Shown here one piece after another: positions 1 through 64,000 of a DNA stretch of 64,000 bases. Numbering within the stretch: position 1 is the stretch's first letter; each line of letters starts with the position of its first letter. The position numbers were made by a program, and so were the translations under genes. The notes under the pieces are model-generated. The model worked only from the letters and a program-made list of their open reading frames with translations. It ran no database searches and was not told the origin of the DNA. The stretch covers positions 1,922,001 to 1,986,000 of the forward strand of contig NZ_CP089588.1 in NCBI RefSeq assembly GCF_021249345.1, in the 5' to 3' direction. This DNA is from Halobacterium wangiae. GTDB lineage: Archaea; Halobacteriota; Halobacteria; Halobacteriales; Halobacteriaceae.

Positions 1-1
1 A

Positions 2-655
2 GAGTTCACCATCCCCGCGACGTCGTTCCCGCTCGGGAGTCTCACCGAAGATTATCCCGAAGCGACGGTCGAACTCGAGCGGGTCATCCCGACGAACCAG
101 GCCATCATCCCCTACTTCTGGGTGCGTGGACTCGGAGACGCCAGGGAGGAAGAACTCGAAGCCTCGTTCCGGGACCACCCGGACGTCCACCGCGTCGAAC
201 TCGTCGACGATCTCGACGGCGAGTACCTGTTACGCGTCGAGTGGCGCCTCGACTACCAGGGGGTGATGCAGGCGATCACGGAGACGGACGTCGTGTTGCT
301 CTCCGGGTTCGGCACCTCGGAGAAGTGGACGTTCGAACTCCGAGCGGACGAACGCCACGCGATCGCCGACTTCCAGCAACGCTGCAGTGAGTACGGTATC
401 CCCGCCGAACTGACGGCGCTCCACAACCTCTCGGAGATGCAAGCGGGGGCGCAGTACGACCTCACCGGGCCGCAGCGAGAGGCACTCCTCCTCGCCTACG
501 AACGGGGGTACTATCAGACGCCACGCGAGGCCACGCTGGAGGAGCTGGCGGGGGAGGTCGGTATCACCGGTCAGTCACTGGGGTCACGGCTCCGCAGAGG
601 GACGAATCGTCTCATCGGGAGCACGCTCTCCGAGTCGCCCGACACCCCCTCATAA
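2..655 (+). CDS. HTH_10 (Bat-like) transcription regulator, 5'-truncated
   Basis: This is the C-terminal 217 codons of a haloarchaeal bacterio-opsin-activator-type regulator; the frame is open to the left edge, so the N-terminus lies outside the window. The visible part starts with the typical EFTIPATSFPLG strand and a beta-rich region. It ends in an HTH_10 domain: LTGPQREALLLAYERGYY, then a PREATLEELA segment, then GITGQSLGSRLRRG. In this family N-terminal PAS/GAF sensor domains usually control the HTH; none can be seen here. A GTG at 122 could be taken as a start but it lies inside the domain. Confidence in the family is high; target genes are unknown. Confidence 0.93.
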   Translation, partial: EFTIPATSFPLGSLTEDYPEATVELERVIPTNQAIIPYFWVRGLGDAREEELEASFRDHPDVHRVELVDDLDGEYLLRVEWRLDYQGVMQAITETDVVLLSGFGTSEKWTFELRADERHAIADFQQRCSEYGIPAELTALHNLSEMQAGAQYDLTGPQREALLLAYERGYYQTPREATLEELAGEVGITGQSLGSRLRRGTNRLIGSTLSESPDTPS

Positions 656-714
656 GCAGGCTTCACACGAAGAGGGAACCGTGAATTACTGTCGTGTTGT
701 CAGTACACTCATCG

Positions 715-1062
715 ATGACCCGTGACCGCGTCCTATCGGACCCAGACTCCTCGCCCGACCCCGGCCTCTCCGGTATCGAGTGCCACCCAGAGAACGAATC
801 GGTGCGGTGTACCGTGGATACGTCGATCCACTCTGTGAGCGAGGGAATCGTCGTCGCAGTAGCGAGCGCGACCGAACGCGACCCGTTAGCGCTACCGCCG
901 CTCTACTCGGTGGTCGACCCCGACGCGCTCGACGCGCTCCTGGCCACGACGTCCGCCCGGAATGCCACCAGAGGAATCACCGCGACCTTCGAGTACGCCG
1001 GCTGTACGGTGACCGTCGAGGACCCCGGACGTATCCACGTCGAACGATTCGCAGAGACGTAG
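715..1062 (+). CDS. HalOD1 output-domain protein
   Basis: A 115-residue acidic protein with the halobacterial output domain HalOD1. Diagnostic stretches are the central LPPLYSVVDPDALDALL and the C-terminal FEYAGCTVTVEDPGRIHV. HalOD1 proteins are small, haloarchaea-specific and thought to be signalling output modules; the molecular role is not established. The ATG at 715 is preferred over the GTG at 694 because family members start shortly before the domain. It sits between the Bat-like regulator and a 44-residue zinc-ribbon protein on the same strand, so the two small genes are probably co-transcribed. Confidence 0.85.
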   Translation: MTRDRVLSDPDSSPDPGLSGIECHPENESVRCTVDTSIHSVSEGIVVAVASATERDPLALPPLYSVVDPDALDALLATTSARNATRGITATFEYAGCTVTVEDPGRIHVERFAET

Positions 1063-1068
1063 CACGCG

Positions 1069-1203
1069 ATGCCGGAGAACATCCGCTGTACGGGTTGTGA
1101 CCTGAGCCGCTACGGACTCGTACTCGGGGGCGACGAACCGAGTCCGATCGGTAACGCGGAGTGCCCCCGTTGTGACGGGACGGAGTTCGAGCGGATACTG
1201 TAG
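1069..1203 (+). CDS. 44-residue zinc-ribbon small protein
   Basis: A tiny ORF (MPENIRCTGCDLSRYGLV...) begins 6 bases after the HalOD1 stop codon. It has two CxxC pairs, CTGC near residue 7 and CPRC near residue 34, which would make one four-cysteine zinc site. Small CPxCG-related zinc-finger proteins of 40-60 residues are common in haloarchaea and often lie downstream of regulators. The third-position G+C preference and the cysteine spacing support a real gene. The function is unknown; a co-factor of the HalOD1 protein is only a guess. Confidence 0.7.
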   Translation: MPENIRCTGCDLSRYGLVLGGDEPSPIGNAECPRCDGTEFERIL

Positions 1204-1305
1204 GAGTCTCGGGTAGTCCGACCGGGCCCTGTCGTCTGTGAGACTGCCGTCAATTCCATCGAGACCGAGGTAGCGGGCTCCCCGGGTGAGTGGTAGGTTA
1301 GTGCC

Positions 1306-1315
1306 GATTTTATGG
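1306..1315 (+). promoter_or_regulatory. TATA-like box deciding the start of the flavoprotein gene
   Basis: The A+T-rich GATTTTATGG is centred about 28 bases before the ATG at 1339, the usual distance for a leaderless haloarchaeal transcript. The in-frame ATG at 1312 lies inside this box and so is not the start. Confidence 0.6.
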
Positions 1316-1338
1316 TCCGACGACTCGACGTCTACACC

Positions 1339-2748
1339 ATGTCCACGTTCGTCGTCGTCGGCGGTGATGCTGCCGGCATGTCCGCGGCCAGTAAAGCGAA
1401 ACGCGACAATCCCGACGTCGACGTCGTCGTCTTCGAGAAGGGGGAGTGGGTGTCCTACGGCGCCTGTGGGCTGCCCTACTACATCAAGGGCGAGATCCAG
1501 TCCCTCGACGACCTCGTGTCGGTCACCCCCGAGGAGTTCCGCCAGGAGCGGGACATCGACCTCCGAACCGGCCACGAGGTCGTCGACATCGACCCCGCGA
1601 ATCGGGTCGTCACGGCGCGCAGCGCCGACGGTGAAGTGACCCAGGCGTACGACCACCTGCTCGTCGCGACAGGCGCGGAAGCGGTCCTGCCACCGATCGT
1701 GGGGTTGGAACGGGAGGGTGTCTACACGCTCGGGTCGATGTCGGAGGGCAAAGACCTCCGGGAGTACGTCGGCCGAGCGCGGTCCGAACGAGAGCTCCAG
1801 CAACCCGACCGGGGGCCTGCGTGCCAGTTCCTCGAGACGTGTCACGGACCCGTCGGCATCGTCGGGGGTGGGTACATTGGTGTGGAGATGGCGGAGGCGC
1901 TCGCGGCCAACGGCTTCGAGGTCCACCTCTTCCAGCGCGGCGACCGCATCCTGAAACAGTTCAGCGAGGAGACGAGCGAATCCATCCTCGACCACCTCGG
2001 CGACCAGAACGTCGAGGTATACCTCGGCGCAGCGGTCGAAGAACTCGCGGGCGGTGACCGGGTGGAAGCGGTCGTCACGGACGACCTCCGGGTTCCGGTC
2101 GAGATGGTGCTCGTCGGGACGGGCGTCCGTCCACGGACGGCTCTCGCCGCGGACGCCGGTATCGAAGTCGGCGAGACGGGCGCGATCGCGACCGACGCGT
2201 ACCGGGAGACGAACGTCCCGGACGTGTACGCGGCGGGTGACTGTGCGGAGGCCGAGCACGTCGTCACCGGCGAGCCAGCGTACGTGCCCCTGGCGCTGAC
2301 GGCGAACCGCCACGGGCGGGCGATCGGACAGACCGTCGCGGGCACACCGACGAAGGGCGGCGGTATCGCGGGGACGGCGGCCGTCAAGGCCTTCGAGATG
2401 GAGGCCGCCCGCACGGGAGTACTCGACGACGCGCTCGCTCGCGAGGTCGGGTTCGACCCGATGACCGCGACTATCGAGGCGAAGTCCCGCGCCGGCTACT
2501 ATCCTGGCGGCGGCACCGTACAGGTGACGCTCACTGTCGACCGGCCGACCGGTCGCGTGCTGGGTGGCAGTCTCGCCTCAGAGTTCGGGGAAGGCGCCGT
2601 CCACCGGAGTCACGCGCTCGTCGGGGCGGTGACCGAGGGCATCACCGTCGAGGAGCTCTCGAACTACGATCTCGCGTACGCACCGCCGTTCAACACGACG
2701 TGGGACCCCGTGCTGACCGCCGCGAAAGTCGTCGAAGGCAAGCGCTGA
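1339..2748 (+). CDS. FAD/NAD(P)-dependent oxidoreductase, CoA-disulfide reductase / NADH oxidase family
   Basis: A 469-residue pyridine-nucleotide disulfide oxidoreductase. Residues 6-13 hold the FAD-binding VVGGDAAG. Residues 40-48 hold YGACGLPYY with Cys43, the single redox cysteine of CoA-disulfide reductases and NADH oxidases. A second Rossmann motif (GGGYIGVEMAEAL) lies near residue 175, and the FAD motif DVYAAGDCAEA follows. The C-terminal dimerisation domain is present. The likely role is NAD(P)H-dependent reduction of a low-molecular-weight disulfide or of oxygen; sequence alone cannot separate these. It is a single gene with its own TATA-like box. Confidence 0.88.
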   Translation: MSTFVVVGGDAAGMSAASKAKRDNPDVDVVVFEKGEWVSYGACGLPYYIKGEIQSLDDLVSVTPEEFRQERDIDLRTGHEVVDIDPANRVVTARSADGEVTQAYDHLLVATGAEAVLPPIVGLEREGVYTLGSMSEGKDLREYVGRARSERELQQPDRGPACQFLETCHGPVGIVGGGYIGVEMAEALAANGFEVHLFQRGDRILKQFSEETSESILDHLGDQNVEVYLGAAVEELAGGDRVEAVVTDDLRVPVEMVLVGTGVRPRTALAADAGIEVGETGAIATDAYRETNVPDVYAAGDCAEAEHVVTGEPAYVPLALTANRHGRAIGQTVAGTPTKGGGIAGTAAVKAFEMEAARTGVLDDALAREVGFDPMTATIEAKSRAGYYPGGGTVQVTLTVDRPTGRVLGGSLASEFGEGAVHRSHALVGAVTEGITVEELSNYDLAYAPPFNTTWDPVLTAAKVVEGKR

Positions 2749-2848
2749 GTCGTTCGGAGTGCGCTGTGACGTCGACGACCCGCGGACCGACTGTTCTCCT
2801 CCTGCGGTGGCTCACTGGGACCGACGTCCACGTCGGACTGGACCTCGC

Positions 2849-3298
2849 TCAGTCGGCGACCTCGGTCTTCACGACGGTCGCCGGCCGTGTCGTCAACCGC
2901 AGGACGCGGTCGGTTACACTGCCGAGGAGCGCCCGGTACTCCTCCGGTCGTCGTTTCGTCCCGAGCACGAGCAGGTCGACGCCCTGCTCGTCGGCGTAGT
3001 CGACGATCGTCTCCGCGGGTTCCCCCTGTCGGATGGTCTCGACGACGTCCACCCCGGCCTCAGTCGCCGCTTCCCGGACCTCGGCGAGCGTGTGCTGCCC
3101 GTGTTCCTCGAGGCCGTGTTCCGGTCCTTCGGCCTCGTCGACGTACTCGTCGCCACTGTAGGCGGACACGACGTCCGCGTCGACGACGAACAGTACGTGG
3201 AGCGCGGCGTCGTGCGCCGCTGCGAGCGCGACTGCGTGTGCCTCGGCCTCCCTGGACGCGACGGTACCGTCCGTCGACAGCAAGATTCGGTCGTACAT
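2849..3298 (-). CDS. Universal stress protein (UspA family)
   Basis: A 149-residue single-domain UspA protein. It opens with MYDRILLSTDGT and a long helix of acidic and alanine residues. It carries the C-terminal nucleotide-binding signature LVLGTKRRPEEYRALLGSV, followed by a final beta strand ending in TVVKTEVAD. A TATA-like box (minus strand GTTTATCCCA, 3321-3330) lies about 28 bases upstream, so the transcript is probably leaderless. UspA proteins bind ATP or AMP and modulate stress survival. This is one of five Usp-domain genes in the first 18 kb. Confidence 0.9.
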   Translation of the reverse strand: MYDRILLSTDGTVASREAEAHAVALAAAHDAALHVLFVVDADVVSAYSGDEYVDEAEGPEHGLEEHGQHTLAEVREAATEAGVDVVETIRQGEPAETIVDYADEQGVDLLVLGTKRRPEEYRALLGSVTDRVLRLTTRPATVVKTEVAD

Positions 3299-3376
3299 AT
3301 ACCTCGAATTCGAAGAAGCGTGGGATAAACCCGGCCTCTCGTTCCCACCGAACGGGAGGCGACTCGTCCCGTCTGC

Positions 3377-3955
3377 TCATTCTGTGGCGGGCGCACCGTC
3401 GGTCGGGACGACGCCGAGGCGCCCCTCGACGAACGCGGCGACGTCGTTCGCGAAGTCGGCGACCGCCTGCCAGTCCGTGAACTCGGCGTCAGCCGAGCGG
3501 TCCACGTCGGGGAACTCCTTCTTCGCGACCTGTTTCACCAGGAATCGCTTGAGGAAGCCGTACTCCGAGAAGCGCAGCGCGCCGCCGAACGTCGCGATGC
3601 GGTCCGGGTGCCAGTCGGTCGCTTCGAGGAACGACTCGACGTAGCCCGCGGCCTGCTCGCGGCCCTGCTCGGTGGCCGAGGACATCGACACCTGGAAGAA
3701 CGCCGTCGGTGTCCCGGCCAGCGCCTCGTGGTTGGCCTCCACGAACTCCGTGACTGCCGCCTGGTGTTTGCCGGCGTGGATCGACGCGCCCACGACGACC
3801 GCGTCGAAGTCCGCGAGCGAGCGGTCTCCGAGCCCGTGGGCGGCGTCGACCGCCGTCGCGTCGTGGCCCCGTTCGATGAGGGTCTCGACGATGCGGTCGG
3901 CGACCTTCGCGGTCTGTCCCTCTCCGGTCCCGTAGTAGACGAGGAAGGAAGCCAT
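3377..3955 (-). CDS. Flavodoxin-domain protein, HemG-like
   Basis: A 192-residue protein with a flavodoxin fold. The phosphate loop YYGTGEGQTAKVADRIVE follows the first strand, and FDAVVVGASIHAGKHQ is the second FMN-binding region. This pattern matches the HemG type of menaquinone-dependent protoporphyrinogen oxidase, which oxidises protoporphyrinogen IX in haem synthesis. Haloarchaeal members are not all proven haem enzymes, so a general flavodoxin role remains possible. A TATA-like element at 3981-3988 (minus strand) supports the chosen start. Confidence 0.82.
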   Translation of the reverse strand: MASFLVYYGTGEGQTAKVADRIVETLIERGHDATAVDAAHGLGDRSLADFDAVVVGASIHAGKHQAAVTEFVEANHEALAGTPTAFFQVSMSSATEQGREQAAGYVESFLEATDWHPDRIATFGGALRFSEYGFLKRFLVKQVAKKEFPDVDRSADAEFTDWQAVADFANDVAAFVEGRLGVVPTDGAPATE

Positions 3956-4012
3956 GCAGACGAGTTGGGCTCGCGACTCAATAAATGGCGGCTGGCGGCC
4001 GAACGGCGGGCG

Positions 4013-4879
4013 TCAACCGTCGGCATGTTCGACGCGCTGGAGTCGCCGTGGCCCCCACCACCCGATGACCGCGAGGGCGAAGCCCACCGTCAGGATGGTC
4101 TGGAAGGACTCCGCCCGTGGGGAGAGTTCGAGGAGCTGTCCGGTCGCGTTCTGGAGGAAGTGGAACAGGACGACGGCGAGCACGCTGCGGCGGGCGTTGT
4201 TGTACACCCACGTGTAGAGGACGGCGGCGACGACGATGTTGAACGCGAACGGCAGCGGCGCCGGCGAGAACTCCCAGCTACTGAAGTATCCGACCATCAC
4301 GAACAGCGGCGCGTGCCAGACCGCCCACGCGACGCCGAGCACGAGGCTGGCGGTGAGCGCGCTCCAGCGGCGCTGGAGGCGGTCGAGCCAGTAGCCGCGC
4401 CACCCGATCTCCTCGGGGAGTGGCCCGAGCAGGAAGATGCCGAGCAGCGTCGCGAACAGCGCGAGCGGGTCCACCGATAGTTCGACCAGCGGCTCGACGG
4501 AGAGTGCTCGCGTTTCCCCCGTGACGTTGGCGAGGAGTGCGCCGCCAACCGCGAGCGCCGGCCACACGAACAGGACTGCGAGGTACCACCGCGACGGCAC
4601 GAGTCCGGGGTCGACGAGGCGACGCCACAACTCCCGGAGTCCCCGTCGCCCGCCGACCAGCCAGGTCATGCCGACGCCGCCGAGCGTGACGCCGAGGCCG
4701 CCGACGACGAGGAAGACGACGCCGGGGAACCGGAACGCGTGCCAGCCAGCGAGGACCGGGACGCTCCACCAGAGCCACGTCCAGCCGTGAGAGAACAGGA
4801 GGAACGCCCAGACGTCGAACCAGCCGTCGGTGGTCGCGGTTGCGTCGGGCACGGCTCTCGTCGACTGTTCGGTCGCCAC
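4013..4879 (-). CDS. CPBP family intramembrane glutamic protease
   Basis: A membrane protein of about 288 residues with the CPBP/Abi signature. PLPEEIGWRGYWLDRL holds the EExxxR motif, HAPLFVM is the histidine motif, and FNIVVAAVLYTWVYNN is the later motif. Around eight hydrophobic segments are visible. Family members are Rce1-like proteases, often of unknown substrate. The start is uncertain: GTG 4879 is chosen because the protein then opens VATEQSTRAVPD, but ATG 4960 and GTG 4852 are in frame. The A+T-rich stretch at 4883-4890 would suit 4852. It is divergent from the DUF998 gene. Confidence 0.8.
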   Translation of the reverse strand: MATEQSTRAVPDATATTDGWFDVWAFLLFSHGWTWLWWSVPVLAGWHAFRFPGVVFLVVGGLGVTLGGVGMTWLVGGRRGLRELWRRLVDPGLVPSRWYLAVLFVWPALAVGGALLANVTGETRALSVEPLVELSVDPLALFATLLGIFLLGPLPEEIGWRGYWLDRLQRRWSALTASLVLGVAWAVWHAPLFVMVGYFSSWEFSPAPLPFAFNIVVAAVLYTWVYNNARRSVLAVVLFHFLQNATGQLLELSPRAESFQTILTVGFALAVIGWWGPRRLQRVEHADG

Positions 4880-4997
4880 GAGCAAATAGGACGGGGCGTC
4901 GGCGTAACGCCAGCCTACGGTCGTCGGTGCCGTCCCTGTCAGGCGGCGTAGCGCGCGCATACTTTTCCGGGGTCGCGTCGACCCTCCCAGCACACCG

Positions 4998-5648
4998 ATG
5001 CGCCAGGACGAACCGGACGCCACCACCGCCAGAGGCGCTTCTCGTGACGCCGAGGCCGCCGCGGGCGCGCTGCTGTTCCTCGTCGGCGGCGTCGCGCTGC
5101 TCGGCATCATCACCGCCGAGGTGCTCTACCCGGGCTACACGACACTCCAGGAGATCAGCGACCTCGGAGCGTCGCGCCCACCGAACAGCGTGATCTACCA
5201 GCCCTCGGCGTCCATCTTCAACGCGACCATGCTCGTCTCCGGCGCGCTCGTCCTCGCCGGCACGTTCTTCGCCCACCGGTCGCTCGAGCGACGTGCGGTC
5301 ACCGTGCCGCTCGCACTGTTCGGCGCGGGCATCTTCGGCGTCGGCTTCTTCCCCGGGAACGTGGTGCCCTGGCACGGCCTGTTCGCGTTGCTCACGTTCG
5401 TCAGCGGCGGGTTCTCCGCCGTGCTCTCGGCGCGCGTCGTCGAGGGTCCGTTCCAGTACCTCTGCGTCGCGTTCGGCGCGTTCTCCCTCGCTGTGCTGGC
5501 CAGCGTCTTCGTCCTGGGGGAGTCGAACCCGCTGCTCGTACTCGGCCTGGGCGGCGTCGAACGCCTGGTCGTCTACCCGATCCTAGTGTGGGTGACGGGG
5601 TTCGGCGGCTACCTGCTCGGCCAGGCCAGCGCACCCGCACAGCCCTAG
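4998..5648 (+). CDS. DUF998 membrane protein
   Basis: A 216-residue integral membrane protein with six predicted helices. The first is GALLFLVGGVALLGIITAEVL, and it is followed by the family's YPGYTTLQEISDLGA segment. DUF998 proteins are widespread in haloarchaea; their function is unknown. A possible promoter (TACTTTTCC, 4960-4968) lies upstream. The gene is divergent from the CPBP protease. Confidence 0.82.
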   Translation: MRQDEPDATTARGASRDAEAAAGALLFLVGGVALLGIITAEVLYPGYTTLQEISDLGASRPPNSVIYQPSASIFNATMLVSGALVLAGTFFAHRSLERRAVTVPLALFGAGIFGVGFFPGNVVPWHGLFALLTFVSGGFSAVLSARVVEGPFQYLCVAFGAFSLAVLASVFVLGESNPLLVLGLGGVERLVVYPILVWVTGFGGYLLGQASAPAQP

Positions 5649-5765
5649 ACGTCTCACAATAGACGCCAGAGGTCGTCGTTCGCCGACTACCTCACCTCGG
5701 AGGCTGGTACTGTTCGTCGTCCTCGCTGCGCTACCGCGGTGCGACGGGCGGACGGTGGCTGGACG

Positions 5766-7289
5766 TCAGCCGACAACCGGCCAGACGACGGTGAACAGCC
5801 CGTAGGCCAGCAGGGCGGTGACGACGGCCATCGCGACGTCGAGGACGAGGCCCGGGCGCAGCATGTCGTCTTTCGTCATCTCGCCCGTCCCGAACGCGAT
5901 GGCGTTCGGCGGCGTCGCCACCGGGAGCGCGAACCCGAAACTCGCCGCGAGGCCGCCGGTGACCGCCAGGAAGATGCTGGCCGTGGCCGGGTCCGAGCCG
6001 AGCGTCCCCGCGTACTGCGGTCCCATGGCGATGAGCACCGGAATCGAGATGGCCGCCATCGCGGTGTTCGAGGCGATCTCCGAGACGGCGATGGTCGCGG
6101 CGGCGACGGCGAGTGCGACCACCAGGAGCGGTGCACCGGCGACCGAGCCGACGGCGCCCTCGGCGAGCCACCGTGTCGCGTTCGTCGCCGCCAGGGCGTT
6201 CGCCAGCGTGATGCCGCCGCCGAGCAGGACGATGGTCCCCCAGTCGATCCGCTGGACGTCCTCCCACTCGAGCACGTCGGCGATGGAGAGTGCGGGAATC
6301 GCCGCGAGTCCGACGACCACGTAGTAGAGCGCGCCCTGGTGGCCACCACTCCCGAACAGGTGGCCCCCGGAGCCGCCGAACAGCGTCGCGTGCCACTCTG
6401 CCGGGAGCACGCCCTCGAAGAGGAAGGCGAGGCCGCCGAGCAGCCACAGGCCGGCTGTCGCAGCGGTCACCAGGATGACGCGGCGCTCGGCGGTCGACGG
6501 CGCGCCGGTCTCGCGCAGGTACCGTCGCGCCTCCACCCGTGCGGAACTCGCGTCGGTGACCTCGGGCGGGTAGACGGTGACGAGGACGTACCACGTCACC
6601 GGGAGTCCGACGACGACGAACGGCACGCCGATTACCAGCCACTCGACGAACGTGATGGTGTACGCGAGCTGTTCGGCCAGCTGCGAGACGAGGATGGCGT
6701 TCGGCGGCGTACCGATGAGCGTGCCGACGCCGCCGATGGTGGCCGCGTAGGGCACGCCCAGCACCAGCGCGAGCCGGAAGTTCGAGCGCGAAGCGGTGGT
6801 CGGCTCGCCAGCCTCGACGTCGGCGACGACGCGGTCGGCGATGCTGACGGCGACGGGTACCATCATCGCCGTCGTCGCCGAGTTGGAGACGACCATCGAC
6901 AGGACGGCCGTCGCGAGCATCACGGCGAAGACGATGCGGTGTGGCGAGGTCCCGACGGCGGCGAGGACGTGGTAGGCGATGCGCCGGTCCGTGCCGTGTT
7001 TCTGGAGCGCTTCGGCGAGGACGAACCCCGCAAGCAGGAGGAACAGGATGGGGTCCGCGAAGCCGGCGACGGCGGCGTCGACGGTCGGGAAGACGCCGAA
7101 CGCCGTCAGCAACACGGGGATCGTCAGCGCAGTGACCGGCAGCGGGAGTCCGCCGGTCACCCAGAGGGTGCCCGCGAACGCGGCCGTCGCGAGCGCGTAC
7201 TGGCCGGCCGTCGCGAGCCCGGAGAGCGGGGCCGTGGCGACGGCGACGAACGCGACGGCGGCCGCCAGTAGCGAGCGTCGGTCGGTCAT
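5766..7289 (-). CDS. SLC13/DASS family anion permease
   Basis: A 507-residue polytopic membrane protein with about 11-12 hydrophobic segments arranged as two repeats. Each half carries a short polar signature: SNSATTAMMVPVAVSIAD in the first and SEIASNTAMAAISIPVLIA in the second. These match the SNT motifs that bind Na+ and carboxylate in the DASS family (citrate, succinate, sulfate or phosphate carriers). Both halves also contain a TPPNAI signature. The substrate cannot be assigned. A CTTAAG box at 7315-7323 is placed for a leaderless start. Confidence 0.88.
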   Translation of the reverse strand: MTDRRSLLAAAVAFVAVATAPLSGLATAGQYALATAAFAGTLWVTGGLPLPVTALTIPVLLTAFGVFPTVDAAVAGFADPILFLLLAGFVLAEALQKHGTDRRIAYHVLAAVGTSPHRIVFAVMLATAVLSMVVSNSATTAMMVPVAVSIADRVVADVEAGEPTTASRSNFRLALVLGVPYAATIGGVGTLIGTPPNAILVSQLAEQLAYTITFVEWLVIGVPFVVVGLPVTWYVLVTVYPPEVTDASSARVEARRYLRETGAPSTAERRVILVTAATAGLWLLGGLAFLFEGVLPAEWHATLFGGSGGHLFGSGGHQGALYYVVVGLAAIPALSIADVLEWEDVQRIDWGTIVLLGGGITLANALAATNATRWLAEGAVGSVAGAPLLVVALAVAAATIAVSEIASNTAMAAISIPVLIAMGPQYAGTLGSDPATASIFLAVTGGLAASFGFALPVATPPNAIAFGTGEMTKDDMLRPGLVLDVAMAVVTALLAYGLFTVVWPVVG

Positions 7290-7344
7290 CCGTTCCGGCT
7301 CTCGAAGCCCGGTCGCTTAAGGGTACCTGGGTGAGGACGCCGGC

Positions 7345-9333
7345 TCACGCCTGGTACCACAGGAGGTTCCAGTAGGCGAGCACGAGCGCGGTGGCGACCC
7401 CCGCGAGCGCGATCAGCGAGTAGTGGAGGCGGCGCCAGCGCCCCCAGTAGCCGTTCCACCACGCGAGGACGGCGACCCCCGCGCTCGCGACGCTCGCGAC
7501 GGCGCCCAGGAGCGCGACCAGCAGGAGCACCCGGAACGTGAACGGGTCGCCGGCGAACAGCACCAGCGGGTCCGTCACGAGGAGCGCACCGAACACCACG
7601 ACGAAGCCCACGTAACTCCCGGCGGCCGTACCGGCCACCCAGCGACCCCACCGGGCGAGCGACGCCGACGGCGGACCGGAACGCCCGTGGGCGCGTCGCC
7701 AGACTGCGGCCGTGGGCCAGCCGACCAGCGCGGAGAGAAACACCAGCAGCGAGACGGCCAGTACGGTAGCGTGGAACAGCGGCTCCTCCCACCTCGCGAT
7801 GCGGCTGTACGCCGTGGGTGGGCGACTGTCGAAGAACAGGTGAGTCACCTCGCCGTCGGTCTCGCCGAACGCCAGCGCGTCTGGACCACCGACCTCCTCG
7901 AAGTACAGCGGCCCCTGCTGCACCCACTGCTGCGTGCCGGTCCGCGTCGACACGGTGCGGAGTCGGCCGCGGTCGTCGACGGAGACCAGGACGGTGTCGG
8001 TCGCGCCGATGAGCTTCTCGGAGGTCGTGTACGGCATCCGTAGCGAGCGGTAGGTGCCCGTCAGTTCCGAGGCACGCTCCGGGCGCCCGTCGGGGACCAG
8101 CGGTGGCTGGTCGTCGCCGGAGTAGTACTGCTCCACGAACGCGTCAAGGAAGTCGCGTCTCGCCTCGACGCCGCCGGGGCTGTTGTAGGAGACGAACAGG
8201 CCGACGTCGTGTTCGGGGAGGAGCACGAGGAGGCTGTGGAACAGCTCCGTGTCGCCCTCGTGGCCGACGATCCGAACGCCGTCGCGACTCAGCTCGTAGA
8301 AGCCGAAGCACATCCCGTTCAGCCGCTCGTCGGTGCCGAAGCGGCGTCGGTGCATCGCCGCGACGGACTCGGGGTCGAGGATGCGGCCGTCGTCGGTCGC
8401 GCCGCCCTGGAGGTGGGCGCGCACGAACTTCGCCATGTCCGTCGCCGTCGCGGCCATCGAACCGGTCGGTGGCAGCCCGACGTACTCGAAGTCGCCCACG
8501 CGGAAGCCGTCGCCGGCCGGGACGAACCCCTCGGAGAGGCCGTCCTGGAGTCGCTCGGGGACCGGCTGGGCGAACGTACTCCGGGTCATGTCCAGCGGTT
8601 CGAGGACGGACTGCTCGATGCAGGACTCGAAGGTCGTGCCGTCGGCTGTCGCGGCGAGGTGGCCCGCGAGCGCGGCGCCGTAGTTCGAGTACGCGGGGAG
8701 TCGGCCCGGCGGGCGGACGCGCGCCGGCTGTTCCTCGCGCAACACCGTCTCCAGGGGCGCTATCGCGCCCGGGCCGGCCGCGAACGTCCCCCGGGCGCGG
8801 TCTTCGAAGCCGGCCGTGTGAGTGGCGAGATGGTCGAGCGTGACCGGCTCCGGGTACGTCTCGGGGATCGGTATCGCGTCGAGGTACTGGTTCACGTCGA
8901 CGTCGACGTCGAGGTCTCCGCGCTCGACTGCCTGCATCGCCGCGGTCCACGTGAACAGCTTCGAGACGGAGCCGATGCGGAACAGCGTCTCCTCGGCGTC
9001 GACGGGTTCACTGGCGGCCACGTCGCGGTAGCCGTACCCCTTCGCGAACGACGTCTCGCCGTCCACCACCGAGACGGTCGCTCCCGCGATGTCGTGGGTC
9101 GACAGTTGCGCCTGCACCACGTCGTCCAGGAACGACTCGAACGCCACGGGGTCGGACAGGGGGCCGTCCTCAGCCTGGGCTCCCCGGTTCGGCTGGCGAG
9201 CGGCGGCGCCGACTGGTGTCGCCGTCGCGAGGCCGGCACCAGCGAGACCGCCGAGCACCGCGCGTCGCGAACAGGTCCGCAGCCCAGACGCGGCCGACGG
9301 CCCACCGGAGTTCGTTCCGTGTGGGGGACTCAC
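7345..9333 (-). CDS. Tat-exported serine hydrolase (beta-lactamase/class C-like) with C-terminal membrane domain
   Basis: A 662-residue protein. Residues 20-45 form a Tat signal (CSRRAVLGGLAGAGLATATP). The serine hydrolase domain follows, with the S-x-x-K motif in GSVSKLFTW (Ser122, Lys125) and a YSN triad (AYSNYGAALAG). The C-terminal 180 residues contain about four transmembrane segments, so the catalytic domain should be displayed outside and anchored in the membrane. The family includes D-aminopeptidases, esterases and beta-lactamases. In archaea without murein the substrate is probably an ester or amide, but this is unknown. The start is GTG at 9333, with a TATA-like box at 9356-9363. 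Confidence 0.87.
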   Translation of the reverse strand: MSPPHGTNSGGPSAASGLRTCSRRAVLGGLAGAGLATATPVGAAARQPNRGAQAEDGPLSDPVAFESFLDDVVQAQLSTHDIAGATVSVVDGETSFAKGYGYRDVAASEPVDAEETLFRIGSVSKLFTWTAAMQAVERGDLDVDVDVNQYLDAIPIPETYPEPVTLDHLATHTAGFEDRARGTFAAGPGAIAPLETVLREEQPARVRPPGRLPAYSNYGAALAGHLAATADGTTFESCIEQSVLEPLDMTRSTFAQPVPERLQDGLSEGFVPAGDGFRVGDFEYVGLPPTGSMAATATDMAKFVRAHLQGGATDDGRILDPESVAAMHRRRFGTDERLNGMCFGFYELSRDGVRIVGHEGDTELFHSLLVLLPEHDVGLFVSYNSPGGVEARRDFLDAFVEQYYSGDDQPPLVPDGRPERASELTGTYRSLRMPYTTSEKLIGATDTVLVSVDDRGRLRTVSTRTGTQQWVQQGPLYFEEVGGPDALAFGETDGEVTHLFFDSRPPTAYSRIARWEEPLFHATVLAVSLLVFLSALVGWPTAAVWRRAHGRSGPPSASLARWGRWVAGTAAGSYVGFVVVFGALLVTDPLVLFAGDPFTFRVLLLVALLGAVASVASAGVAVLAWWNGYWGRWRRLHYSLIALAGVATALVLAYWNLLWYQA

Positions 9334-9525
9334 GAAGAACGTACGCGTCGTTGTCAGATAAGGTGTCGGTGGGTAGGAGAACTACAACGGCAGTGGCCAG
9401 CGCAGTTCCGCACTCGGAGGGGCGAGTGGAACGGACGTTCCTGCCGGGAGATACGTTCAGTACGCCAGCGTCGTTCCCGACCCGTCGGCGCCTCCCCGAT
9501 TGTCGCTCGGTGTGGACTGTCGCTA

Positions 9526-9945
9526 TCAGCTAGTGGGTGGGAGCCAGTCGGTGACGGCAGCCCACAGCACGACGAGGTCGAGGACCATCGGTAGCAGCTT
9601 CGTCGCTCCGAAGAACCCTATCATCAGGACGAGCGACAGGACGGCTCCGCCTCCAGCCAGCACCCGCCACCAGCCGACGGGCACCCAGATATCGACGACC
9701 GCCAGGGCTGCGAGGAAGAACAGCGTCCCCGCGATTATCGCGAGGAAGATCCCCGAGAGCGGTACGCCCGACGATACGGTGACCTGACCCAGCAGCCCAC
9801 TGTCGCCACCGCTCCAGGGCCAGGCCCACCGCAACAGGCCACCGAACTCTCCCTGCGCCTCCTCGTCCAGAGGAACGAGGTACGAAGCCGCGAAGTGGGC
9901 CTGTAACACCAGGAGCGCCGTGAAGAGCCACCGAGTCACCGCCAT
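9526..9945 (-). CDS. Small membrane protein, unknown
   Basis: A 139-residue hydrophobic protein with four predicted helices, starting MAVTRWLFTALLVLQAHFAA. The second and third helices flank a short tryptophan-rich loop. I recognise no domain. The ATG at 9945 lies 26 bases from a clear TATA-like box, so it was chosen over the upstream ATG at 9987. Confidence 0.7.
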   Translation of the reverse strand: MAVTRWLFTALLVLQAHFAASYLVPLDEEAQGEFGGLLRWAWPWSGGDSGLLGQVTVSSGVPLSGIFLAIIAGTLFFLAALAVVDIWVPVGWWRVLAGGGAVLSLVLMIGFFGATKLLPMVLDLVVLWAAVTDWLPPTS

Positions 9946-9966
9946 ACGATCGTATTGGGCGCCTGA

Positions 9967-9976
9967 ACTATTAAGT
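9967..9976 (-). promoter_or_regulatory. TATA-like box for the membrane protein at 9526-9945
   Basis: On the minus strand the sequence reads ACTTAATAGT. It is centred 26 bases before the ATG at 9945, the canonical spacing for a leaderless haloarchaeal promoter. Confidence 0.65.
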
Positions 9977-10100
9977 GCTGTAGCCACTCGCCGAGCGGCA
10001 CCGACTCGTGACCGACCCGCTGGCCACGACTGGTCGCGGGCGGACTTCAGTTCCTCACCGAGGAGGGAGCAGCGCGCTCACTGCAGCCACGTGCCGTCCG

Positions 10101-10631
10101 CTACGCGAACCCGCCCAGTGCGGCGCCAGTGCTGTAGGCGACGCCGGCGGCGAGCATGCCGACGACGAACATCTCGCCGCCCGCGACGTACCAGCGGCGG
10201 TTCGTCACGAGACTCCGGCTGGCGCCGACCGCGAAGAACGCCGCGCCCGTGACGAACACGGAGAGCCGGAATGTCGCCTCGATGCCCACCGCGTACGGTA
10301 GCAGCGGTGCCCAGCCGGCGACGACGAACGCGAGGAACGTCACGCCGGCCGTGTACACCGCCGGCCGGCCGTTCCCACCAGCTTCGCCGCGTGCGGCCCG
10401 ATAGTCCTGCTCGGAGCGCTGGCTGAGGTAGTTGCTCATCCCCATTGAGAAGCCGTCGGCGAGCAGGTTGGCGACGCCGAGGACGAGGACGATCCCGGGG
10501 TCGAGTGCCGCGCCTGCGACCCCCGCGACGACCGCGAACGTCGTGACGATGCCGTCGTTCGCGCCGTAGATGACCTCGGCGATGTACCCGCCCGCGTCGT
10601 CGACTTCGTCCCCGAGTAGCCGTTCGAGCAT
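10101..10631 (-). CDS. VIT1/CCC1 family transporter
   Basis: A 176-residue membrane protein of the VIT1/CCC1 (vacuolar iron transporter) family. It opens with EVIYGANDGIVTTFAVVAG, the family's first helix and substrate motif. The second helix includes ANLLADGFSMGMSNYLSQRSEQ. Characterised members carry Fe2+ or Mn2+; this one lacks the N-terminal ferritin-like domain found in some prokaryotic relatives. Five hydrophobic helices are visible. Confidence 0.88.
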   Translation of the reverse strand: MLERLLGDEVDDAGGYIAEVIYGANDGIVTTFAVVAGVAGAALDPGIVLVLGVANLLADGFSMGMSNYLSQRSEQDYRAARGEAGGNGRPAVYTAGVTFLAFVVAGWAPLLPYAVGIEATFRLSVFVTGAAFFAVGASRSLVTNRRWYVAGGEMFVVGMLAAGVAYSTGAALGGFA

Positions 10632-10685
10632 CGCCTAGACGGTCGGGCCGGGCGACCAAAACCGTAGGTCACGCGGGCTGGTCGG

Positions 10686-11066
10686 TCAGTCGGCTGCGGT
10701 CTGCGGGGTGACCGTCACCTCGCGGTAGTAGCCGGCAGCGGTCGCCAGGCCGAGGACGGCACCGAGGCCGAGTGCGGCGACCACACCGAGGCCGAACACC
10801 GCAGCGGCGAGGACGAGGACGCCGAGGAAGACGACGCCGAACCCGGCGACGGCAAGGGCTACCCGCCGTCGCTTCGCGGGCGCACCGTCGGCGAAACCGA
10901 GGTAGACGACGCTGGCCGCGAGCGCTCCGGCGACCACGCCCGCGGGGAGGCCGACGAACAGCGAGAACTCGATCCACGGGGCGACGAGTTCGGTCGTCGC
11001 TGCCCCGACGGCGACGAACGCGGCGACGCCAGCGACCACAGATAGCACGACGGGCTTCGAACGCAT
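10686..11066 (-). CDS. Four-helix membrane protein, unknown
   Basis: A 126-residue hydrophobic protein starting MRSKPVVLSVVAGVAAFVAV, with about four helices and a short charged loop (AKRRR) between the second and third. No domain was recognised. A TATA-like element (minus strand TATCTTTACC, 11089-11098) is about 27 bases upstream of the chosen ATG, which rules out the start at 11207. Confidence 0.7.
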   Translation of the reverse strand: MRSKPVVLSVVAGVAAFVAVGAATTELVAPWIEFSLFVGLPAGVVAGALAASVVYLGFADGAPAKRRRVALAVAGFGVVFLGVLVLAAAVFGLGVVAALGLGAVLGLATAAGYYREVTVTPQTAAD

Positions 11067-11314
11067 AGCAGGCCCTACGACCGTGGCTGGTAAAGATACA
11101 CGTGGTCCGAGCGCCGTGTTCGCGCTCCTCGCACTACGAGCGCGTTCGGGCGACGCACACTGCCGGGGACGGCCTCCAGCACTCCGGAGAACCGTCCAGT
11201 GGGCCACGTCGTCGACACCCCATATACGTCCGCTGAGGAGGCTTCAGCGGGGCTGGTGACGGTGAAGCGGAAGAACGGTACTATTTCATCGGCCCGTCTG
11301 TAACACTGCGTCGA

Positions 11315-11998
11315 ATGTACATCGTCATCGTCGGTGCCGGTGACATCGGAACCCCGCTCATCGAGATCGCCACGAAGTCTGGCAACGAGGTCGTCGTCAT
11401 CGAGCGCGACGACGAACGCGCCGAACGAGCGTCGGCCCAGTACGACTGCCTCGTCCTCAACGACGACGCGACGTCGAAGGAGACGCTGCGAGACGCCGGT
11501 GTCGACCGTGCCGACGCCCTCATCTCGACGACGGACCAGGACGCGACCAACATCATGGTCTGTCTGCTGGCACAGGAACTGGAAGTGCCAGCGGTCGTCT
11601 CGGTCGTCCACAACCCCGAACACATGGGGCTGTTCCGGCAGATCGGCGTGAACACGATCGAGAACCCCCAGCGGCTCATCGCCGAGTACCTCTACCGGGC
11701 CGTCAAGCGCCCCTCGATCATCGACTTCATGCGCATCGGCGACGAGGCGGAGGTCTTCGAGATCACGGTCAACCCGAACGCAGCCATCGCCGGGAAGACG
11801 TTACAGGAGGCCAACGAGTCGGGCCTGCTGAAGGGGGAGACGCTCATCGTCGCCATCGAGCGCGACACCGAGAGCGAACCGATCACCCCACGCGGGGACA
11901 CCCTCGTCCGGGAGGGCGACCTGCTCACGGTCTACTCGGCGAAGGGCGCGACACCCAGCGTGACCGACATCTTCGGCCACGCAGAGGACCAGCACTGA
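11315..11998 (+). CDS. trkA: TrkA family potassium channel regulatory protein
   Basis: A 227-residue cytosolic gating subunit. The N-terminal RCK/TrkA-N Rossmann domain begins MYIVIVGAGDIGTPL (GxGxxG) with the acidic ribose contact at the end of strand two (VIERD). A TrkA-C domain from about residue 140 ends in REGDLLTVYS. It binds NAD(H) or ATP and gates the TrkH pore. The stop is followed after one base by the trkH start, so the two are co-transcribed and very probably form one complex. A TATA-like box lies at 11279-11288. Confidence 0.94.
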   Translation: MYIVIVGAGDIGTPLIEIATKSGNEVVVIERDDERAERASAQYDCLVLNDDATSKETLRDAGVDRADALISTTDQDATNIMVCLLAQELEVPAVVSVVHNPEHMGLFRQIGVNTIENPQRLIAEYLYRAVKRPSIIDFMRIGDEAEVFEITVNPNAAIAGKTLQEANESGLLKGETLIVAIERDTESEPITPRGDTLVREGDLLTVYSAKGATPSVTDIFGHAEDQH

Positions 11999-11999
11999 C

Positions 12000-13688
12000 A
12001 TGTCTCGACGGCACGACGGCCGGGTCCCGACCGACCTGGCGATCATCGCCCGGGACATCGGTTCGCTCCTGTCGATGGAGGCCGGGCTGATGGTCGTCAC
12101 CGCGGCCGTCGCCGTCGGGTTCCAGGAGTTCTACGCCGTACTGGCGTTCCTGCTCGCTGGAGGAGTTACGGCCGTCGTCGGTGGACTGGCCCGAACCACG
12201 TTCGCCGACGCGCCGAACCCCAGGATGAAACACGGCATGGTGATCGCCGCAGGCGGCTGGCTGATGGTGGCCGCCTTCGGCGCACTCCCCTTCCTGCTGA
12301 CCGCGTGGGTGACACCGCCAGCAGTCATGGACACGTTCGTTCCGGCGGGCATGGACACGGGCGCCTGGGAGCCGATCGGAGTCAGCGGCACCACGACGCT
12401 CTCCAGTCTCGCGTACTTCCGGAACCCACTGCACGCCTTCTTCGAGAGTATGAGCGGCTGGACGGGGAGCGGCCTGACGATGGCGATCCACGAGCCCTCC
12501 CTCCCCCGTGCGATCCAGTGGTGGCGGTCGTTCATCCAGTGGGTCGGCGGCGTCGGCGTCATCGTCCTCACCGTCTCCATCCTCTCCCGACCGGGAAGTG
12601 GGAGTTACGCGCTCTACCGGAGCGAGGCCCGCGAGGAGAAGATCCACCCGAGCGTCGTCTCCACCGTCCGGACGGTGTGGAAGCTCGTCGTCGGCTACAC
12701 GCTCCTCTCGTTCGTGCTGCTGTTCGCGGCGATCCGCGCCAGCGAGTTCGGCAGCACCCTCCCGCTGTGGGAGGTCGCCTGGCAGGCGCTCAACCACGCG
12801 ATGACCGGCCTCACGACCGGGGGGTTCTCCGTCACCGACAACTCCATCGCGACGTACGACTCGCCACTCGTCGAGGTCGTCCTCCTGCCGATCATGATCC
12901 TGGGCGCTATCGCGTTCCCCGTCCACTACGTCGTCCTGCGGGACCGGACGCTGGGTGAACTCGTCTCGGACCTCCAGACGCGCTGGCTGTTCGTCCTGCT
13001 CACACTGGGCGTCGTCGTGCTCTCGATACAGAACGTCCTGTCCGTCCCGGCAGCGGCCGACGCGTTCGCCACGCAGTCGTTCCTGCCGTTCTCGGTCCCG
13101 ACCCTCGACGGGGCGGCACTCGACGCGATCCGGGACTCGACGTTCCAGTGGGTGAGCGCGATGAGTGCGACGGGCTTCCAGTCGGCGCCGATCGGACGCT
13201 GGTTCGCCGGCGGCAAGGTGTTGCTCGTCGGAGCGATGATACTGGGTGGCGCTGCAGGGTCGACCGTCGGCGGCATCAAGATCATCCGCGGGTACACCGT
13301 CGCCCGCGGCATCGTCTGGCAGTTCTCCCGCGTCTTCCTCCCGGAGAGCGCCGTCATCACCGCGAACATCGGTGACCGCACGCTCGACCGCGAGGCGATG
13401 GAGCGGGAGTTCAGCGAAGCGGCGATCGTCACGCTCCTCTGGGTGCTCGTCCTCGTCGCCAGCAGCCTCGTACTCGTTAACGTCGCCGGCCCGACGTTCA
13501 CCTACGTCGACGCGCTATTCGAGGTCGCCAGTGCACAGGGCAACGTCGGCCTCTCCTCGGGCATCACTGGCCCGACGATGCACCCGCTCGCCGAGGGGAT
13601 GTTCGTCCTCAACATGTGGGTGGGCCGCCTCGAGATCATCCCCGTGCTCGTGTTCGTCCGGGCCGCACTGTACGGACTGGACCCGTGA
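12000..13688 (+). CDS. trkH: TrkH family potassium uptake protein (first copy)
   Basis: A 562-residue membrane pore protein with four M1-P-M2 units. The P-loop segments can be seen as MSGWTGSGLTM, MTGLTTGGFSVTD, MSATGFQSAPIG and AQGNVGLSSGI; each supplies a filter glycine. It takes up K+ driven by the membrane potential, which is essential in a salt-in haloarchaeon. The gene starts one base after trkA, so they form an operon. Confidence 0.94.
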   Translation: MSRRHDGRVPTDLAIIARDIGSLLSMEAGLMVVTAAVAVGFQEFYAVLAFLLAGGVTAVVGGLARTTFADAPNPRMKHGMVIAAGGWLMVAAFGALPFLLTAWVTPPAVMDTFVPAGMDTGAWEPIGVSGTTTLSSLAYFRNPLHAFFESMSGWTGSGLTMAIHEPSLPRAIQWWRSFIQWVGGVGVIVLTVSILSRPGSGSYALYRSEAREEKIHPSVVSTVRTVWKLVVGYTLLSFVLLFAAIRASEFGSTLPLWEVAWQALNHAMTGLTTGGFSVTDNSIATYDSPLVEVVLLPIMILGAIAFPVHYVVLRDRTLGELVSDLQTRWLFVLLTLGVVVLSIQNVLSVPAAADAFATQSFLPFSVPTLDGAALDAIRDSTFQWVSAMSATGFQSAPIGRWFAGGKVLLVGAMILGGAAGSTVGGIKIIRGYTVARGIVWQFSRVFLPESAVITANIGDRTLDREAMEREFSEAAIVTLLWVLVLVASSLVLVNVAGPTFTYVDALFEVASAQGNVGLSSGITGPTMHPLAEGMFVLNMWVGRLEIIPVLVFVRAALYGLDP

Positions 13689-13783
13689 CGCGCTCCGGGT
13701 GACTCGCGGACCATCGTGCCGGCTGGAGCGGTCGGGTCGCCACAGGGTCCAACAGTTATGGTCACAGGCGCAAACTCCAGCGT

Positions 13784-14218
13784 ATGGACGACCGAGACGA
13801 CAACTCCTCGGAGTCACTGTTGGGGAATCTCGTGGTGCCGGTCGCGGACGAAGACGACGCGGCGGCCACGGCACGAGCCCTGGACGCGTTCGACCCGGAC
13901 CGGGTGACTGCCATCTACGTCGTCGAGAAGGGCGAGGGCGTCCCGGACAAGACGCCCGTCGAGCAGTCAGAGCACGCCGCCCGCGCCGCGTTCGCGAGCT
14001 TCCAGGAGTGGTTCCCGGAGGCAGACAGTGAAATCCGGTACGACCGAGACGTCGTCGAGGCGGTCGTCGAGTTCGCTGGCGACGTCGACGCCACCGCCAT
14101 CGCGTTCCGGCCGCGCGGCGGCAGTCGAATCACGCAGTTCCTCGCTGGCGACAGGGCCCTCCGGTTGATAACCGAGGCCGACCGCCCGGTCATCTCGCTC
14201 CCGCTCGCGGACGAGTGA
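13784..14218 (+). CDS. UspA-domain protein
   Basis: A 144-residue acidic Usp protein. It opens with a short variable segment followed by [15 protein letters not shown] and ends VISLPLADE. The C-terminal glycine-rich nucleotide-binding segment is [16 protein letters not shown], altered from the usual GSRGx motif, so nucleotide binding is uncertain. A TATA-like box (CAGTTATGG, 13753-13761) implies a separate leaderless transcript rather than read-through from trkH. It converges with the permease-Usp gene 14 bases away. Confidence 0.82.
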
Positions 14219-14232
14219 CCCGGCCGACGACC

Positions 14233-16500
14233 CTACTGCTGGAGGCGCCTGACGAGCGCTTCACGGATCGACATCGGGGCGTTCTCGGAGCCCCGGACCA
14301 TCGCGACCGTCCCGTCGGTACGCTCGCCGATGGTCTCGGGGATCGACCCGAACAGCGCCTGTGAGACGGCACTGGAGCGAGTCGCACCGACGCAGACCGT
14401 ATCGAAGTCGTCGGCGACTGCCAGGATCGCGTCTTCGACGTCGCCGTCGACGACCACCCGCGAGGCGTACTCCACGTCGTCGAGTGCCGCCCGTTCGACG
14501 AGTGAGTCGATGACCTCCTGCCCTCGTTCCTCCGGGTCGGACTCCTCGTCGTCGGACTGCTGGACGTTCAGGAACGTCAGGGAACTGTCGGGGGACATCG
14601 ACGCGAACTCGGCTGCACGCTGTGCAGCGACCGGCGCGTGCGGTCCCTCACCGGCGAGGGCGAGGATGTCGCCTTCGCCGCGCGTTCCCTCGGGGCCCAG
14701 TTTGACGAGGGTCACCTCGCAGGGCGCTCTCACGACGACCGGGTCGATGGTCGACCCCAGGATGTGCTCGCGCCTGCTCCGCGCGCCCTTCCAGCCGAGG
14801 AGGACGTGGTCGGCGTTCTCCTCCGCGACGACGTCGAGGATCACCTCGCCGGCGTCGCGACCGACGATGGCACGCGTCCGCAGTCCGATGTCCAGTTCCT
14901 CGGCGATGGTTCTGGCCTCGTCCAGCAGTTCCTGCTGTCGCTTCACACGCGTCTCCTCGAACTCCACGTCCTGGGAGAGCGAGGTCTGCTGGGGGACCTC
15001 GATGACGTTCACCGCGACGACCTCCGCGTTCTCGTCCTCGTGGACGTGCGCGTTCGCCGCGGCCATCCGGAGCAGGTCGCGCTCGGTCGTGGGGTTCGCG
15101 ACCGGGACGACGACCCGGTAGCGGCCCTCCCCGTCGGTGACAGCACTGGGTTCGGGCGCGATCGCCTCCCCGACGAACCCCTCGCCGGGGGCGCGGTCGC
15201 GGGCGTAGCCGACGTACCAGAGCACGCCGACGACGACGATGACGCCGCCGATAGCCTGCACGATAGTGTCCATCTGGACGAGGATCGCGATGCAGGCGAG
15301 GAACCCGAGGATCGGAACGACCGGGTAGAGCAGCGACGGAATCCGGAACGACGGCTCGTAGTCGGCCGGCTCCGCACGACGCAGGACCACGACCGCGACG
15401 TGAACCAGGGCGTACGTGATGAGGTACATGAAACTCGCGACCTCCGCGAGCGTCCCGACGCCGACGCCGACTGCGATGAGGACCAGCGTGATGATGCCCG
15501 TCGCCGTGATCGACCGGTAGGGCGTCCGGAAGCGGTCGTGGACCTCGTTGAGCCAGTTGACGAAGATGCGGTCACGGCCCATGGCGAAGTTGACCCGGGC
15601 GGCCGACAGGATGCTCGCGTTCGCGCTGGAGACGGTCGCCAGCACCGCACCGATGATCATGAGGAGTGCGCCGAGCGGCCCGAAGAACGCCTCCGCGACG
15701 TCCGCGACCGGTATCTTCGAATCCGCGAGCGCGTCGATCGACAGCGTCCCGGTGGAGACGAACATCACGCCGACGTACATCAGGGTCGGCGTCACGACAG
15801 CGGCGATCATCGACAGCGGGAGGTTCCGACTCGGGTTCTTGATCTCCTCCGCGCTCGTCGCGATGACTTCGAACCCGATGAACGTCACGTACACCGTCCC
15901 GATGGTGGCGGCGACACTCGCCCACCCGAAGGGGTTGAACTCCCCGATGGTCGGGTCGCTGAGGAACCCGAGGCCGAGGAACGCGATGATGAGGCCGACG
16001 AGCGTGAGGACGATGACGTTCTGCAGCGCGCCGGTCTCCTTGACGCCGTAGTAGTTGACGCCCGTGAGGATCGCGGCCATCACCAGCGCCGCGACAGTGA
16101 TGCCCAGCTGGCCCCAGCCGGCGAGGAACCCGACGTACTGGCCGAGACCGGGGAGGAGGTACTGGCCGAAGCCGATCATGTAGAACGCCGAGGCGAAGGT
16201 CAGTCCCGCCCACATCCCCCAGCCGACGATGCTCCCGAAGAAGGGGCCGAGCGCACGGTTGACGTAGTAGTAACTGCCGCCGGCTTTCGGCATCCCCGTG
16301 GCGAGCTCGGACAGCGAGAGTGCGGCCAGCAGGGAGATCAGGCCGCCTGCGAAGAAGGAGACCATGCTCGCGGGGCCGGCGTTCTCCGCGGCGATGCTCG
16401 GCAGGACGAAGATACCCGCTCCGATCATGGTCCCGAGACCGATCGTGTAGGCCTCGAGGAGGCCCAGATCCCGGGCTAACTCCTGGTCTTCCTCACTCAT
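14233..16500 (-). CDS. APC-superfamily amino acid permease fused to Usp domains
   Basis: A 755-residue fusion. Residues 1-430 form a 12-helix APC-type permease; the first helix has GLGTMIGAGIFVLPSIAAENAG, the unwound-helix substrate motif. Two Usp domains follow: one begins YRVVVPVANPTTERDLL and carries VLLGWKGARSRREHILGS, and a second contains VCVGATRSSAVSQALFGS. Such permease-Usp fusions are common in haloarchaea. They are thought to let nucleotide or stress state tune transport; the substrate is unknown. The start at MSEEDQE was chosen because the family begins just before the first helix. Confidence 0.9.
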   Translation of the reverse strand: MSEEDQELARDLGLLEAYTIGLGTMIGAGIFVLPSIAAENAGPASMVSFFAGGLISLLAALSLSELATGMPKAGGSYYYVNRALGPFFGSIVGWGMWAGLTFASAFYMIGFGQYLLPGLGQYVGFLAGWGQLGITVAALVMAAILTGVNYYGVKETGALQNVIVLTLVGLIIAFLGLGFLSDPTIGEFNPFGWASVAATIGTVYVTFIGFEVIATSAEEIKNPSRNLPLSMIAAVVTPTLMYVGVMFVSTGTLSIDALADSKIPVADVAEAFFGPLGALLMIIGAVLATVSSANASILSAARVNFAMGRDRIFVNWLNEVHDRFRTPYRSITATGIITLVLIAVGVGVGTLAEVASFMYLITYALVHVAVVVLRRAEPADYEPSFRIPSLLYPVVPILGFLACIAILVQMDTIVQAIGGVIVVVGVLWYVGYARDRAPGEGFVGEAIAPEPSAVTDGEGRYRVVVPVANPTTERDLLRMAAANAHVHEDENAEVVAVNVIEVPQQTSLSQDVEFEETRVKRQQELLDEARTIAEELDIGLRTRAIVGRDAGEVILDVVAEENADHVLLGWKGARSRREHILGSTIDPVVVRAPCEVTLVKLGPEGTRGEGDILALAGEGPHAPVAAQRAAEFASMSPDSSLTFLNVQQSDDEESDPEERGQEVIDSLVERAALDDVEYASRVVVDGDVEDAILAVADDFDTVCVGATRSSAVSQALFGSIPETIGERTDGTVAMVRGSENAPMSIREALVRRLQQ

Positions 16501-16770
16501 TATTCGTCCACCCGGTCGAATGCATCCCTGATGAGGGTGGCGAAATTCCCGTAGCGGCTGGCTCTGTCGGTACTCGGCTTTGTGCTTCCGCTCGCGACAG
16601 AACGCCACTCGTTGTCGAGTGGGTGAACGGCGGGCGTCCCCCAGAGTTCGGGCAGGACTCGCGTAGCGTCGGCGTCGACATACCGGGCCAGATGGAGCCG
16701 AGTGGCTTAATCAGTTCGGCGGTCTCGGAGCAGTACGACCCCGAACGCTCCCCACCTCACCGGTGGCTCC

Positions 16771-17640
16771 CTAAATCCAGCGGGAGAGGACGGAGTCGTT
16801 CGTGTTGCGGTGGGCCGTCAGTATCGGCCCCGCCTCGGGGTTCTCCTTGACCTCGTCGGTCGTGTACCCGAAGAGGAACCGTCGGAGTTTCCCCTTCTCC
16901 GGCGCTCCGAGGATCGTCGTATCGTGGTACTGGGAGTGTTCGATGATCTTCTCAGCGGGGTCTGGCGCCCGGGTGACGTGGTGGTCGACCCTGACGTCGT
17001 CGGCCATCCGGTACTCGTAGGCGTCGAGCAGTCTGTCGGCGTCGGCCGCCTCGCGTTCGGGAGCGTCCTCGGCGATGACGTGGAAGAGCTCGACCCAGCA
17101 GTCGTAGGACCTCGCGATCGCCTCGGCGACTCTCGTCGCGAGTCCCGAGTGTGGCCCTTTCGCGACTGGTACGAGGATGCTCGACGGCGAGTCGAACCTG
17201 TCCATCCTCGTCCCGACGACGGTGTGGCAGTCCTTCGCGACCGTCTTCTCGTCGCGACCCAGGGAGAAGAAACTCGTCTCTTCGCGGTCGACGACCGTCG
17301 CCGTGATCGAGCGGGAGGCGACGAACGAGTCGAGGAGCCTCGACGAGTACGGTTTCTCGGCCTGGACGACCGGGACGGGGAACTCGTCGCGGATCTCCAT
17401 CTTCAGCTCCGCGTCGTGGCGAATCGCACTGGAGTCCGCGGTCTCGCCGGGGTCGACGGCGTGCAGGAGGTAGAGGTCGCCGTCCGACCCGAACGCGATA
17501 CTCGCCCCGAGCATACTCGTCTCGGCTTGGTTCACGGCCTCGCGGAACGGAACGAGGACCCGTTGGTCCTCCGACGGCCACTCCAGGTCTTCGTGGCCGA
17601 GCGCCTGTGGCCACGGCCGGTCGTCCGAATTGATGCTCAT
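16771..17640 (-). CDS. Tandem universal stress protein
   Basis: A 289-residue protein with two Usp-like halves. The N-terminal half (RVLVPFREAVNQAETSM) is degenerate. The C-terminal half (SILVPVAKGPHSGLATRV) carries TTILGAPEKGKLRRFLFG, a standard nucleotide-binding end motif. The ATG at 17640 is 27 bases from a TATA-like box; ATG 17646 is an equally in-frame alternative. It is divergent from the ABC exporter. Confidence 0.85.
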   Translation of the reverse strand: MSINSDDRPWPQALGHEDLEWPSEDQRVLVPFREAVNQAETSMLGASIAFGSDGDLYLLHAVDPGETADSSAIRHDAELKMEIRDEFPVPVVQAEKPYSSRLLDSFVASRSITATVVDREETSFFSLGRDEKTVAKDCHTVVGTRMDRFDSPSSILVPVAKGPHSGLATRVAEAIARSYDCWVELFHVIAEDAPEREAADADRLLDAYEYRMADDVRVDHHVTRAPDPAEKIIEHSQYHDTTILGAPEKGKLRRFLFGYTTDEVKENPEAGPILTAHRNTNDSVLSRWI

Positions 17641-17662
17641 AACCATCAGTTCGGTACACAGT

Positions 17663-17671
17663 GGTATAAAG
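17663..17671 (-). promoter_or_regulatory. TATA-like box for the tandem Usp gene
   Basis: The minus-strand sequence CTTTATACC is centred 27 bases from the ATG at 17640 and 21 bases from the ATG at 17646. The spacing favours 17640 for a leaderless mRNA. Confidence 0.6.
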
Positions 17672-17752
17672 AACCACCCGAACCGGAGCAGCCCCGGCTC
17701 CCGGCTCCAGTCGTGCCCACGAGCTGATATCCGTCGGAGCCCGAGTAGACGT

Positions 17753-19666
17753 ATGAGCGAGCGGGAGGCGGACCCCGGGTCGCGGTCCGGCAACGTCGTC
17801 TGGCAGCTGTACACCGACTACGCCGACGGCAGCCGTCGCTACGCCGTGATCGGGACGGTCGCGACCCTGGTCGGCAGGGCGATGGGGCTGGTGCCGGCGC
17901 TCGTGATCGGGCTCGCCGTCGACGCCATCTTCCTGGCCGAGCGGCCGTACGCGCTCCCGTTCGTCCCGGCCGGGCTGGTTCCCGAGGACCCCACCGGGCA
18001 GCTCTACTTCTCCATCGTGGTGTTGCTGGTCGCGACCGGGAGCGGCGCGGTGGCGACCTGGGTCGAGGACTGGGGGTGGGGCGTGTTCGCCCAGCGCGTC
18101 CAGCGGTCCCTCCGGGTCGACGCCTACGACAGCCTCCAGGGCCAGGAGCTTGCGTACTTCACGCGCCGGCGGACGGGCGATCTGATGAGCGTGCTGAACA
18201 ACGACGTCAACGCCCTCGAGACGTTCCTCGAGGACGGCCTCAGCGCGACGATCTGGATCCTCGCGACCGTCGTCGGTATCGGCGCGATCCTCGTCGGACT
18301 CAATCCCTTGCTGACGGCAGTCGCGCTGCTCCCGGTCCCGGTGCTGGCGGCGTTCACGCTCGTGTTCACACGCATCGTCGAGCCACGCTACCTGGGCGTC
18401 CGCGAGCAGATCGGCGACCTCAACGCCCGCCTGGAGAACAGCGTCAGCGGCATCGAGGTGGTCAAGACCCAGGGCGCCGAGACCTTCGAGACCGACCGGG
18501 TCCGGGCGGCCTCCGACAGCTACCTGCGAGCCAGCCTCGCGGCCATCCGCGTCCGCATCACGTACTTCCCGGGCCTGAGCGTCATCTCAGGGGTCGGCTT
18601 CGCGGTGACCTTCCTCGTCGGCGGGCTGTGGGTGCTCGGCGCGGCGCCGCTGGGCGTCGGCGGGACGCTCACGCCCGGGTCGTTCGTCACGTTCGTCATC
18701 TACGCACAGCAGTTCATCTGGCCGATCATCCGGCTGGGGAACGTCGTCGACAGCTACGAGCGCGCGAAGGTCGCCGGGATCCGCGTCGACGAACTGCTCG
18801 CTCGCCAGCCAGTCGTCGACGACCGGCCCGACGCCACGGACCTGTCCGTCACCGACGGGGCCGTCGCGTACGAGGACGTCACCTTCGCGTACGGCGACGA
18901 CGCCGTCCTCAGGGATATCGACTTCGCCGTCGAGGGCGGGACGACCGTCGGGGTCGTCGGGCCGACGGGCGCCGGGAAGTCGACGCTGCTGAAACTCCTC
19001 CCCCGGCTGTACGACGTCGACGAGGGCGCAGTCAGCGTCGACGGCCAGGACGTCCGCGACGTCACCACGAGGAGTCTGCGGCGCTCGATTGGCTACGTCA
19101 GTCAGGACCCGTTCCTCTTCTACGGCACCGTCAGGGAGAACATCAAGTACGGCAGCTTCGACGCGACGGACGCCGAGGTCGAACGGGCCGCCGAGCGCGC
19201 GCAGGCGGCCGAGTTCGTCCGGAACCTCCCGGAGGGCTACGACACGAAGGTCGGCGAGCGCGGCGTGAAACTCTCCGGGGGGCAGCGCCAGCGGCTGGCC
19301 ATCGCGCGGACGATGCTGAAAGACCCCGAGATCCTGATCCTCGACGAGGCGACGTCGGCGGTCGACACCGAGACCGAGGCGCTGATCCAGGCGAGCCTCC
19401 AGGAGTTCGCCGCCGACCGGACCACGTTCGTCATCGCACACCGGCTGTCGACGATCCGTAACGCCGCTCGGATTCTCGTCCTCGACGAGGGCCGGATCGT
19501 CGAGGACGGCACCCACGAGGAGCTGCTCCGGGCGGACGAGCTGTACGCCAACCTCTGGCGCGTCCAGGTCGGGGACATCCAGTCGCTCCCGCCCGGATTC
19601 CTCGAGCGCGCGCTACAGCGCCAGTCGACGGTCGTCAGCGACGAGGACGACGGACGCAGTCGCTGA
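17753..19666 (+). CDS. ABC transporter, fused permease and ATP-binding (exporter type)
   Basis: A 637-residue half-exporter. Residues 1-330 form a six-helix type-I ABC membrane domain. The ATPase follows with Walker A GPTGAGKST, Q-loop YVSQDPFLF, signature LSGGQRQRLAIART, Walker B ILILDEATSAVD and an H-loop histidine in IAHRLSTIRNA. It works as a homodimer, exporting lipids, drugs or peptides; the substrate is unknown. It stands alone downstream of the divergent Usp gene. Confidence 0.92.
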   Translation: MSEREADPGSRSGNVVWQLYTDYADGSRRYAVIGTVATLVGRAMGLVPALVIGLAVDAIFLAERPYALPFVPAGLVPEDPTGQLYFSIVVLLVATGSGAVATWVEDWGWGVFAQRVQRSLRVDAYDSLQGQELAYFTRRRTGDLMSVLNNDVNALETFLEDGLSATIWILATVVGIGAILVGLNPLLTAVALLPVPVLAAFTLVFTRIVEPRYLGVREQIGDLNARLENSVSGIEVVKTQGAETFETDRVRAASDSYLRASLAAIRVRITYFPGLSVISGVGFAVTFLVGGLWVLGAAPLGVGGTLTPGSFVTFVIYAQQFIWPIIRLGNVVDSYERAKVAGIRVDELLARQPVVDDRPDATDLSVTDGAVAYEDVTFAYGDDAVLRDIDFAVEGGTTVGVVGPTGAGKSTLLKLLPRLYDVDEGAVSVDGQDVRDVTTRSLRRSIGYVSQDPFLFYGTVRENIKYGSFDATDAEVERAAERAQAAEFVRNLPEGYDTKVGERGVKLSGGQRQRLAIARTMLKDPEILILDEATSAVDTETEALIQASLQEFAADRTTFVIAHRLSTIRNAARILVLDEGRIVEDGTHEELLRADELYANLWRVQVGDIQSLPPGFLERALQRQSTVVSDEDDGRSR

Positions 19667-19748
19667 CCACCCCGGAACGGATTCGACCCCGAGTGAGCCA
19701 CGGCTACTGCTCGACTACTTGCCCTAGGGAGGTGCTGTCCCGCCCGGT

Positions 19749-20351
19749 TCAGAGCGTGCTGAACCGTTCTTCGGCCCACGGGTTCGCGGTGTTCGAGTAG
19801 CCGCGTTTCTCCCAGTAGCCGCGCCGGGGTTCGGTGAGGAACTCGACGCTGGTCACCCACTTCGCGCCCTTGTAGGCGTACTTGTGGGGCGTGACGACCC
19901 GGAGGGGGCCGCCGTGTTCGGAGGGCAGTGGCTGGCCGTCGAACTCGACGACGAACAGCACCTCGTCGCGTAGACACTCCTCGAGCGGGAGGTTCGTCGT
20001 GTAGCCGTCGAGCGAGCCGAAGACGACGTGTTCGGCGTCGTCGTCGACGCCCGCCTGCTCAGCGATGGTCGGGAACGTGACGCCCGTGAACTCGTTGTCG
20101 AAGCGGCTCCAGCCGGTGACACAGTGGAAGTCCTGTCGCTGGGTCTCCTGGGGGAGGTCGGTGAACTCCGCCCACGAGTACGAGCGTTCGTCCTCGACGG
20201 CACCGGTCACCGTGAACTCCCAGGTCTCCATGTCCCAGGTCGGCGTACCGCTCTTCGACAGGACGGGGAAGCGTTCTGTTCGTCGCTGTCCGGGCGGGAG
20301 TCGGTCACCCCCGAACTCCTCGTGGATCGACGTGGGGCTGTCGTCCACCAT
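19749..20351 (-). CDS. Molybdopterin-dependent oxidoreductase, sulfite-oxidase fold
   Basis: A 200-residue protein with the sulfite-oxidase-type molybdopterin domain. The molybdenum-ligating cysteine is in DFHCVTGWSRFDNEFTGV. The domain continues with GYTTNLPLEE and GGPLRVVTPHKYAYKGAKWV. It lacks a signal peptide and the C-terminal dimerisation domain of plant or animal sulfite oxidase, so it resembles the minimal YedY-like proteins. The substrate is not predictable. Confidence 0.88.
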   Translation of the reverse strand: MVDDSPTSIHEEFGGDRLPPGQRRTERFPVLSKSGTPTWDMETWEFTVTGAVEDERSYSWAEFTDLPQETQRQDFHCVTGWSRFDNEFTGVTFPTIAEQAGVDDDAEHVVFGSLDGYTTNLPLEECLRDEVLFVVEFDGQPLPSEHGGPLRVVTPHKYAYKGAKWVTSVEFLTEPRRGYWEKRGYSNTANPWAEERFSTL

Positions 20352-20457
20352 ACGACACGTAACGGGAATCAGCACCAAGAATGTCCGGTGTCGTCGACTT
20401 CGTGGGTGTGACAGCGGTGCTGACGTTTATTCTTCTGGCGACCGTAGGCTGGTGGTG

Positions 20458-20718
20458 GTGACGCTCGTGCCACTCATCCACTTCGAGATGGCGGACTCGG
20501 CCGAACGGACCCAGATCGGGGAGGGCCTCGTCCGGTTCGCGGTGCAGGCGGGCCGCCTGGAGACCGGCCGGGATGACGGGAAGTACTTCCTCGAACACGT
20601 CGACGGCTGTGGTGCCGGCGGGGAGCCGATCAGGCCGGGCGACGCGTTCTGCTTCGACACGGAGACGGGCGACGTCCTCTGTCTCGAGCACTGCGAGGAG
20701 CGACGCGAACAGGCGTGA
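20458..20718 (+). CDS. Small cysteine-rich protein, unknown
   Basis: An 86-residue protein. The C-terminal half has four cysteines in the order C-x13-C-x9-CLEHC, a plausible zinc site. The middle contains KYFLEHVDGCGAGGEPI. A TATA-like box (CGTTTATTC, 20424-20432) sits 27-30 bases before a run of three overlapping GTG codons (20452-20458), so a leaderless GTG start is preferred; ATG 20488 is the alternative and would give 76 residues. No family was recognised. Confidence 0.6.
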   Translation: MTLVPLIHFEMADSAERTQIGEGLVRFAVQAGRLETGRDDGKYFLEHVDGCGAGGEPIRPGDAFCFDTETGDVLCLEHCEERREQA

Positions 20719-20817
20719 CGGCCGTGGACTGTCCCTGTACGGTGGGAGTCGGTGGCTCGGTGGGTGTGAGCTTCCGAAACGGCCATCTGTGTCCCGCGAG
20801 ACAGTTGTAGACAGTCG

Positions 20818-22368
20818 ATGGCCTGGATGCCGAGAACGTACGTCGATGCCAGGGTGAGCGTGGCCCTCACGGGCACCGTTCTGCGGTACATCGGCATCAC
20901 GCCGCTGTTCCCGCTCGTGCTGGCGCTGTACTACGGCGAGGACCCCCTCCCGTTCGTCGCGGCGAGTGTCGTGATGGTCGGCGGCGGCGCGCTCCTCGAG
21001 CGGATGCGTGGCGACGACGGCGAACTGGGCAACCGGGAGGCGTTCCTCCTTGTGAGCCTGGCCTGGCTGCTCGTCCCGCTGGCCGGAACGGTGCCGTACC
21101 TCGTCGCGGGGACGGGCACCGTCGGCCACCCGGTCAACGCCATGTTCGAGAGCATGAGCGGGTTCACGACCACGGGGGCGACGGTCCTCGGACAGATCTC
21201 GATCGACCGACACGGCCACGCGATGTTGATGTGGCGCCAGCTCACCCAGTGGCTCGGCGGCATGGGTATCCTCGTGTTGATGGTGGCCATCCTGCCGCAG
21301 CTGTCGGTCGGCGGGGCCCAGGTGATGAACCAGGAGGCGCCGGGGATCTCCCTGGAGAAGTTGACGCCGCGCATCCAGGAGACCGCACGTGCGCTGTGGC
21401 GGATCTACGCTGGCTTCACGGTGCTCGCCGTCGCCGTCTACTACGCGCTGCACCTCGTCGACGTCGCGCCGAACATGGGTCTCTACAACGCGGTCGCACA
21501 CGCGCTCACGACGCTCCCTACTGGCGGCTTCTCGCCGGAAGCCCGGAGTATCGAGGCGTTCTCGCCCGCCGTTCAGTGGACGGTGATGCCGTTCATGCTC
21601 GTCGCCGGGACGAACTTCGCGCTGTTCTGGTACGTCTTCCGCGGGGAGCCACGTCGACTCGTCGACAACACCGAGTTCCGTTCGTACCTGCTCGCGGTCG
21701 CCGGCTTCGGGGCCGTCGTCTCCGCGTTGCTGTTCCTCGGCGTCGGCCTGGCCGAGACGCCGCTGAACGTCGACGTCATCCCGGGCAACGTCGAGGACGC
21801 CCTCCGGCAGGGCCTCTTCCAGGTGATCGCCATCGTGACGACCACCGGGTACGCGAGCATGGACGTCAACGCCTGGGACCCCTCCGCGCAGACGATACTG
21901 TTGTTCGCGTACTTCCTCGGCGGCTCCGCGGGGTCGGCCGCGGGCTCGATCAAGATCGTGCGCTGGGTGGTCGCGAAGCGGGCCATCACTCGGTCGCTGT
22001 TCACGTCCGTCCACCCCGACGCGATTGTGCCGATACGGCTGGAGGGAAAGCCCGTCGACGAGGGGACGATCCGGGACGTCCTGGTGTTCGTTCTCATCTT
22101 CCTGGGGCTGTTCGCGCTGTCGACGATGCTCCTCTACCTCGATAGCCTCCGGACGCCCGACGTCTCGCTGTCCGGGCTGGAGGCGATGAGTGTCGCCATC
22201 GCCACACTCGGGAACATCGGTCCGGGTTTCGGTATCGTCGGCCCGATGAACAGCTTCCGGCTGTTCTCGGACGCGGGGAAACTCTACATGGTGTTCCTGA
22301 TGTGGATCGGTCGCCTGGAGGTGCTGTCGGTGCTGGTCATCCTCACGCCGTCGTTCTGGCAGCGCTGA
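20818..22368 (+). CDS. trkH: TrkH family potassium uptake protein (second copy)
   Basis: A 516-residue TrkH pore distinct from the first copy. The four filter segments are [35 protein letters not shown] and [13 protein letters not shown]. TrkA genes often flank TrkH but none is adjacent here; it may share the trkA product at 11315 or use another regulator. Two divergent K+ pores in one region suggest different affinities, but this cannot be read from sequence. Confidence 0.92.
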
Positions 22369-22477
22369 CCGTCGACGCCACGTCCGGCGTGGGTCGTTCA
22401 GCTGGCACCAGTGGGCGTTCCGCTGGCGCTGCGGGGTGCTGTCTGGCGGTTTCGGACCCGCCGGGGTGATACCAATG

Positions 22478-22490
22478 CTTAATAATTTTC
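22478..22490 (+). promoter_or_regulatory. TATA-like box for nikR
   Basis: CTTAATAATTTTC is centred about 26 bases before the ATG at 22508 and identifies a leaderless start. The upstream in-frame ATG codons at 22436 and 22475 are excluded. Confidence 0.7.
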
Positions 22491-22507
22491 GGGGCTTCGG
22501 TTGCTAC

Positions 22508-22936
22508 ATGAGTGTCGTCAGCGTCTCGATGCCCGAGGAGTTGCTCGAACGGATAGACCAGTTCTCGGAGGACCACGGCTACACCGGGCGAAGCGAGGTG
22601 ATCCGGGAGGCGAGTCGGAACCTCCTCGGCGAGTTCGAGGACAAGAAACTCGAGGACCGCGAGTTGATGGGCGTCGTCACGGTCGTCTTCGACTACGAGA
22701 CGACGAGCGTCGAGGAGAAGATGATGCACCTCCGGCACGAACACGAGGAGATCGTCGCCTCGAACTTCCACAGCCACGTCGGCGGCCACCACTGCATGGA
22801 ACTGTTCGTCCTGGAGGGCTCCCTTGAGGAGATCTCGACGTTCGTCGGGAAGATCCGGGCGACCAAGGACACGCTCACAATCGACTACTCCGTGCTGCCC
22901 GTCGACGACTTCGGCCCGCTCGCCGACATGAACTGA
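22508..22936 (+). CDS. nikR: NikR-type nickel-responsive regulator
   Basis: A 142-residue ribbon-helix-helix regulator. The N-terminal RHH domain ([16 protein letters not shown]) is followed by an ACT-like metal domain. The four nickel ligands of E. coli NikR (His76, His87, His89, Cys95) map to His77, His88, His90 and Cys96 here, within [15 protein letters not shown]. All ligands are kept, so metal sensing is likely. No nickel transporter, urease or hydrogenase gene is near, so targets must lie elsewhere or include the adjacent protease gene. Confidence 0.9.
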
Positions 22937-23017
22937 GCCCCGGTCGTCACCGGCACTGCGTCGTCGCCCCGGTGGTGCTTCCACCGCACCTAAGGACTCG
23001 GGGTGACAGCAGACAGT

Positions 23018-24154
23018 ATGCGGAGTTTCACTATCACGGACGTCTGGGACATCCCTATCAGGATCAACACGTCGCTGTTGATCTTCCTCCCCATCCTCGC
23101 GTGGCTCATCGGGAGCGGCCAGCAGATCGAACTGTACGCCGGATTCATCGAGGGGTTCACGGGCACCGGCTTCGACCTGGCCCGCCTCCAGGCCGGGTCG
23201 ATTCCGTGGGTCATCGGCATCACGGCGGCGGTCGGGCTGTTCGTGAGCGTCACGCTCCACGAGCTCGGTCACTCGTGGGTAGCGCTGCGCTACGGCATCG
23301 AGATCGAGTCGATCACGCTCTGGATCCTCGGCGGCATCGCGTCCCTGAAGACGCTGCCGAAGGAGTGGAACCGGGAGTTCTGGATCGCCATCGCGGGCCC
23401 CCTCACGAGTATCCTGGTCGGCGCGGTCTGTTACGTCGGCGTCCTCGCCGCCCCGGAGAGCCTCCCCGTCGTCCGGTTCGTCCTCGGCTACCTGGCGTTG
23501 ACGAACCTGGTGCTGGCTGGGTTCAACCTCCTCCCCGCGTTCCCGATGGACGGCGGACGCATCTTCCGGGCGATCCTCGCCCGCAACCGGCCGTACGGCA
23601 GCGCGACGCGGATCGCGGCCCGGGTCGGCGTCGGGTTCGCGTTCCTGTTCGCCATCGTCGGCGTCCTCAACTTCAACGTCATCCTCCTCCTGCTGGCGTT
23701 CTTCATCTACGGCGCGGCGACGACGGAGTCGCGGACGGTCCTCATCGACGAACTGCTCGAGGGCATCACCGTCGGCGACATCATGACCCGGGACCCCGCG
23801 ACCGTCTCGGCGGACACGACCATCACGGAGTTCGGCGACCAGTTGCTCCGTGACCGCCAGCCAGTCCACCTCGTGGTCGACGAGGCCGGCGACCCGCTCG
23901 GCGTCGTGACCCTCGACGACCTCAAGTCGGTCCGCGGCAAGGACCGCGCGACGACGCGTCTCGGTGACGTCGTGCGAACGGTCACTCGCGTCGAACCGAC
24001 GGCCGACGCCTTCGACGTGCTGGCGCTGCTGAACCAGTCCGACAGCTCGAACGCGCTGGTCGAGGAGCGCGGGGAACTCGTCGGCGTGCTCTCGAACTCG
24101 GACTACGCACACGCGATGACGGTGCGCCGCGGCGTCCAGGGCGGCCGCGACTGA
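23018..24154 (+). CDS. Site-2 protease family metalloprotease with CBS domains
   Basis: A 378-residue intramembrane zinc protease. The catalytic HExxH is in VTLHELGHSWVAL in the third helix, and the partner aspartate motif is in NLLPAFPMDGGRIF. Two CBS domains follow (GITVGDIMTRDPATVSADT; the second ends NSDYAHAM), a common arrangement in archaeal S2P proteins, and would bind adenine nucleotides. The substrate is unknown; regulated cleavage of a membrane-bound factor is the family role. The ATG at 23018 was chosen over the start at 23003 because family members open with a short N-terminus before the first helix. Confidence 0.9.
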   Translation: MRSFTITDVWDIPIRINTSLLIFLPILAWLIGSGQQIELYAGFIEGFTGTGFDLARLQAGSIPWVIGITAAVGLFVSVTLHELGHSWVALRYGIEIESITLWILGGIASLKTLPKEWNREFWIAIAGPLTSILVGAVCYVGVLAAPESLPVVRFVLGYLALTNLVLAGFNLLPAFPMDGGRIFRAILARNRPYGSATRIAARVGVGFAFLFAIVGVLNFNVILLLLAFFIYGAATTESRTVLIDELLEGITVGDIMTRDPATVSADTTITEFGDQLLRDRQPVHLVVDEAGDPLGVVTLDDLKSVRGKDRATTRLGDVVRTVTRVEPTADAFDVLALLNQSDSSNALVEERGELVGVLSNSDYAHAMTVRRGVQGGRD

Positions 24155-24226
24155 CGCCCGGGCCGCCGCGCGTGTCGGTAGCGACCGAGGCAACTCTCGC
24201 GTCAACCACCTCACTCAGTGGGTCAA

Positions 24227-24236
24227 AACTTATTGG
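24227..24236 (+). promoter_or_regulatory. Possible promoter of the AAA ATPase gene
   Basis: AACTTATTGG is the only good TATA-like box upstream of the ATPase gene. It would place the transcript start near 24260, about 100 bases before the ATG, which is a long leader for a haloarchaeon. Confidence 0.45.
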
Positions 24237-24359
24237 GGTAGCCAGGTTCGGGGACTACGAGACGAGAACGCGACCCGGCCCGGGCGGGCTCCGCGGCCAC
24301 CGTCGACGGCTGTCGCTAGACCGCCCGGGGGGTCCAGGGGCGCACCAGAACGACCGACC

Positions 24360-25865
24360 ATGGAACCACCGGACATGAACTACGACTGGCAGCAAGAAAC
24401 GGGCGTCTCGATGGACGACGTCGGCGGGATGGACGACCTGAAGAGGGAACTCGACCAGCAGGTGGTCCGCCCGCTGAAGACGGACCGCCAGAAGGCCGCA
24501 GCGCTGGACATCAGCGCGCCGAACGTCCTGTTCTACGGGCCGCCGGGGACCGGCAAGACGTACATTGCGAAGGCGCTCGCGACGGAACTCGGTCTCCCGT
24601 TCGTGAAGATCAGCGGGGCGGACGTCCAGTCGAAGTGGATCAACCAGAGCGCCGGCGAGGTGAAACAGCTGTTCGAGGAGGCGGAGACGCAGGCCAAGCG
24701 CGAGGGGGGCGCACTCATCTTCCTCGACGAACTGGACTCGGTCCTCAAGAGCCGCAGCGAGGGCGAGGCCCACGAGGAGGACCGGAAGGTCGTCAACGAG
24801 TTCCTGAACCACCTCGAGGAGACCAAAGAGCACGACGTCGTCTTCATCGGCGCGACCAACCGGTTCGAGAACCTCGACGAGGCAGCGATACGGCGGGGTC
24901 GCATCGACAAGAAGATCGAGATCGGTCTCCCCGACGAGGACGCACGCGCACAGATTCTGGAGGCCCGTCTCACTCGCCGCCGGTACCGGATCGCCGAGGA
25001 GAACATCCGGCGAATCGCCCAGAACACCGAGGAGTACTCCGCCGCGGACCTGGAGGGGATCGTCGAGGAGGCGGCACGGAACGCGGCGTTCGAACGCGAC
25101 GACGACACGATCGTCCTCGAGGACTTCGAGGCCGTCGACGCGTCGCTCGTCGACGGGACCGACCCCGACCGGGCTCCCTCGGAAGTCCTCGGCGATCCGC
25201 CGGCCGAGCAGGGGACCGACGCCGACGACGGGAGGGGCGGTGCACAGACCTTCAGCAGCGACTACCGCGTCGTCAACTTCGGTGACGAGGCTCGACGGAT
25301 GCTGCTGTACGACATCCCCCGCGACGACACTGTCTGGGTGAACACGGTGGGCTACGACGACGAGGTCAGGTCCGTCCTGGCGTCCGTCGAGAGCGGCAAC
25401 GTAGTCGAAGCGACCGTGACCGACGGCCGCGACGACAACGAGTACTGGGACCTCCTGGACGTGAGCATCGTCGACGACGCGGTGCTCTACTTCGTCTCGA
25501 CGGACGGCTACGCGCCGGGCCCGACGGACGGCATCTGGGCGGAACGGGCGGCCGGCAGCGACGTCGTCACGGCCGGCCGTCGGGCGGAGGACGGCACCGT
25601 CCGCTACGAACTCCAGCTCCAGGCGAAGCGGATCGACGTCGGGGACGGCGAGGTCGTCGACACGTACGCGAACATTAAGCGCGGCGAGTTGCTCACCGGG
25701 CCGTTCTTCCGCGGGCACGGCTGTGACTACCTCCCGGACGGAGCGGACGCGGTCGTCGTCGTGAACCCGGCCGACAAGCCGTACCTCGCCACGTACCTCT
25801 TCCCCGGGGAGAACGAGAAGTTCGAGGAGATCTGGGGAGCCCTCTACGACTACGTCGAGGCGTAG
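24360..25865 (+). CDS. AAA ATPase with an unrecognised C-terminal domain
   Basis: A 501-residue protein. Residues 1-260 are a single classic AAA module: Walker A GPPGTGKT at 60-67, Walker B ALIFLDEL with Glu124, sensor-1 Asn in GATNR, and arginines in IRRGRID near 178-181. It resembles one ATPase domain of Cdc48 or PAN but lacks the Cdc48 N-domain, a second ATPase ring and a coiled coil. After an acidic linker (about 262-300) comes a beta-rich domain (DYRVVNFGDEARRMLLYDI ... GPFFRGHGCDYLPDGADAV) that I cannot assign. Starts at 24360 or 24375 are possible. Confidence 0.8.
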   Translation: MEPPDMNYDWQQETGVSMDDVGGMDDLKRELDQQVVRPLKTDRQKAAALDISAPNVLFYGPPGTGKTYIAKALATELGLPFVKISGADVQSKWINQSAGEVKQLFEEAETQAKREGGALIFLDELDSVLKSRSEGEAHEEDRKVVNEFLNHLEETKEHDVVFIGATNRFENLDEAAIRRGRIDKKIEIGLPDEDARAQILEARLTRRRYRIAEENIRRIAQNTEEYSAADLEGIVEEAARNAAFERDDDTIVLEDFEAVDASLVDGTDPDRAPSEVLGDPPAEQGTDADDGRGGAQTFSSDYRVVNFGDEARRMLLYDIPRDDTVWVNTVGYDDEVRSVLASVESGNVVEATVTDGRDDNEYWDLLDVSIVDDAVLYFVSTDGYAPGPTDGIWAERAAGSDVVTAGRRAEDGTVRYELQLQAKRIDVGDGEVVDTYANIKRGELLTGPFFRGHGCDYLPDGADAVVVVNPADKPYLATYLFPGENEKFEEIWGALYDYVEA

Positions 25866-25933
25866 CGCACTGACTCTCCACTCCGACGCCAATACTCGAA
25901 GCCGTATCCACCACCGCCTCTCGTCTGGAGGTA

Positions 25934-25942
25934 GTTATTTAC
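25934..25942 (+). promoter_or_regulatory. TATA-like box for the DoxX gene
   Basis: GTTATTTAC is centred 30 bases before the ATG at 25968 and supports a leaderless transcript. Confidence 0.55.
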
Positions 25943-25967
25943 ACCCACGCTCCACTCTGGAGATTGT

Positions 25968-26522
25968 ATGTCAACAGAAGAGGTCCGACTCGATAGCACG
26001 ATCGGTGGGTTCACCGCCTCGGGGCAACTCCACACCCTGAGCGTCTGGTTCATCCTCGCGCTCAGGCTGATGATGGGGCTGGCGTTCTTCCAGAGCGGCG
26101 TCGAGAAGGTGCTCTCAGGGAGCTTCAGCGCGGCGGGCTACCTCCAGAACGCGCCGCCCGCGAACGGCAGTCCGGTCGCGGACCTGTTCGTCTCGATGGG
26201 GAATACGCCGTGGTTCGTCGACTTCGTCAACGTCGCGGTGCCGTGGGGCGAGGTGCTCATCGGCCTGGGCCTCATCTTCGGCGCGTTCACGCGACTCGCG
26301 GCGTTCTTCGGCGCGTTCATGATGCTCATGTTCTACCTCGGGAACTGGAGCGTCGAGCACGGCTACATCAACGGCGACTTCGCGTACATGCTCGTCTTCC
26401 TCTCCGTGGCCGCGTTCGGCGCCGGGCGCATCCTCGGCCTCGACGCCTACATCGAGCAGTACGACGTCGGCGGGCGACCGCTCGTCGAGCGCTACCCCTG
26501 GACGCGCTACCTCCTCGGGTAG
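25968..26522 (+). CDS. DoxX family membrane protein
   Basis: A 184-residue protein with four hydrophobic helices. It carries the DoxX signature ALRLMMGLAFFQSGVEKVL in the first helix and VPWGEVLIGLGLIFGAFTRLA later. DoxX proteins are linked to quinone or thiosulfate oxidation in some archaea and to redox stress in bacteria; the activity here is undetermined. A peroxiredoxin gene starts 67 bases downstream on the same strand. Confidence 0.88.
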   Translation: MSTEEVRLDSTIGGFTASGQLHTLSVWFILALRLMMGLAFFQSGVEKVLSGSFSAAGYLQNAPPANGSPVADLFVSMGNTPWFVDFVNVAVPWGEVLIGLGLIFGAFTRLAAFFGAFMMLMFYLGNWSVEHGYINGDFAYMLVFLSVAAFGAGRILGLDAYIEQYDVGGRPLVERYPWTRYLLG

Positions 26523-26589
26523 GCGCCACGGGGCGCGGCTGTACGTGTTCGGGCGCAGTGTTTTCCGTCGAGCGACCGTACGCTCGTCC

Positions 26590-27063
26590 ATGCTGTCCAC
26601 TGGCGACACAGCCCCGACGTTCTCCGCGACGCTCGGCACGAGTGACCACGAGGACTTCGACCTGGCCGACCACCTCGGTGACGGACCGGTCGTGCTCGCG
26701 TTCTTCCCGGGCGCGTTCACGCCGCCGTGCACGAACGAGATGGTCGAGCTCCAGAAGCACTACGAGGCGTTCCAGGATGCCGACGCGACCATCCTCGGCG
26801 TGAGCGCGGACTCGCCGTTCTCGCAGGGCGCGTTCCGCGAGGAGCACGGCCTCGAGTTCGACCTCGTCAGCGACACGAGCGGGGACGCCATCCGACAGTT
26901 CGACCTCGAGATCGACATCCCCGACCTCGGACTGTTCGGCGTCGCCAACCGGGCAGTGGTCGTCGTCGACGAGGACGGCACTGTCGTCCACACCTGGGTC
27001 GCGGACGACCCGACGAACGAACCGGACTACGAGGAGTTGCTCGACGCGGTCCACGCTGCGTAG
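26590..27063 (+). CDS. Peroxiredoxin, one-cysteine type
   Basis: A 157-residue AhpC/TSA-fold redoxin. The active-site loop is FFPGAFTPPCTNEM with the peroxidatic Cys47, and it is the only cysteine, so there is no resolving partner and reduction must come from an external thiol. A TATA-like box (GTGTTTTCC near 26559-26565) suits the ATG at 26590, so it is probably transcribed apart from doxX. The role is detoxification of hydrogen peroxide or organic peroxides. Confidence 0.87.
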   Translation: MLSTGDTAPTFSATLGTSDHEDFDLADHLGDGPVVLAFFPGAFTPPCTNEMVELQKHYEAFQDADATILGVSADSPFSQGAFREEHGLEFDLVSDTSGDAIRQFDLEIDIPDLGLFGVANRAVVVVDEDGTVVHTWVADDPTNEPDYEELLDAVHAA

Positions 27064-27116
27064 TCCGCGACCCCTCGACGCGGCCGACGGTCCGTGTACG
27101 ATCGCGGTGGCGCGAG

Positions 27117-27596
27117 CTACTCCGCGTCGCCGGACCAGTGTGGGGCACTCGAGATCCCTTGGTCGGAGTACGTGTGTAGAATGTTGAGCACGTCGTAGAT
27201 GAACTCCGTGAGCCCGGGGGCCGTCGCGGGGTTGAGGGAGACGAGGGTGCCGCGGGCGTCGCCCTGGATGAAGTGGAGGATGAGCGCGTCGTCGAAGGCT
27301 CGGAGCGTGCAGTAGAGTGCGCCGACGTTGTAGAGGTCCTCCTGTCTCGTCCGGCCGACGTCCTGCAGGCGGAGGTCGTCGATGATCTCCTCGACGCGGT
27401 CCTCGCTGAGCTGGTCTTCGAGGTCGTCGTTCGTCTCGATGACCGCGGAGTCGCGGTTGTAGTGGGCGACGGATCGGAGGTTCCCACCAATCGACTGATT
27501 CAAATACTCCAGTAGTTCTTCGGGGATCGGATCAGATACGTTACTCGGGTCGACCCCTGTGTCGTCTCGTGGTTCTGTCGAACTATCCTCGGTCAT
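27117..27596 (-). CDS. Conserved haloarchaeal protein, unknown (paralogue of the protein at 36531)
   Basis: A 159-residue acidic protein without signal or membrane segment. The core reads IGGNLRSVAHYNRDSAVI, then DLRLQDVGRTRQ, then YCTLRAFDDALILHFIQGD. The same scaffold (GD.LRS.xYF..D...L..DLE, then T.R.F......V.GD..G) is seen in the 130-residue protein at 36531, so the two belong to one family. No function is known to me. The start is fixed by a TATA-like box at 27618-27626. Confidence 0.72.
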   Translation of the reverse strand: MTEDSSTEPRDDTGVDPSNVSDPIPEELLEYLNQSIGGNLRSVAHYNRDSAVIETNDDLEDQLSEDRVEEIIDDLRLQDVGRTRQEDLYNVGALYCTLRAFDDALILHFIQGDARGTLVSLNPATAPGLTEFIYDVLNILHTYSDQGISSAPHWSGDAE

Positions 27597-27617
27597 TGCG
27601 GGTGGTTCGTGGACCGG

Positions 27618-27626
27618 GGTTAAATC
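27618..27626 (-). promoter_or_regulatory. TATA-like box for the gene at 27117-27596
   Basis: The minus-strand sequence GATTTAACC is centred 26 bases from the ATG at 27596; this excludes the longer ORF from 27695. Confidence 0.65.
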
Positions 27627-27684
27627 GTTATTTGAAAACAGAGTGACACGGAATCGGCTCTCGCTCGGGCCGTTCTCGGTTCCG

Positions 27685-28377
27685 TCACGCCTCACCGGCG
27701 AGGCCGACGCCGAGCGCCATGAGGATGGAGCCGACGACCACGAGGCCGCCGCTCCACAGCACGAGCAGGCGGGTCGTCTCGGGGAACTGCTCGGCGAGCG
27801 GAACGAACAGCCGGAGGTCGAGGGTGACGACGAGCAGTGCCCCCACGACGTCGAACACGAGGTCGAGAGCGGTGTCGAGGCGGCCGTAGTGAACGAGCAC
27901 GGGTTCGACGTCGAAGCGCTCGCCGACTTCCCGGGCGACGAGTTCGACGAGCTCCCAGAACACGCCCACGGCGAACGTGAACAGGACGGTCAGGCCGGCG
28001 ATGGTCTGCGAGGAGAGCGCCACTTCGGGCGTCTGGGCGACGCCGACGACGAGCCCGGCGTACAGCAGCGCCGCGACGAGCGCGCCCGAGAGCGTGTGTG
28101 TGAGGTGGTCCCACCACCACGTTTCGCCGTGTTCGTAGAGCCCCAGCATGCCGAGCGAGTGGAGGAAACCCGCTGCCGCCAGCCACAGCGCGATCGCCTG
28201 GTCGACGGTGACCGAGCCGTCGGACGCGAACTCGACGACCGGCGGCAGGAACGCGAGGACGAGGACGACGAGCGCGTTCACCGCCGCGGAGACGTCGCGC
28301 TGGCGGAACGCTTCGAGGAGCGTTCCGACGATGGCGACCTGGAGTGCGAGGACTGCGACGTCGAGTAGTTCGGTCAT
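27685..28377 (-). CDS. Six-helix membrane protein, possibly YjdF/DUF2238-like
   Basis: A 230-residue integral membrane protein with six or seven hydrophobic segments. The segment ETWWWDHLTHTLSGALVAALL and the later FAVGVFWELVELVARE are like the histidine and Trp-Glu motifs of the YjdF/DUF2238 family; this is a resemblance only. No enzymatic role is known. It converges with no gene and lies 96 bases downstream of the next minus-strand gene. Confidence 0.7.
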   Translation of the reverse strand: MTELLDVAVLALQVAIVGTLLEAFRQRDVSAAVNALVVLVLAFLPPVVEFASDGSVTVDQAIALWLAAAGFLHSLGMLGLYEHGETWWWDHLTHTLSGALVAALLYAGLVVGVAQTPEVALSSQTIAGLTVLFTFAVGVFWELVELVAREVGERFDVEPVLVHYGRLDTALDLVFDVVGALLVVTLDLRLFVPLAEQFPETTRLLVLWSGGLVVVGSILMALGVGLAGEA

Positions 28378-28473
28378 CGCCGCTGAGGGCCTCTACGTGC
28401 TACTCGGCCACCCATCGACATGACGTTTGTGTGGCCCGACTGGGCTGCCACGGGCTGGAGTTGCCGACCGCGA

Positions 28474-29112
28474 CTACCGCTCCTCGAGGCGGATCGACTG
28501 GCCGGTCCGGGATGCGACGTAGCGTTCGGGCAGGTGGGGGTGGACGTCGGTCGGGAGCACCGAGACCAGACGGACGACGAGCGAGGGGAGGGCCCGCCGG
28601 ACCGCTACGTAGGAGACGGCGACGACGAGCGTGGCGACGACGACCAGCTGGAGCAGTCCGGTCTGGGTGGCCAGCAGGGGGACGGCCAGCGCGACGGAGA
28701 GCGCCAGATCCGCTGGCGAGCCGTCGTAGCCCACCCAGCGCCGCGGAGCGACCCACCGGCCCCGGAAGTGGTCGTAGACGGCTCGCTCGGAGGTCTCCTC
28801 CCACGGCCGGAGTTCGAGCCCGCCGCCGAAGACGTCGCTCACGCTGTGGACCGCCGCGGCCACGAGGAAGACGGCGACGGCGACCGTCAACGGTGTCGGG
28901 GCGAGGACGCCAGCGACGACCGCCGTGGCGCCGCCGACCGAGTAGTACACCGGGTAGTGCAGCGTCTTCCGGTGGGCGACGTAGAGGTCGAGGTCGGGCA
29001 GAATGCCACCGAGGAGTCCGGCGAGCAGTGCGACGCCGGCGTACTCGGGTGCGGCGAGCGCGACGGGGAGAGCAAGCACCATTCCGGCGAGTGCGTGCGT
29101 CGGCAGCATCAT
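28474..29112 (-). CDS. YdjM/DUF457-type membrane-bound metal-dependent hydrolase
   Basis: A 212-residue membrane protein. Near the N-terminus it has LPTHALAG, with the conserved histidine, and GGILPDLDLYVAHRKTLHYP, the D-x-D/H..H motif of the YdjM family. A third polar site, AAVHSVSDVFGG, follows. These residues are expected to bind a divalent metal. Two adjacent ATG codons (29112, 29109) are possible starts. It may be co-transcribed with the DUF2071 gene on its upstream side (29882 to 29193; gap 80 bases). Confidence 0.82.
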   Translation of the reverse strand: MMLPTHALAGMVLALPVALAAPEYAGVALLAGLLGGILPDLDLYVAHRKTLHYPVYYSVGGATAVVAGVLAPTPLTVAVAVFLVAAAVHSVSDVFGGGLELRPWEETSERAVYDHFRGRWVAPRRWVGYDGSPADLALSVALAVPLLATQTGLLQLVVVATLVVAVSYVAVRRALPSLVVRLVSVLPTDVHPHLPERYVASRTGQSIRLEER

Positions 29113-29192
29113 AGAGACGGAGAGAGGCACCGCTCGCGTTTGAACGTATCGCCGAACGACGGTGTCAGTAACCCGGTCCTACTCGACAGTAG

Positions 29193-29882
29193 TTACGCAC
29201 GACGGCTCGGCGACGCGACGGTCTCGACGCCGGGACTGTAGAAGTGGACGGGTTCGGTCTCCGGGTCGGCGAACCAGTTCGCGCGGAACAGCGTGTTCGT
29301 CTCGATCGCGACGTCGGCCTCGGACAGCGGCCACGGTTCGTGATCGACGGCCGCGTACCTGATCGTCCCTCCGGGGGACTCCGTGTAGTACCGGTACCGC
29401 TCGACGAGGAAGTGGGCCAGCGAGCCGGGTTCGACGGACACGCCGTCGCCAGCCGGACCGTACGTCCCCCGGAAGCGGGCCGGGCGAGCACCCGGGTGGA
29501 GCCTGTCGCTCTCGAAGCGCACGCGCTCGCCGTCGGTCTGGAAGTCGATGCGGGCGTAGTAGTACGGGAGGGAGTGGAGCACTCGCGCACCGAGGACGCC
29601 GAGGACGCCCTCCGCGTCGAGGCTGAAGAAGTAGACGCCCGGGTCGCCGTCGTGGGTGACGTACGTCCGGAGGTTGAGTTCGGGCAGGCGGAACCCGAGG
29701 GTCTTGGGCGCCCACGTCGGCCGCACGTCGACGTTCGTGTACGGGACGACGGAGAGCCACGCCCGTCCGTCGTGCGTGTCGAGGTCGAGCGCCTCCGGGA
29801 GGTGTGGGCCGACCACCGACGGGTCGACCGGCCAGTTGGCGAACAGGACGTGCCGCCAGCCCATGTGCAGGGAGAACACCAT
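29193..29882 (-). CDS. DUF2071 (YqjF-like) family protein
   Basis: A 229-residue soluble protein of the YqjF/DUF2071 family. It starts MVFSLHMGWRHVLFANWPVDP, the family's characteristic opening, and continues with LSVVPYTNVDVRP and GVYFFSLDAEGVLGVLGARV. These proteins are related to the acetoacetate decarboxylase fold, but activity is not established. It sits 28 bases after the end of the bactofilin-like gene, so it probably belongs to the same minus-strand transcription unit. Confidence 0.85.
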   Translation of the reverse strand: MVFSLHMGWRHVLFANWPVDPSVVGPHLPEALDLDTHDGRAWLSVVPYTNVDVRPTWAPKTLGFRLPELNLRTYVTHDGDPGVYFFSLDAEGVLGVLGARVLHSLPYYYARIDFQTDGERVRFESDRLHPGARPARFRGTYGPAGDGVSVEPGSLAHFLVERYRYYTESPGGTIRYAAVDHEPWPLSEADVAIETNTLFRANWFADPETEPVHFYSPGVETVASPSRRA

Positions 29883-29910
29883 CAGTGCCCACCACCGTGC
29901 TGGCGGTCCA

Positions 29911-30786
29911 TCAGTCCACCTCCCCAGGGATGGTCACCGGTTCGAAGCGCTGGAGGCCGAAGTAGCTGTTCAGGACGGCGCCGAGTCCGACCACGACCAG
30001 CGCGAACTGGACGACGGCGCCGAGGACCGGGACGTACCCGAGCAGTTCCATCGCGAGCAGGAACGCGCCGACGCCGACCACCGTCGCTCGCCCGGCGTCC
30101 GCCACGGGTAGCCGCCGGCCGACGAGGTAGCCGAGGACGACCTGGCTGTAGAGGACGACCAGCAACTCGGCGAGCAGGCCGAGGATGCTGACCGGGAGCA
30201 GGACGAGCGTGAACGCCATGTAGACGAAGAGGACGAGCAGCGTCGTGCCCGCGAGCGAACCGATCACGCCGCTGACGAGCGGGTGGTCGGTGACCGAGTG
30301 GCCGACGTTCTCCAGCAGTGCCGGGTGGCGCCGCGCGAGCCACCACCCCACGGCGCCGAGCAGGAGGAACTGCACCAGGAACGTCGCGACCTGCCTCGCC
30401 GGGGAGTCGGCGGGCGCCGGCGGGCCGAACGTCGACACCCGGCCGACGCTCGCGCTCTCGGCGATCGCCGGGTCGCCCGCGATCGTCTCCACGCTGCCAG
30501 TCACCGTCGCGCCCTCGCCGACCGAGAGGTTCCCCGCGAGCAGCGTCACGTCGCCGTCGACGGGGCCGTCGATCTGCACGGTGCCGCCAGTGACGTAGAC
30601 GTCCCCCGAGAGGGCTGCGTCGGCGGGAACGGTGGTCGTCCCGCCGGCGACGACGAGCACGTCGTCTATCGACTCGACCGCGTGGTCGCCGTCGAAGGTG
30701 ACGTCCATCTCCTCGACGGTCGCGCCGCTCGCGGAGACGAGGAGGACCACGACGACGAGCAGCGGGAGGGCCTCGGTAGGGCTCAC
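29911..30786 (-). CDS. Bactofilin-like polymer-forming domain with C-terminal membrane helices
   Basis: A 291-residue protein starting at a GTG whose last two bases overlap the stop of the upstream MFS gene (GTGA). After an N-terminal hydrophobic segment there is a short-repeat beta domain typical of polymer-forming bactofilins (GDVYVTGGTVQIDGPVDGDV, then EGATVTGSVETIAGD). Residues about 150-280 contain four or five membrane helices. The likely role is a membrane-tethered scaffold. The long open frame further upstream is only the complement of the MFS gene. Confidence 0.8.
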   Translation of the reverse strand: MSPTEALPLLVVVVLLVSASGATVEEMDVTFDGDHAVESIDDVLVVAGGTTTVPADAALSGDVYVTGGTVQIDGPVDGDVTLLAGNLSVGEGATVTGSVETIAGDPAIAESASVGRVSTFGPPAPADSPARQVATFLVQFLLLGAVGWWLARRHPALLENVGHSVTDHPLVSGVIGSLAGTTLLVLFVYMAFTLVLLPVSILGLLAELLVVLYSQVVLGYLVGRRLPVADAGRATVVGVGAFLLAMELLGYVPVLGAVVQFALVVVGLGAVLNSYFGLQRFEPVTIPGEVD

Positions 30787-32084
30787 GCGACGCTCCCCTC
30801 CCGTGCGACGGTCACCATCCCGCGGACGTAGAGGCCGACCGCGAGTCCGAACAGGAGCAGCAGCGAGAGCGCCTGCACCACGTTCAGGTGCGAGAGCAGC
30901 GCCAGGTCGGTCGCCTGGAAGTACAGCGCGAGCGCAGTGCTGAGGAACGTGGCGAGCCACCCGGCGACTCCGACGCCGATGGCGGAGTGTGTCCCGACGG
31001 TGTCGGCGGTCGAGAGGTCGGGCCACAGCGCGAAGTTCAGCGTCGTGTAGAAGCTCACCGCGACGGCGTACAGCCCGGGGTTGAGCGGCGAGGACCCCTC
31101 GCTGGCGAGCGCCGGGAACAGCGCCGCCACCCGCAGGTCGGAGGTGTACGCCACGTGGGTCAGCGCGAACAGCGCGAACGTCCAGAGGAACAGCCGATTC
31201 AGGTCGAAGTTCGTGTAGATGACGCCGGCCATCACCGCGCCGACGACGTGCGCGACGGCGATGAACAGCCGCGTCGAGAGGTCGGGTGACTGCCAGGAGC
31301 TGAGCAACAGCGCCGGCGTGTCGATGATGCGCAGGAAGCCGAGGCTGTCGACGAAGAACACGCCGAACATCAGGATGAGGGGGACGGCGAACGCGAAACT
31401 CCGGGTGCCGATGGGGTCGGGTTGACAGAATCTGCCGGTGCCGAACTCGCGGTGCTGGACCGCCAGGTCGTCGAGCAGCGCCTCGACGCGGTCGACGCGC
31501 CCGGAGACGAGAACAGCGAGGACGACGATGCCGGGCAGCATCACGGCGACGAGTAGCCGGCTGAAGACGTCGACCGACCACGCGAGGGGGTAGGCGTTCG
31601 CGGCGAAGTAGGCGATGGCCGTGATGGCGGCCGCGACGTAGCCACGGTCGGGTACCGGGACGAGGTCGACGGCGAGCGAGAACGACACCGGGAAGCCGAC
31701 GCCGAGGCCGACCGACGCGGCGAGGATCCACGCGCCGAAGCCGGGGACGGTCCGGATCTCGGGCGCGACGAGCGTGAGGGCGAACTGCACGAGGACGACG
31801 CCGAGCAGCAGGCGGAGTTTCGTCCGGAGGTCGGTGCTCCACCCGCGGCGGTCCATCGTCACGCCGGTGACGACGGCGACGACCAGCGTGCAGAGCGCGA
31901 GGTCGGCCATCCACGTGGAGACGGCGGTCTCGGACATGCCGACCAGGCGCGTTCCGAGGTCGATGAGTCCGAGCTGGACGAACGTGATGTTGTAGTAGTA
32001 GCCGGCTACCATCAGTGCGACGAACAGCACGTAGCCCAGGATCGTCGCCCAGCGGCGTTCACGGAGGGTCGCGAAGAGTTCCAT
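30783..32084 (-). CDS. Major facilitator superfamily carrier
   Basis: A 433-residue membrane protein with about 12 hydrophobic helices and a longer central loop (about residues 205-230). The loop between the second and third helices contains TMDRRGWSTDLRTKLR, the position of the MFS GxxxDRxGRR motif, in a diverged form. The substrate is unknown. Its last four bases overlap the GTG start of the bactofilin-like gene, so translation is probably coupled. Confidence 0.8.
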   Translation of the reverse strand: MELFATLRERRWATILGYVLFVALMVAGYYYNITFVQLGLIDLGTRLVGMSETAVSTWMADLALCTLVVAVVTGVTMDRRGWSTDLRTKLRLLLGVVLVQFALTLVAPEIRTVPGFGAWILAASVGLGVGFPVSFSLAVDLVPVPDRGYVAAAITAIAYFAANAYPLAWSVDVFSRLLVAVMLPGIVVLAVLVSGRVDRVEALLDDLAVQHREFGTGRFCQPDPIGTRSFAFAVPLILMFGVFFVDSLGFLRIIDTPALLLSSWQSPDLSTRLFIAVAHVVGAVMAGVIYTNFDLNRLFLWTFALFALTHVAYTSDLRVAALFPALASEGSSPLNPGLYAVAVSFYTTLNFALWPDLSTADTVGTHSAIGVGVAGWLATFLSTALALYFQATDLALLSHLNVVQALSLLLLFGLAVGLYVRGMVTVAREGSVA

Positions 32085-32150
32085 GTCGACGTTGCCACCC
32101 CGTACGAGGTGGGGGGTGTTAAAGCCGGAGACGTCGGCGGGCGGTCCGCG

Positions 32151-32624
32151 TCACTCCCCGTACTTGCTGGTCTTGTTCACCCAGACGGTCCGTTCGTCGA
32201 AGTAGGGTGCGACTTTCACGACCAGGTTCTCGATGTCCGGGGAGGCCGGCGTCCCGACGCTGACCGTCGCGCGGTTCTGCTGGCTCTGGTCGTAGAACAC
32301 TGCGTTCTCCAGTTCGGCGGCCACCCGGTACTGCTGCTCTTGCTCGGTCAGCACCGACTCCCACTCCGTCTCCTCGTCGGGTTCGATCTCGGTCGTCTCC
32401 GAGAAGATTGGCTCGTCCGCGAACAGTTCCCGCACCTCGACGGTGACGGTGTGCGTTCGCTCCGTCTCGTTCAGGAGGAGGATGCCGTACGAGTCGGTGC
32501 CTTCGTCGGGTTCGCCGCCGTCACTGCCGCTGCCGAAGAGGTTCGAGCAGCCGCTCAGGGCGGTCGTCGCGAGCAGAGCGCTCCCGTGGAGGAATCGTCG
32601 TCGTCGTGTCGGATTGGAGGGCAT
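32151..32624 (-). CDS. Tat lipoprotein, unknown
   Basis: A 157-residue secreted lipoprotein. It has a twin-arginine-rich start (TRRRRFLHGSALLATTALSG) followed at once by the lipobox cysteine (SGCSN). The mature part is an acidic Gly/Ser/Asp-rich linker and a beta-sandwich-like domain (YGILLLNETERTHTVTVEV). A TATA-like box (AATAAGT on the minus strand, about 32651-32658) is placed for the ATG at 32624. Confidence 0.8.
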   Translation of the reverse strand: MPSNPTRRRRFLHGSALLATTALSGCSNLFGSGSDGGEPDEGTDSYGILLLNETERTHTVTVEVRELFADEPIFSETTEIEPDEETEWESVLTEQEQQYRVAAELENAVFYDQSQQNRATVSVGTPASPDIENLVVKVAPYFDERTVWVNKTSKYGE

Positions 32625-32819
32625 TCCACACCGCAGTTCCGTGACACGCCACTTATTCCTTTGCTACTGACACCTCTTCGCGACTGCGGGAATCCGCAGC
32701 GTCGGCGGAGTCTCCGTACGCACCCCGCAGTTCAGCGCTGCCGCGCCCGACCTTGTTCACTGTTAGCTGTTATCAATGTATTAAAGTGGTCTCCACTCGA
32801 GGGGTTACGTGACGATATC

Positions 32820-34295
32820 ATGGCGACAGGATCCACGACAGACGGCACGCTTGACCGGTGGTACCGCAACCGAATCGGCACCGCGACGACGGGCGACGAG
32901 GTACGGGGCTACTGGCTGTTCGCGCTCGGGGTCGTACTCGGCGTCGCCGGCATCCTCCTGTTCGTCCCCAGCGAGTCGGCCGGCGCGCTCCGCCAGTGGG
33001 CCGTCGTCGCCGCGGCGACGGGGCTCGTCTGCGTGTTCGCGGGGCCGATAATCCGTCTCCCGCTGCAGCGCCCGGCGACCCTGCTCGTCTACACCGGGGC
33101 CGCGATCTGTCTCGTGGCGATCGCCTGGTTCGCCGTGGCGTACCCCTACGACTGGAGCCCGCAGACCGGCCAGCCGACCATCGTCGTCCTCTACTCCATC
33201 GGGTTGCTCGCGATGGGGCTCGGCGGTGTGTTCGTGCCACTCCTGACGACCGGCATCGTGGGCGAGGAGGAACACGAGGCACTCGAGTCCGAAGCCGAGG
33301 CGCTCCGCAGCTCCGTCGCCGACACCGAAGCCGACGAGTCCGACCTCGCGGCCCAGCTCCGCGCGCTCCGCCGGAGCCAGGCACGCTTCGAACTGTACGA
33401 GGACAGGGGTGGCCAGTACCGCTGGCGGCTCCGCCACCGCAACGGGAACGTCATCGCCGACGGCGGCGAGGGGTACACCCAGAAGCACAACGCCCAGAAG
33501 GGGCTCCAGAGCGTGCGACGCAACGCCCTCGGCGCGACCGTCCTGCACGTCGAGAGCGAGGCCGACCTCCCCGAGGCCGAAGAGACGTTCGAGCCGGTCG
33601 AGGAGGCCGACAGTCAGGCGTCGTTCGAACTGTACGAGGACAACGCGGGCGAGTTCCGGTTCCGACTCCGCCACGACAACGGGAACGTCATCGCCGACGG
33701 CGGCGAGGGGTACACGTCCCGCAGCGGCGCCCGCACCGCTATCGACCGCATCCGGGAGTACGTCGGGCCAGCGGACTACCTCCAGTTCGACCCGACGGGC
33801 TTCGAGATCTACCGCGACAGCGCCAGCGAGTGGCGCTGGCGACTCGTCCACCGCAACGGGAACGTGCTCGCGGACTCCGGCGAGGGCTACTCCCGTCGTC
33901 GCGACGCGCGCCGCGCGGTCGACCGTATCCAGGCCGACCACGACGAGATGACGATCGAGGTGTTCGAGGACGCCGGCGAGGAGTACCGCTGGCACCTCCA
34001 GAGCGCGAACGGCCGCATCGTCGCCGACTCCGGCGAGGGGTACGCCGACCGGGGCGGCGCCGAGGACGCCGTCGAGCGGTTCCGCGAGTACGTCTCCGAG
34101 GCTTCCGTGCTCGACCTCGGGCGTGCCGCGTTCGAACTGTACGAGGACCGCGCCGGGGACACCCGCTGGCGACTCCGCCACCGGAACGGCAACATCCTCG
34201 CCGACTCCGGTGAGGGGTACGCCGACCGTACCCGCGCCCGGGGCGGCATCGAGAGCGTGAAGCGACACGCGCCGAACGCCGAAACCGAGGAGTAA
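32820..34295 (+). CDS. Membrane protein with five DUF1508 (YegP/HVO_2922-type) repeats
   Basis: A 491-residue protein. Residues 30-145 form about four membrane helices and 147-185 an acidic, probably helical linker. Five DUF1508 repeats follow at residues 188-237, 267-317, 326-376, 377-427 and 436-485. Each has a FELYED opening, a W/F-R-x-R-L core, a HRNGN turn, and an ADSGEGY or ADGGEGY motif ahead of a helix. DUF1508 proteins usually have one or two copies. The repeats should face the cytoplasm if the N-terminal bundle ends inside. The function of the domain is unknown. Confidence 0.85.
   Translation: MATGSTTDGTLDRWYRNRIGTATTGDEVRGYWLFALGVVLGVAGILLFVPSESAGALRQWAVVAAATGLVCVFAGPIIRLPLQRPATLLVYTGAAICLVAIAWFAVAYPYDWSPQTGQPTIVVLYSIGLLAMGLGGVFVPLLTTGIVGEEEHEALESEAEALRSSVADTEADESDLAAQLRALRRSQARFELYEDRGGQYRWRLRHRNGNVIADGGEGYTQKHNAQKGLQSVRRNALGATVLHVESEADLPEAEETFEPVEEADSQASFELYEDNAGEFRFRLRHDNGNVIADGGEGYTSRSGARTAIDRIREYVGPADYLQFDPTGFEIYRDSASEWRWRLVHRNGNVLADSGEGYSRRRDARRAVDRIQADHDEMTIEVFEDAGEEYRWHLQSANGRIVADSGEGYADRGGAEDAVERFREYVSEASVLDLGRAAFELYEDRAGDTRWRLRHRNGNILADSGEGYADRTRARGGIESVKRHAPNAETEE
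33381..34274 (+). repeat. Five tandem DUF1508 coding repeats
   Basis: About 150-base coding units are repeated five times. Some blocks are nearly identical at DNA level, for instance the 20-base block AACGGGAACGTCATCGCCGA present in units one and two. This points to recent internal duplication of part of the array. Confidence 0.8.
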
Positions 34296-34659
34296 CGCCT
34301 CTCGCTGTCCGTTCGGTGCCGTCGTCGCTATGGGCAGCCCGGTCCCGCACCGATTACGACGAGGTCCGCCTCCGCCGGAGCAGTCTCTGTACTCATTGTA
34401 TGGCTCTTCGCTCACCGGCGCTCGAGTCTCGATAACGGTCCAGATATGCCCGGAATCGTCGGAGTTTGCGTCCTCCGGTCGTCCGGTCGGTCGGCCGTCA
34501 CACCCGACAAGACATTTACCAGCCGAAGGCCCACCATCCATCGCCGGGTAGGGGTACCCGAGATCTTTTCGAGGGCCGTGGTGACCGTGGCGAGCGACAG
34601 CGTCGACCGCCGGGGTTGCTGACGAAAACGCTTACCCACGTCCACACCAACGAGAGGGT
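34296..34659. other. 364-base intergenic region with no supported gene
   Basis: No ORF here shows haloarchaeal codon use or a recognisable domain. The last 35 bases hold the promoter of the ubaA-like gene (GCTTACCC at 34630-34637, 27 bases before the ATG). A second A+T-rich box (ACATTTACC near 34511-34519) has no gene behind it and could start a small RNA, but I see no supporting structure. Confidence 0.5.
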
Positions 34660-35475
34660 ATGTCCGGGCTGAATCTCGACCCGGTGCAACTCGACCGGTA
34701 CTCGCGGCACATCATCATGGACGACGTGGGGCCGACGGGCCAGCAGCGCCTGCTGGACGCCGACGTGCTCGTCGTGGGCGCGGGCGGCCTCGGCGCGCCG
34801 GTCGTCCAGTATCTCGCCGCGGCGGGCGTGGGGACGCTGCGCATCGTCGACGACGACGACGTGGAGCGCTCGAACCTCCAGCGGCAGATCATCCACGCGG
34901 ACGCCGACGTGGGGACGCCGAAGGCCGAGAGTGCACGAGCGTACGTCGAGCGCCTGAACCCCGACGTCGACGTTCGCGCACACGTCGCGCACCTCGACCA
35001 GTCGAACGTCGACGCACTCCTCGACGGCGTGGACTTCGTGGTGGACTGCTCGGACAACTTCTCGACGCGCTTCCTCGTCAACGACGCCTGCGTGCTCCGC
35101 GAGATCCCGTTCAGCCACGCCGCCATCTACCGCTTCGAGGGGCAGGCCATCACGGTCACGCCCGACAGCGCCTGCTACCGCTGTCTGTTCCCGGAGGCCC
35201 CACCCGCGGGGACGATTCCGGACTGCGCGGAGGCCGGCGTGCTCGGCGTCCTGCCGGGGACGATGGGCTGCGTGCAGGCGACCGAGTGCGTGAAGGCGCT
35301 CCTCGGCGTCGGCGACCTGCTCGCCGGCCGCCTGCTGTTCTACGACGCCGCGGCGATGTCCTTCGAGGAGGTGCCGGTCGAGGCGAACCCCGGCTGTCCG
35401 GTCTGCGGGGACGACCCGGCCATCGACTCGGTGGCGGACGTCGACTACGCCGAGCGCTGTGCAGTACAGTCCTGA
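34660..35475 (+). CDS. ubaA: E1-like SAMP-activating enzyme (UbaA/MoeB/ThiF family)
   Basis: A 271-residue adenylating enzyme. The ATP-binding Rossmann motif is VLVVGAGGLGAPVVQYLAAAG, and DDDDVERSNLQRQ holds the catalytic arginine site. Two CxxC pairs (CYRC and CPVC) bind zinc. The catalytic cysteine is in GTIPDCAEAGVLG. In haloarchaea this single enzyme activates the ubiquitin-like SAMP proteins for protein conjugation and for sulfur transfer to molybdopterin and tRNA, so it connects to the molybdopterin enzyme (19749) and the proteasome gene (58679) in this window. Confidence 0.92.
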   Translation: MSGLNLDPVQLDRYSRHIIMDDVGPTGQQRLLDADVLVVGAGGLGAPVVQYLAAAGVGTLRIVDDDDVERSNLQRQIIHADADVGTPKAESARAYVERLNPDVDVRAHVAHLDQSNVDALLDGVDFVVDCSDNFSTRFLVNDACVLREIPFSHAAIYRFEGQAITVTPDSACYRCLFPEAPPAGTIPDCAEAGVLGVLPGTMGCVQATECVKALLGVGDLLAGRLLFYDAAAMSFEEVPVEANPGCPVCGDDPAIDSVADVDYAERCAVQS

Positions 35476-35501
35476 CCGACTCGAACGTCCCGCGCAGCGA
35501 C

Positions 35502-36422
35502 TCAGTCGTCGGCAGCGCCCCGCTTCCGCGTGCGTCTCCCACCGTCCTCGTCGACGCCCGCCGCCCACCCGTAGACGTCCCCGGCGTGTTCGACGGCCGG
35601 TCGGACGTGCCCTTCGCCCCCGTAGACGACCAGTTCTGCGCCCGGGACGTGGCTCGCGACGTGCTCGCCCGCCGCGAGCGGGACGGTCTCGTCGGCGTCG
35701 CCGTGGAACACCCGGGTCGGCGCGTCGACGTCGAGCAGTTCGAAGTCCCACGGCCGGGCGAGGACGCCGTAGTCGGCCGCCAGCGGGAGCGGTCCCTGCC
35801 TGACGGCTTCCCGGCGGTCAGACAGCAGGATACGGCCCGTCTCCCCGAACCGGGGGTCCGAGAGGTCGCCGTCTCTCGGGTCGCCGACGACGTCCGTGAA
35901 CCGGTCCGCGTCGCGGATCCGCCGGCACAGCAGCCAGGCGAGGGGTCGCCCGAGGTGGGGCGACCACTTCGCTAGCGAGAACAGCGTTCGGTCGAGGCGC
36001 CCCAGTTCGCCGCTGGCGACCCCGGGCGGTGCGAACCCCGAGACCACCGCACACCGGGTGACGCGCTCGGGTGTGTGGGCGGCGCAGGCGAGCGCGTACG
36101 GACCGCCACCGGCGACGCCGACGACACCGTACTCGTCGATGCCGAGCGCGTCGGTCAGCGCCGCCACGTCGTCGGCCCAGTCCGCGAACGTGCGGTCGGA
36201 GGTGAACTCCGAGCGACCGAACCCAGGTCGTTCGGGGGCGACCAGACGGACCCCGGCCCTGGTCATCGCCTCGCGGGCGACGCTGGCGGACACCCGCGAA
36301 CCGGGCGTTCCGTGGAAGAACAGGACGGGCGACCCCTCGGCGTCGCCGTACTCGGCGTACGCGAGCGTACGGCCGTCCGGGAGCGTCACCTCGCTCGCGA
36401 ACTCACGCCGTGGCGGGCCCAT
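35502..36422 (-). CDS. Alpha/beta hydrolase fold protein lacking the nucleophile serine
   Basis: A 306-residue alpha/beta hydrolase. The oxyanion region VLFFHGTPGSR is normal, and the acid and base residues are present (Asp242 or Asp244 in HGDADETVP; His272 in GEGHVRP). But the nucleophile elbow reads GVVGVAGGGPYAL: Ala104 (codon GCC) replaces the serine of GxSxGG. Unless the nucleophile has moved, this should be inactive as a hydrolase and may bind ligand or act as a perhydrolase-like scaffold. A TATA-like box at 36449-36457 (minus strand) supports the ATG at 36422. It is convergent with ubaA. Confidence 0.85.
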   Translation of the reverse strand: MGPPRREFASEVTLPDGRTLAYAEYGDAEGSPVLFFHGTPGSRVSASVAREAMTRAGVRLVAPERPGFGRSEFTSDRTFADWADDVAALTDALGIDEYGVVGVAGGGPYALACAAHTPERVTRCAVVSGFAPPGVASGELGRLDRTLFSLAKWSPHLGRPLAWLLCRRIRDADRFTDVVGDPRDGDLSDPRFGETGRILLSDRREAVRQGPLPLAADYGVLARPWDFELLDVDAPTRVFHGDADETVPLAAGEHVASHVPGAELVVYGGEGHVRPAVEHAGDVYGWAAGVDEDGGRRTRKRGAADD

Positions 36423-36497
36423 GCTGTTGGGCTGATTCGTCTCCGGTGGGATAAGCGTTACTCGCGTTCTCGCCCCGTCGCGTTCCGTTCGTCGCAC

Positions 36498-36506
36498 AGT
36501 ATTACG
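36498..36506 (+). promoter_or_regulatory. TATA-like box for the gene at 36531
   Basis: AGTATTACG is centred 29 bases before the ATG at 36531 and picks that start out of a much longer open frame. Confidence 0.6.
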
Positions 36507-36530
36507 TGGTTCGCAGTGCTACAGGTACGC

Positions 36531-36923
36531 ATGGAGCCGGAACCAGCGTACACGCCCGAGGAACTCGCATCGGAACTCCTGTCGGCGTCCCGGACGTCGG
36601 TCGGGGACAGTCTGCGCAGCATCACCTACTTCGACGAGGACAACGAGGAGCAGCTCTACCTCCGGAGCGACCTCGAACCGGGGGCGGACCTCGTCGGCTT
36701 CGCGGACAACGAACGCCTCGGGTTCCACTCCCAGGTCGCCTACCAGGACACCGAACTCGGCAACTACCAGTTCACCATCCGCGTGTTCGAGCGCGGCTTC
36801 CTCACCCGGGTCATCGTCGGCGACCACGGCTGCTTCGTCACCACCGACGAGATGCCGACCGAGGAGTTCGAGGAGCTCGCGAGCGCCGTCGGAACCGTCC
36901 TCGGCTCTCACGACCCGCCCTGA
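36531..36923 (+). CDS. Conserved haloarchaeal protein, unknown
   Basis: A 130-residue acidic cytosolic protein. Its core is VGDSLRSITYFDEDNEEQLY followed by LRSDLEPGAD and, later, YQFTIRVFERGFLTRVIVGD. It shares this layout with the protein at 27117-27596. Small proteins with this pattern occur in many haloarchaea; I know of no function. It is divergent from the alpha/beta hydrolase gene. Confidence 0.75.
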   Translation: MEPEPAYTPEELASELLSASRTSVGDSLRSITYFDEDNEEQLYLRSDLEPGADLVGFADNERLGFHSQVAYQDTELGNYQFTIRVFERGFLTRVIVGDHGCFVTTDEMPTEEFEELASAVGTVLGSHDPP

Positions 36924-37186
36924 CCACAGCTCGGCCGCCGTGACGGCGACCTAGACTGTCGAGCATCTCCGGCGTCGTCGGGTGGGACACCCGGTCGGGA
37001 AGCCACCGGACGCCGAGGTTGGCTTCGACGACGTGCGGTCTGTCCATCTCTCGAGTAGCTGCCCGCCAGCAGGAGCGACGTTCGGGCCGGCGGCGGCACT
37101 CGCTGCTACACCGCGGGCTGTCCGTCGCGACTTCGAAGAAGCGTGTTCGCCGGTGGTTCGCGCTACGCGGGCGGGAGCCGTCGGCG

Positions 37187-38386
37187 CTACTGCCGGACGG
37201 CGAACAGTGCTGCGCCGACGAGCGCGACCAGCGCGACGCCGACGCCGAACCCGGGCACGTCGCCGCCCGTCTCGCCGCCGTCACCGCTGTCGGCGGTGTC
37301 GGCCGCAGTGGTCGACCCGCCGTCGGTCGTCTCGGTCCCACCGTCGCTGCCCTGCATCTCGACGTTGCGCTGCGAGAAGTGGTTGAGCGCGACGTACACC
37401 TTCGCCGACGCCTCGGCCGACGACGACTGTTTCACCATGTACTTCGAGGCGTCGCCACCGATGGCGCTCTCGAGTTCGCCGTACGTGGACGCCTCCGCGG
37501 CGGCCTCACCGTCGACGGTCACGTCGAGGTCCGAGACGGCGCCGACGGCTGCCTCGCTCACGCTCGTGACGACGATCTTGCCCTCCTCGCGGGCGCGCTC
37601 GACGGTCACCGAGACGGTGTCCTCGGCGGACTGCTCGGCCTCGATGGCCGTCTCCTGGCTGTAGGCGACCGTGTCGGTCACCAGTTCGCCGTCCTGCTGA
37701 TCGACGTACACCTCGCCGGTGGCTTTCCCGGAGGCGATGTACGACTCGGTCTGCTCGGACTGCTCGGACTTGCCGTCCGGATACGCGCGGAAGACGAGCC
37801 GCGAGTCTCCCTCGAGTTGCGCGGAGACGTCGCCGTCGTCGTTCACCGCCACCGAGCCGTTCCCGACGACGATGAACGCGCCCTGCGTCCCGTTGGCCGT
37901 CGTCACTTCGACCTGCTGGTCGGACTCGGCCTCGGCGTCCGCGCCACTGGAGACGTTCGCCACGACCACCTGGTCGTCACCGGCGGCCTCGACGACGAGG
38001 ATCCCGTGGCTGTTGTCGTGGGCGGTCATCGACGCGGAGCCCTCGGTCGATACCTCGGCGTTCGCGTTCGCGGACGCGCTCAGCGAGAGCGCGCTCCCGC
38101 TGATGCTCGTCACCGCCGAGAGGTCCACCGAGCCGTCGAAGACGCCGTCGCTCTCCGACCCGGACTGGACTTTCACGCTGTCGAGTGCGGTCTCACCGCC
38201 GACCGAGTAGTTCGCCACGGCGTTCTCCGCGACGTCGAACGTCACGTGCGTCCCGGCGTACGCCGACCCGTCCTGTGCCTCTGACGCTGCGACACTGCTA
38301 CCGGTCGCCGTCGCTGCGGCCGCCGTCGACACGGCGCTGGCGGCGAGCAGTACGGCCAGCAGTACAGCAGTCGCTTTCTTTGTCAT
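37187..38386 (-). CDS. PGF-CTERM surface protein
   Basis: A 399-residue secreted protein. A Sec signal (KKATAVLLAVLLAASAVSTAAA) opens it. The mature part is rich in Ser, Ala, Thr, Asp and Glu, with repeated beta-strand segments. A Thr/Gly/Asp-rich spacer precedes the C-terminal sorting signal GGDVPGFGVGVALVALVGAA, then FAVRQ. PGF-CTERM proteins are processed by archaeosortase A and lipid-anchored, with O-glycosylation on the Thr-rich stretch. The ligand or role is unknown. The ATG at 38386 gives a normal signal peptide. Confidence 0.9.
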   Translation of the reverse strand: MTKKATAVLLAVLLAASAVSTAAAATATGSSVAASEAQDGSAYAGTHVTFDVAENAVANYSVGGETALDSVKVQSGSESDGVFDGSVDLSAVTSISGSALSLSASANANAEVSTEGSASMTAHDNSHGILVVEAAGDDQVVVANVSSGADAEAESDQQVEVTTANGTQGAFIVVGNGSVAVNDDGDVSAQLEGDSRLVFRAYPDGKSEQSEQTESYIASGKATGEVYVDQQDGELVTDTVAYSQETAIEAEQSAEDTVSVTVERAREEGKIVVTSVSEAAVGAVSDLDVTVDGEAAAEASTYGELESAIGGDASKYMVKQSSSAEASAKVYVALNHFSQRNVEMQGSDGGTETTDGGSTTAADTADSGDGGETGGDVPGFGVGVALVALVGAALFAVRQ

Positions 38387-38543
38387 CGCGTCGAAGTTCG
38401 AGGAAAGCCGTCGGAAAACCCTTTGTGGCCACGTGTTGGATAGCCTACCCGACGATTCGTGGGTCGTTACCGTGGAGGTCACTGCGCCGGCTCGCGGCCG
38501 CCTCGACGGCCACCCTGCACGTCACCCCTTGCGCGTTACGCGT

Positions 38544-40526
38544 TCAGTCCTCGCGCCGTCGACCGCCGTGGCCCGGGTAGTCCCGCTCGAAGCGTGACGC
38601 CAGTTCGTCGGCGTCCACGCGGATCAGCGTCGGCCGGCCGTGCGGGCACGCGAACGGGTTCTCGCAGTCGTCCAGCGCGTCCAGCAGCGCGACGACCCGT
38701 CCCTCCGCGAGCGACGTGTTCCCGGTGACTGCAGGCCGACACGCCAGGTCCGCGAGCAACGCGTCGGCCGCGGCGCCCGCCGGGTCGTCGTCGGCGTCCG
38801 CGACGAACGCCGCGAGTACGTCCCGCGCCAGTTCGGGGTCGAGGGCGTCCGCGAGCACCGCCGGCACCGCCTCGACGCTCGCCACGCGGCCGTCGAGCGT
38901 CGCCTCGAAGCCGAGCGCCCGGAGCTCCGCGAGCGCCGCGTCGAACACCGCCGCCTCGCCGGCTGTCAGTTCCAGTTCCGCGGGCTCGACGAGCGCCTGG
39001 GCCGTCCCGTCGAGTCGCTCGCGGAGGCGTTCGTAGTGGACGCGCTCGTCCGCCGCGTGCTGGTCGACCAGCAGGAGGCCGTCGTCGGTCTCCGCGACGA
39101 CGTACGTCCCCGCCAGCTGTCCGAGCACGCGCATCTCGGGGAGGCGCTCGAAGCCGTCGTCCTGGTCGTCCGGCGCCAGCCGCGCGTTCTCCGTCGGCGG
39201 GTCGAACGACCGGTCGGCGGTGTTCGTCCGGGGTGGTTCGCTGGTCGACGCCTCCCGTTCGCCCGTCTCGTCCACTGACTCGGGCGGCGATTCCCCGAAC
39301 TCCGACTGCCGACTCGCGCCGGCGGTCGACTCGCTCGCACTCGCCCGGTCGCGGCGGCCGCTGTCGCCCGGGCGTCCCGTCGATTCGTCGTCCGTGGGAC
39401 GCGACCGCTCCGTTCGCCCACCCGCATCACTCGTGGACTCCGGTGCGATCTCGGTGTCGCCGGGCTTCGACCGGCCGCGGGGTGCCCGCGAGCGCACGAG
39501 TCCGGAGTCCAGCAGCGCGTCCCGGACGGCTTCCCGGACCGCGCGCTTCACGCCGTCCTCGTCCTCGAACCTGACCTCCATCTTCCGGGGGTGGACGTTG
39601 GCGTCCACGCCGTCCACGTCTACGAACAGCACCGTGAACGGGTAGCGGTCGTTGGCCAGCTGGCCGCCGTAGGCGTCGAGGACCGCCTCCCGGAGCACGG
39701 CGTCGCGCACCGAGCGCCCGTTCACGAACGTCGCGAGGTACTCCCGGGTCGCGCGCGTGGCCTCCGGGTCCGAGACGTACCCGTGGACACGCTCGACGGG
39801 ACCGTCGGGTGCGGCGTCGACCTCGCGCAGCGACTGGGCGACCTCCCGGCCGTAGACGGCGAGCGCGGCGTCACGCACGTCCCCGGTGCCCGTCGTGGCG
39901 AACACCTCCCGGCCGTCGTGGGTCAGCGACACCGATACCCCGGGGTTGGCGAGCGCGTACCGCGTCACCGCCCGGTTGACGTGGGCGAACTCCGTCGCCG
40001 GGCGCTTGAGGTACTTCCGGCGCGCCGGCGTCTCCGCGAACAGTTCGGCGACGTCGACGGTGGTGCCGGCGGGTCGCCCCGCGGGTCGCAGGTCGCCGAC
40101 GTCGCCGTGTTCGACGACGAGTTCCGAACCCGCGTCGCCCGCGTCGCGCGGACGGGTCGAGATGGTCATCCGGGAGACCGAGCCGACGGTGTACAGCGCC
40201 TCCCCGCGGAAGCCCAGCGTCGCCACGCCGTCGAGGTCGCTGGCGTCCCCGAGTTTGCTCGTGGTGTGCTGGCGCACCGCCGCGCGGAGGTCCTCGCCGG
40301 TCATCCCGTGGCCGTCGTCGGCGACCACGACGCGGTCGGTGCCGCCGTTCTCGACGGTCACGTCGATGCTCGAGGCGCCCGCGTCGAGGCTGTTCTCGAC
40401 GAGTTCCTTCACGACGCTCGCGGGGCGCTCGACCACCTCGCCGGCGGCGATCTGGGCGACCGTCGCGTCGTCGAGTCGCCGGATGCGCTCGCTCACCGCC
40501 GCGTCCGGGTCGCCCTCGTCGCTCAT
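38544..40526 (-). CDS. mutL: DNA mismatch repair protein MutL
   Basis: A 660-residue MutL. The GHKL ATPase motifs are VVKELVENSLDAGA (motif I), DDGHGM (II) and TLGFRGEAL (III). A long acidic, Ser/Arg-rich linker (about residues 340-460) precedes the C-terminal domain. The endonuclease motif DQHAADERVHYE and the zinc-site segment CPHGRPT are intact, so this is a nicking-type MutL. A TATA-like box lies 28 bases upstream of the ATG (minus strand, 40551-40558). mutS lies 4.6 kb upstream on the same strand. Confidence 0.95.
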   Translation of the reverse strand: MSDEGDPDAAVSERIRRLDDATVAQIAAGEVVERPASVVKELVENSLDAGASSIDVTVENGGTDRVVVADDGHGMTGEDLRAAVRQHTTSKLGDASDLDGVATLGFRGEALYTVGSVSRMTISTRPRDAGDAGSELVVEHGDVGDLRPAGRPAGTTVDVAELFAETPARRKYLKRPATEFAHVNRAVTRYALANPGVSVSLTHDGREVFATTGTGDVRDAALAVYGREVAQSLREVDAAPDGPVERVHGYVSDPEATRATREYLATFVNGRSVRDAVLREAVLDAYGGQLANDRYPFTVLFVDVDGVDANVHPRKMEVRFEDEDGVKRAVREAVRDALLDSGLVRSRAPRGRSKPGDTEIAPESTSDAGGRTERSRPTDDESTGRPGDSGRRDRASASESTAGASRQSEFGESPPESVDETGEREASTSEPPRTNTADRSFDPPTENARLAPDDQDDGFERLPEMRVLGQLAGTYVVAETDDGLLLVDQHAADERVHYERLRERLDGTAQALVEPAELELTAGEAAVFDAALAELRALGFEATLDGRVASVEAVPAVLADALDPELARDVLAAFVADADDDPAGAAADALLADLACRPAVTGNTSLAEGRVVALLDALDDCENPFACPHGRPTLIRVDADELASRFERDYPGHGGRRRED

Positions 40527-40564
40527 TGCGTGGGACCAGACGGGGGGCGCGTATGAATCTCCCG

Positions 40565-42022
40565 CTACTCGGCGTCGGCGCGACCGGGACACGCCGCAGA
40601 CGCCAGGTCCCGGCGCTGCGTGGCGTCCGGACCGTCGAGGCGGACCGTCCGTTCGACTGTCGCGATCTCCACCCGGACGAGGTCGCTCGCGTGCGTCCGG
40701 TCCCACTCCGAGCAGAGGTAGCGAGCGAAGTCGTCGCGCACCGGCGCGTACTCGGCCAGACGCAGGTCGTAGCCGTACGTCCGCCACCGCACGTCACCCC
40801 GCCGAGTGGGTGGTGGCAGGTGGCCCACCGAGTCGCCGAACAGCACGACCCGCTCGCCGGACGCGAGTTCGCCGGTCGCCACGTAGTCGACGGTCGTCTG
40901 CCGGGGCTCGGGGGCGAACATGTCCCAGCGGTGCTCCGCCGGTTCGACGACGGCCCGGACGTCCTCGGGGGCATCCGCGTACCCCAGCGCCGCCGCGTTC
41001 CAGGCGAGGACGCCGACGAGCGCGAGGGCGGCGACGACTGTGGCTGCGGTGTGGGCGGCCGACGCGACACCTGGCGGGACCCCTGGTTGGGGTAGCCGTG
41101 GCAGCACGTCGTCGAGAACCGCCGTCGGCGACCACGCCAGCGCCGGGAGGCGGTCCCAGACGGGTCCGGGGAGGAACGGCAGGAGCGCGACCACGGAGAC
41201 CGCGGGGAAGAGGCCGAGGCGCATCGTCGCCGCCATCCCGAGGTGGGCGACGACGAACGCGGCCACGAGGCGGCTCCGGGCTCGGCCAGTGAGCGCGACG
41301 AGGAGCGGCGACGCGACGAGCAGTGCGAGCCAGGCGTGCGAGAGGACCCCGAGGAGTTCCGGGGCGCCAGCGAGCAGATCGCCGAGCGGGAGCGTGTAGG
41401 CGTCGAGCGCGAACACGTACCGGGTCGCGTCGCCGGCCGGCCACGCGTCGCCGCGGAACTTCAGCGCAGCGTTCACCGCGTACACGACGACGACCTGCAG
41501 GAGGAGCGCCGCCGTCGCGACGCCGACGACGCGATTCGGCGCCGTGACCTCGCTCCGACGCGCGTCGACCGACCACCGGGCGCCCAGCGGCAGGAACAGC
41601 CCCCAGAACAGGAGGCGGCGGAGGACCGAGTCGCCGGCGCTCAACACGACGGGGTTGCGGGCGTGCAGCGACACGAGCAGCAGCCAGGAGACGACGGCAG
41701 CCGCGCGCGTCCGGTAGCCGACGAGCAGCGCGAGCGCGGCGACGCCGGCCACCACGAACAGCGCCACCTGGACCCACGCCACACCCGAGATGGCGTGCAG
41801 CGAGAGCCCCGACAGCGCCGGGTACTGGGCCTGCAACGCCGCCCGTGGCAGTACGCCTGCGTCCGTGTAGAACGTCCGGAGGTGGCGAGCGCGCAACGCG
41901 AGGTCCGCCAGCAGGAGCGCGGCGACTGCGATACGGAACGCCGCGAGCGACCGGGCGTCGACGCCGAACCGTCGGGCGAGCGCGGCGGCCGCGCGCCCAC
42001 CTGGTGACCGGTTACTCCGCAC
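40565..42022 (-). CDS. HTTM-domain membrane protein
   Basis: A 485-residue protein. The N-terminal 300 residues match the HTTM domain found in vitamin-K-dependent gamma-carboxylase relatives: FRIAVAALLLADLALRARHL, a loop with FYTDAGVLPR, and later DSVLRRLLFWGLFLPLGARW. About eight hydrophobic helices are visible. The C-terminus is a soluble segment (EHRWDMFAPEPRQTTVDYV), common in haloarchaeal HTTM proteins. It starts with GTG; no clear promoter was seen. The name reflects horizontal transfer of the domain. Confidence 0.87.
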   Translation of the reverse strand: MRSNRSPGGRAAAALARRFGVDARSLAAFRIAVAALLLADLALRARHLRTFYTDAGVLPRAALQAQYPALSGLSLHAISGVAWVQVALFVVAGVAALALLVGYRTRAAAVVSWLLLVSLHARNPVVLSAGDSVLRRLLFWGLFLPLGARWSVDARRSEVTAPNRVVGVATAALLLQVVVVYAVNAALKFRGDAWPAGDATRYVFALDAYTLPLGDLLAGAPELLGVLSHAWLALLVASPLLVALTGRARSRLVAAFVVAHLGMAATMRLGLFPAVSVVALLPFLPGPVWDRLPALAWSPTAVLDDVLPRLPQPGVPPGVASAAHTAATVVAALALVGVLAWNAAALGYADAPEDVRAVVEPAEHRWDMFAPEPRQTTVDYVATGELASGERVVLFGDSVGHLPPPTRRGDVRWRTYGYDLRLAEYAPVRDDFARYLCSEWDRTHASDLVRVEIATVERTVRLDGPDATQRRDLASAACPGRADAE

Positions 42023-42278
42023 GCTGTCTCGTGTGGTGGCGGGGAGTGGCGGGCGGGCGGCCGAACGGGGAGTCGGACACCGTCGATGTCATGGAAGTTA
42101 CGTTTCGAGCGCGAAGAATAAGTCTTCTGTGTGGACATGTCGCGTTCGGGCCACAGGACAGTTCTCTACCGCCGGGACCGTCGACTACAACTCGACTGAC
42201 GCTAACTCGTCGACGTTCGTCGCGGAGACCCCACCGCAGTCGCGGCGCGAACTCGGCGGGGTGCCGTGGTCGGCCGCG

Positions 42279-43277
42279 CTACCGGATTGCCTGGTACAGC
42301 CCCGTGGCGGTCTTCAGCCCGGGCGGCCACTTCTTCACGCTGAAGTACTGGACGAGGGTCGGCGCGAACTTCGCCTTGTACGAGTAGATGCGTTCGTGGT
42401 TCGCGCCCATGAGGTCGAAGGCGGTCCGTCCCCGGTCCATCGCGTCCAGACACACCTGCCACTCGAGGAGGTCGTTCACGGGGATCGGCGCGTCGGTCTT
42501 CCCGTTGGCGATCCACGCACCTGCGGTGTGTTCGGACTCGAGGTCGATGAGCCCGCCGGCGATCTCGCCGTCGATGCGGCAGACGTACGGCCGGATCGTC
42601 CCCTCGGGGAGCCGGTCGGCGAGTTCGCGAACGTACGCTGCCGTCACCGGGAAATCTTCGTTCTGCTCCCGGTGGCGCTCGCGAGTCAGCTCCACGATGT
42701 CGTCGATAGCCTGTGGCCCCTCCTCGGCGATCTCGTAGTCGACGTCGTACTCCTTGCTGAGGTTCCGCCGGAGGTCGGAGCTGAACCGCCCCAGCAACTC
42801 GTCGGGCGACGTGTCCAGGTCCACGAGGTAGGTGTACCGGGGCTCGACCTCGTAGCCGTTCCAGTCGAACGGGCGGGAGTCCTCGTAGTCGAACGTCGTC
42901 CGGAAGTTCCAGTACCGGGGCGACTCCTCGCGCTCGACCCACTCGATGACCCCCTCGATGAACCGCCGGTGGCGGCGGTCTCGCTTCCGGCGTTTCAGCT
43001 TCCCGACGTTCAGCTGCACGGGGCCGAGGTTGTACACCTTCAACCCCGGCGGCGGCGAGTACGCGGCCGTCATCGGCCCCTTCGAGACGGTGAACACGGG
43101 GAACAGTCCCACGGGTTCCTGACCCTTGAACCCCGCCAGTGGGTAGAGGGTGGCGTCACCGTGCTTCTCGAGCGTGTCCAGCGCCTCGGCTCTGTGGAAC
43201 GGCGTGCTATCCGGCGCCTTTTCGATCAGTTCGTTCCACCGTTCGTCGTCGTCGAGGGGCCGGATGTCAATGCTCAT
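42279..43277 (-). CDS. FemX/GNAT-like acyltransferase
   Basis: A 332-residue protein of the FemAB-like GNAT superfamily. The N-terminal half has FHRAEALDTLEKHGDATLYP. The C-terminal half has LDTSPDELLGRFSSDLRRNL and the family's AGAWIANGKTDAPIPVNDLL segment. In bacteria these enzymes add amino acids to cell-wall precursors; haloarchaeal relatives sit beside cell-surface polysaccharide genes and may modify glycans or lipids. The start overlaps the end of the phosphodiesterase gene by 11 bases, so the two are co-translated. Confidence 0.83.
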   Translation of the reverse strand: MSIDIRPLDDDERWNELIEKAPDSTPFHRAEALDTLEKHGDATLYPLAGFKGQEPVGLFPVFTVSKGPMTAAYSPPPGLKVYNLGPVQLNVGKLKRRKRDRRHRRFIEGVIEWVEREESPRYWNFRTTFDYEDSRPFDWNGYEVEPRYTYLVDLDTSPDELLGRFSSDLRRNLSKEYDVDYEIAEEGPQAIDDIVELTRERHREQNEDFPVTAAYVRELADRLPEGTIRPYVCRIDGEIAGGLIDLESEHTAGAWIANGKTDAPIPVNDLLEWQVCLDAMDRGRTAFDLMGANHERIYSYKAKFAPTLVQYFSVKKWPPGLKTATGLYQAIR

Positions 43278-44916
43278 TGTCGTCGAGGTAGCCGAGCGCG
43301 GCGAGGCGTCGTTCGACGCCCTCGTCCGCGGTATTCGTCGTCGTCGATGCGTCGAAGGTCGGGTACTCGTCTGGTGGGCAGGAGTCCACGACTCGGAGTG
43401 GCTCGCCGTCCATCGTGTCGCTCGGGGGGACGCCGAGCGACGAGAGGACCGTCGGTGCCACGTCGAAGAGGTGCGCCCCGTCGAGAGTCGCTCTCTGGTC
43501 GACAGTCGGTCCGTGCGCGACGAACAGTCCGTCGCGCTTGTGGTTCCACGGCTGGGGAACGGGGCCGAACTGCCCCCCGCTCAGTAGCGAGGAGAGGTGG
43601 TGGTCGAAGCCCGCAGGGACGGTGACGATGTCGACGGCGTCCTCGACGCACGGTCCCTGGAAGTACTCCTCTCGGGGACCGACCGCCTCGAAGACGGGGT
43701 CGCCCTCCGGCGTCTGGGCGGCCGCGAGTTCGTCGATCAGCTCCTCGCGGACCGCCTCGTACTGGTCGGGAGGGACGACCCCCGCCGGCTCCCGCCCCTC
43801 GAGGTTGATTCGGACGCCGAGTTCCGTCCGCGAGCGCACGTAGGCCGTGGACTGTTCGAAGTCGACGCTCTCGGTCGCGGCGCGCACCGCGTCGGACGAA
43901 ACGTGGTCGAGGACGAGGTCGGTGAGACCGAGTCGGTCGACGACGGCACCGATGCGCTGGCTCGTCAGCCCGAACCCCGCCGCCGTCCTGAGGAGGCGCT
44001 CGGAGAGTGTCGACTCGTCGCCGTGGTCGCTCCCGATGGTCGCCGGGTCGACGTTCCCCCAGGTGGGCATCCCGCCCCGACCGCCCTCTGTCTCGACGTA
44101 GCCGCGTTCGCGGAGGAACTCGTTGACGCGGAACTCGTAGCCAGTGTACTCGCCGATACCGTGGTCGCTGGCGACGATGACGGTCTCGGGGTCGTGTGCG
44201 TCGAGGATCTGTCCGATCTGCTCGTCGACGGCCTCGTACACGGCCCGGACGGCCTCCGGGTCGCCGTCCTGTTCGTGGAAGACGCTGTCAGTCTGCTGGA
44301 ACTGGACGAACCCGAACTCGGGGTCGAACTCCTCGACCAGATACCGGAACGCCTCGCCGCGCATCCGGGTCAGTCGCCGGTACCACTCGATCTCGTCGTC
44401 GCCACTGGCGTCCGACGGTGCGTACACCCGGTACTCGCCGAGTTCGGCGTCGAGCTCTTCGAGCAACCCCTCCGGGTGACACGACGGCGACTCCGGGGCG
44501 ACGTAGCCGGGGACGAGGGCACCGTCGAACTCCCGCGGCGGCGACGTCACCGGGACGTTGACCACCACGCTGCTGCGACCGCGCTCGGAGAGCAGTTCCC
44601 AGAGCGCGTGTTCTCGGACGTGTGTCCGGTTGACCACGTCCCAGTCGTACCCGTCGAACGTGAGGAAGTCGAACACGCCGTGTTTACCCGGATTGACGCC
44701 GGTGTACAGCGACGGCCACGCGCTCGGGGTCCACGGCGGCACCTGGGACTCGAGCGGTCCAGCTACACCCCCTTCCAGGAGGTCTCCGAGTACTGGGAGC
44801 CTTCCCTCGGCGACCATCGGCTCGACGACAGGGAGACAGGCGCCGTCGAGCCCCACCAGTAGTGTCTGCAGTTCATCTTTGTCGTAACGACTCACACGTG
44901 TCGCCTTCACCGACAC
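43267..44916 (-). CDS. Alkaline phosphatase superfamily / phosphodiesterase protein
   Basis: A 549-residue protein of the type-I phosphodiesterase/nucleotide pyrophosphatase group. The first metal aspartate is in TLLVGLDGACLPV, the nucleophile region is in PPWTPSAWPSLYTGVNPGKHG, and a second metal site is in VIVASDHGIGEYT. The C-terminus keeps TLDGAHLFDVAPTVLSSLGVP. Members cleave phosphodiesters or sulfate esters, often on lipids or glycans. The start is uncertain: GTG 44916 is taken, but a TATA-like sequence at 44924-44931 lies too close, which makes GTG 44895 (VSRYDKDELQ) a good alternative. Confidence 0.86.
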   Translation of the reverse strand: MSVKATRVSRYDKDELQTLLVGLDGACLPVVEPMVAEGRLPVLGDLLEGGVAGPLESQVPPWTPSAWPSLYTGVNPGKHGVFDFLTFDGYDWDVVNRTHVREHALWELLSERGRSSVVVNVPVTSPPREFDGALVPGYVAPESPSCHPEGLLEELDAELGEYRVYAPSDASGDDEIEWYRRLTRMRGEAFRYLVEEFDPEFGFVQFQQTDSVFHEQDGDPEAVRAVYEAVDEQIGQILDAHDPETVIVASDHGIGEYTGYEFRVNEFLRERGYVETEGGRGGMPTWGNVDPATIGSDHGDESTLSERLLRTAAGFGLTSQRIGAVVDRLGLTDLVLDHVSSDAVRAATESVDFEQSTAYVRSRTELGVRINLEGREPAGVVPPDQYEAVREELIDELAAAQTPEGDPVFEAVGPREEYFQGPCVEDAVDIVTVPAGFDHHLSSLLSGGQFGPVPQPWNHKRDGLFVAHGPTVDQRATLDGAHLFDVAPTVLSSLGVPPSDTMDGEPLRVVDSCPPDEYPTFDASTTTNTADEGVERRLAALGYLDDNEH

Positions 44917-45152
44917 TGTTCATAGTTATACAGTGGGTTCCCGGGCCACCCCGAAGGCCTTCGCCGAAACCCACAGACAGCGTCGGTCTACTCGCCCCGT
45001 CGGACGGCACCGAATCGTGCCGCCCGAGAGTCGAGTATCTCGGCGAAGCTGCCCGGTAACGGGCCGTTACGCACCGCTTACTCCGACGGTCGAGCCCGGG
45101 GGCAGGCCGGCGACGCTGACCTGCCTCCTCACTCCCCGTCCGGACTGCCCCC

Positions 45153-47837
45153 TCACTCCTCGTCGAGGCGGTGCTGCCACTCCTGCAGGCGCCCAGCCAG
45201 TTCGAGCGGCGCCACGCTGTCGACGTCCACCTCCCGGAGTTCGGCGATCACCGCACGTTCCGCCTCGCTGAGTCCGTCTCGCGGAGCCGTCTCCGACCCG
45301 GTCGGTTCCGACCCGTCGGTCGAGGCGTCACGCTGGCGCTCCCCGGTCGACCCAGTTCGCATCTCGCCCGTCTCCACGTCGAAGACGACCTGCCGTGAGT
45401 CCCCGTCCCCGCTCCGGACGCTGACGGCCTGCTCCCGCTGGAGTCGGTCGAGGATCTCGTCGGCGCGCTCCACGACGGGCTCGGGGACGCCAGCCAGTTC
45501 GGCGACGTTGACGCCGTAGGAGCGGTCGGCCGCCCCCTCCTCGACCGTCCGGAGGAACGTCACGTCGCCGTCCCGTTCGTCGGCGCTCACGTGGACGTTC
45601 TCCACCCTGTCGAGGTGGTCCGCGAGCGAGGTGAGTTCGTGGTAGTGGGTCGCGAACAGCACCTTCGGCCCGCGAGCGTCGCCCGCCGCGAGCAGGCCGT
45701 CGCCGCGGTGGAGGTACTCGGTGGCCGCCCACGCGATACTGATGCCGTCGTAGGTCGCGGTGCCGCGGCCAACCTCGTCGAGGACGACGAGAGAGCGCTC
45801 GGTCGCGGCGTGGAGGATGCGGCTCAGTTCCTGCATCTCCACCATGAACGTCGAGCGGCCCTGCGCGAGTTCGTCGAGCGCGCCGACGCGGGTGTAGATG
45901 CCGTCGACGAGGCCGACGCGTGCCGACTCCGCGGGGACGAAGCTCCCGGCCTGCGCGAGCAGGACGATCAGCGCGACCTGGCGCATGTACGTCGACTTCC
46001 CGCTCATGTTCGGGCCGGTGACGACGAGGAAGCGCCGATCCGGGCCGAACTCCACGTCGTTCGGTACGAACTCCGTGCTCTGCTCGACGACAGGGTGGCG
46101 CCCACCCCGGACGTCGAGGTCGTCGCCGTCGACGAGGTCGGGGCGCGTCCAGCGGTTCGCGGCGGCGTGCTCCGCGAGGCTCGCCAGCGCGTCCAGTTCC
46201 GCGAGCGCCCGGCCCGCGTCCTGGAGGAGTTCGGCGTGCTCGGCGACGCGCTCCCGGAGGTCACAGAAGAGGCGGTACTCCAGGTCCGCGCGCTCCTCCT
46301 CGACGCGCAGGATGCGGCGCTCCCGGCGTTCCAGTTCCTCGGTCGTGTACCGCTTGGAGTTCTTCAGTGTCTTCAGTTCGCGGTACTCCTCGGGGACGGC
46401 GTCGGTCTCCGAGCGCCCGACCTGGAGGTAGTAGCCGTCGGTCTTGTTCCGGTCGACCTGGAGGTGGGTGACCCCCAGGCTGTCTTTCTCGCGGTCCGCG
46501 AGGCCGTCGAGGAACTGCTCGTGTTCGCGGTGCTCGGCGAGCAGTTCGTCGAGGGTGTCGTCGTAGCCCTCGCGGAGCAGGCCGCCCTGCCGCAGCGTCT
46601 TCGGCGGGTCCGCGGCGAGCGCGTCGTCGAGTTCGTCGCGGAGGCCCGCGGCCGCCTCGCGGTCGACGCGCGCCAGCACGTCGGCGGCGGGCGACTCGGC
46701 GAGGGCGGGGTCGGTCGTCAGCGCGTCCGCGAGCTCCGGGAGCAGCGCCAGCGTGCGCCGGATCCGCAGGAGGTCGGTGGCGTCCGCACGACCACCCGCC
46801 GTCCGACTGGCGAGGCGTTCGAGGTCGTACGTCTCCCCGAGCGAGTCCCGGAGCGCGTCGCGCGCGAGCGGCGCGTCGGCCAGCGCAGCCACCGCGGCCT
46901 GCCGGCGGTCGAGTTCCGCGCGGTCCTGCAGCGGGCGTACCAGCCACGACTCGAGGTGGCGGCCGCCCGCCGCCGACACCGTGTGGTCGAGAGTGTCGAA
47001 CAGTGACCCCTCGCCGTCCCCGGCCATCGTCGCCGTCAGTTCGAGGTTGCGCTGCGTGGTCGCGTCCAGTTCCACGTGGTCGTCCGCGCGGTACGGCTGG
47101 AGTCGCGTGAGTGAGGCCAGCACGCCCGCGTCTGTGTCCCCGACGTAGCCGATGGCCGCGCCCGCCGCCCGGACTGCCGCGCTCTCGCGGTCGACGCCGA
47201 GGCTGTCGATGGCGCCGTCGCCGAACTGTTCGCGCACCCGGTGGGTCGCCTTCCCGGGGGCGAACGCGCTCGCCTCGTGGAGCGTCAGCGTCGCGTCCGT
47301 GCGCTCCCGGAGCGCCGAGAGGACGGCGTCGTCGCCGCGCAGGTCGGGGCCGGGGAGCACCTCCTCGGGCGCGAACCGGTGGAGTTCGGTGAACGCGTCG
47401 GCCTCGCTGGCCGCGTCAGTGACGTGGAACTGGCCCGTGGTGACGTCGACGAACGCCAGCCCCCAGTCGTCGTCTCGCACGACGACGGCGAGGTAGCGAG
47501 CCTCGGCGCCCGTCGATTCGAGCATCGTGCCGGGCGTGACGACGCGCGTGATCTCCCGCTCGATGCTGTCGGCGTCGTCGTCGCGCTGGTCGGCGACGGC
47601 GACCCGGTTCCCCCGCTCGACCAGCGCCGCGAGGTACGGCGTCAGGTCGTCGACCGGGACGCCCGCCATCGGGTAGGAGGCGCCGTGGCTCGACTTCTCG
47701 GAGACCTTCAGGTCGAGGGCGTCGCCGACCGCCCGGGCGTCGTCGGCGAAGAACTCGTAGAAGTCCCCCACCTGCATCGCGAGCAGGTCGGCGTCCGTCT
47801 CCGCCTTCAGGTCGAGGAACTCCTCGACTACGCCCAT
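45153..47837 (-). CDS. mutS: DNA mismatch repair protein MutS
   Basis: An 894-residue MutS1-type protein. The N-terminal mismatch reader has the FYE motif in MQVGDFYEFFADD. The ATPase has Walker A GPNMSGKSTYMRQ and Walker B SLVVLDEVGRGTATYDG. The length is normal for the family. The start at MGVVEEFLDLK places it about 20 residues before the mismatch motif. It recognises mispairs and recruits MutL; mutL lies 4.6 kb downstream, separated by three unrelated genes. Confidence 0.95.
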   Translation of the reverse strand: MGVVEEFLDLKAETDADLLAMQVGDFYEFFADDARAVGDALDLKVSEKSSHGASYPMAGVPVDDLTPYLAALVERGNRVAVADQRDDDADSIEREITRVVTPGTMLESTGAEARYLAVVVRDDDWGLAFVDVTTGQFHVTDAASEADAFTELHRFAPEEVLPGPDLRGDDAVLSALRERTDATLTLHEASAFAPGKATHRVREQFGDGAIDSLGVDRESAAVRAAGAAIGYVGDTDAGVLASLTRLQPYRADDHVELDATTQRNLELTATMAGDGEGSLFDTLDHTVSAAGGRHLESWLVRPLQDRAELDRRQAAVAALADAPLARDALRDSLGETYDLERLASRTAGGRADATDLLRIRRTLALLPELADALTTDPALAESPAADVLARVDREAAAGLRDELDDALAADPPKTLRQGGLLREGYDDTLDELLAEHREHEQFLDGLADREKDSLGVTHLQVDRNKTDGYYLQVGRSETDAVPEEYRELKTLKNSKRYTTEELERRERRILRVEEERADLEYRLFCDLRERVAEHAELLQDAGRALAELDALASLAEHAAANRWTRPDLVDGDDLDVRGGRHPVVEQSTEFVPNDVEFGPDRRFLVVTGPNMSGKSTYMRQVALIVLLAQAGSFVPAESARVGLVDGIYTRVGALDELAQGRSTFMVEMQELSRILHAATERSLVVLDEVGRGTATYDGISIAWAATEYLHRGDGLLAAGDARGPKVLFATHYHELTSLADHLDRVENVHVSADERDGDVTFLRTVEEGAADRSYGVNVAELAGVPEPVVERADEILDRLQREQAVSVRSGDGDSRQVVFDVETGEMRTGSTGERQRDASTDGSEPTGSETAPRDGLSEAERAVIAELREVDVDSVAPLELAGRLQEWQHRLDEE

Positions 47838-48227
47838 GGGGTCCTCCGCGTACTCATCACCCCGTGGTCGTGCGGGAGCGGACAAGAAGCCTCCGGGTCG
47901 GTAGTCCACGCTTCGGGGGGGCGAGCGAACGCCGAACGGGAGAGGGCGCGCCGACACCGGCAACGAGCTATCGTAACGAATCTAGTAGGAATGCGCCCGT
48001 TGGGTCGCAGTCAGGGAGTTTGGAACGAGCTATCTGTGATAGGTCAGTACCGTTGAATAACCTTCATTGGTGGCGACTGAGTTGGGACTAACCCAACGTA
48101 GGGAACAGCACCGAGAAAGGGCAGCTGGTAGGACACCTGTCCTTCTCACTCCGGTACCAAAAACGTTGCCCAGGCGTAGTGGCGACGCTGGCGCCGAGAA
48201 GACTCGGTGGGCCCACGAGGGAGCACA
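47838..48227. other. 390-base gap with palindromes and an 11-base direct repeat
   Basis: No coding frame is convincing. It contains AACGAGCTATC twice (47962-47972 and 48024-48034, 62 bases apart), an inverted repeat GTTGGG-ACTAA-CCCAAC (48081-48097) and a second palindrome AGGACA-CC-TGTCCT (48130-48143). These could be operator sites or a small RNA between mutS and the divergent membrane gene. Confidence 0.45.
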
Positions 48228-48857
48228 ATGGGAACGGTCACGATACAGGACGACGACAGCACCAGACGGTACGAACTGCGACGCCTCGACGGCGACCACA
48301 GCGTCGAGGTGGCGTGGCCGTCGGGAGCGACCGCCACCCCGGTCAGGGCTGTGCCCGACGGCGGGCGGACGACGGCCGCGACGGAGGTCGGGCGCACCGA
48401 CCGCGAGTACGGACGTGACCCGGGTGCGAGTAGCGACACGCTCGACGAGTTCGCGTGGCTGGCGTTCGCCCCGTTCGCGCTCACCCTCGTCGGCCTCGCG
48501 GCCGGCCTGCTGTTCGGGTTCGAGCTGTTCGACACCGGTACCGCGGGAGCACCGACCCTCCTGCCGTACGTCGTTCTCGTCCCGTACTTCCTCGTCGGCC
48601 TCGCGGGCACCCTCTGGCTGTTCCGGGACGCCAGGCGACTCGCCGCCACCGGTGCCGACTGGCAGCCGAACTCATGGCTGTACGTACTGGGGGGCGCCTG
48701 CGTCCTGGAACTGTACTACCTCGTGCCCGTGATCCGTGGCGAGGTCGAACCGCCGGTCGTCCCCTACCTGGCGGGCGGCTTCGTCCTCGCGGTCCTGCTC
48801 TCGGCAGTCGTCGCCGGACCAGTGTACCTGCTCGTGCGGCGGCGCGCGCTCGACTAG
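48228..48857 (+). CDS. Four-helix membrane protein, unknown
   Basis: A 209-residue protein. Residues 1-75 are a soluble acidic part (MGTVTIQDDDSTRRYELRR), followed by four membrane helices (FAWLAFAPFALTLVGLAAG is the first). No domain was recognised. The ATG at 48228 was chosen because the hydrophilic part keeps typical codon use from there; the in-frame ATG at 48207 is possible. It converges with the HerA-like gene with only 7 bases between them. Confidence 0.72.
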   Translation: MGTVTIQDDDSTRRYELRRLDGDHSVEVAWPSGATATPVRAVPDGGRTTAATEVGRTDREYGRDPGASSDTLDEFAWLAFAPFALTLVGLAAGLLFGFELFDTGTAGAPTLLPYVVLVPYFLVGLAGTLWLFRDARRLAATGADWQPNSWLYVLGGACVLELYYLVPVIRGEVEPPVVPYLAGGFVLAVLLSAVVAGPVYLLVRRRALD

Positions 48858-48864
48858 TTCTCTC

Positions 48865-50295
48865 TTAGACGACGACGATCGCGAGGTAGGCCAGCGCAGA
48901 CGCAGCGACCAGCGCCGCGAGCCCGACCAGCCGGTCCGCGACGGGACGCTCGCTGTGCCGCAGCCACTCGCTCTCGGGCTCGACGGACTGCACCGTCGGC
49001 ACCGCGGGCTGGCGGTCGCCACCGTCGACGGCGTCGAGCGCCCGGCCGCCGAACTCCCGGAGCTCCCGGCCGAGCCAGCGGACGCCCCGGTCGGCGGCCC
49101 TCCCGCCCTCGCGAGCGAGCACCGACAGCCCACTGGCCGTCCGGCGGACCCCGACCAACCCGACGTGAGCGACCAGTTGCCCGAACTCCAGGAGGGCGCT
49201 CCGCGGGTCGTCGGCGGACACCGGCTGCGTCGGACCGGCGGTCTGCGCCGGCACGGCAGGCCCCGGGTCCCGATTGGGGCCACCCTCGGTGACCTCGTGC
49301 GCTTCGATGATCTCGGTCTCGTCGTAGTCCTCGGTCTCGTCAGCCTCGTCGTCCTCCACGCTCTCGATAGTCTCGCTGTCCGCGTCGGCGGTGGACGGAC
49401 TGTCGGCGACGTCGACGGTGGGTAACGGCTCGACGTCCGAGGCGGTCGTCCCGAAGTGCTCCAGCCACGCCTCGTCGACGGGCTTCAGGTCCGGCGTGTC
49501 GGCCTCCCCGAACCCCGGCGTCGCGCCAGCGTCGAACGTGCGCTTGCGGCGGAACTGCACGCGCTGGACGCCCTCCTCCCAGTCCGCCATCAGGAACGCC
49601 TCGCCGTCGTCCAGCATCTCGACGTCCGTCGAGTACGACCCGCCGAGGATGCGGTCGACGACCTTCGTGTCGTTCGCCCAGGTGAGGCGGTGCCAGACCA
49701 GCCAGTCGCACTGCGTGATGAAGTCCTTGTCCACGGACGCGGGGCGCTGGGACATCCCGCAGAGCCCGATGCCGCGCTTCCGCCCGCGCTTGGCGACCCT
49801 GACGATCATCTCGCCCACGTCGTCGAGGCCGCCCTTCTCGGGCACGAACTCGTGGACCTCCTCGACGAGCAGGAGGAACGGCTGTCTGACGTCCCGCGCC
49901 CGCGAGAACAGGTGCTTCGTCACCTCGTACACCAGTCGGTCGGCCACGTCGCCCTCCAGGAAGCCGGAGACGTCGAGGACGACCGGCACACCATCCGACA
50001 GTGCGATGTCCGCTATCTTCTCCGCGTCGCCCGCGCCGACGACGGCGTCACAGCGGTCGCTGGCCCCCAGGTGCAACACCTCGTACTGCTCCTTGAGCCC
50101 GTAGTACTCGCCGTCCGTGTCGACGATGAGGAGGCGTGCTTCGTGGTCGAGGAGCTCCTCGACGAGCACGCTCGCCGTGTTCGACTTCCCGGAGCCGGAC
50201 TTGCCAGTGACGAACCCCCTGCCGGTGAGCACGTCGGTCGCCGGCAGCGTCACGTCGCCCTCGGTCACCTCCAGTTCGTCGCCGCGCTGTACCAT
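48865..50295 (-). CDS. HerA-like ATPase with C-terminal membrane anchor
   Basis: A 476-residue protein. The ATPase has Walker A GFVTGKSGSGKSNTASVL, Walker B PFLLLVEEVHEFVP and the RecA-like segment RGRKRGIGLCGMSQRPASVD with the sensor residues. This is the DUF87/HerA type, which drives DNA or protein translocation as a hexamer. From about residue 300 the protein is acidic and disordered, and residues 455-476 form a hydrophobic helix (LVGLAALVAASALAYLAIVVV), which would tether the ring to the membrane. A TATA-like box supports the ATG at 50295. Confidence 0.85.
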   Translation of the reverse strand: MVQRGDELEVTEGDVTLPATDVLTGRGFVTGKSGSGKSNTASVLVEELLDHEARLLIVDTDGEYYGLKEQYEVLHLGASDRCDAVVGAGDAEKIADIALSDGVPVVLDVSGFLEGDVADRLVYEVTKHLFSRARDVRQPFLLLVEEVHEFVPEKGGLDDVGEMIVRVAKRGRKRGIGLCGMSQRPASVDKDFITQCDWLVWHRLTWANDTKVVDRILGGSYSTDVEMLDDGEAFLMADWEEGVQRVQFRRKRTFDAGATPGFGEADTPDLKPVDEAWLEHFGTTASDVEPLPTVDVADSPSTADADSETIESVEDDEADETEDYDETEIIEAHEVTEGGPNRDPGPAVPAQTAGPTQPVSADDPRSALLEFGQLVAHVGLVGVRRTASGLSVLAREGGRAADRGVRWLGRELREFGGRALDAVDGGDRQPAVPTVQSVEPESEWLRHSERPVADRLVGLAALVAASALAYLAIVVV

Positions 50296-50321
50296 GCTGG
50301 GAGCTTTGTTACACCCCCGGG

Positions 50322-50329
50322 GATATAGG
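50322..50329 (-). promoter_or_regulatory. TATA-like box for the HerA-like gene
   Basis: On the minus strand CCTATATC is centred about 30 bases from the ATG at 50295. It identifies this ATG against the longer frame from 50406. Confidence 0.6.
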
Positions 50330-50456
50330 CTTCCTGTCCGTTCGGACCCGCTCGACCGACCGTCGGAACTGTGGACTCGCCCGGTCCGCGGTCGCACGAC
50401 GCGCATCGTGCAGTCCCCACCAGACTTAACTCGCGCCTCGGCGAGTCAGAGACGAG

Positions 50457-50858
50457 ATGGACCGTACGTACCTGCGGCAGGCCGTCGGGCTAGTCGCGCT
50501 CTCGACGGTGGTGCTGACGGCGGCGTTCGTCGGGGTAGTCGCACTCGCCCAGGGGCTGGCCAGCGGCGCGGCGGGACGCGTCCCGTTCTACGCGCTCGGC
50601 GGGGCCGTCGTCTTCGTCGCGACGCTCGTCACGCTCGAGGACCCCGAGGAGGGCGGCGTCCCGATTCTCACCTCGACCGTCGCGGTCACCGTACTCGGGT
50701 TCGCGTTGCTCGCACTCGGCGGCGAGGGTGTCATCTACGGCGCCCGGGACCCGGGGCGTCTCGGCACGAGCCTCGTCCTCTACTTCGTCGCGGCCGCGCT
50801 CGTCTGCACCGGCACCGTCTACTGGGGACTCAACCACTGGCGGGAGTTCACGGCCTGA
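50457..50858 (+). CDS. Small four-helix membrane protein, unknown
   Basis: A 133-residue protein with four hydrophobic helices and a short charged loop (EDPEEGG) between the second and third. No family was recognised. A TATA-like box (GACTTAACT, 50423-50431) lies about 30 bases upstream. The lipoprotein gene starts 61 bases downstream with its own promoter. Confidence 0.72.
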   Translation: MDRTYLRQAVGLVALSTVVLTAAFVGVVALAQGLASGAAGRVPFYALGGAVVFVATLVTLEDPEEGGVPILTSTVAVTVLGFALLALGGEGVIYGARDPGRLGTSLVLYFVAAALVCTGTVYWGLNHWREFTA

Positions 50859-50919
50859 CTCCCGGCAGGTGACGCGAACGACCACAACCAGTTAGTGACT
50901 GCTCCCCGAACCGGACGGT

Positions 50920-52098
50920 ATGACTGCCGGGCGTCTCCGCGTCGTGTTCGCGTGTGCCCTCCTCCTGTTCGCCGGTTGTACCGCGCCGACTGCCGACAGC
51001 CCGGTTCTGGAAGCGACCGACGAACCGTCGGTCGACGAGACGACGACCACCGACGAACGGCCGGAACAGAGCGTCCAGGTAGTCGAGGGTGACCTCGACG
51101 TCGACGCGAACCAGACGTTCGAGCGCGTCGAGACGCTCGTCGAGGGCGACTACCCGGGGACGCGGGTCGTCGTCCGCGACCTCACGAGCTACAAGACCGC
51201 GGACTACGGCCAGGTGCCGTTCTTCCGCGTGTTCGGCGTCTCGAACCCGGACCTCGACACCGACGACCCGGCGGGGCTGACGACCCTCGACGCGCGGGTC
51301 TACCTCTCGCCAGCCGAGGCCGGGCCCGCCCGCCTCGAACAGGTGCTCGCCCACGAGTTCGTCCACGTCGCGCAGGTCCGCGAGGAGATGGTGCCGTGGT
51401 TCGGCGGCCTCTCGCTGGGTCGGGTCTCCCTCGACGAGCGGTTCGCGCGCCGCGCGCTCGTCGAGGGCGGCGCCGTCTACGTCACCGACGACTACACCCG
51501 CGAGCACCTCCCGAACCTCACGCTGCAGTCCGAACACATCGCCCAGCGGTACGCCGCGGGGTCCTCGGGCGACCGTGTGGTCTACGGCCAGTACCGCTTC
51601 GGCTTCGAGTACGTGAACGCCACCATCGACGACCCCGCGGACCTCGCGGCGGTGTACGACGACGCGCCCCGGACGACCGAGAACGTCCTCCACCCCGGGG
51701 ACACCGACGACCCCGCGCCCCTCGACGTGACGACCGAGTCCGAGGAGTTCGAGCGCGTGCAGTCGCCGACCGGTCGCGTGGGCGAACTCGTCACGCGGAT
51801 CACGCTCCGGGACGCCACCGGGGAGGACCGCGCCGTGAACGCCAGCGAGGGGTGGGGTAACGACCGCGTCGTCGTCTTCGAGGAGGACTGGGAGCGCTCG
51901 ATCGCGTGGGTGACTCGCTGGGACACGTCCGCCGACGCCGACGAGTTCGCCGCGGCGGCACGCACCCTCGGCAACGAGACGGACACCGAGGCGTTCCGGA
52001 CGACTCGCCTCGACGACGAGACTGTCGTCGTCTTCGCGGGGAGCGAGTCGTTCGTGGAGACGGCGTCGGCATCCGGTAACGTCACGATCTCGGCGTAG
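50920..52098 (+). CDS. Hvo_1808-type surface lipoprotein
   Basis: A 392-residue exported lipoprotein. The signal ends in a lipobox (ALLLFAGCTAP). After a Thr/Asp-rich linker comes a domain with EQVLAHEFVHVAQVREEM, whose HEFVH resembles a zinc metallopeptidase HExxH, but no further ligand is clear, so activity is uncertain. The C-terminal part (WERSIAWVTRWDTSADADEF) matches the haloarchaeal Hvo_1808 surface protein family. A TATA-like box lies at 50889-50897. Confidence 0.85.
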   Translation: MTAGRLRVVFACALLLFAGCTAPTADSPVLEATDEPSVDETTTTDERPEQSVQVVEGDLDVDANQTFERVETLVEGDYPGTRVVVRDLTSYKTADYGQVPFFRVFGVSNPDLDTDDPAGLTTLDARVYLSPAEAGPARLEQVLAHEFVHVAQVREEMVPWFGGLSLGRVSLDERFARRALVEGGAVYVTDDYTREHLPNLTLQSEHIAQRYAAGSSGDRVVYGQYRFGFEYVNATIDDPADLAAVYDDAPRTTENVLHPGDTDDPAPLDVTTESEEFERVQSPTGRVGELVTRITLRDATGEDRAVNASEGWGNDRVVVFEEDWERSIAWVTRWDTSADADEFAAAARTLGNETDTEAFRTTRLDDETVVVFAGSESFVETASASGNVTISA

Positions 52099-53112
52099 CT
52101 ACCCCCGGAACCGCTCGCGGGCGGCCTGGTACGCCGGCCACAGTGGGTCGGAGTCGGGTTCCGCCAGCGGGTCGCCGTCGGCCGTGACGCCCGCGCCCGC
52201 CTCGACGGCGCCGACGTCCGCGGCGCGGATTCCCTCCGAATCGAGTGCGCCGAGCACGGTGTCTACGTCGTCGGGCGCGACGGTGAGTACGACGGTCCCC
52301 TCGCTGGAGGCCGTCCACGGGTCCATCCCGAAGTACTCGCAGACCTCCCGCACGCCCGCGCCGACCGGCACGCGCTCCCGTTCGACGGCCAGCGAGACGC
52401 CGCTGGCCGCGGCGAGTTCGTGGAGGCCGTTGGCGAGGCCGCGCTCCGTGGCGTCGTGCATCGCGGTGACGTTCCCGGCGGCGGCCGCCGTGAGCGCGTC
52501 CCGGACGGGACTCGCCTCGTCGAATCGCGCTCTCGCGGCCGCGACGACGTCGTCGTCCAGCGGGAGGTCGTCGCCGAACAGCACGCCCAGGATGCCGACG
52601 GATTCGATAGCCGGTCCCTTCGTGACGACCACGCGGTCGCCGGGCCGGGCGCCGGTCGGCACCACGAGGTCTGCCGGGTCCCCGACCGCGAGCGCCGTCG
52701 CGCCGCCCACGGTGGGGAACGCACAGCCCTCGTAGGTGCCGGTGTGGCCGGTCGTGATGCTCGCGCCGAGTTCGCGGGCCTCCCGGTCGAACACCGCCCA
52801 GATGGCGTCGAACGTCTCCGTACTCGTCCCCGGCGGGAGGTTGAGAGCCACGGAGAGGTGGGCCGGCGGCAGCCCCGACAGCGCCACGTCACTGACGCAG
52901 ATGTGGAACGCGAACCACGCCGCCCGCTCGACACCGAGTTCGCGCAGCACGAACACGGGGTCGGTGGCCAGCGCCAGCACCCGGTCGCCGACGTCCACGA
53001 CGCCGAAGTCCGCGCCGTACGTCGGCCCGAGGCGGACGTCCGCGCGGTCGGCGCCCGTCCGGCCCGCGACGTGGTCCGCGAAGAACTCCCGGCTTGCTTT
53101 CCCGTCGTCCAT
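52099..53112 (-). CDS. AIR-synthase-related (PurM/HypE-fold) protein
   Basis: A 337-residue protein of the PurM/ThiL/HypE superfamily. The N-terminal domain has GADFGVVDVGDRVLALATDP, the ATP/metal aspartate site. The middle has LGASITTGHTGTYEG, and a C-terminal AIRS domain (PGDRVVVTKGPAIESVGILG; TAMHDATERGLANGLHELA) follows. It probably uses ATP to activate a carboxyl or thiocarbamate group. No hydrogenase or thiamine genes lie nearby, so the substrate is unknown. It converges tail to tail with the lipoprotein gene without a gap. Confidence 0.85.
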   Translation of the reverse strand: MDDGKASREFFADHVAGRTGADRADVRLGPTYGADFGVVDVGDRVLALATDPVFVLRELGVERAAWFAFHICVSDVALSGLPPAHLSVALNLPPGTSTETFDAIWAVFDREARELGASITTGHTGTYEGCAFPTVGGATALAVGDPADLVVPTGARPGDRVVVTKGPAIESVGILGVLFGDDLPLDDDVVAAARARFDEASPVRDALTAAAAGNVTAMHDATERGLANGLHELAAASGVSLAVERERVPVGAGVREVCEYFGMDPWTASSEGTVVLTVAPDDVDTVLGALDSEGIRAADVGAVEAGAGVTADGDPLAEPDSDPLWPAYQAARERFRG

Positions 53113-53229
53113 ACCGGGCGTTCGAACCGCCGCCTCAAGTAGCCCCGCGAATCGCCGCGAGCGGCCGGTCGGTCCCGAGCGGGGGGAATCCAGGCAACAG
53201 TTTTCGTCTCGGCTGGCGAACGTGTTGGC

Positions 53230-53670
53230 ATGCCACTCAGTTCGACGCCCGCCGTCTCTGCACAGTCCGTCCGACCGGCGGTGTTCGTCGGCCCACTCGG
53301 CGTCTGGGTGCTGATGGCCGTGCTCGCCGTGGCGAACGGCGTGTTCCGGGAGACCGTGATCATCCCACGGATCGGGGAGTACCCCGGCCACGTCCTCAGC
53401 ACGCTCGTGCTCGTCACCGCCATCCTCGCGGTCGCCGGCGCGTACTTCACGACGACCGGGACCACGTACACGGACACGGAACTCCTGCTCGTCGGCGTCG
53501 GCTGGACGCTGCTCACCGTCGGCTTCGAGTTCCTCGTCGGTGCCGCCGAAGGGACACCGGTCTCCGTGACGCTCGGCCAGTACGACGTGTTCGCCGGGCA
53601 GGTGTGGATACTCGTGCCGCTGACGCTGCTGGTCGCGCCGTACCTCTTCGGGAGCGTGCTGGCGAAGTAG
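53230..53670 (+). CDS. Four-helix membrane protein, unknown
   Basis: A 146-residue protein with four helices; the first starts AVFVGPLGVWVLMAVLAVANG and the loop after it reads FRETVIIPRIGEYPGHV. It resembles small haloarchaeal membrane proteins without a named family. A TATA-like box (CAGTTTTCG, 53198-53206) suits the ATG at 53230. It converges with the liv operon. Confidence 0.72.
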   Translation: MPLSSTPAVSAQSVRPAVFVGPLGVWVLMAVLAVANGVFRETVIIPRIGEYPGHVLSTLVLVTAILAVAGAYFTTTGTTYTDTELLLVGVGWTLLTVGFEFLVGAAEGTPVSVTLGQYDVFAGQVWILVPLTLLVAPYLFGSVLAK

Positions 53671-53683
53671 TGGGGTGGCGGGG

Positions 53684-54403
53684 TCAGCCGCCGAGGTAGA
53701 GCTGGCCGACCTCCGGGTTCTCCAGGAGGGCGGCGGCGTCGTCCTCGAAGCGCACCTGGCCCTGGTCGAGGACGTAACCGCGGTCGGAGATGCCCAGCCC
53801 CTCCGTGGCGTTCTGCTCGACCATCAGGATCGCCGTCCCGAGTTCGTTCACCGTCTGGACGTTCTCGAAGACGTCCCTGACGATGTTCGGCGCGAGCCCC
53901 GCCGACGGCTCGTCGATGAGCAACACGTCGGGTTCGGTGACGAGCGCGCGAGCGAACGCCAGCACCTGCCGCTGGCCGCCCGAGAGCGTACTCGCCTTCT
54001 TGTCGCGTTTCTCCTCGATGATGTCGAAGCGGTCGTACAGGCGGTCGATGGCCTCGTCGAGGCCGCTCTCGCGGGAGACGCCGCCCATGCGGAGGTTCTC
54101 GTCGATGGTCATCGAGGAGAACACGTTGTCCACCTGGGGGACGTAGCCCATCCCACGGCGCACGAGGTCTGCCGGCTCCGTGCCGGTGATGTCCTCGCCG
54201 CGGAACGTCACCGACCCCGACCAGACGTCCAGCAGGCCGAACACCGTCTTCAGCACGGTCGACTTGCCGGCGCCGTTCGGGCCGATGAGGCAGACGATCT
54301 CGTCCTGGTCGAGGTGCAGGGAGAGGTCGTCGAGCACCTGCACGTCGCCGTAGCCCGAGTCGACGCTGTCGACGTCGAGGACGGGCTCACTCACTGGTCC
54401 CAC
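53684..54403 (-). CDS. livF: Branched-chain amino acid ABC transporter ATPase LivF
   Basis: A 239-residue ATPase. Walker A is GPNGAGKSTVLK, the signature is LSGGQRQVLAFARAL and Walker B is VLLIDEPSAGLAP. The length and SAGLAP tail are typical of LivF. GTG 54403 is used; GTG 54394 (VSEPVLDVD) is also likely. The start overlaps livG by 17 bases. Last gene of the five-gene operon. Confidence 0.93.
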   Translation of the reverse strand: MGPVSEPVLDVDSVDSGYGDVQVLDDLSLHLDQDEIVCLIGPNGAGKSTVLKTVFGLLDVWSGSVTFRGEDITGTEPADLVRRGMGYVPQVDNVFSSMTIDENLRMGGVSRESGLDEAIDRLYDRFDIIEEKRDKKASTLSGGQRQVLAFARALVTEPDVLLIDEPSAGLAPNIVRDVFENVQTVNELGTAILMVEQNATEGLGISDRGYVLDQGQVRFEDDAAALLENPEVGQLYLGG

Positions 54404-55160
54404 CTCCGAGGTACGCGTCGATGACCCGGTCGTCGCCGCGCACCTCGGTCGGCGTCCCCTCCATGAGGACGGCGCCCTGGTTGAGGACGATGATCGGGTC
54501 CGCGAGGTCCATGATGAATCCCATGTCGTGTTCGATGATGAGGAACGTGATGCCCTCGTCGTTGAGTTCTTCGATGAGGTCCGCGAGCTTGTTCGCCAGC
54601 GTCGGGTTGACGCCCGCGACGGGTTCGTCGAGCAACAGCAGGTCGGGTTCCGCGAGCATCGCCCGCGCGAGCTCCACGAGTTTCAGCTGGCCGCCGGAGA
54701 TGTCGGTGGCCGGCTGGCGCGCGAGGTGGTCGATCTCGAAGCGTTCGAGCATCTCCTCGGCGCGCTCGAGGTTCGCGCGTTCCTCGTCGTGGACCGCGCC
54801 CGGGTTCGTGAACAGCTGGACGACGGACTCGCCGAGCTGGTGTTGCGGGCCGACGAGCATCGCCTCCCGGACGGTCATCCCCTCGAGCTTCTTCGGGGTC
54901 TGGAACGTCCGCACGAGGCCGGCGTCGGTGATCTCGTGGGGCGCGGCGTCGGTCACGTCGGTGTCGTTGACGTAGACGGCGCCGCTGTCCGGCTCGTAGA
55001 ACCCCGAGATGAGGTTGAACAGCGTCGACTTCCCGGCGCCGTTCGGACCGATCATCCCGGTGATGGTGCCGCGTTCGACCTCGATGGAGACGTCGTCGGT
55101 CGCGGTGAGGCCGCCGAAGGTCTTCCGCAGGTTCTCCGTGCGGAGGACGGGGTCACTCAC
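54387..55160 (-). CDS. livG: Branched-chain amino acid ABC transporter ATPase LivG
   Basis: A 257-residue ATPase with Walker A GPNGAGKSTLFNL, a slightly unusual signature ISGGQLKLVELARA and Walker B LLLLDEPVAGVNP. The LivG-specific longer insert (KKLEGMTVREAMLVGPQHQ) is present. It starts with GTG at 55160 and overlaps the livM stop by 8 bases, which indicates coupled translation. Confidence 0.93.
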   Translation of the reverse strand: MSDPVLRTENLRKTFGGLTATDDVSIEVERGTITGMIGPNGAGKSTLFNLISGFYEPDSGAVYVNDTDVTDAAPHEITDAGLVRTFQTPKKLEGMTVREAMLVGPQHQLGESVVQLFTNPGAVHDEERANLERAEEMLERFEIDHLARQPATDISGGQLKLVELARAMLAEPDLLLLDEPVAGVNPTLANKLADLIEELNDEGITFLIIEHDMGFIMDLADPIIVLNQGAVLMEGTPTEVRGDDRVIDAYLGGGTSE

Positions 55161-56274
55161 TGCGCTCACCTCCCTCGTGGGCGCTCGGCCAGATGAGCTC
55201 CTTCTTCGGTGGGAGCGCACCCTGTGGCCGGAACCGCATGATGAGGATGATGAGCAGGCCGACCGAGAACAGCCGGAACGACGCGCCGAGTCCGAGGAAC
55301 CGCGTCCCCTCGGTGATGAACACGATCACGGCGCCGCCGAACAGCGCGCCACGGTTCGACCCGCTGCCGCCGAGGATGACCGCGATCCACGCGTAGAACG
55401 TGTAGATCGGGTTGAAGATGCCCGGCGTGAGGTAGTAGTTCGAGTAGGCGTAGAAGACGCCCGCGAACATCATCGCGACGCTCCCGATGACGAACGCCTG
55501 CATCCGGAACGAGAACGTGTTCTTCCCGAGGGCCTCGGCGAGTTCCTCGTCCGAGCGGATGGTCCGCAGGATGCGACCCCACGGCGAGCGGTGGACGCGC
55601 CGGAGCACGAGGTAGACGCCGACGGCGAACGCGGCGACCAGCAGGAAGTTCAGCAGACTGTTCCAGAACTGGAAGCCGAGCGTGTAGATGCCCAGGTCGA
55701 CGGTCGGCATCTCCTGGGCGAACGTCCCGAGGAACGGCACGCCCTCGAAGAACGTCGGGATGCCGCCGAGTCCGGACGTCCCCATCGTCCAGTTCTGTTG
55801 GTTGCGGAAGAACAGCCGCACGACCTCTGCGAGGCCGAGGCTGGCGATGGCGAGGTAGTCCTCGCGCAGGCTCAGCGTCGGGATGCCGATGGCGAGCGCC
55901 AGCAGCACCACGACGACAATCGCGGCGAACAGTCCCAGGATGGGCGAGACGTCCCAGGGGAGCGGCGACCCGCTCGCGGACAGCAGCGCCGGGATGTACG
56001 CGCCGATGCCGAAGAACGCGGCGACGCTGAAGTTGATGAGTCCGGTGTACCCCCACTGGACGTTGAGCCCCAGCGAGAGCAGTCCGAACATCGCCGCCAG
56101 CGAGACGAGGTACAGCAGGTACGCCGGCGAGACGAGGCCGACGGCGAGGCCGAGGAGCAGCGCCGCTACGACGAGACCGATGAACCACGTGACGACGCGT
56201 TCGGCGAGTGCGTCGGTGTCGCGGTCGTCGGCCTCGAAGGCCGTGGCTTGCGTCTCGTCGGCCACGTCAGCCAC
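55153..56274 (-). CDS. livM: Branched-chain amino acid ABC transporter permease LivM
   Basis: A 373-residue permease with about ten helices. It holds the LivM signature GLINFSVAAFFGIGAY near the N-terminus and the ATPase-coupling segment SPWGRILRTIRSDEELAEALGK. It overlaps livH by 8 bases. It forms the inner-membrane channel with LivH for leucine, isoleucine, valine or related amides. Confidence 0.93.
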   Translation of the reverse strand: MADVADETQATAFEADDRDTDALAERVVTWFIGLVVAALLLGLAVGLVSPAYLLYLVSLAAMFGLLSLGLNVQWGYTGLINFSVAAFFGIGAYIPALLSASGSPLPWDVSPILGLFAAIVVVVLLALAIGIPTLSLREDYLAIASLGLAEVVRLFFRNQQNWTMGTSGLGGIPTFFEGVPFLGTFAQEMPTVDLGIYTLGFQFWNSLLNFLLVAAFAVGVYLVLRRVHRSPWGRILRTIRSDEELAEALGKNTFSFRMQAFVIGSVAMMFAGVFYAYSNYYLTPGIFNPIYTFYAWIAVILGGSGSNRGALFGGAVIVFITEGTRFLGLGASFRLFSVGLLIILIMRFRPQGALPPKKELIWPSAHEGGERSE

Positions 56275-57187
56275 CCCCCTCGCCCGCGATTCCCTGCGGG
56301 CGCACGAGCAGCACGAGCACCATGATGATGAACGCGATGGCGTTCGCGTAGTCGGTCTCGATGGGGATGCCGTAGTCCGTGAACAGCGGCGTCAGCTGGT
56401 TCACCATGCCGATGACGAACGCGCCGAGCATCGCGCCGTAGACGCTGCCGATGCCGCCGAGGATGACCGCGGCGAACACCACGAGCAGGAGGTTGAACCC
56501 CATCCGCGGGCTGAGCTGGTTGTACAGCCCGAGGAACACGCCGCCCGCGCCGGCGAGACCCGCGCCGATGACCCACATCGACGTGATGACGCGGTCGGTG
56601 CGGATGCCCGATATCTTCGCGAGTTCCTCGTTGTCGGCGGTGGCGCGCATCTTCCGGCCGAGCGTCGTGTACTGGAGGACGACGTGGAGCGCGACCACGA
56701 GCACCGCGGCGACGATGACGATGGCGAGTTCGTGGAGGGTGATCGTCACCCCGATCGCGTCCTCGATGAAGCCGACCGGCCGGAGGATGGTGATGTCGAA
56801 CTCCCTGAAGTCGGTGCCGAACTGCGTCTGGACGCCCGCCCGGTAGACGAATGCCACCCCGATGCTCGTGATGAGCATCCCGATGGAGTCCGTGTCGAGT
56901 GGCTTGTAGATCACGTAGTGCGTGGCGACGGCGACGACGGCAGCGACGACCATGCCCGCCAGCAGCGCGAGGTAGAACCCCATCGGGAGCGCGAGCAGTT
57001 CGGGGCCCGCGGCACCGATGGCGCCCAGTGTGACGAGGCCGGTGTACGCGCCGATGGTCATCGTGTCCCCGTGGGCGAAGTTCGCGAAGTTCGCGATGCT
57101 GTACACGAGCGAGAGACCGATGGCTCCCAGCACGATGATGCTGCTGAAGACCAGCCCGTTCGCCAGGTAGTTGAGAAGTTGAGACAT
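56267..57187 (-). CDS. livH: Branched-chain amino acid ABC transporter permease LivH
   Basis: A 306-residue permease with eight helices. The signature SLVYSIANFANFAHGDTMTIG near the N-terminus and the coupling segment TTLGRKMRATADNEELAKISG are typical. The gene follows the binding protein by 14 bases and overlaps livM. Confidence 0.93.
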   Translation of the reverse strand: MSQLLNYLANGLVFSSIIVLGAIGLSLVYSIANFANFAHGDTMTIGAYTGLVTLGAIGAAGPELLALPMGFYLALLAGMVVAAVVAVATHYVIYKPLDTDSIGMLITSIGVAFVYRAGVQTQFGTDFREFDITILRPVGFIEDAIGVTITLHELAIVIVAAVLVVALHVVLQYTTLGRKMRATADNEELAKISGIRTDRVITSMWVIGAGLAGAGGVFLGLYNQLSPRMGFNLLLVVFAAVILGGIGSVYGAMLGAFVIGMVNQLTPLFTDYGIPIETDYANAIAFIIMVLVLLVRPQGIAGEGGG

Positions 57188-57201
57188 GTGGTCGAGTCGA
57201 G

Positions 57202-58434
57202 TTACTCCGCGGAGACGAAGTTCGTGGACTCGTACTCGTGGTCCGTGACGGTGAACACCTGGAGGTACGCGACGGGGTCACCGTTCTCGTCGAAGTCGAT
57301 GGGGCCGCTCACGCCCTGGTAGTCGACGTCGCTCGCGTCGCCGTCGGAGAGGACGTCGCTGGCCTCCTCGAAGGTGAACACCTCCTGGCCGGACGGCCGC
57401 GTGACCTCCCGGACCGTGTCGGTGAGCGCACTCCCGGTGAACTCGTCGGCAGCCTGGATCGCCAGCGCGGCGTTGACGACGCAGTCGTACGTGTACGCCG
57501 ACCACGCCGTCGGGGCTTCCCCGTACTCGTCCTCGAACTGGGAGGCGAACGCCTGGTAGTTCTCCTGGTCGACGGCCGCGCTCGGTGCGACGATCTTCAT
57601 CCCTTCGAGGCTCCCTTCGGGCGTGTTGTTGAGCACGTCGGTCCCCTTCACCGAGTCCGCACCGTAGAACGCCGCCTGCTCGTTGACGCCGCTGCTGTAC
57701 GCCTCCTGGGCCATCGTGGTGAACTCCGGCTGGTAGGTGATGAACAGCCACGCGCCGGCGTCCTCGTTGGACATCTGGTCGATGACGCTGCTGTACGACG
57801 ACTCGCCCTGGTTGTGCGAGGAGTTGTAGACGATCTCGCCGTCGTAGGCCTCGACGAAGGCGTCGGCGATACCGGAGCCGTAGTCGTTGTTGATCCACGT
57901 GACGGCGACCGAGTCGTGGCCGTCCTCGCTGATGATGTCCGCGAGCGCGCTGGACTGCGTCCGACCGGTCGGCGACATCCGGAGCAGTCCCGGGTAGTCG
58001 GTGAGCTGCGGGCTCGTGGAGTTCTGCGAGAGCTGGACGACGTCCGTGTTCTGGATGACGCTCTGGTAGATGGCGAGCGTGACCCCGGAGCCGACGGCCC
58101 CGATGAGGAACGGCACCTCGTCCTGGTTGACGAGCTTCTGGGCGGCGCTCACGCCCGCCTGCTGCTCGCTCTGGGAGTCCTCGACGGTGATCTCGAGGTC
58201 TCGTCCGTCGATGCCGACGTCGTTGACGTCGGTGAGTGCGAGGTTCATCCCCCGCTCGTTGCGCTGGCCGAACGCGGACAGCGACCCCGTCCGCGAGTCG
58301 ACCATCCCGATGGTGTACGGGCCGCTGGACCCGCCACCGCCGAGGTCGATGCAGCCCGCAGTCGCGACGAGGCCGGCGCCCCCGACCCCCTTCAGAACGT
58401 CTCGACGATTGAGTCCCCGCCATTTCTCTGCCAT
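57202..58434 (-). CDS. Branched-chain amino acid ABC transporter substrate-binding protein
   Basis: A 410-residue lipoprotein of the LivJ/LivK type. The N-terminus has a Tat motif (NRRDVLKGVGGAGLVATAGC) with the lipobox cysteine immediately after. The mature protein starts YTIGMVDSRTGSLSAFGQR, the family's ligand-contact strand, and contains VTWINNDYGSGIADAF. ATG 58434 is preferred over 58464 because a TATA-like box overlaps the latter. Substrates may be branched-chain amino acids, urea or amides. Confidence 0.92.
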   Translation of the reverse strand: MAEKWRGLNRRDVLKGVGGAGLVATAGCIDLGGGGSSGPYTIGMVDSRTGSLSAFGQRNERGMNLALTDVNDVGIDGRDLEITVEDSQSEQQAGVSAAQKLVNQDEVPFLIGAVGSGVTLAIYQSVIQNTDVVQLSQNSTSPQLTDYPGLLRMSPTGRTQSSALADIISEDGHDSVAVTWINNDYGSGIADAFVEAYDGEIVYNSSHNQGESSYSSVIDQMSNEDAGAWLFITYQPEFTTMAQEAYSSGVNEQAAFYGADSVKGTDVLNNTPEGSLEGMKIVAPSAAVDQENYQAFASQFEDEYGEAPTAWSAYTYDCVVNAALAIQAADEFTGSALTDTVREVTRPSGQEVFTFEEASDVLSDGDASDVDYQGVSGPIDFDENGDPVAYLQVFTVTDHEYESTNFVSAE

Positions 58435-58461
58435 GGTGTACTCTATCTTGGGGTTTGCTAC

Positions 58462-58469
58462 CATATACG
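58462..58469 (-). promoter_or_regulatory. TATA-like box of the liv operon
   Basis: The minus-strand CGTATATG is centred about 31 bases from the ATG at 58434. The in-frame ATG at 58464 lies inside this box and so is not the start. Confidence 0.65.
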
Positions 58470-58678
58470 ATTTACCCCTCTGGCGCGGAATTTTCTGCGG
58501 ACTTCACGCTTCGGAGAGAGGTCCGGGAGGCACGAAGAGGCGACTGTCAGCCTCCCTGCTCCGGGATACCTGACAGGTGTATCGGACTCGTGACCACCGG
58601 GGTTCGCCCCCCGCTGCGGGCCGTGCCGAAAGTCAAAGCCCTTTACGTCGGGGTGCCCTACGTCTGCCCAACGAAACC

Positions 58679-59407
58679 ATGCAGGGTCAGAACCAGCAGC
58701 AGGCCTACGACCGAGGAATCACGATCTTCTCCCCGGACGGCCGGCTCTACCAGGTCGAGTACGCGCGGGAGGCTGTCAAGCGCGGCACCGCGAGCATCGG
58801 CGTCCGCACGAACGACGGCGTCGTCCTCCTCGTGGACAAGCGCACGCGCTCCCCACTCCTCGAGGGGTCCAGCGTCGAGAAGCTCCACAAGGTTGACGAC
58901 CACGTCGGCGCGGCGAGCGCGGGCCACGTCGCCGACGCCCGCCAGCTCATCGACTTCGCGCGCCAGCAGTCCCAGGTCGAGCGCGTCCGCTACGACGAAC
59001 CCATCGGCGTGCGCACGCTGACCAAGGAGGTCACCGACCACATCCAGCAGTACACGCAGGTCGGCGGCGCGCGTCCGTTCGGCGTCGCGCTCCTCATCGC
59101 GGGCGTCTCCGACGGCGAACCCCGCCTCTTCGAGACTGACCCCTCCGGCACCTCCAACGAGTGGAAGGCCGTCGCCATCGGTTCGGACCGGTCGGCCATC
59201 CAGGAGTACCTCGAGGACGAGTACGACGCCGACCTCACCGTCGACGACGGCATCGACCTTGCGCTGCGCGCGCTCAACGAGGGCCGCGAGGGTGCACTCG
59301 AGGGCGAGGGCGTCGGCATCGCGGTCGTGGACGCCGAGACCGCGACCTACCGCGAACTCGACGCCGAGGAAGCCGAAGCCCACATCGAGGAACTCGACAT
59401 CGAGTAA
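58679..59407 (+). CDS. psmA: 20S proteasome subunit alpha
   Basis: A 242-residue alpha subunit. The N-terminal YDRGITIFSPDGRLYQVEYA is the alpha-ring signature whose gating residues control entry, and KRGTASIGVRTNDGVVLLVD follows. It lacks the N-terminal propeptide and catalytic threonine of beta subunits. With beta subunits and PAN it degrades proteins, including SAMP-modified ones made by UbaA. A TATA-like box (CTTTACG, about 58641-58647) lies about 35 bases upstream. Confidence 0.95.
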   Translation: MQGQNQQQAYDRGITIFSPDGRLYQVEYAREAVKRGTASIGVRTNDGVVLLVDKRTRSPLLEGSSVEKLHKVDDHVGAASAGHVADARQLIDFARQQSQVERVRYDEPIGVRTLTKEVTDHIQQYTQVGGARPFGVALLIAGVSDGEPRLFETDPSGTSNEWKAVAIGSDRSAIQEYLEDEYDADLTVDDGIDLALRALNEGREGALEGEGVGIAVVDAETATYRELDAEEAEAHIEELDIE

Positions 59408-59558
59408 CCCGCCGACCAGTTCTCCGTTCGTTCGCAACCGCTTCTCCGCAGGTAGCCTGGAGAGACGACCGACGGTTTCGTCTCTGGACGCCGACGACGG
59501 CTGCGCGTACAGGCGTCCGATGACCGCACACTCCGGCGTCGGGTTCGCTGGTAGTAGT

Positions 59559-59567
59559 GCTTATCCG
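59559..59567 (+). promoter_or_regulatory. TATA-like box for the thioredoxin gene
   Basis: GCTTATCCG is centred 28 bases before the ATG at 59590, which excludes the start at 59557. Confidence 0.65.
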
Positions 59568-59589
59568 AGTGCATCACGTACAATTCTGT

Positions 59590-59931
59590 ATGAGTTCATC
59601 CACAGAGAAGCGAAAACCGATCCGTGCCGCCGACGGCGCGGAACTCCGAGAGGTACTCGAAGCCCACGACCGCGTGCTCGTCGAGTTCTACACGAAGGGC
59701 TGTGCGATGTGCCAGGCCATCGAGCCGGTGCTCGGCAACGTCGCCCGGCAGACTGGAATCACGGTCGTGATGGTCAACCCCGGCGACGACGTCGAACTCG
59801 TCGACGAGTGGTCGATCCGGAGCGCGCCGACGCTCGTCCTCGTTGAGGACGGCGAGGAGGTCGCCCGACTCGCGGAGGGGTTCCAGGGCGGCGACGCCAT
59901 CGAGGCGTTCCTCGACGAACACGCGAACTGA
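59590..59931 (+). CDS. Thioredoxin family protein
   Basis: A 113-residue thioredoxin fold. The active site is CAMC (Cys38-Cys41, in EFYTKGCAMCQAIEP) rather than CGPC. The cis-proline lies in IRSAPTLVLVEDG. The changed middle residues should shift the redox potential; the partner is unknown. It lies after psmA and is convergent with the RNA polymerase epsilon gene. Confidence 0.9.
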   Translation: MSSSTEKRKPIRAADGAELREVLEAHDRVLVEFYTKGCAMCQAIEPVLGNVARQTGITVVMVNPGDDVELVDEWSIRSAPTLVLVEDGEEVARLAEGFQGGDAIEAFLDEHAN

Positions 59932-59952
59932 CCGTCCTGCTGTCTGTTCTCT

Positions 59953-60678
59953 TCAGTCCGCGCCAGCGTCCGCCTCGGGCACGTCGCGGTCGGTGAACCC
60001 GGGGAGGTGTGGGTCGCGCTCGGGGTTGCGGCCGAACGCCGGCAGGCCGCCCGCGAGCTGGTCGGTGAGGACGCGGCGGAGCCGGTTCAGACTCGTCTTG
60101 TCGAGGTCGTAGCGGTCGGCGAGACGCTGGAACGCCGGCTCCTCGGTCACGTCGTGGCGCTTGTACTGCTCGAAGAGGTCCTCGAGGCGCTCGGAGGAGA
60201 CGCTGCCCGCGTCCAGGTCGTCGAGCCCGAAGTAGCGCCGCCGGTCGACGTCCACGACGTGGCGGATGACCACGAGCGCCACCTTCTCGATGGCGCGCTG
60301 GCTCCCGAACTCCGTGAGGTCGATCTCGCCCATCACGCCGAGGGCGACGTCGCGCTGCCACGGCGTCACGTCCACCGCGTTGCACAGCGCCTGCGTCGTC
60401 CGCAGGCGGTCGAGGTAGTGCGCCCGCCGGCTGTGGCCCTCGGTAGCCGTGTGGCGCTCGTCGTGGAGGCGACGGACGCTCTCCGAGAGGTCGGCCTCTG
60501 GCGACTCGGCGCGCCCGATTACCGTCGCGCTCGGTGAGACGACGCCCCACTTCCGGACGGTCGTGTCGCGCTGTGCCTCCGTGCGGGACAGCGCGCCCGC
60601 TCCGGGCCGGTGTTCGACGCGTCGGTCGCCGTCGCTGGCCGACTCCCACCGGACTGACGTCCCGGAGCCTGCTCGCAT
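59953..60678 (-). CDS. DNA-directed RNA polymerase subunit epsilon
   Basis: A 241-residue protein of the haloarchaeal RNA polymerase epsilon family. Characteristic segments are TTVRKWGVVSPSATVIGRAE, LRTTQALCNAVDVTPWQRD, and RVLTDQLAGGLPAFGRNP near the C-terminus. The N-terminal 40 residues are variable and rich in Gly and Arg. The protein copurifies with haloarchaeal polymerase; its task is poorly known. The ATG at 60678 is fixed by a TATA-like box at 60702-60710. Three tandem 46-base repeats lie directly upstream. Confidence 0.88.
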   Translation of the reverse strand: MRAGSGTSVRWESASDGDRRVEHRPGAGALSRTEAQRDTTVRKWGVVSPSATVIGRAESPEADLSESVRRLHDERHTATEGHSRRAHYLDRLRTTQALCNAVDVTPWQRDVALGVMGEIDLTEFGSQRAIEKVALVVIRHVVDVDRRRYFGLDDLDAGSVSSERLEDLFEQYKRHDVTEEPAFQRLADRYDLDKTSLNRLRRVLTDQLAGGLPAFGRNPERDPHLPGFTDRDVPEADAGAD

Positions 60679-60701
60679 GTCGTCATCGTCCGGGCTGCCT
60701 A

Positions 60702-60710
60702 CTGTTAAAC
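60702..60710 (-). promoter_or_regulatory. Proximal TATA-like box of the RNA polymerase epsilon gene
   Basis: The minus-strand GTTTAACAG is centred 28 bases from the ATG at 60678, so it can give a leaderless message independently of the repeats. Confidence 0.65.
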
Positions 60711-60770
60711 TCTCGGTCGGAGCCGTCGTTTGTGGATCAGAGCCGCCGCTCGTCGGTCGGAGCAGCGCCC

Positions 60771-60816
60771 GCAGAAGTCCTTCGTATCTACTCCTTGTCG
60801 CCAGAAGCACTTAAAG
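60771..60816 (-). repeat. 46-base repeat, copy 1 (possible tandem promoter)
   Basis: Nearest to epsilon. On the minus strand it begins CTTTAAGTGCTTCTGGCGAC and ends in GGACTTCTGC. Only two bases differ from copy 3. A predicted start site about 26 bases after the CTTTAAG box falls near 60787. CCCCG lies 6 bases upstream of the box. Confidence 0.85.
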
Positions 60817-60908
60817 GAGGGTCGGGGCGGCCGACACTCTCGGCGGGAGTGGGACGGAAAATCCTCAACGACCGGCGACAGGGCCGTCGCTGGGACGTCG
60901 AAACACCC

Positions 60909-60954
60909 CGAGAAGCTCTTCGTATCTACATCTTGTCGCCAGAAGCACTTAAAG
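60909..60954 (-). repeat. 46-base repeat, copy 2 (possible tandem promoter)
   Basis: Begins 138 bases from copy 1. The CTTTAAGTGCTTCTGGCGAC block is identical to copy 1; the far end diverges slightly (GAGCTTCTCG). CCCCG lies 7 bases upstream of the box. The predicted start is near 60925. Confidence 0.85.
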
Positions 60955-61026
60955 CGACGAGCGGGGCGTCGTCGCCACCCCCACGAGGAGTCACAGCGCA
61001 GTGGCTATCGAACGCGCGTAGCACTC

Positions 61027-61072
61027 GCAGAAGTCCTTCGTATCTACACCTTGTCGCCAGAGGCACTTAAAG
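61027..61072 (-). repeat. 46-base repeat, copy 3 (possible tandem promoter)
   Basis: 118 bases from copy 2 and 24 bases from the end of the dsbA-like gene. It has CTTTAAGTGCCTCTGGCGAC on the minus strand and the same GGACTTCTGC end as copy 1. CCCCG lies 6 bases upstream of the box. The predicted start is near 61043. Confidence 0.85.
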
Positions 61073-61095
61073 AACGGACGGGGATACGGCTCCCC

Positions 61096-61725
61096 CTACT
61101 CCGTGCCTTCGACCAGCCGCCGGAGCTGTGCCGGCGGGACGGCGCCGCGGGCGGCGTAGCCGTCGTACGCGAACGTCGGTACGCCAGTGACGCCGGCTTC
61201 TCTCGCCTCGGCGAACTGCGCCTCAAGGCGTTCACGCCACTCCTCGTCGGCCACGACGGAACGAATCCTCTCGGGGTCGAGGCCGACGTCCTCGGCGACG
61301 TCTGCGAGCACGTCCACGTCGCCGATGTCGCGGGCGTCCTCCCAGAGCGCCTCGAGGAGCGCGACGTCGAAGTCGAGCCACTGGTCGGGGTGCTCCTGTT
61401 TCACGTAGAACGACGCCACCTGCGCGTCCAGGGAGTCGACGTCCCGCGAGAGGTCGAGGCTCATCTCGTCGGCGCCGTACTGCTCCTTCAGACGCTGGAC
61501 GTTCTGTTTCGCCTGCTCGAAGTACGCCTCGTCCTTCCCGTCGTCGGCGTCGTGGTCGATTTCGCCGTCCGGCCCGCGCTTGCCCGCGCGCAGGTCGAAG
61601 GGGCGCCAGTCGATCTCGAGGCGGTCCTCGCGGTTCTCCTGGTACTCCGCGAGGGACTGCCGCCCGAGGTAACAGAACGGGCAGACGTAGTCCGAGTAGA
61701 CGGTGATCTCGTTGGTTTCGCTCAT
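61096..61725 (-). CDS. DsbA family oxidoreductase (FrnE-like)
   Basis: A 209-residue DsbA-fold protein. The active site CPFC is in VYSDYVCPFCYLGRQSL, the helical insert lies between about residues 45-160, and the cis-proline is in AGVTGVPTFAYDG. It has no signal peptide, so it acts in the cytoplasm, like FrnE and 2-hydroxychromene-carboxylate isomerase relatives. It probably forms or reduces protein disulfides. The upstream region has a CGCTTTTCG element for the ATG at 61725. Confidence 0.88.
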   Translation of the reverse strand: MSETNEITVYSDYVCPFCYLGRQSLAEYQENREDRLEIDWRPFDLRAGKRGPDGEIDHDADDGKDEAYFEQAKQNVQRLKEQYGADEMSLDLSRDVDSLDAQVASFYVKQEHPDQWLDFDVALLEALWEDARDIGDVDVLADVAEDVGLDPERIRSVVADEEWRERLEAQFAEAREAGVTGVPTFAYDGYAARGAVPPAQLRRLVEGTE

Positions 61726-61982
61726 GGACGCCCCTTGTCGCTCCGACGCGAAAAGCGACAGGCTAGCGGGGAATCGCTCCGGTGGTAGCCGACGTCGGCG
61801 AGCGCGTCCGCGTCGTCGATACTGACCGGCAAATATGTCGTTGGTGGCTGGAAGGGTAGCAAGATGGCATTCGGGGGCTGGTTTAGCTGCCGGCGGCAAG
61901 GTGCGCCTACACGGTCACTCCCTCACCGAACGGAATCCGGTAATACCCAACACTTTTCTCTCGTCGTACTCATGCACATCGC

Positions 61983-62747
61983 ATGCACGAACAGGACACT
62001 TTCCGGGTGAAGTCAACGGTGACGACTGTCCAGGTTATCGACGCACTGATCGTGCTCGATCGCCCCAGAGTTGCCGACATCGCGGTCCATCTCGACATCC
62101 CGAAGAGCACTGCGCACGACCACCTGAGCACGCTCATCGGCTTAGGACTCGTCGTCAAGGAGCCTGACGGGTACCGACTGGGTGCCCGCTTCCTCGAGTA
62201 CGGCGGCTACGTACGCGACCAGATGGCGGTGTACCGTGCCGCCCGTCCGGTCGTCGACCGACTCGCCGAGGACACCGGTGAACGCGCGAACCTGCTGATC
62301 GAGGAGCGGGGGCTCGGTGTCTATCTCTACGAAGCGGAGGGCAGGTATCCGATTGAGCTCGATACTCGCCCTGGGAAGCGAGTACCCCTTCAGACTACCG
62401 CGTCCGGGAAGGCTATCATCGCACACCTTCCCCGGAGCCGTACCACCGAGATAATCGACGAGCATGGCCTCCCGGAGGTTACTGGGAAGACTATCACAGA
62501 GCGGGACGAACTGTTCACAGAACTTGAACAGATCCAGGATCAGGGGTACGCCATCGACGATGGAGAGCGCGTCAAAGGGGTCCGGTGTGTCGCCGCACCG
62601 ATTCTCGACCACGACGACAAGGTCGCCGGTGCTGTCAGCGTCTCTCTACCAGAAACCAGAGCGTCCGAGCACCCCGTCGCGAACGAGATTGTGCGTCGCG
62701 TCCTCGGTGCCGCAGAAGGTATCAAGGCGACTATGGCGCGTTCGTAG
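61983..62747 (+). CDS. IclR family transcription regulator
   Basis: A 254-residue regulator. The N-terminal winged helix is VTTVQVIDALIVLDRPRVAD and IPKSTAHDHLSTLIGLGLV. The effector domain has VPLQTTASGKAIIAHLP and VKGVRCVAAPILDHDDKVAGA, typical of IclR. A TATA-like box (ACTTTTCTC, 61952-61960) lies 28 bases upstream. The effector and targets are unknown; many haloarchaeal IclR proteins act next to catabolic genes. Its G+C is lower than the genes to the left. Confidence 0.92.
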   Translation: MHEQDTFRVKSTVTTVQVIDALIVLDRPRVADIAVHLDIPKSTAHDHLSTLIGLGLVVKEPDGYRLGARFLEYGGYVRDQMAVYRAARPVVDRLAEDTGERANLLIEERGLGVYLYEAEGRYPIELDTRPGKRVPLQTTASGKAIIAHLPRSRTTEIIDEHGLPEVTGKTITERDELFTELEQIQDQGYAIDDGERVKGVRCVAAPILDHDDKVAGAVSVSLPETRASEHPVANEIVRRVLGAAEGIKATMARS

Positions 62748-63314
62748 TGTCGCTGTCCCAACGGTAACACCTCCCTCGTTGACGGGGGAGAATGGTTCCG
62801 GCTATACCGGATAGAAATGTGGTGGATATATGATGTGCGTAATCTAGTCGTGAAAATGCAATCGGGCTCCAGTAACGGCATACATGGTGGCCTCCAGCTC
62901 ACCTCCAAAATAGTGCTTGGATGGAATTGACGGATAAGATGGATGCCCGAATACAGTGGCTAGCCATAAGTCAGTTTACGATCGCTTCACGGGTCTGCTT
63001 GTCTCGTTGGGATGGGGGTTCGTGTTATATTGGTGGCTCTGGGGAATCGATCTATTGAATCCGATATTGTCGGATTCTGGCCGTCCCCTATCTGCTGGCT
63101 GTGATAGCGCGGTCTCGGCAAACACCGTAACCAATCGTCATCAGCAGTACCGTTCACGGCCCGGCTATCGTCGACTCCTGCGCCGCCCGTTACTGGTCGT
63201 CTGGACCATCGTACAGTGCCCCCATTTCGGCGGCGGTTCGTAGCTCGATTACTGCGACCGACTGTCGTCGAGAGCGCGCAAATCTGGGCGCGACACTGTG
63301 GTATCACCACTAAG

Positions 63315-63336
63315 ATAACAGGGGTACTTCTGTTAT
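63315..63336. repeat. Inverted repeat ATAACAG-8-CTGTTAT
   Basis: A perfect 7-base inverted repeat with an 8-base spacer, about 200 bases before the second IclR gene. It may be a regulator site or the stem of an RNA. Confidence 0.45.
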
Positions 63337-63485
63337 TCTCGGTGGGGCCGGTATCGATTTCACCGGCTGGAATGTTCCACTAGCAGTCCGAACAGGGGGA
63401 CGGAGGCTGACCAGACATTGTTTCTCTGGTCCTGGCACGGTACTGCTGGGAGTTGGTCCTATTTGACCTTCATCCCCGAGGTGAG

Positions 63486-63501
63486 CTGTTGAATACAACA
63501 G
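63486..63501. promoter_or_regulatory. Palindrome CTGTTG-AATA-CAACAG, candidate operator
   Basis: A perfect 6-base inverted repeat with a 4-base centre, 36 bases upstream of the second IclR gene and just before its TATA-like stretch (AACTTTCAAC, 63506-63515). IclR proteins bind palindromes near their own promoter, so autoregulation is plausible. Confidence 0.5.
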
Positions 63502-63536
63502 CAACAACTTTCAACACCTTCTCCCTATGCTACGCT

Positions 63537-64000
63537 ATGCCAAACTCGGGCGAGAACAGCTCGACACGAACGGTCGATGCGGTCGGACGGACGATCGACA
63601 TATTCGAAGCCCTCCACGAACTCGAGGGAGGGACGGTGACGGAACTGGCCGACCATCTCGGCTACTCGAAAAGCTCCGTACATGCGTATCTGACCAGTCT
63701 CGAGGAGCGTGAGTTCGTCACCAAGGAGGGCTACTTCTACCGGCCGAGTTACCGGTTCATCACGATAGCCGAACGCCTCCGTCGATCGCACTACGACATC
63801 TACAGGTTCGGGCGGGAGGCGGCCAAGCGACTCGCGGAAGAGACCGGCGAGTTCGTCCAGATAATGGTCGAGGAGTACGAGATGGGCATCCACATCTTCA
63901 CGGCGTCGGGGAAGAAGGGCGTGTACGCAGACAAGTACCCGGTCGGGCGGCCATGTCCGCTTCACTGCAACGCTGCAGGGAAGGCGATCCTCGCCACCCT
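63537..64000 (+). CDS. IclR family transcription regulator, 3'-truncated by window
   Basis: The first 154 codons of a second IclR-type regulator; the frame runs off the right edge. It begins MPNSGENSSTRTVDAVGRTI. The winged helix has GGTVTELADHLGYSKSSVHAYLTSLE. The effector domain starts at about residue 85 and reaches CNAAGKAILAT, the usual ligand-site segment. It is clearly diverged from the IclR gene at 61983. ATG 63537 is in frame; the ATG at 63527 is not. Confidence 0.9.
   Translation, partial: MPNSGENSSTRTVDAVGRTIDIFEALHELEGGTVTELADHLGYSKSSVHAYLTSLEEREFVTKEGYFYRPSYRFITIAERLRRSHYDIYRFGREAAKRLAEETGEFVQIMVEEYEMGIHIFTASGKKGVYADKYPVGRPCPLHCNAAGKAILAT

Follow-up and report, generated by a model that had tools for sequence, protein, structure and literature searches.

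The window analysed here, a stretch of 64,000 nucleotides of the Halobacterium wangiae chromosome, contains the gene for the epsilon subunit of RNA polymerase (rpoeps). Ahead of this gene lie a candidate proximal promoter, three near-identical repeats that all read toward rpoeps, and a gene for a thioredoxin-fold protein:

59953..60678, minus strand: epsilon gene (rpoeps), 241 aa, ATG at 60678; homologues are annotated as epsilon; putative autoregulator and specificity factor
60704..60709, minus strand: TATA box (TTTAAC) of the predicted proximal promoter, 31 bases before the epsilon ATG
60771..60816, minus strand: proximal copy of the element, found in the sequence and by genome pattern search and profile; TATA CTTTAAG at 60810-60816, box CTTCTGGCGACAAG at 60794-60807, initiator GATACGAAG at 60780-60788
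60909..60954, minus strand: middle copy of the element; TATA at 60948-60954, box at 60932-60945, initiator at 60918-60926
61027..61072, minus strand: distal copy of the element; TATA at 61066-61072, box (CCTCTGGCGACAAG) at 61050-61063, initiator at 61036-61044
61096..61725, minus strand: DsbA/FrnE-like thioredoxin-fold gene, upstream of epsilon

Two IclR-like regulator genes lie near the end of the window on the plus strand, at 61983-62747 (an IclR family member by Pfam) and at 63453-64000 (similar by eye).

The epsilon subunit has posed a riddle since the 1980s, and many haloarchaea do without it. The product of the window gene matches plasmid-encoded proteins that carry the annotation epsilon, at 52-58% identity over 84-94% of the query; its family is the NCBI "DNA-directed RNA polymerase subunit epsilon", to which the epsilon of Halobacterium RNA polymerase (rpoeps, OE_1279R) also belongs. 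According to the published account, RNA polymerase with epsilon transcribes native templates efficiently whereas polymerase without it does not, and the role of the subunit is termed enigmatic; the text consulted describes no promoter element, regulon or autoregulation (PMC8305020). Searches of the window protein against Pfam and NCBIfam matched no family, Pfam revealed no recognisable DNA-binding domain, and a sequence search of solved structures gave no match. An AlphaFold model of modest confidence (mean pLDDT 65) has a helical core, and its best matches in the PDB are mostly cyclin-fold/TFIIB proteins, all at E >= 0.4 and none significant; a second model was weaker. When epsilon was aligned by hhalign with the genome's own TFBs, the E values were 0.61 and 0.09, and a reversed control did as well as the second of these; there is no sequence or profile similarity between these proteins. 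The resemblance to TFIIB suggested by the model is only a lead.

The three repeats, first recognised in the initial annotation as near-identical copies separated by unrelated spacers, are present at the coordinates listed above, as seen both in the sequence and in a genome-wide pattern search. Over 46 bases, the proximal copy matches the middle one at 40/46 positions and the distal one at 44/46 (87-96%, counted by hand), and the start-to-start distances are 138 and 118 bases. Each copy has the previously described order, toward epsilon, of CCCCG, 6-7 bases, CTTTAAG and a conserved stretch downstream, GATACGAAG, which follows at 27 bases from the first T in TTTAAG. Besides the two boxes noted at first, the invariant core takes in CTTCTGGCGACAAG between them. 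The predicted start in each element is the G of TAGATACG; with the mapped start of IR4 in halovirus HF2 as a guide, transcripts would begin at ~60788 (G), ~60926 and ~61044, no more than 1 base from the earlier predictions of 60787, 60925 and 61043. When up to 3 mismatches are allowed, a 37-base pattern matches exactly these three sites throughout the 3.11-Mb genome, and the reversed control has no match. Likewise, a profile search of the genome recovers the three window copies at E = 3e-13 to 1e-11 and no further element up to E = 10. Epsilon itself is the only detectable target of the element in Halobacterium wangiae. In several other Halobacterium species, element copies are also present ahead of the gene upstream of rpoeps, which is not so in the window.

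Between the repeats and the coding region, the TATA box at 60704-60709 is placed such that a transcript would begin at or near the ATG, which fits the leaderless proximal promoter that had been postulated. A TATA-like box is found at the corresponding place in 12/12 Halobacterium species, the related genomes of the same genus group.

The element was modelled (R1) from the sequences of 75 distinct copies, and the later collection comprises 181 distinct copies; R1 was trained on copies near epsilon, and distant versions may escape it. In the 181 copies, only the interval from about -35 to +12 relative to the predicted start is conserved, and the flanks are at background. Within this interval the conserved order is a CC near -34 (weak), a nearly invariant TTTAAGT at -27 from the predicted start, a class-specific box of 13-14 bp between the TATA and the start (TTCTSGYSAYAAG), and a GATACGA-type initiator. 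The box shows a weak dyad symmetry, TTnTSRYSAnAA, as read from the alignment. As in haloarchaeal TBP/TFB promoters, the TATA of the element lies ~26-27 bases before the predicted start and a BRE-like site is present upstream. Since conservation is limited to -35 to +12, the repeats are shaped like promoters and not like a small RNA, whose transcribed part would be conserved; the promoter-like nature first suggested for them thus appears to be correct. The same element is found upstream of epsilon in most related genomes, usually in one to three copies, and the spacing of tandem copies ranges from 84 to 224 bases (median 123), with no clear helical phase by eye. Judged from these alignments, the element very probably constitutes a dedicated haloarchaeal promoter class, distinguished by the extra box between TATA and start. 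This promoter type is previously undescribed, and a literature search for the core sequence GCGACAAG together with haloarchaea found no paper.

One close parallel is viral. The class I intergenic repeats of halovirus HF2 (~58 bp) were shown to be promoters by reporter assay and primer extension, with transcription starting at a G in the gamma motif, and they are active in Hfx. volcanii (PMC8707807). Counting from the TATA box, whose published position is -26, we place this start at the G of TTAG. Like the element, the HF2 repeats contain CTTTAAGT and a conserved initiator, TAGAGTGAGGAG, and this initiator nearly matches the diverged version of the element in genus g85. Indeed, the HF2 repeats (L274 480-536) and the g85 element (L173, L177) have in common TAAGTCATT and, nearly, TAGAGTGAGGAG, a likeness which suggests that virus and host share a promoter type. 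Unlike the element, the HF2 repeats have a different sequence between TATA and start and are two bases shorter. The HF2 promoter tolerated mutations next to the TATA (in the part of the beta region that lies outside the box) with no negative effect, but the initiator region was essential (PMC8707807). A search of viral contigs with the core pattern of the element gave one match, which lies inside a phage-structural-like ORF and gets no score from the position matrix; it was taken as a chance match. For mapped 5' ends within the genus, a dRNA-seq dataset exists for H. salinarum NRC-1 (PMC6523106).

What the initial annotation missed is that in relatives the element defines a regulon, and that its occurrence goes with that of the epsilon gene. 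A first sample contained the element in 69/146 genomes of the order, with up to 10 copies each, and 40 regions around element copies were fetched for a survey of targets; gene calls around distal copies, made with a simple composition-based script, are approximate. In family f17 the element stands 98-131 bases before the start codon of a UbiA-family prenyltransferase gene, taken as menA, which heads what looks like a menaquinone operon. Family f8 has the element ahead of a GNAT acetyltransferase gene followed by thiE, and also at an RlaP-type nucleotidyltransferase gene adjoining epsilon. Further targets are genes for a PRPP synthetase and for a CspA-like protein, and the DsbA neighbourhood is a recurrent target in Halobacterium. 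Because many copies in relatives lie ahead of menA, DsbA-like, GNAT-thiE and other genes, the element marks a regulon and does not belong to epsilon alone. At several copies away from the epsilon locus, no obvious gene or ORF follows.

Some of these copies are arranged in distinctive ways. Genome G149 has three tandem copies (L085 881, 1071, 1220) ahead of a CspA-like cold-shock gene, an array like that of the window. In two f6 genomes (L104 4095-, L110 4128-), ~370 bases after the element are 87% identical, with small gaps, and this stretch has no convincing open frame, as if the element drove a non-coding RNA. In ~11 genomes of family f17, 1-3 copies lie past the 3' end of epsilon, at a distance of ~100 bases, and are directed back into the gene, as in L094 (2241, 2380 +), L097 (3033, 3164 +) and L106 (1724 -); transcripts from these convergent copies could be antisense to epsilon and might restrain its autoactivation.

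Among 392 genomes of the order, the element is present in 173 and epsilon in 180: both occur in 172, neither in 211, the element only in 1, and epsilon only in 8 (Fisher test 2e-100, a value inflated by shared ancestry). The one genome with the element only is a draft of 87% completeness, split into 210 contigs. The eight with epsilon only consist of five of genus g49 (f4), one of g63 and two of g85 (f8). No element is visible in g49 (five species) or g63 (one species); in the two g85 genomes, which were scored as element-less, a diverged element is visible at the usual place. The co-occurrence also holds within families f1, f4, f6 and f14, each of which mixes carriers and non-carriers, and the element is missing from genomes in which epsilon is represented by distant paralogues only. 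Nearly all carriers examined have at least one copy just ahead of epsilon, and elements adjoining epsilon could be inherited with it by linkage. However, 90 of the best 150 copies are not just upstream of epsilon; since many copies lie far from epsilon and none is present in epsilon-less genomes except for one draft, the co-occurrence is no trivial linkage effect. The element thus tracks the presence of epsilon, which makes epsilon itself the likely factor, although co-occurrence as such does not separate epsilon from another gene of equal distribution.

The sequence of the element also changes in parallel with the clades of epsilon. In a maximum-likelihood tree built from 57 epsilon proteins there is a supported clade (100/96) that spans families f4, f7, f8 and f9, and the elements scored in this clade have a TAGTG or TAGTA initiator (AAGTA in one). 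Members of f8 whose epsilon falls elsewhere in the tree have a TACG initiator, and the f4 genus g40 has GATATAG. Because the initiator version differs within f8 and f4 along the epsilon tree, it follows epsilon and not the family. The rRNA promoters that are readable in f7 and f9 genomes of the clade keep an ATGCG initiator. Most copies in the TAGTG/TAGTA clade adjoin epsilon and could be co-inherited with it; one unlinked copy in a TAGTG-version genome has the same initiator version (n=1; two genomes, >1.7 Mb searched). This unlinked copy (L262 8074 +, G096) points at the 3' end of an apparent Orc1/Cdc6 gene.

We propose that the three repeats are three complete tandem promoters of the dedicated class, each with a TATA, a TTCTSGYSAYAAG box and a fixed initiator, and that transcripts would start within them. 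Epsilon would join the polymerase, contact and read the box inside the initiation complex, and work like a specificity factor, driving transcription of rpoeps and, in most relatives, of a few other genes. A basal level of epsilon would come from the leaderless promoter near the ATG and would be amplified by the tandem array, so that the effect would be activation and not repression, that is, positive autoregulation. Co-occurrence, gene position, matched divergence and the published biochemistry all point to epsilon as the factor, and this suggests that epsilon helps to choose its own set of genes. That epsilon recognises the class, with positive autoregulation through the array in addition to the basal leaderless promoter, has in our estimation about an even chance of being right. 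The broader reading, in which epsilon is a specificity factor that travels with the polymerase, sets up a separate promoter class alongside the TBP/TFB code and autoregulates via tandem copies, has slightly less than an even chance. TFB reads the BRE upstream of the TATA; in contrast, the box of the element lies downstream of it. Bacterial sigma factors provide an analogy only, with no homology claimed: they too are polymerase-associated factors, can serve a small promoter class and can be autoregulated, and a sigma-like recognition by epsilon is a proposal. If epsilon reads the box, archaea would have a polymerase-bound specificity factor besides TBP and TFB, and a promoter class that occurs almost only where epsilon exists offers a directly testable answer to the epsilon riddle, together with a list of target genes. 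Should epsilon not read the box, the analysis would still have defined a promoter element between TATA and start that is both new and widely conserved.

The most serious competing explanation, which we consider unlikely, retains the promoter class but assigns the box to an ordinary DNA-binding transcription factor that shares the distribution of epsilon, with epsilon as its most constant target. Such a regulator would account for a box with weak dyad symmetry, as dimeric regulators like, and for a subunit with no detectable DNA-binding domain, and linked genes are inseparable by distribution. Yet no other gene is seen constantly beside epsilon at the locus, and the version of the initiator tracks the epsilon tree across families.

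The box could instead be an operator, at which epsilon or another factor represses transcription (negative autoregulation), a reading that we regard as rather improbable. Repressors of archaea often occupy the stretch between TATA and start, and the convergent f17 copies aimed at the 3' end of epsilon would fit a brake, but every copy keeps a full TATA and initiator and not the box alone, and the copies have multiplied as whole promoters, which is needless for a repressor. Furthermore, epsilon stimulates transcription in the published assays (PMC8305020).

The initial annotation had also suggested that epsilon might be tuned to growth rate in the manner of rRNA. Like the element, haloarchaeal rRNA arrays (H. 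cutirubrum, Hfx. volcanii) consist of complete tandem promoters ~100-150 bases apart, and several active starts ahead of 16S rRNA have been reported (PMC4983044). The rRNA leader of Halobacterium wangiae contains three promoters, two as CTTAAGTAATAACGGTGCTTTCGGGATAATGCGAACG and one with a TTTTACG box; its array and that of the element both have copies ~120-140 bases apart. In addition, rRNA promoters share with the element a TTAAG-type TATA and, at the same distance, an ATGCGAA initiator (ATRCGAA-type in this genome). The anticipated likeness to the rRNA leader therefore extends to the TATA-to-initiator spacing and the initiator, but not to the middle box: CTTCTGGCGACAAG is absent from the rRNA promoters of this genome and of the other haloarchaeal leaders examined, and, counted from the TATA, the rRNA ATGCGAAC occupies the place of the element's ATACGAAG. 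The rRNA promoters occur whatever the element version of the genome, and their initiator evolves separately, keeping ATGCG where the element has turned to TAGTGA. Moreover, epsilon-less genomes are without the element although all genomes need rRNA promoters. Growth-rate tuning of epsilon by the general machinery, through rRNA-type tandem promoters, is thus very improbable.

A repeated small RNA or a mobile repeat with no promoter role, both of which had been raised at the outset, is barely credible: several copies in relatives do lack a downstream ORF, but conservation ends at ~+12, an Rfam search of the repeat region matched no family, the leader RNA of the proximal transcript is no more stable than shuffled sequences, and the copies keep a fixed orientation toward conserved, recurrent targets while their flanks share nothing.

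A distant epsilon-like family (L035, L033), encoded on plasmids and in genomes, is 29-42% identical to epsilon over part of its length, and some of these proteins come without the element. Epsilon paralogues are found in genus g12, where there are 2-4 per genome (G081, G095, G109, G119), and several of them have element copies directly upstream or downstream.
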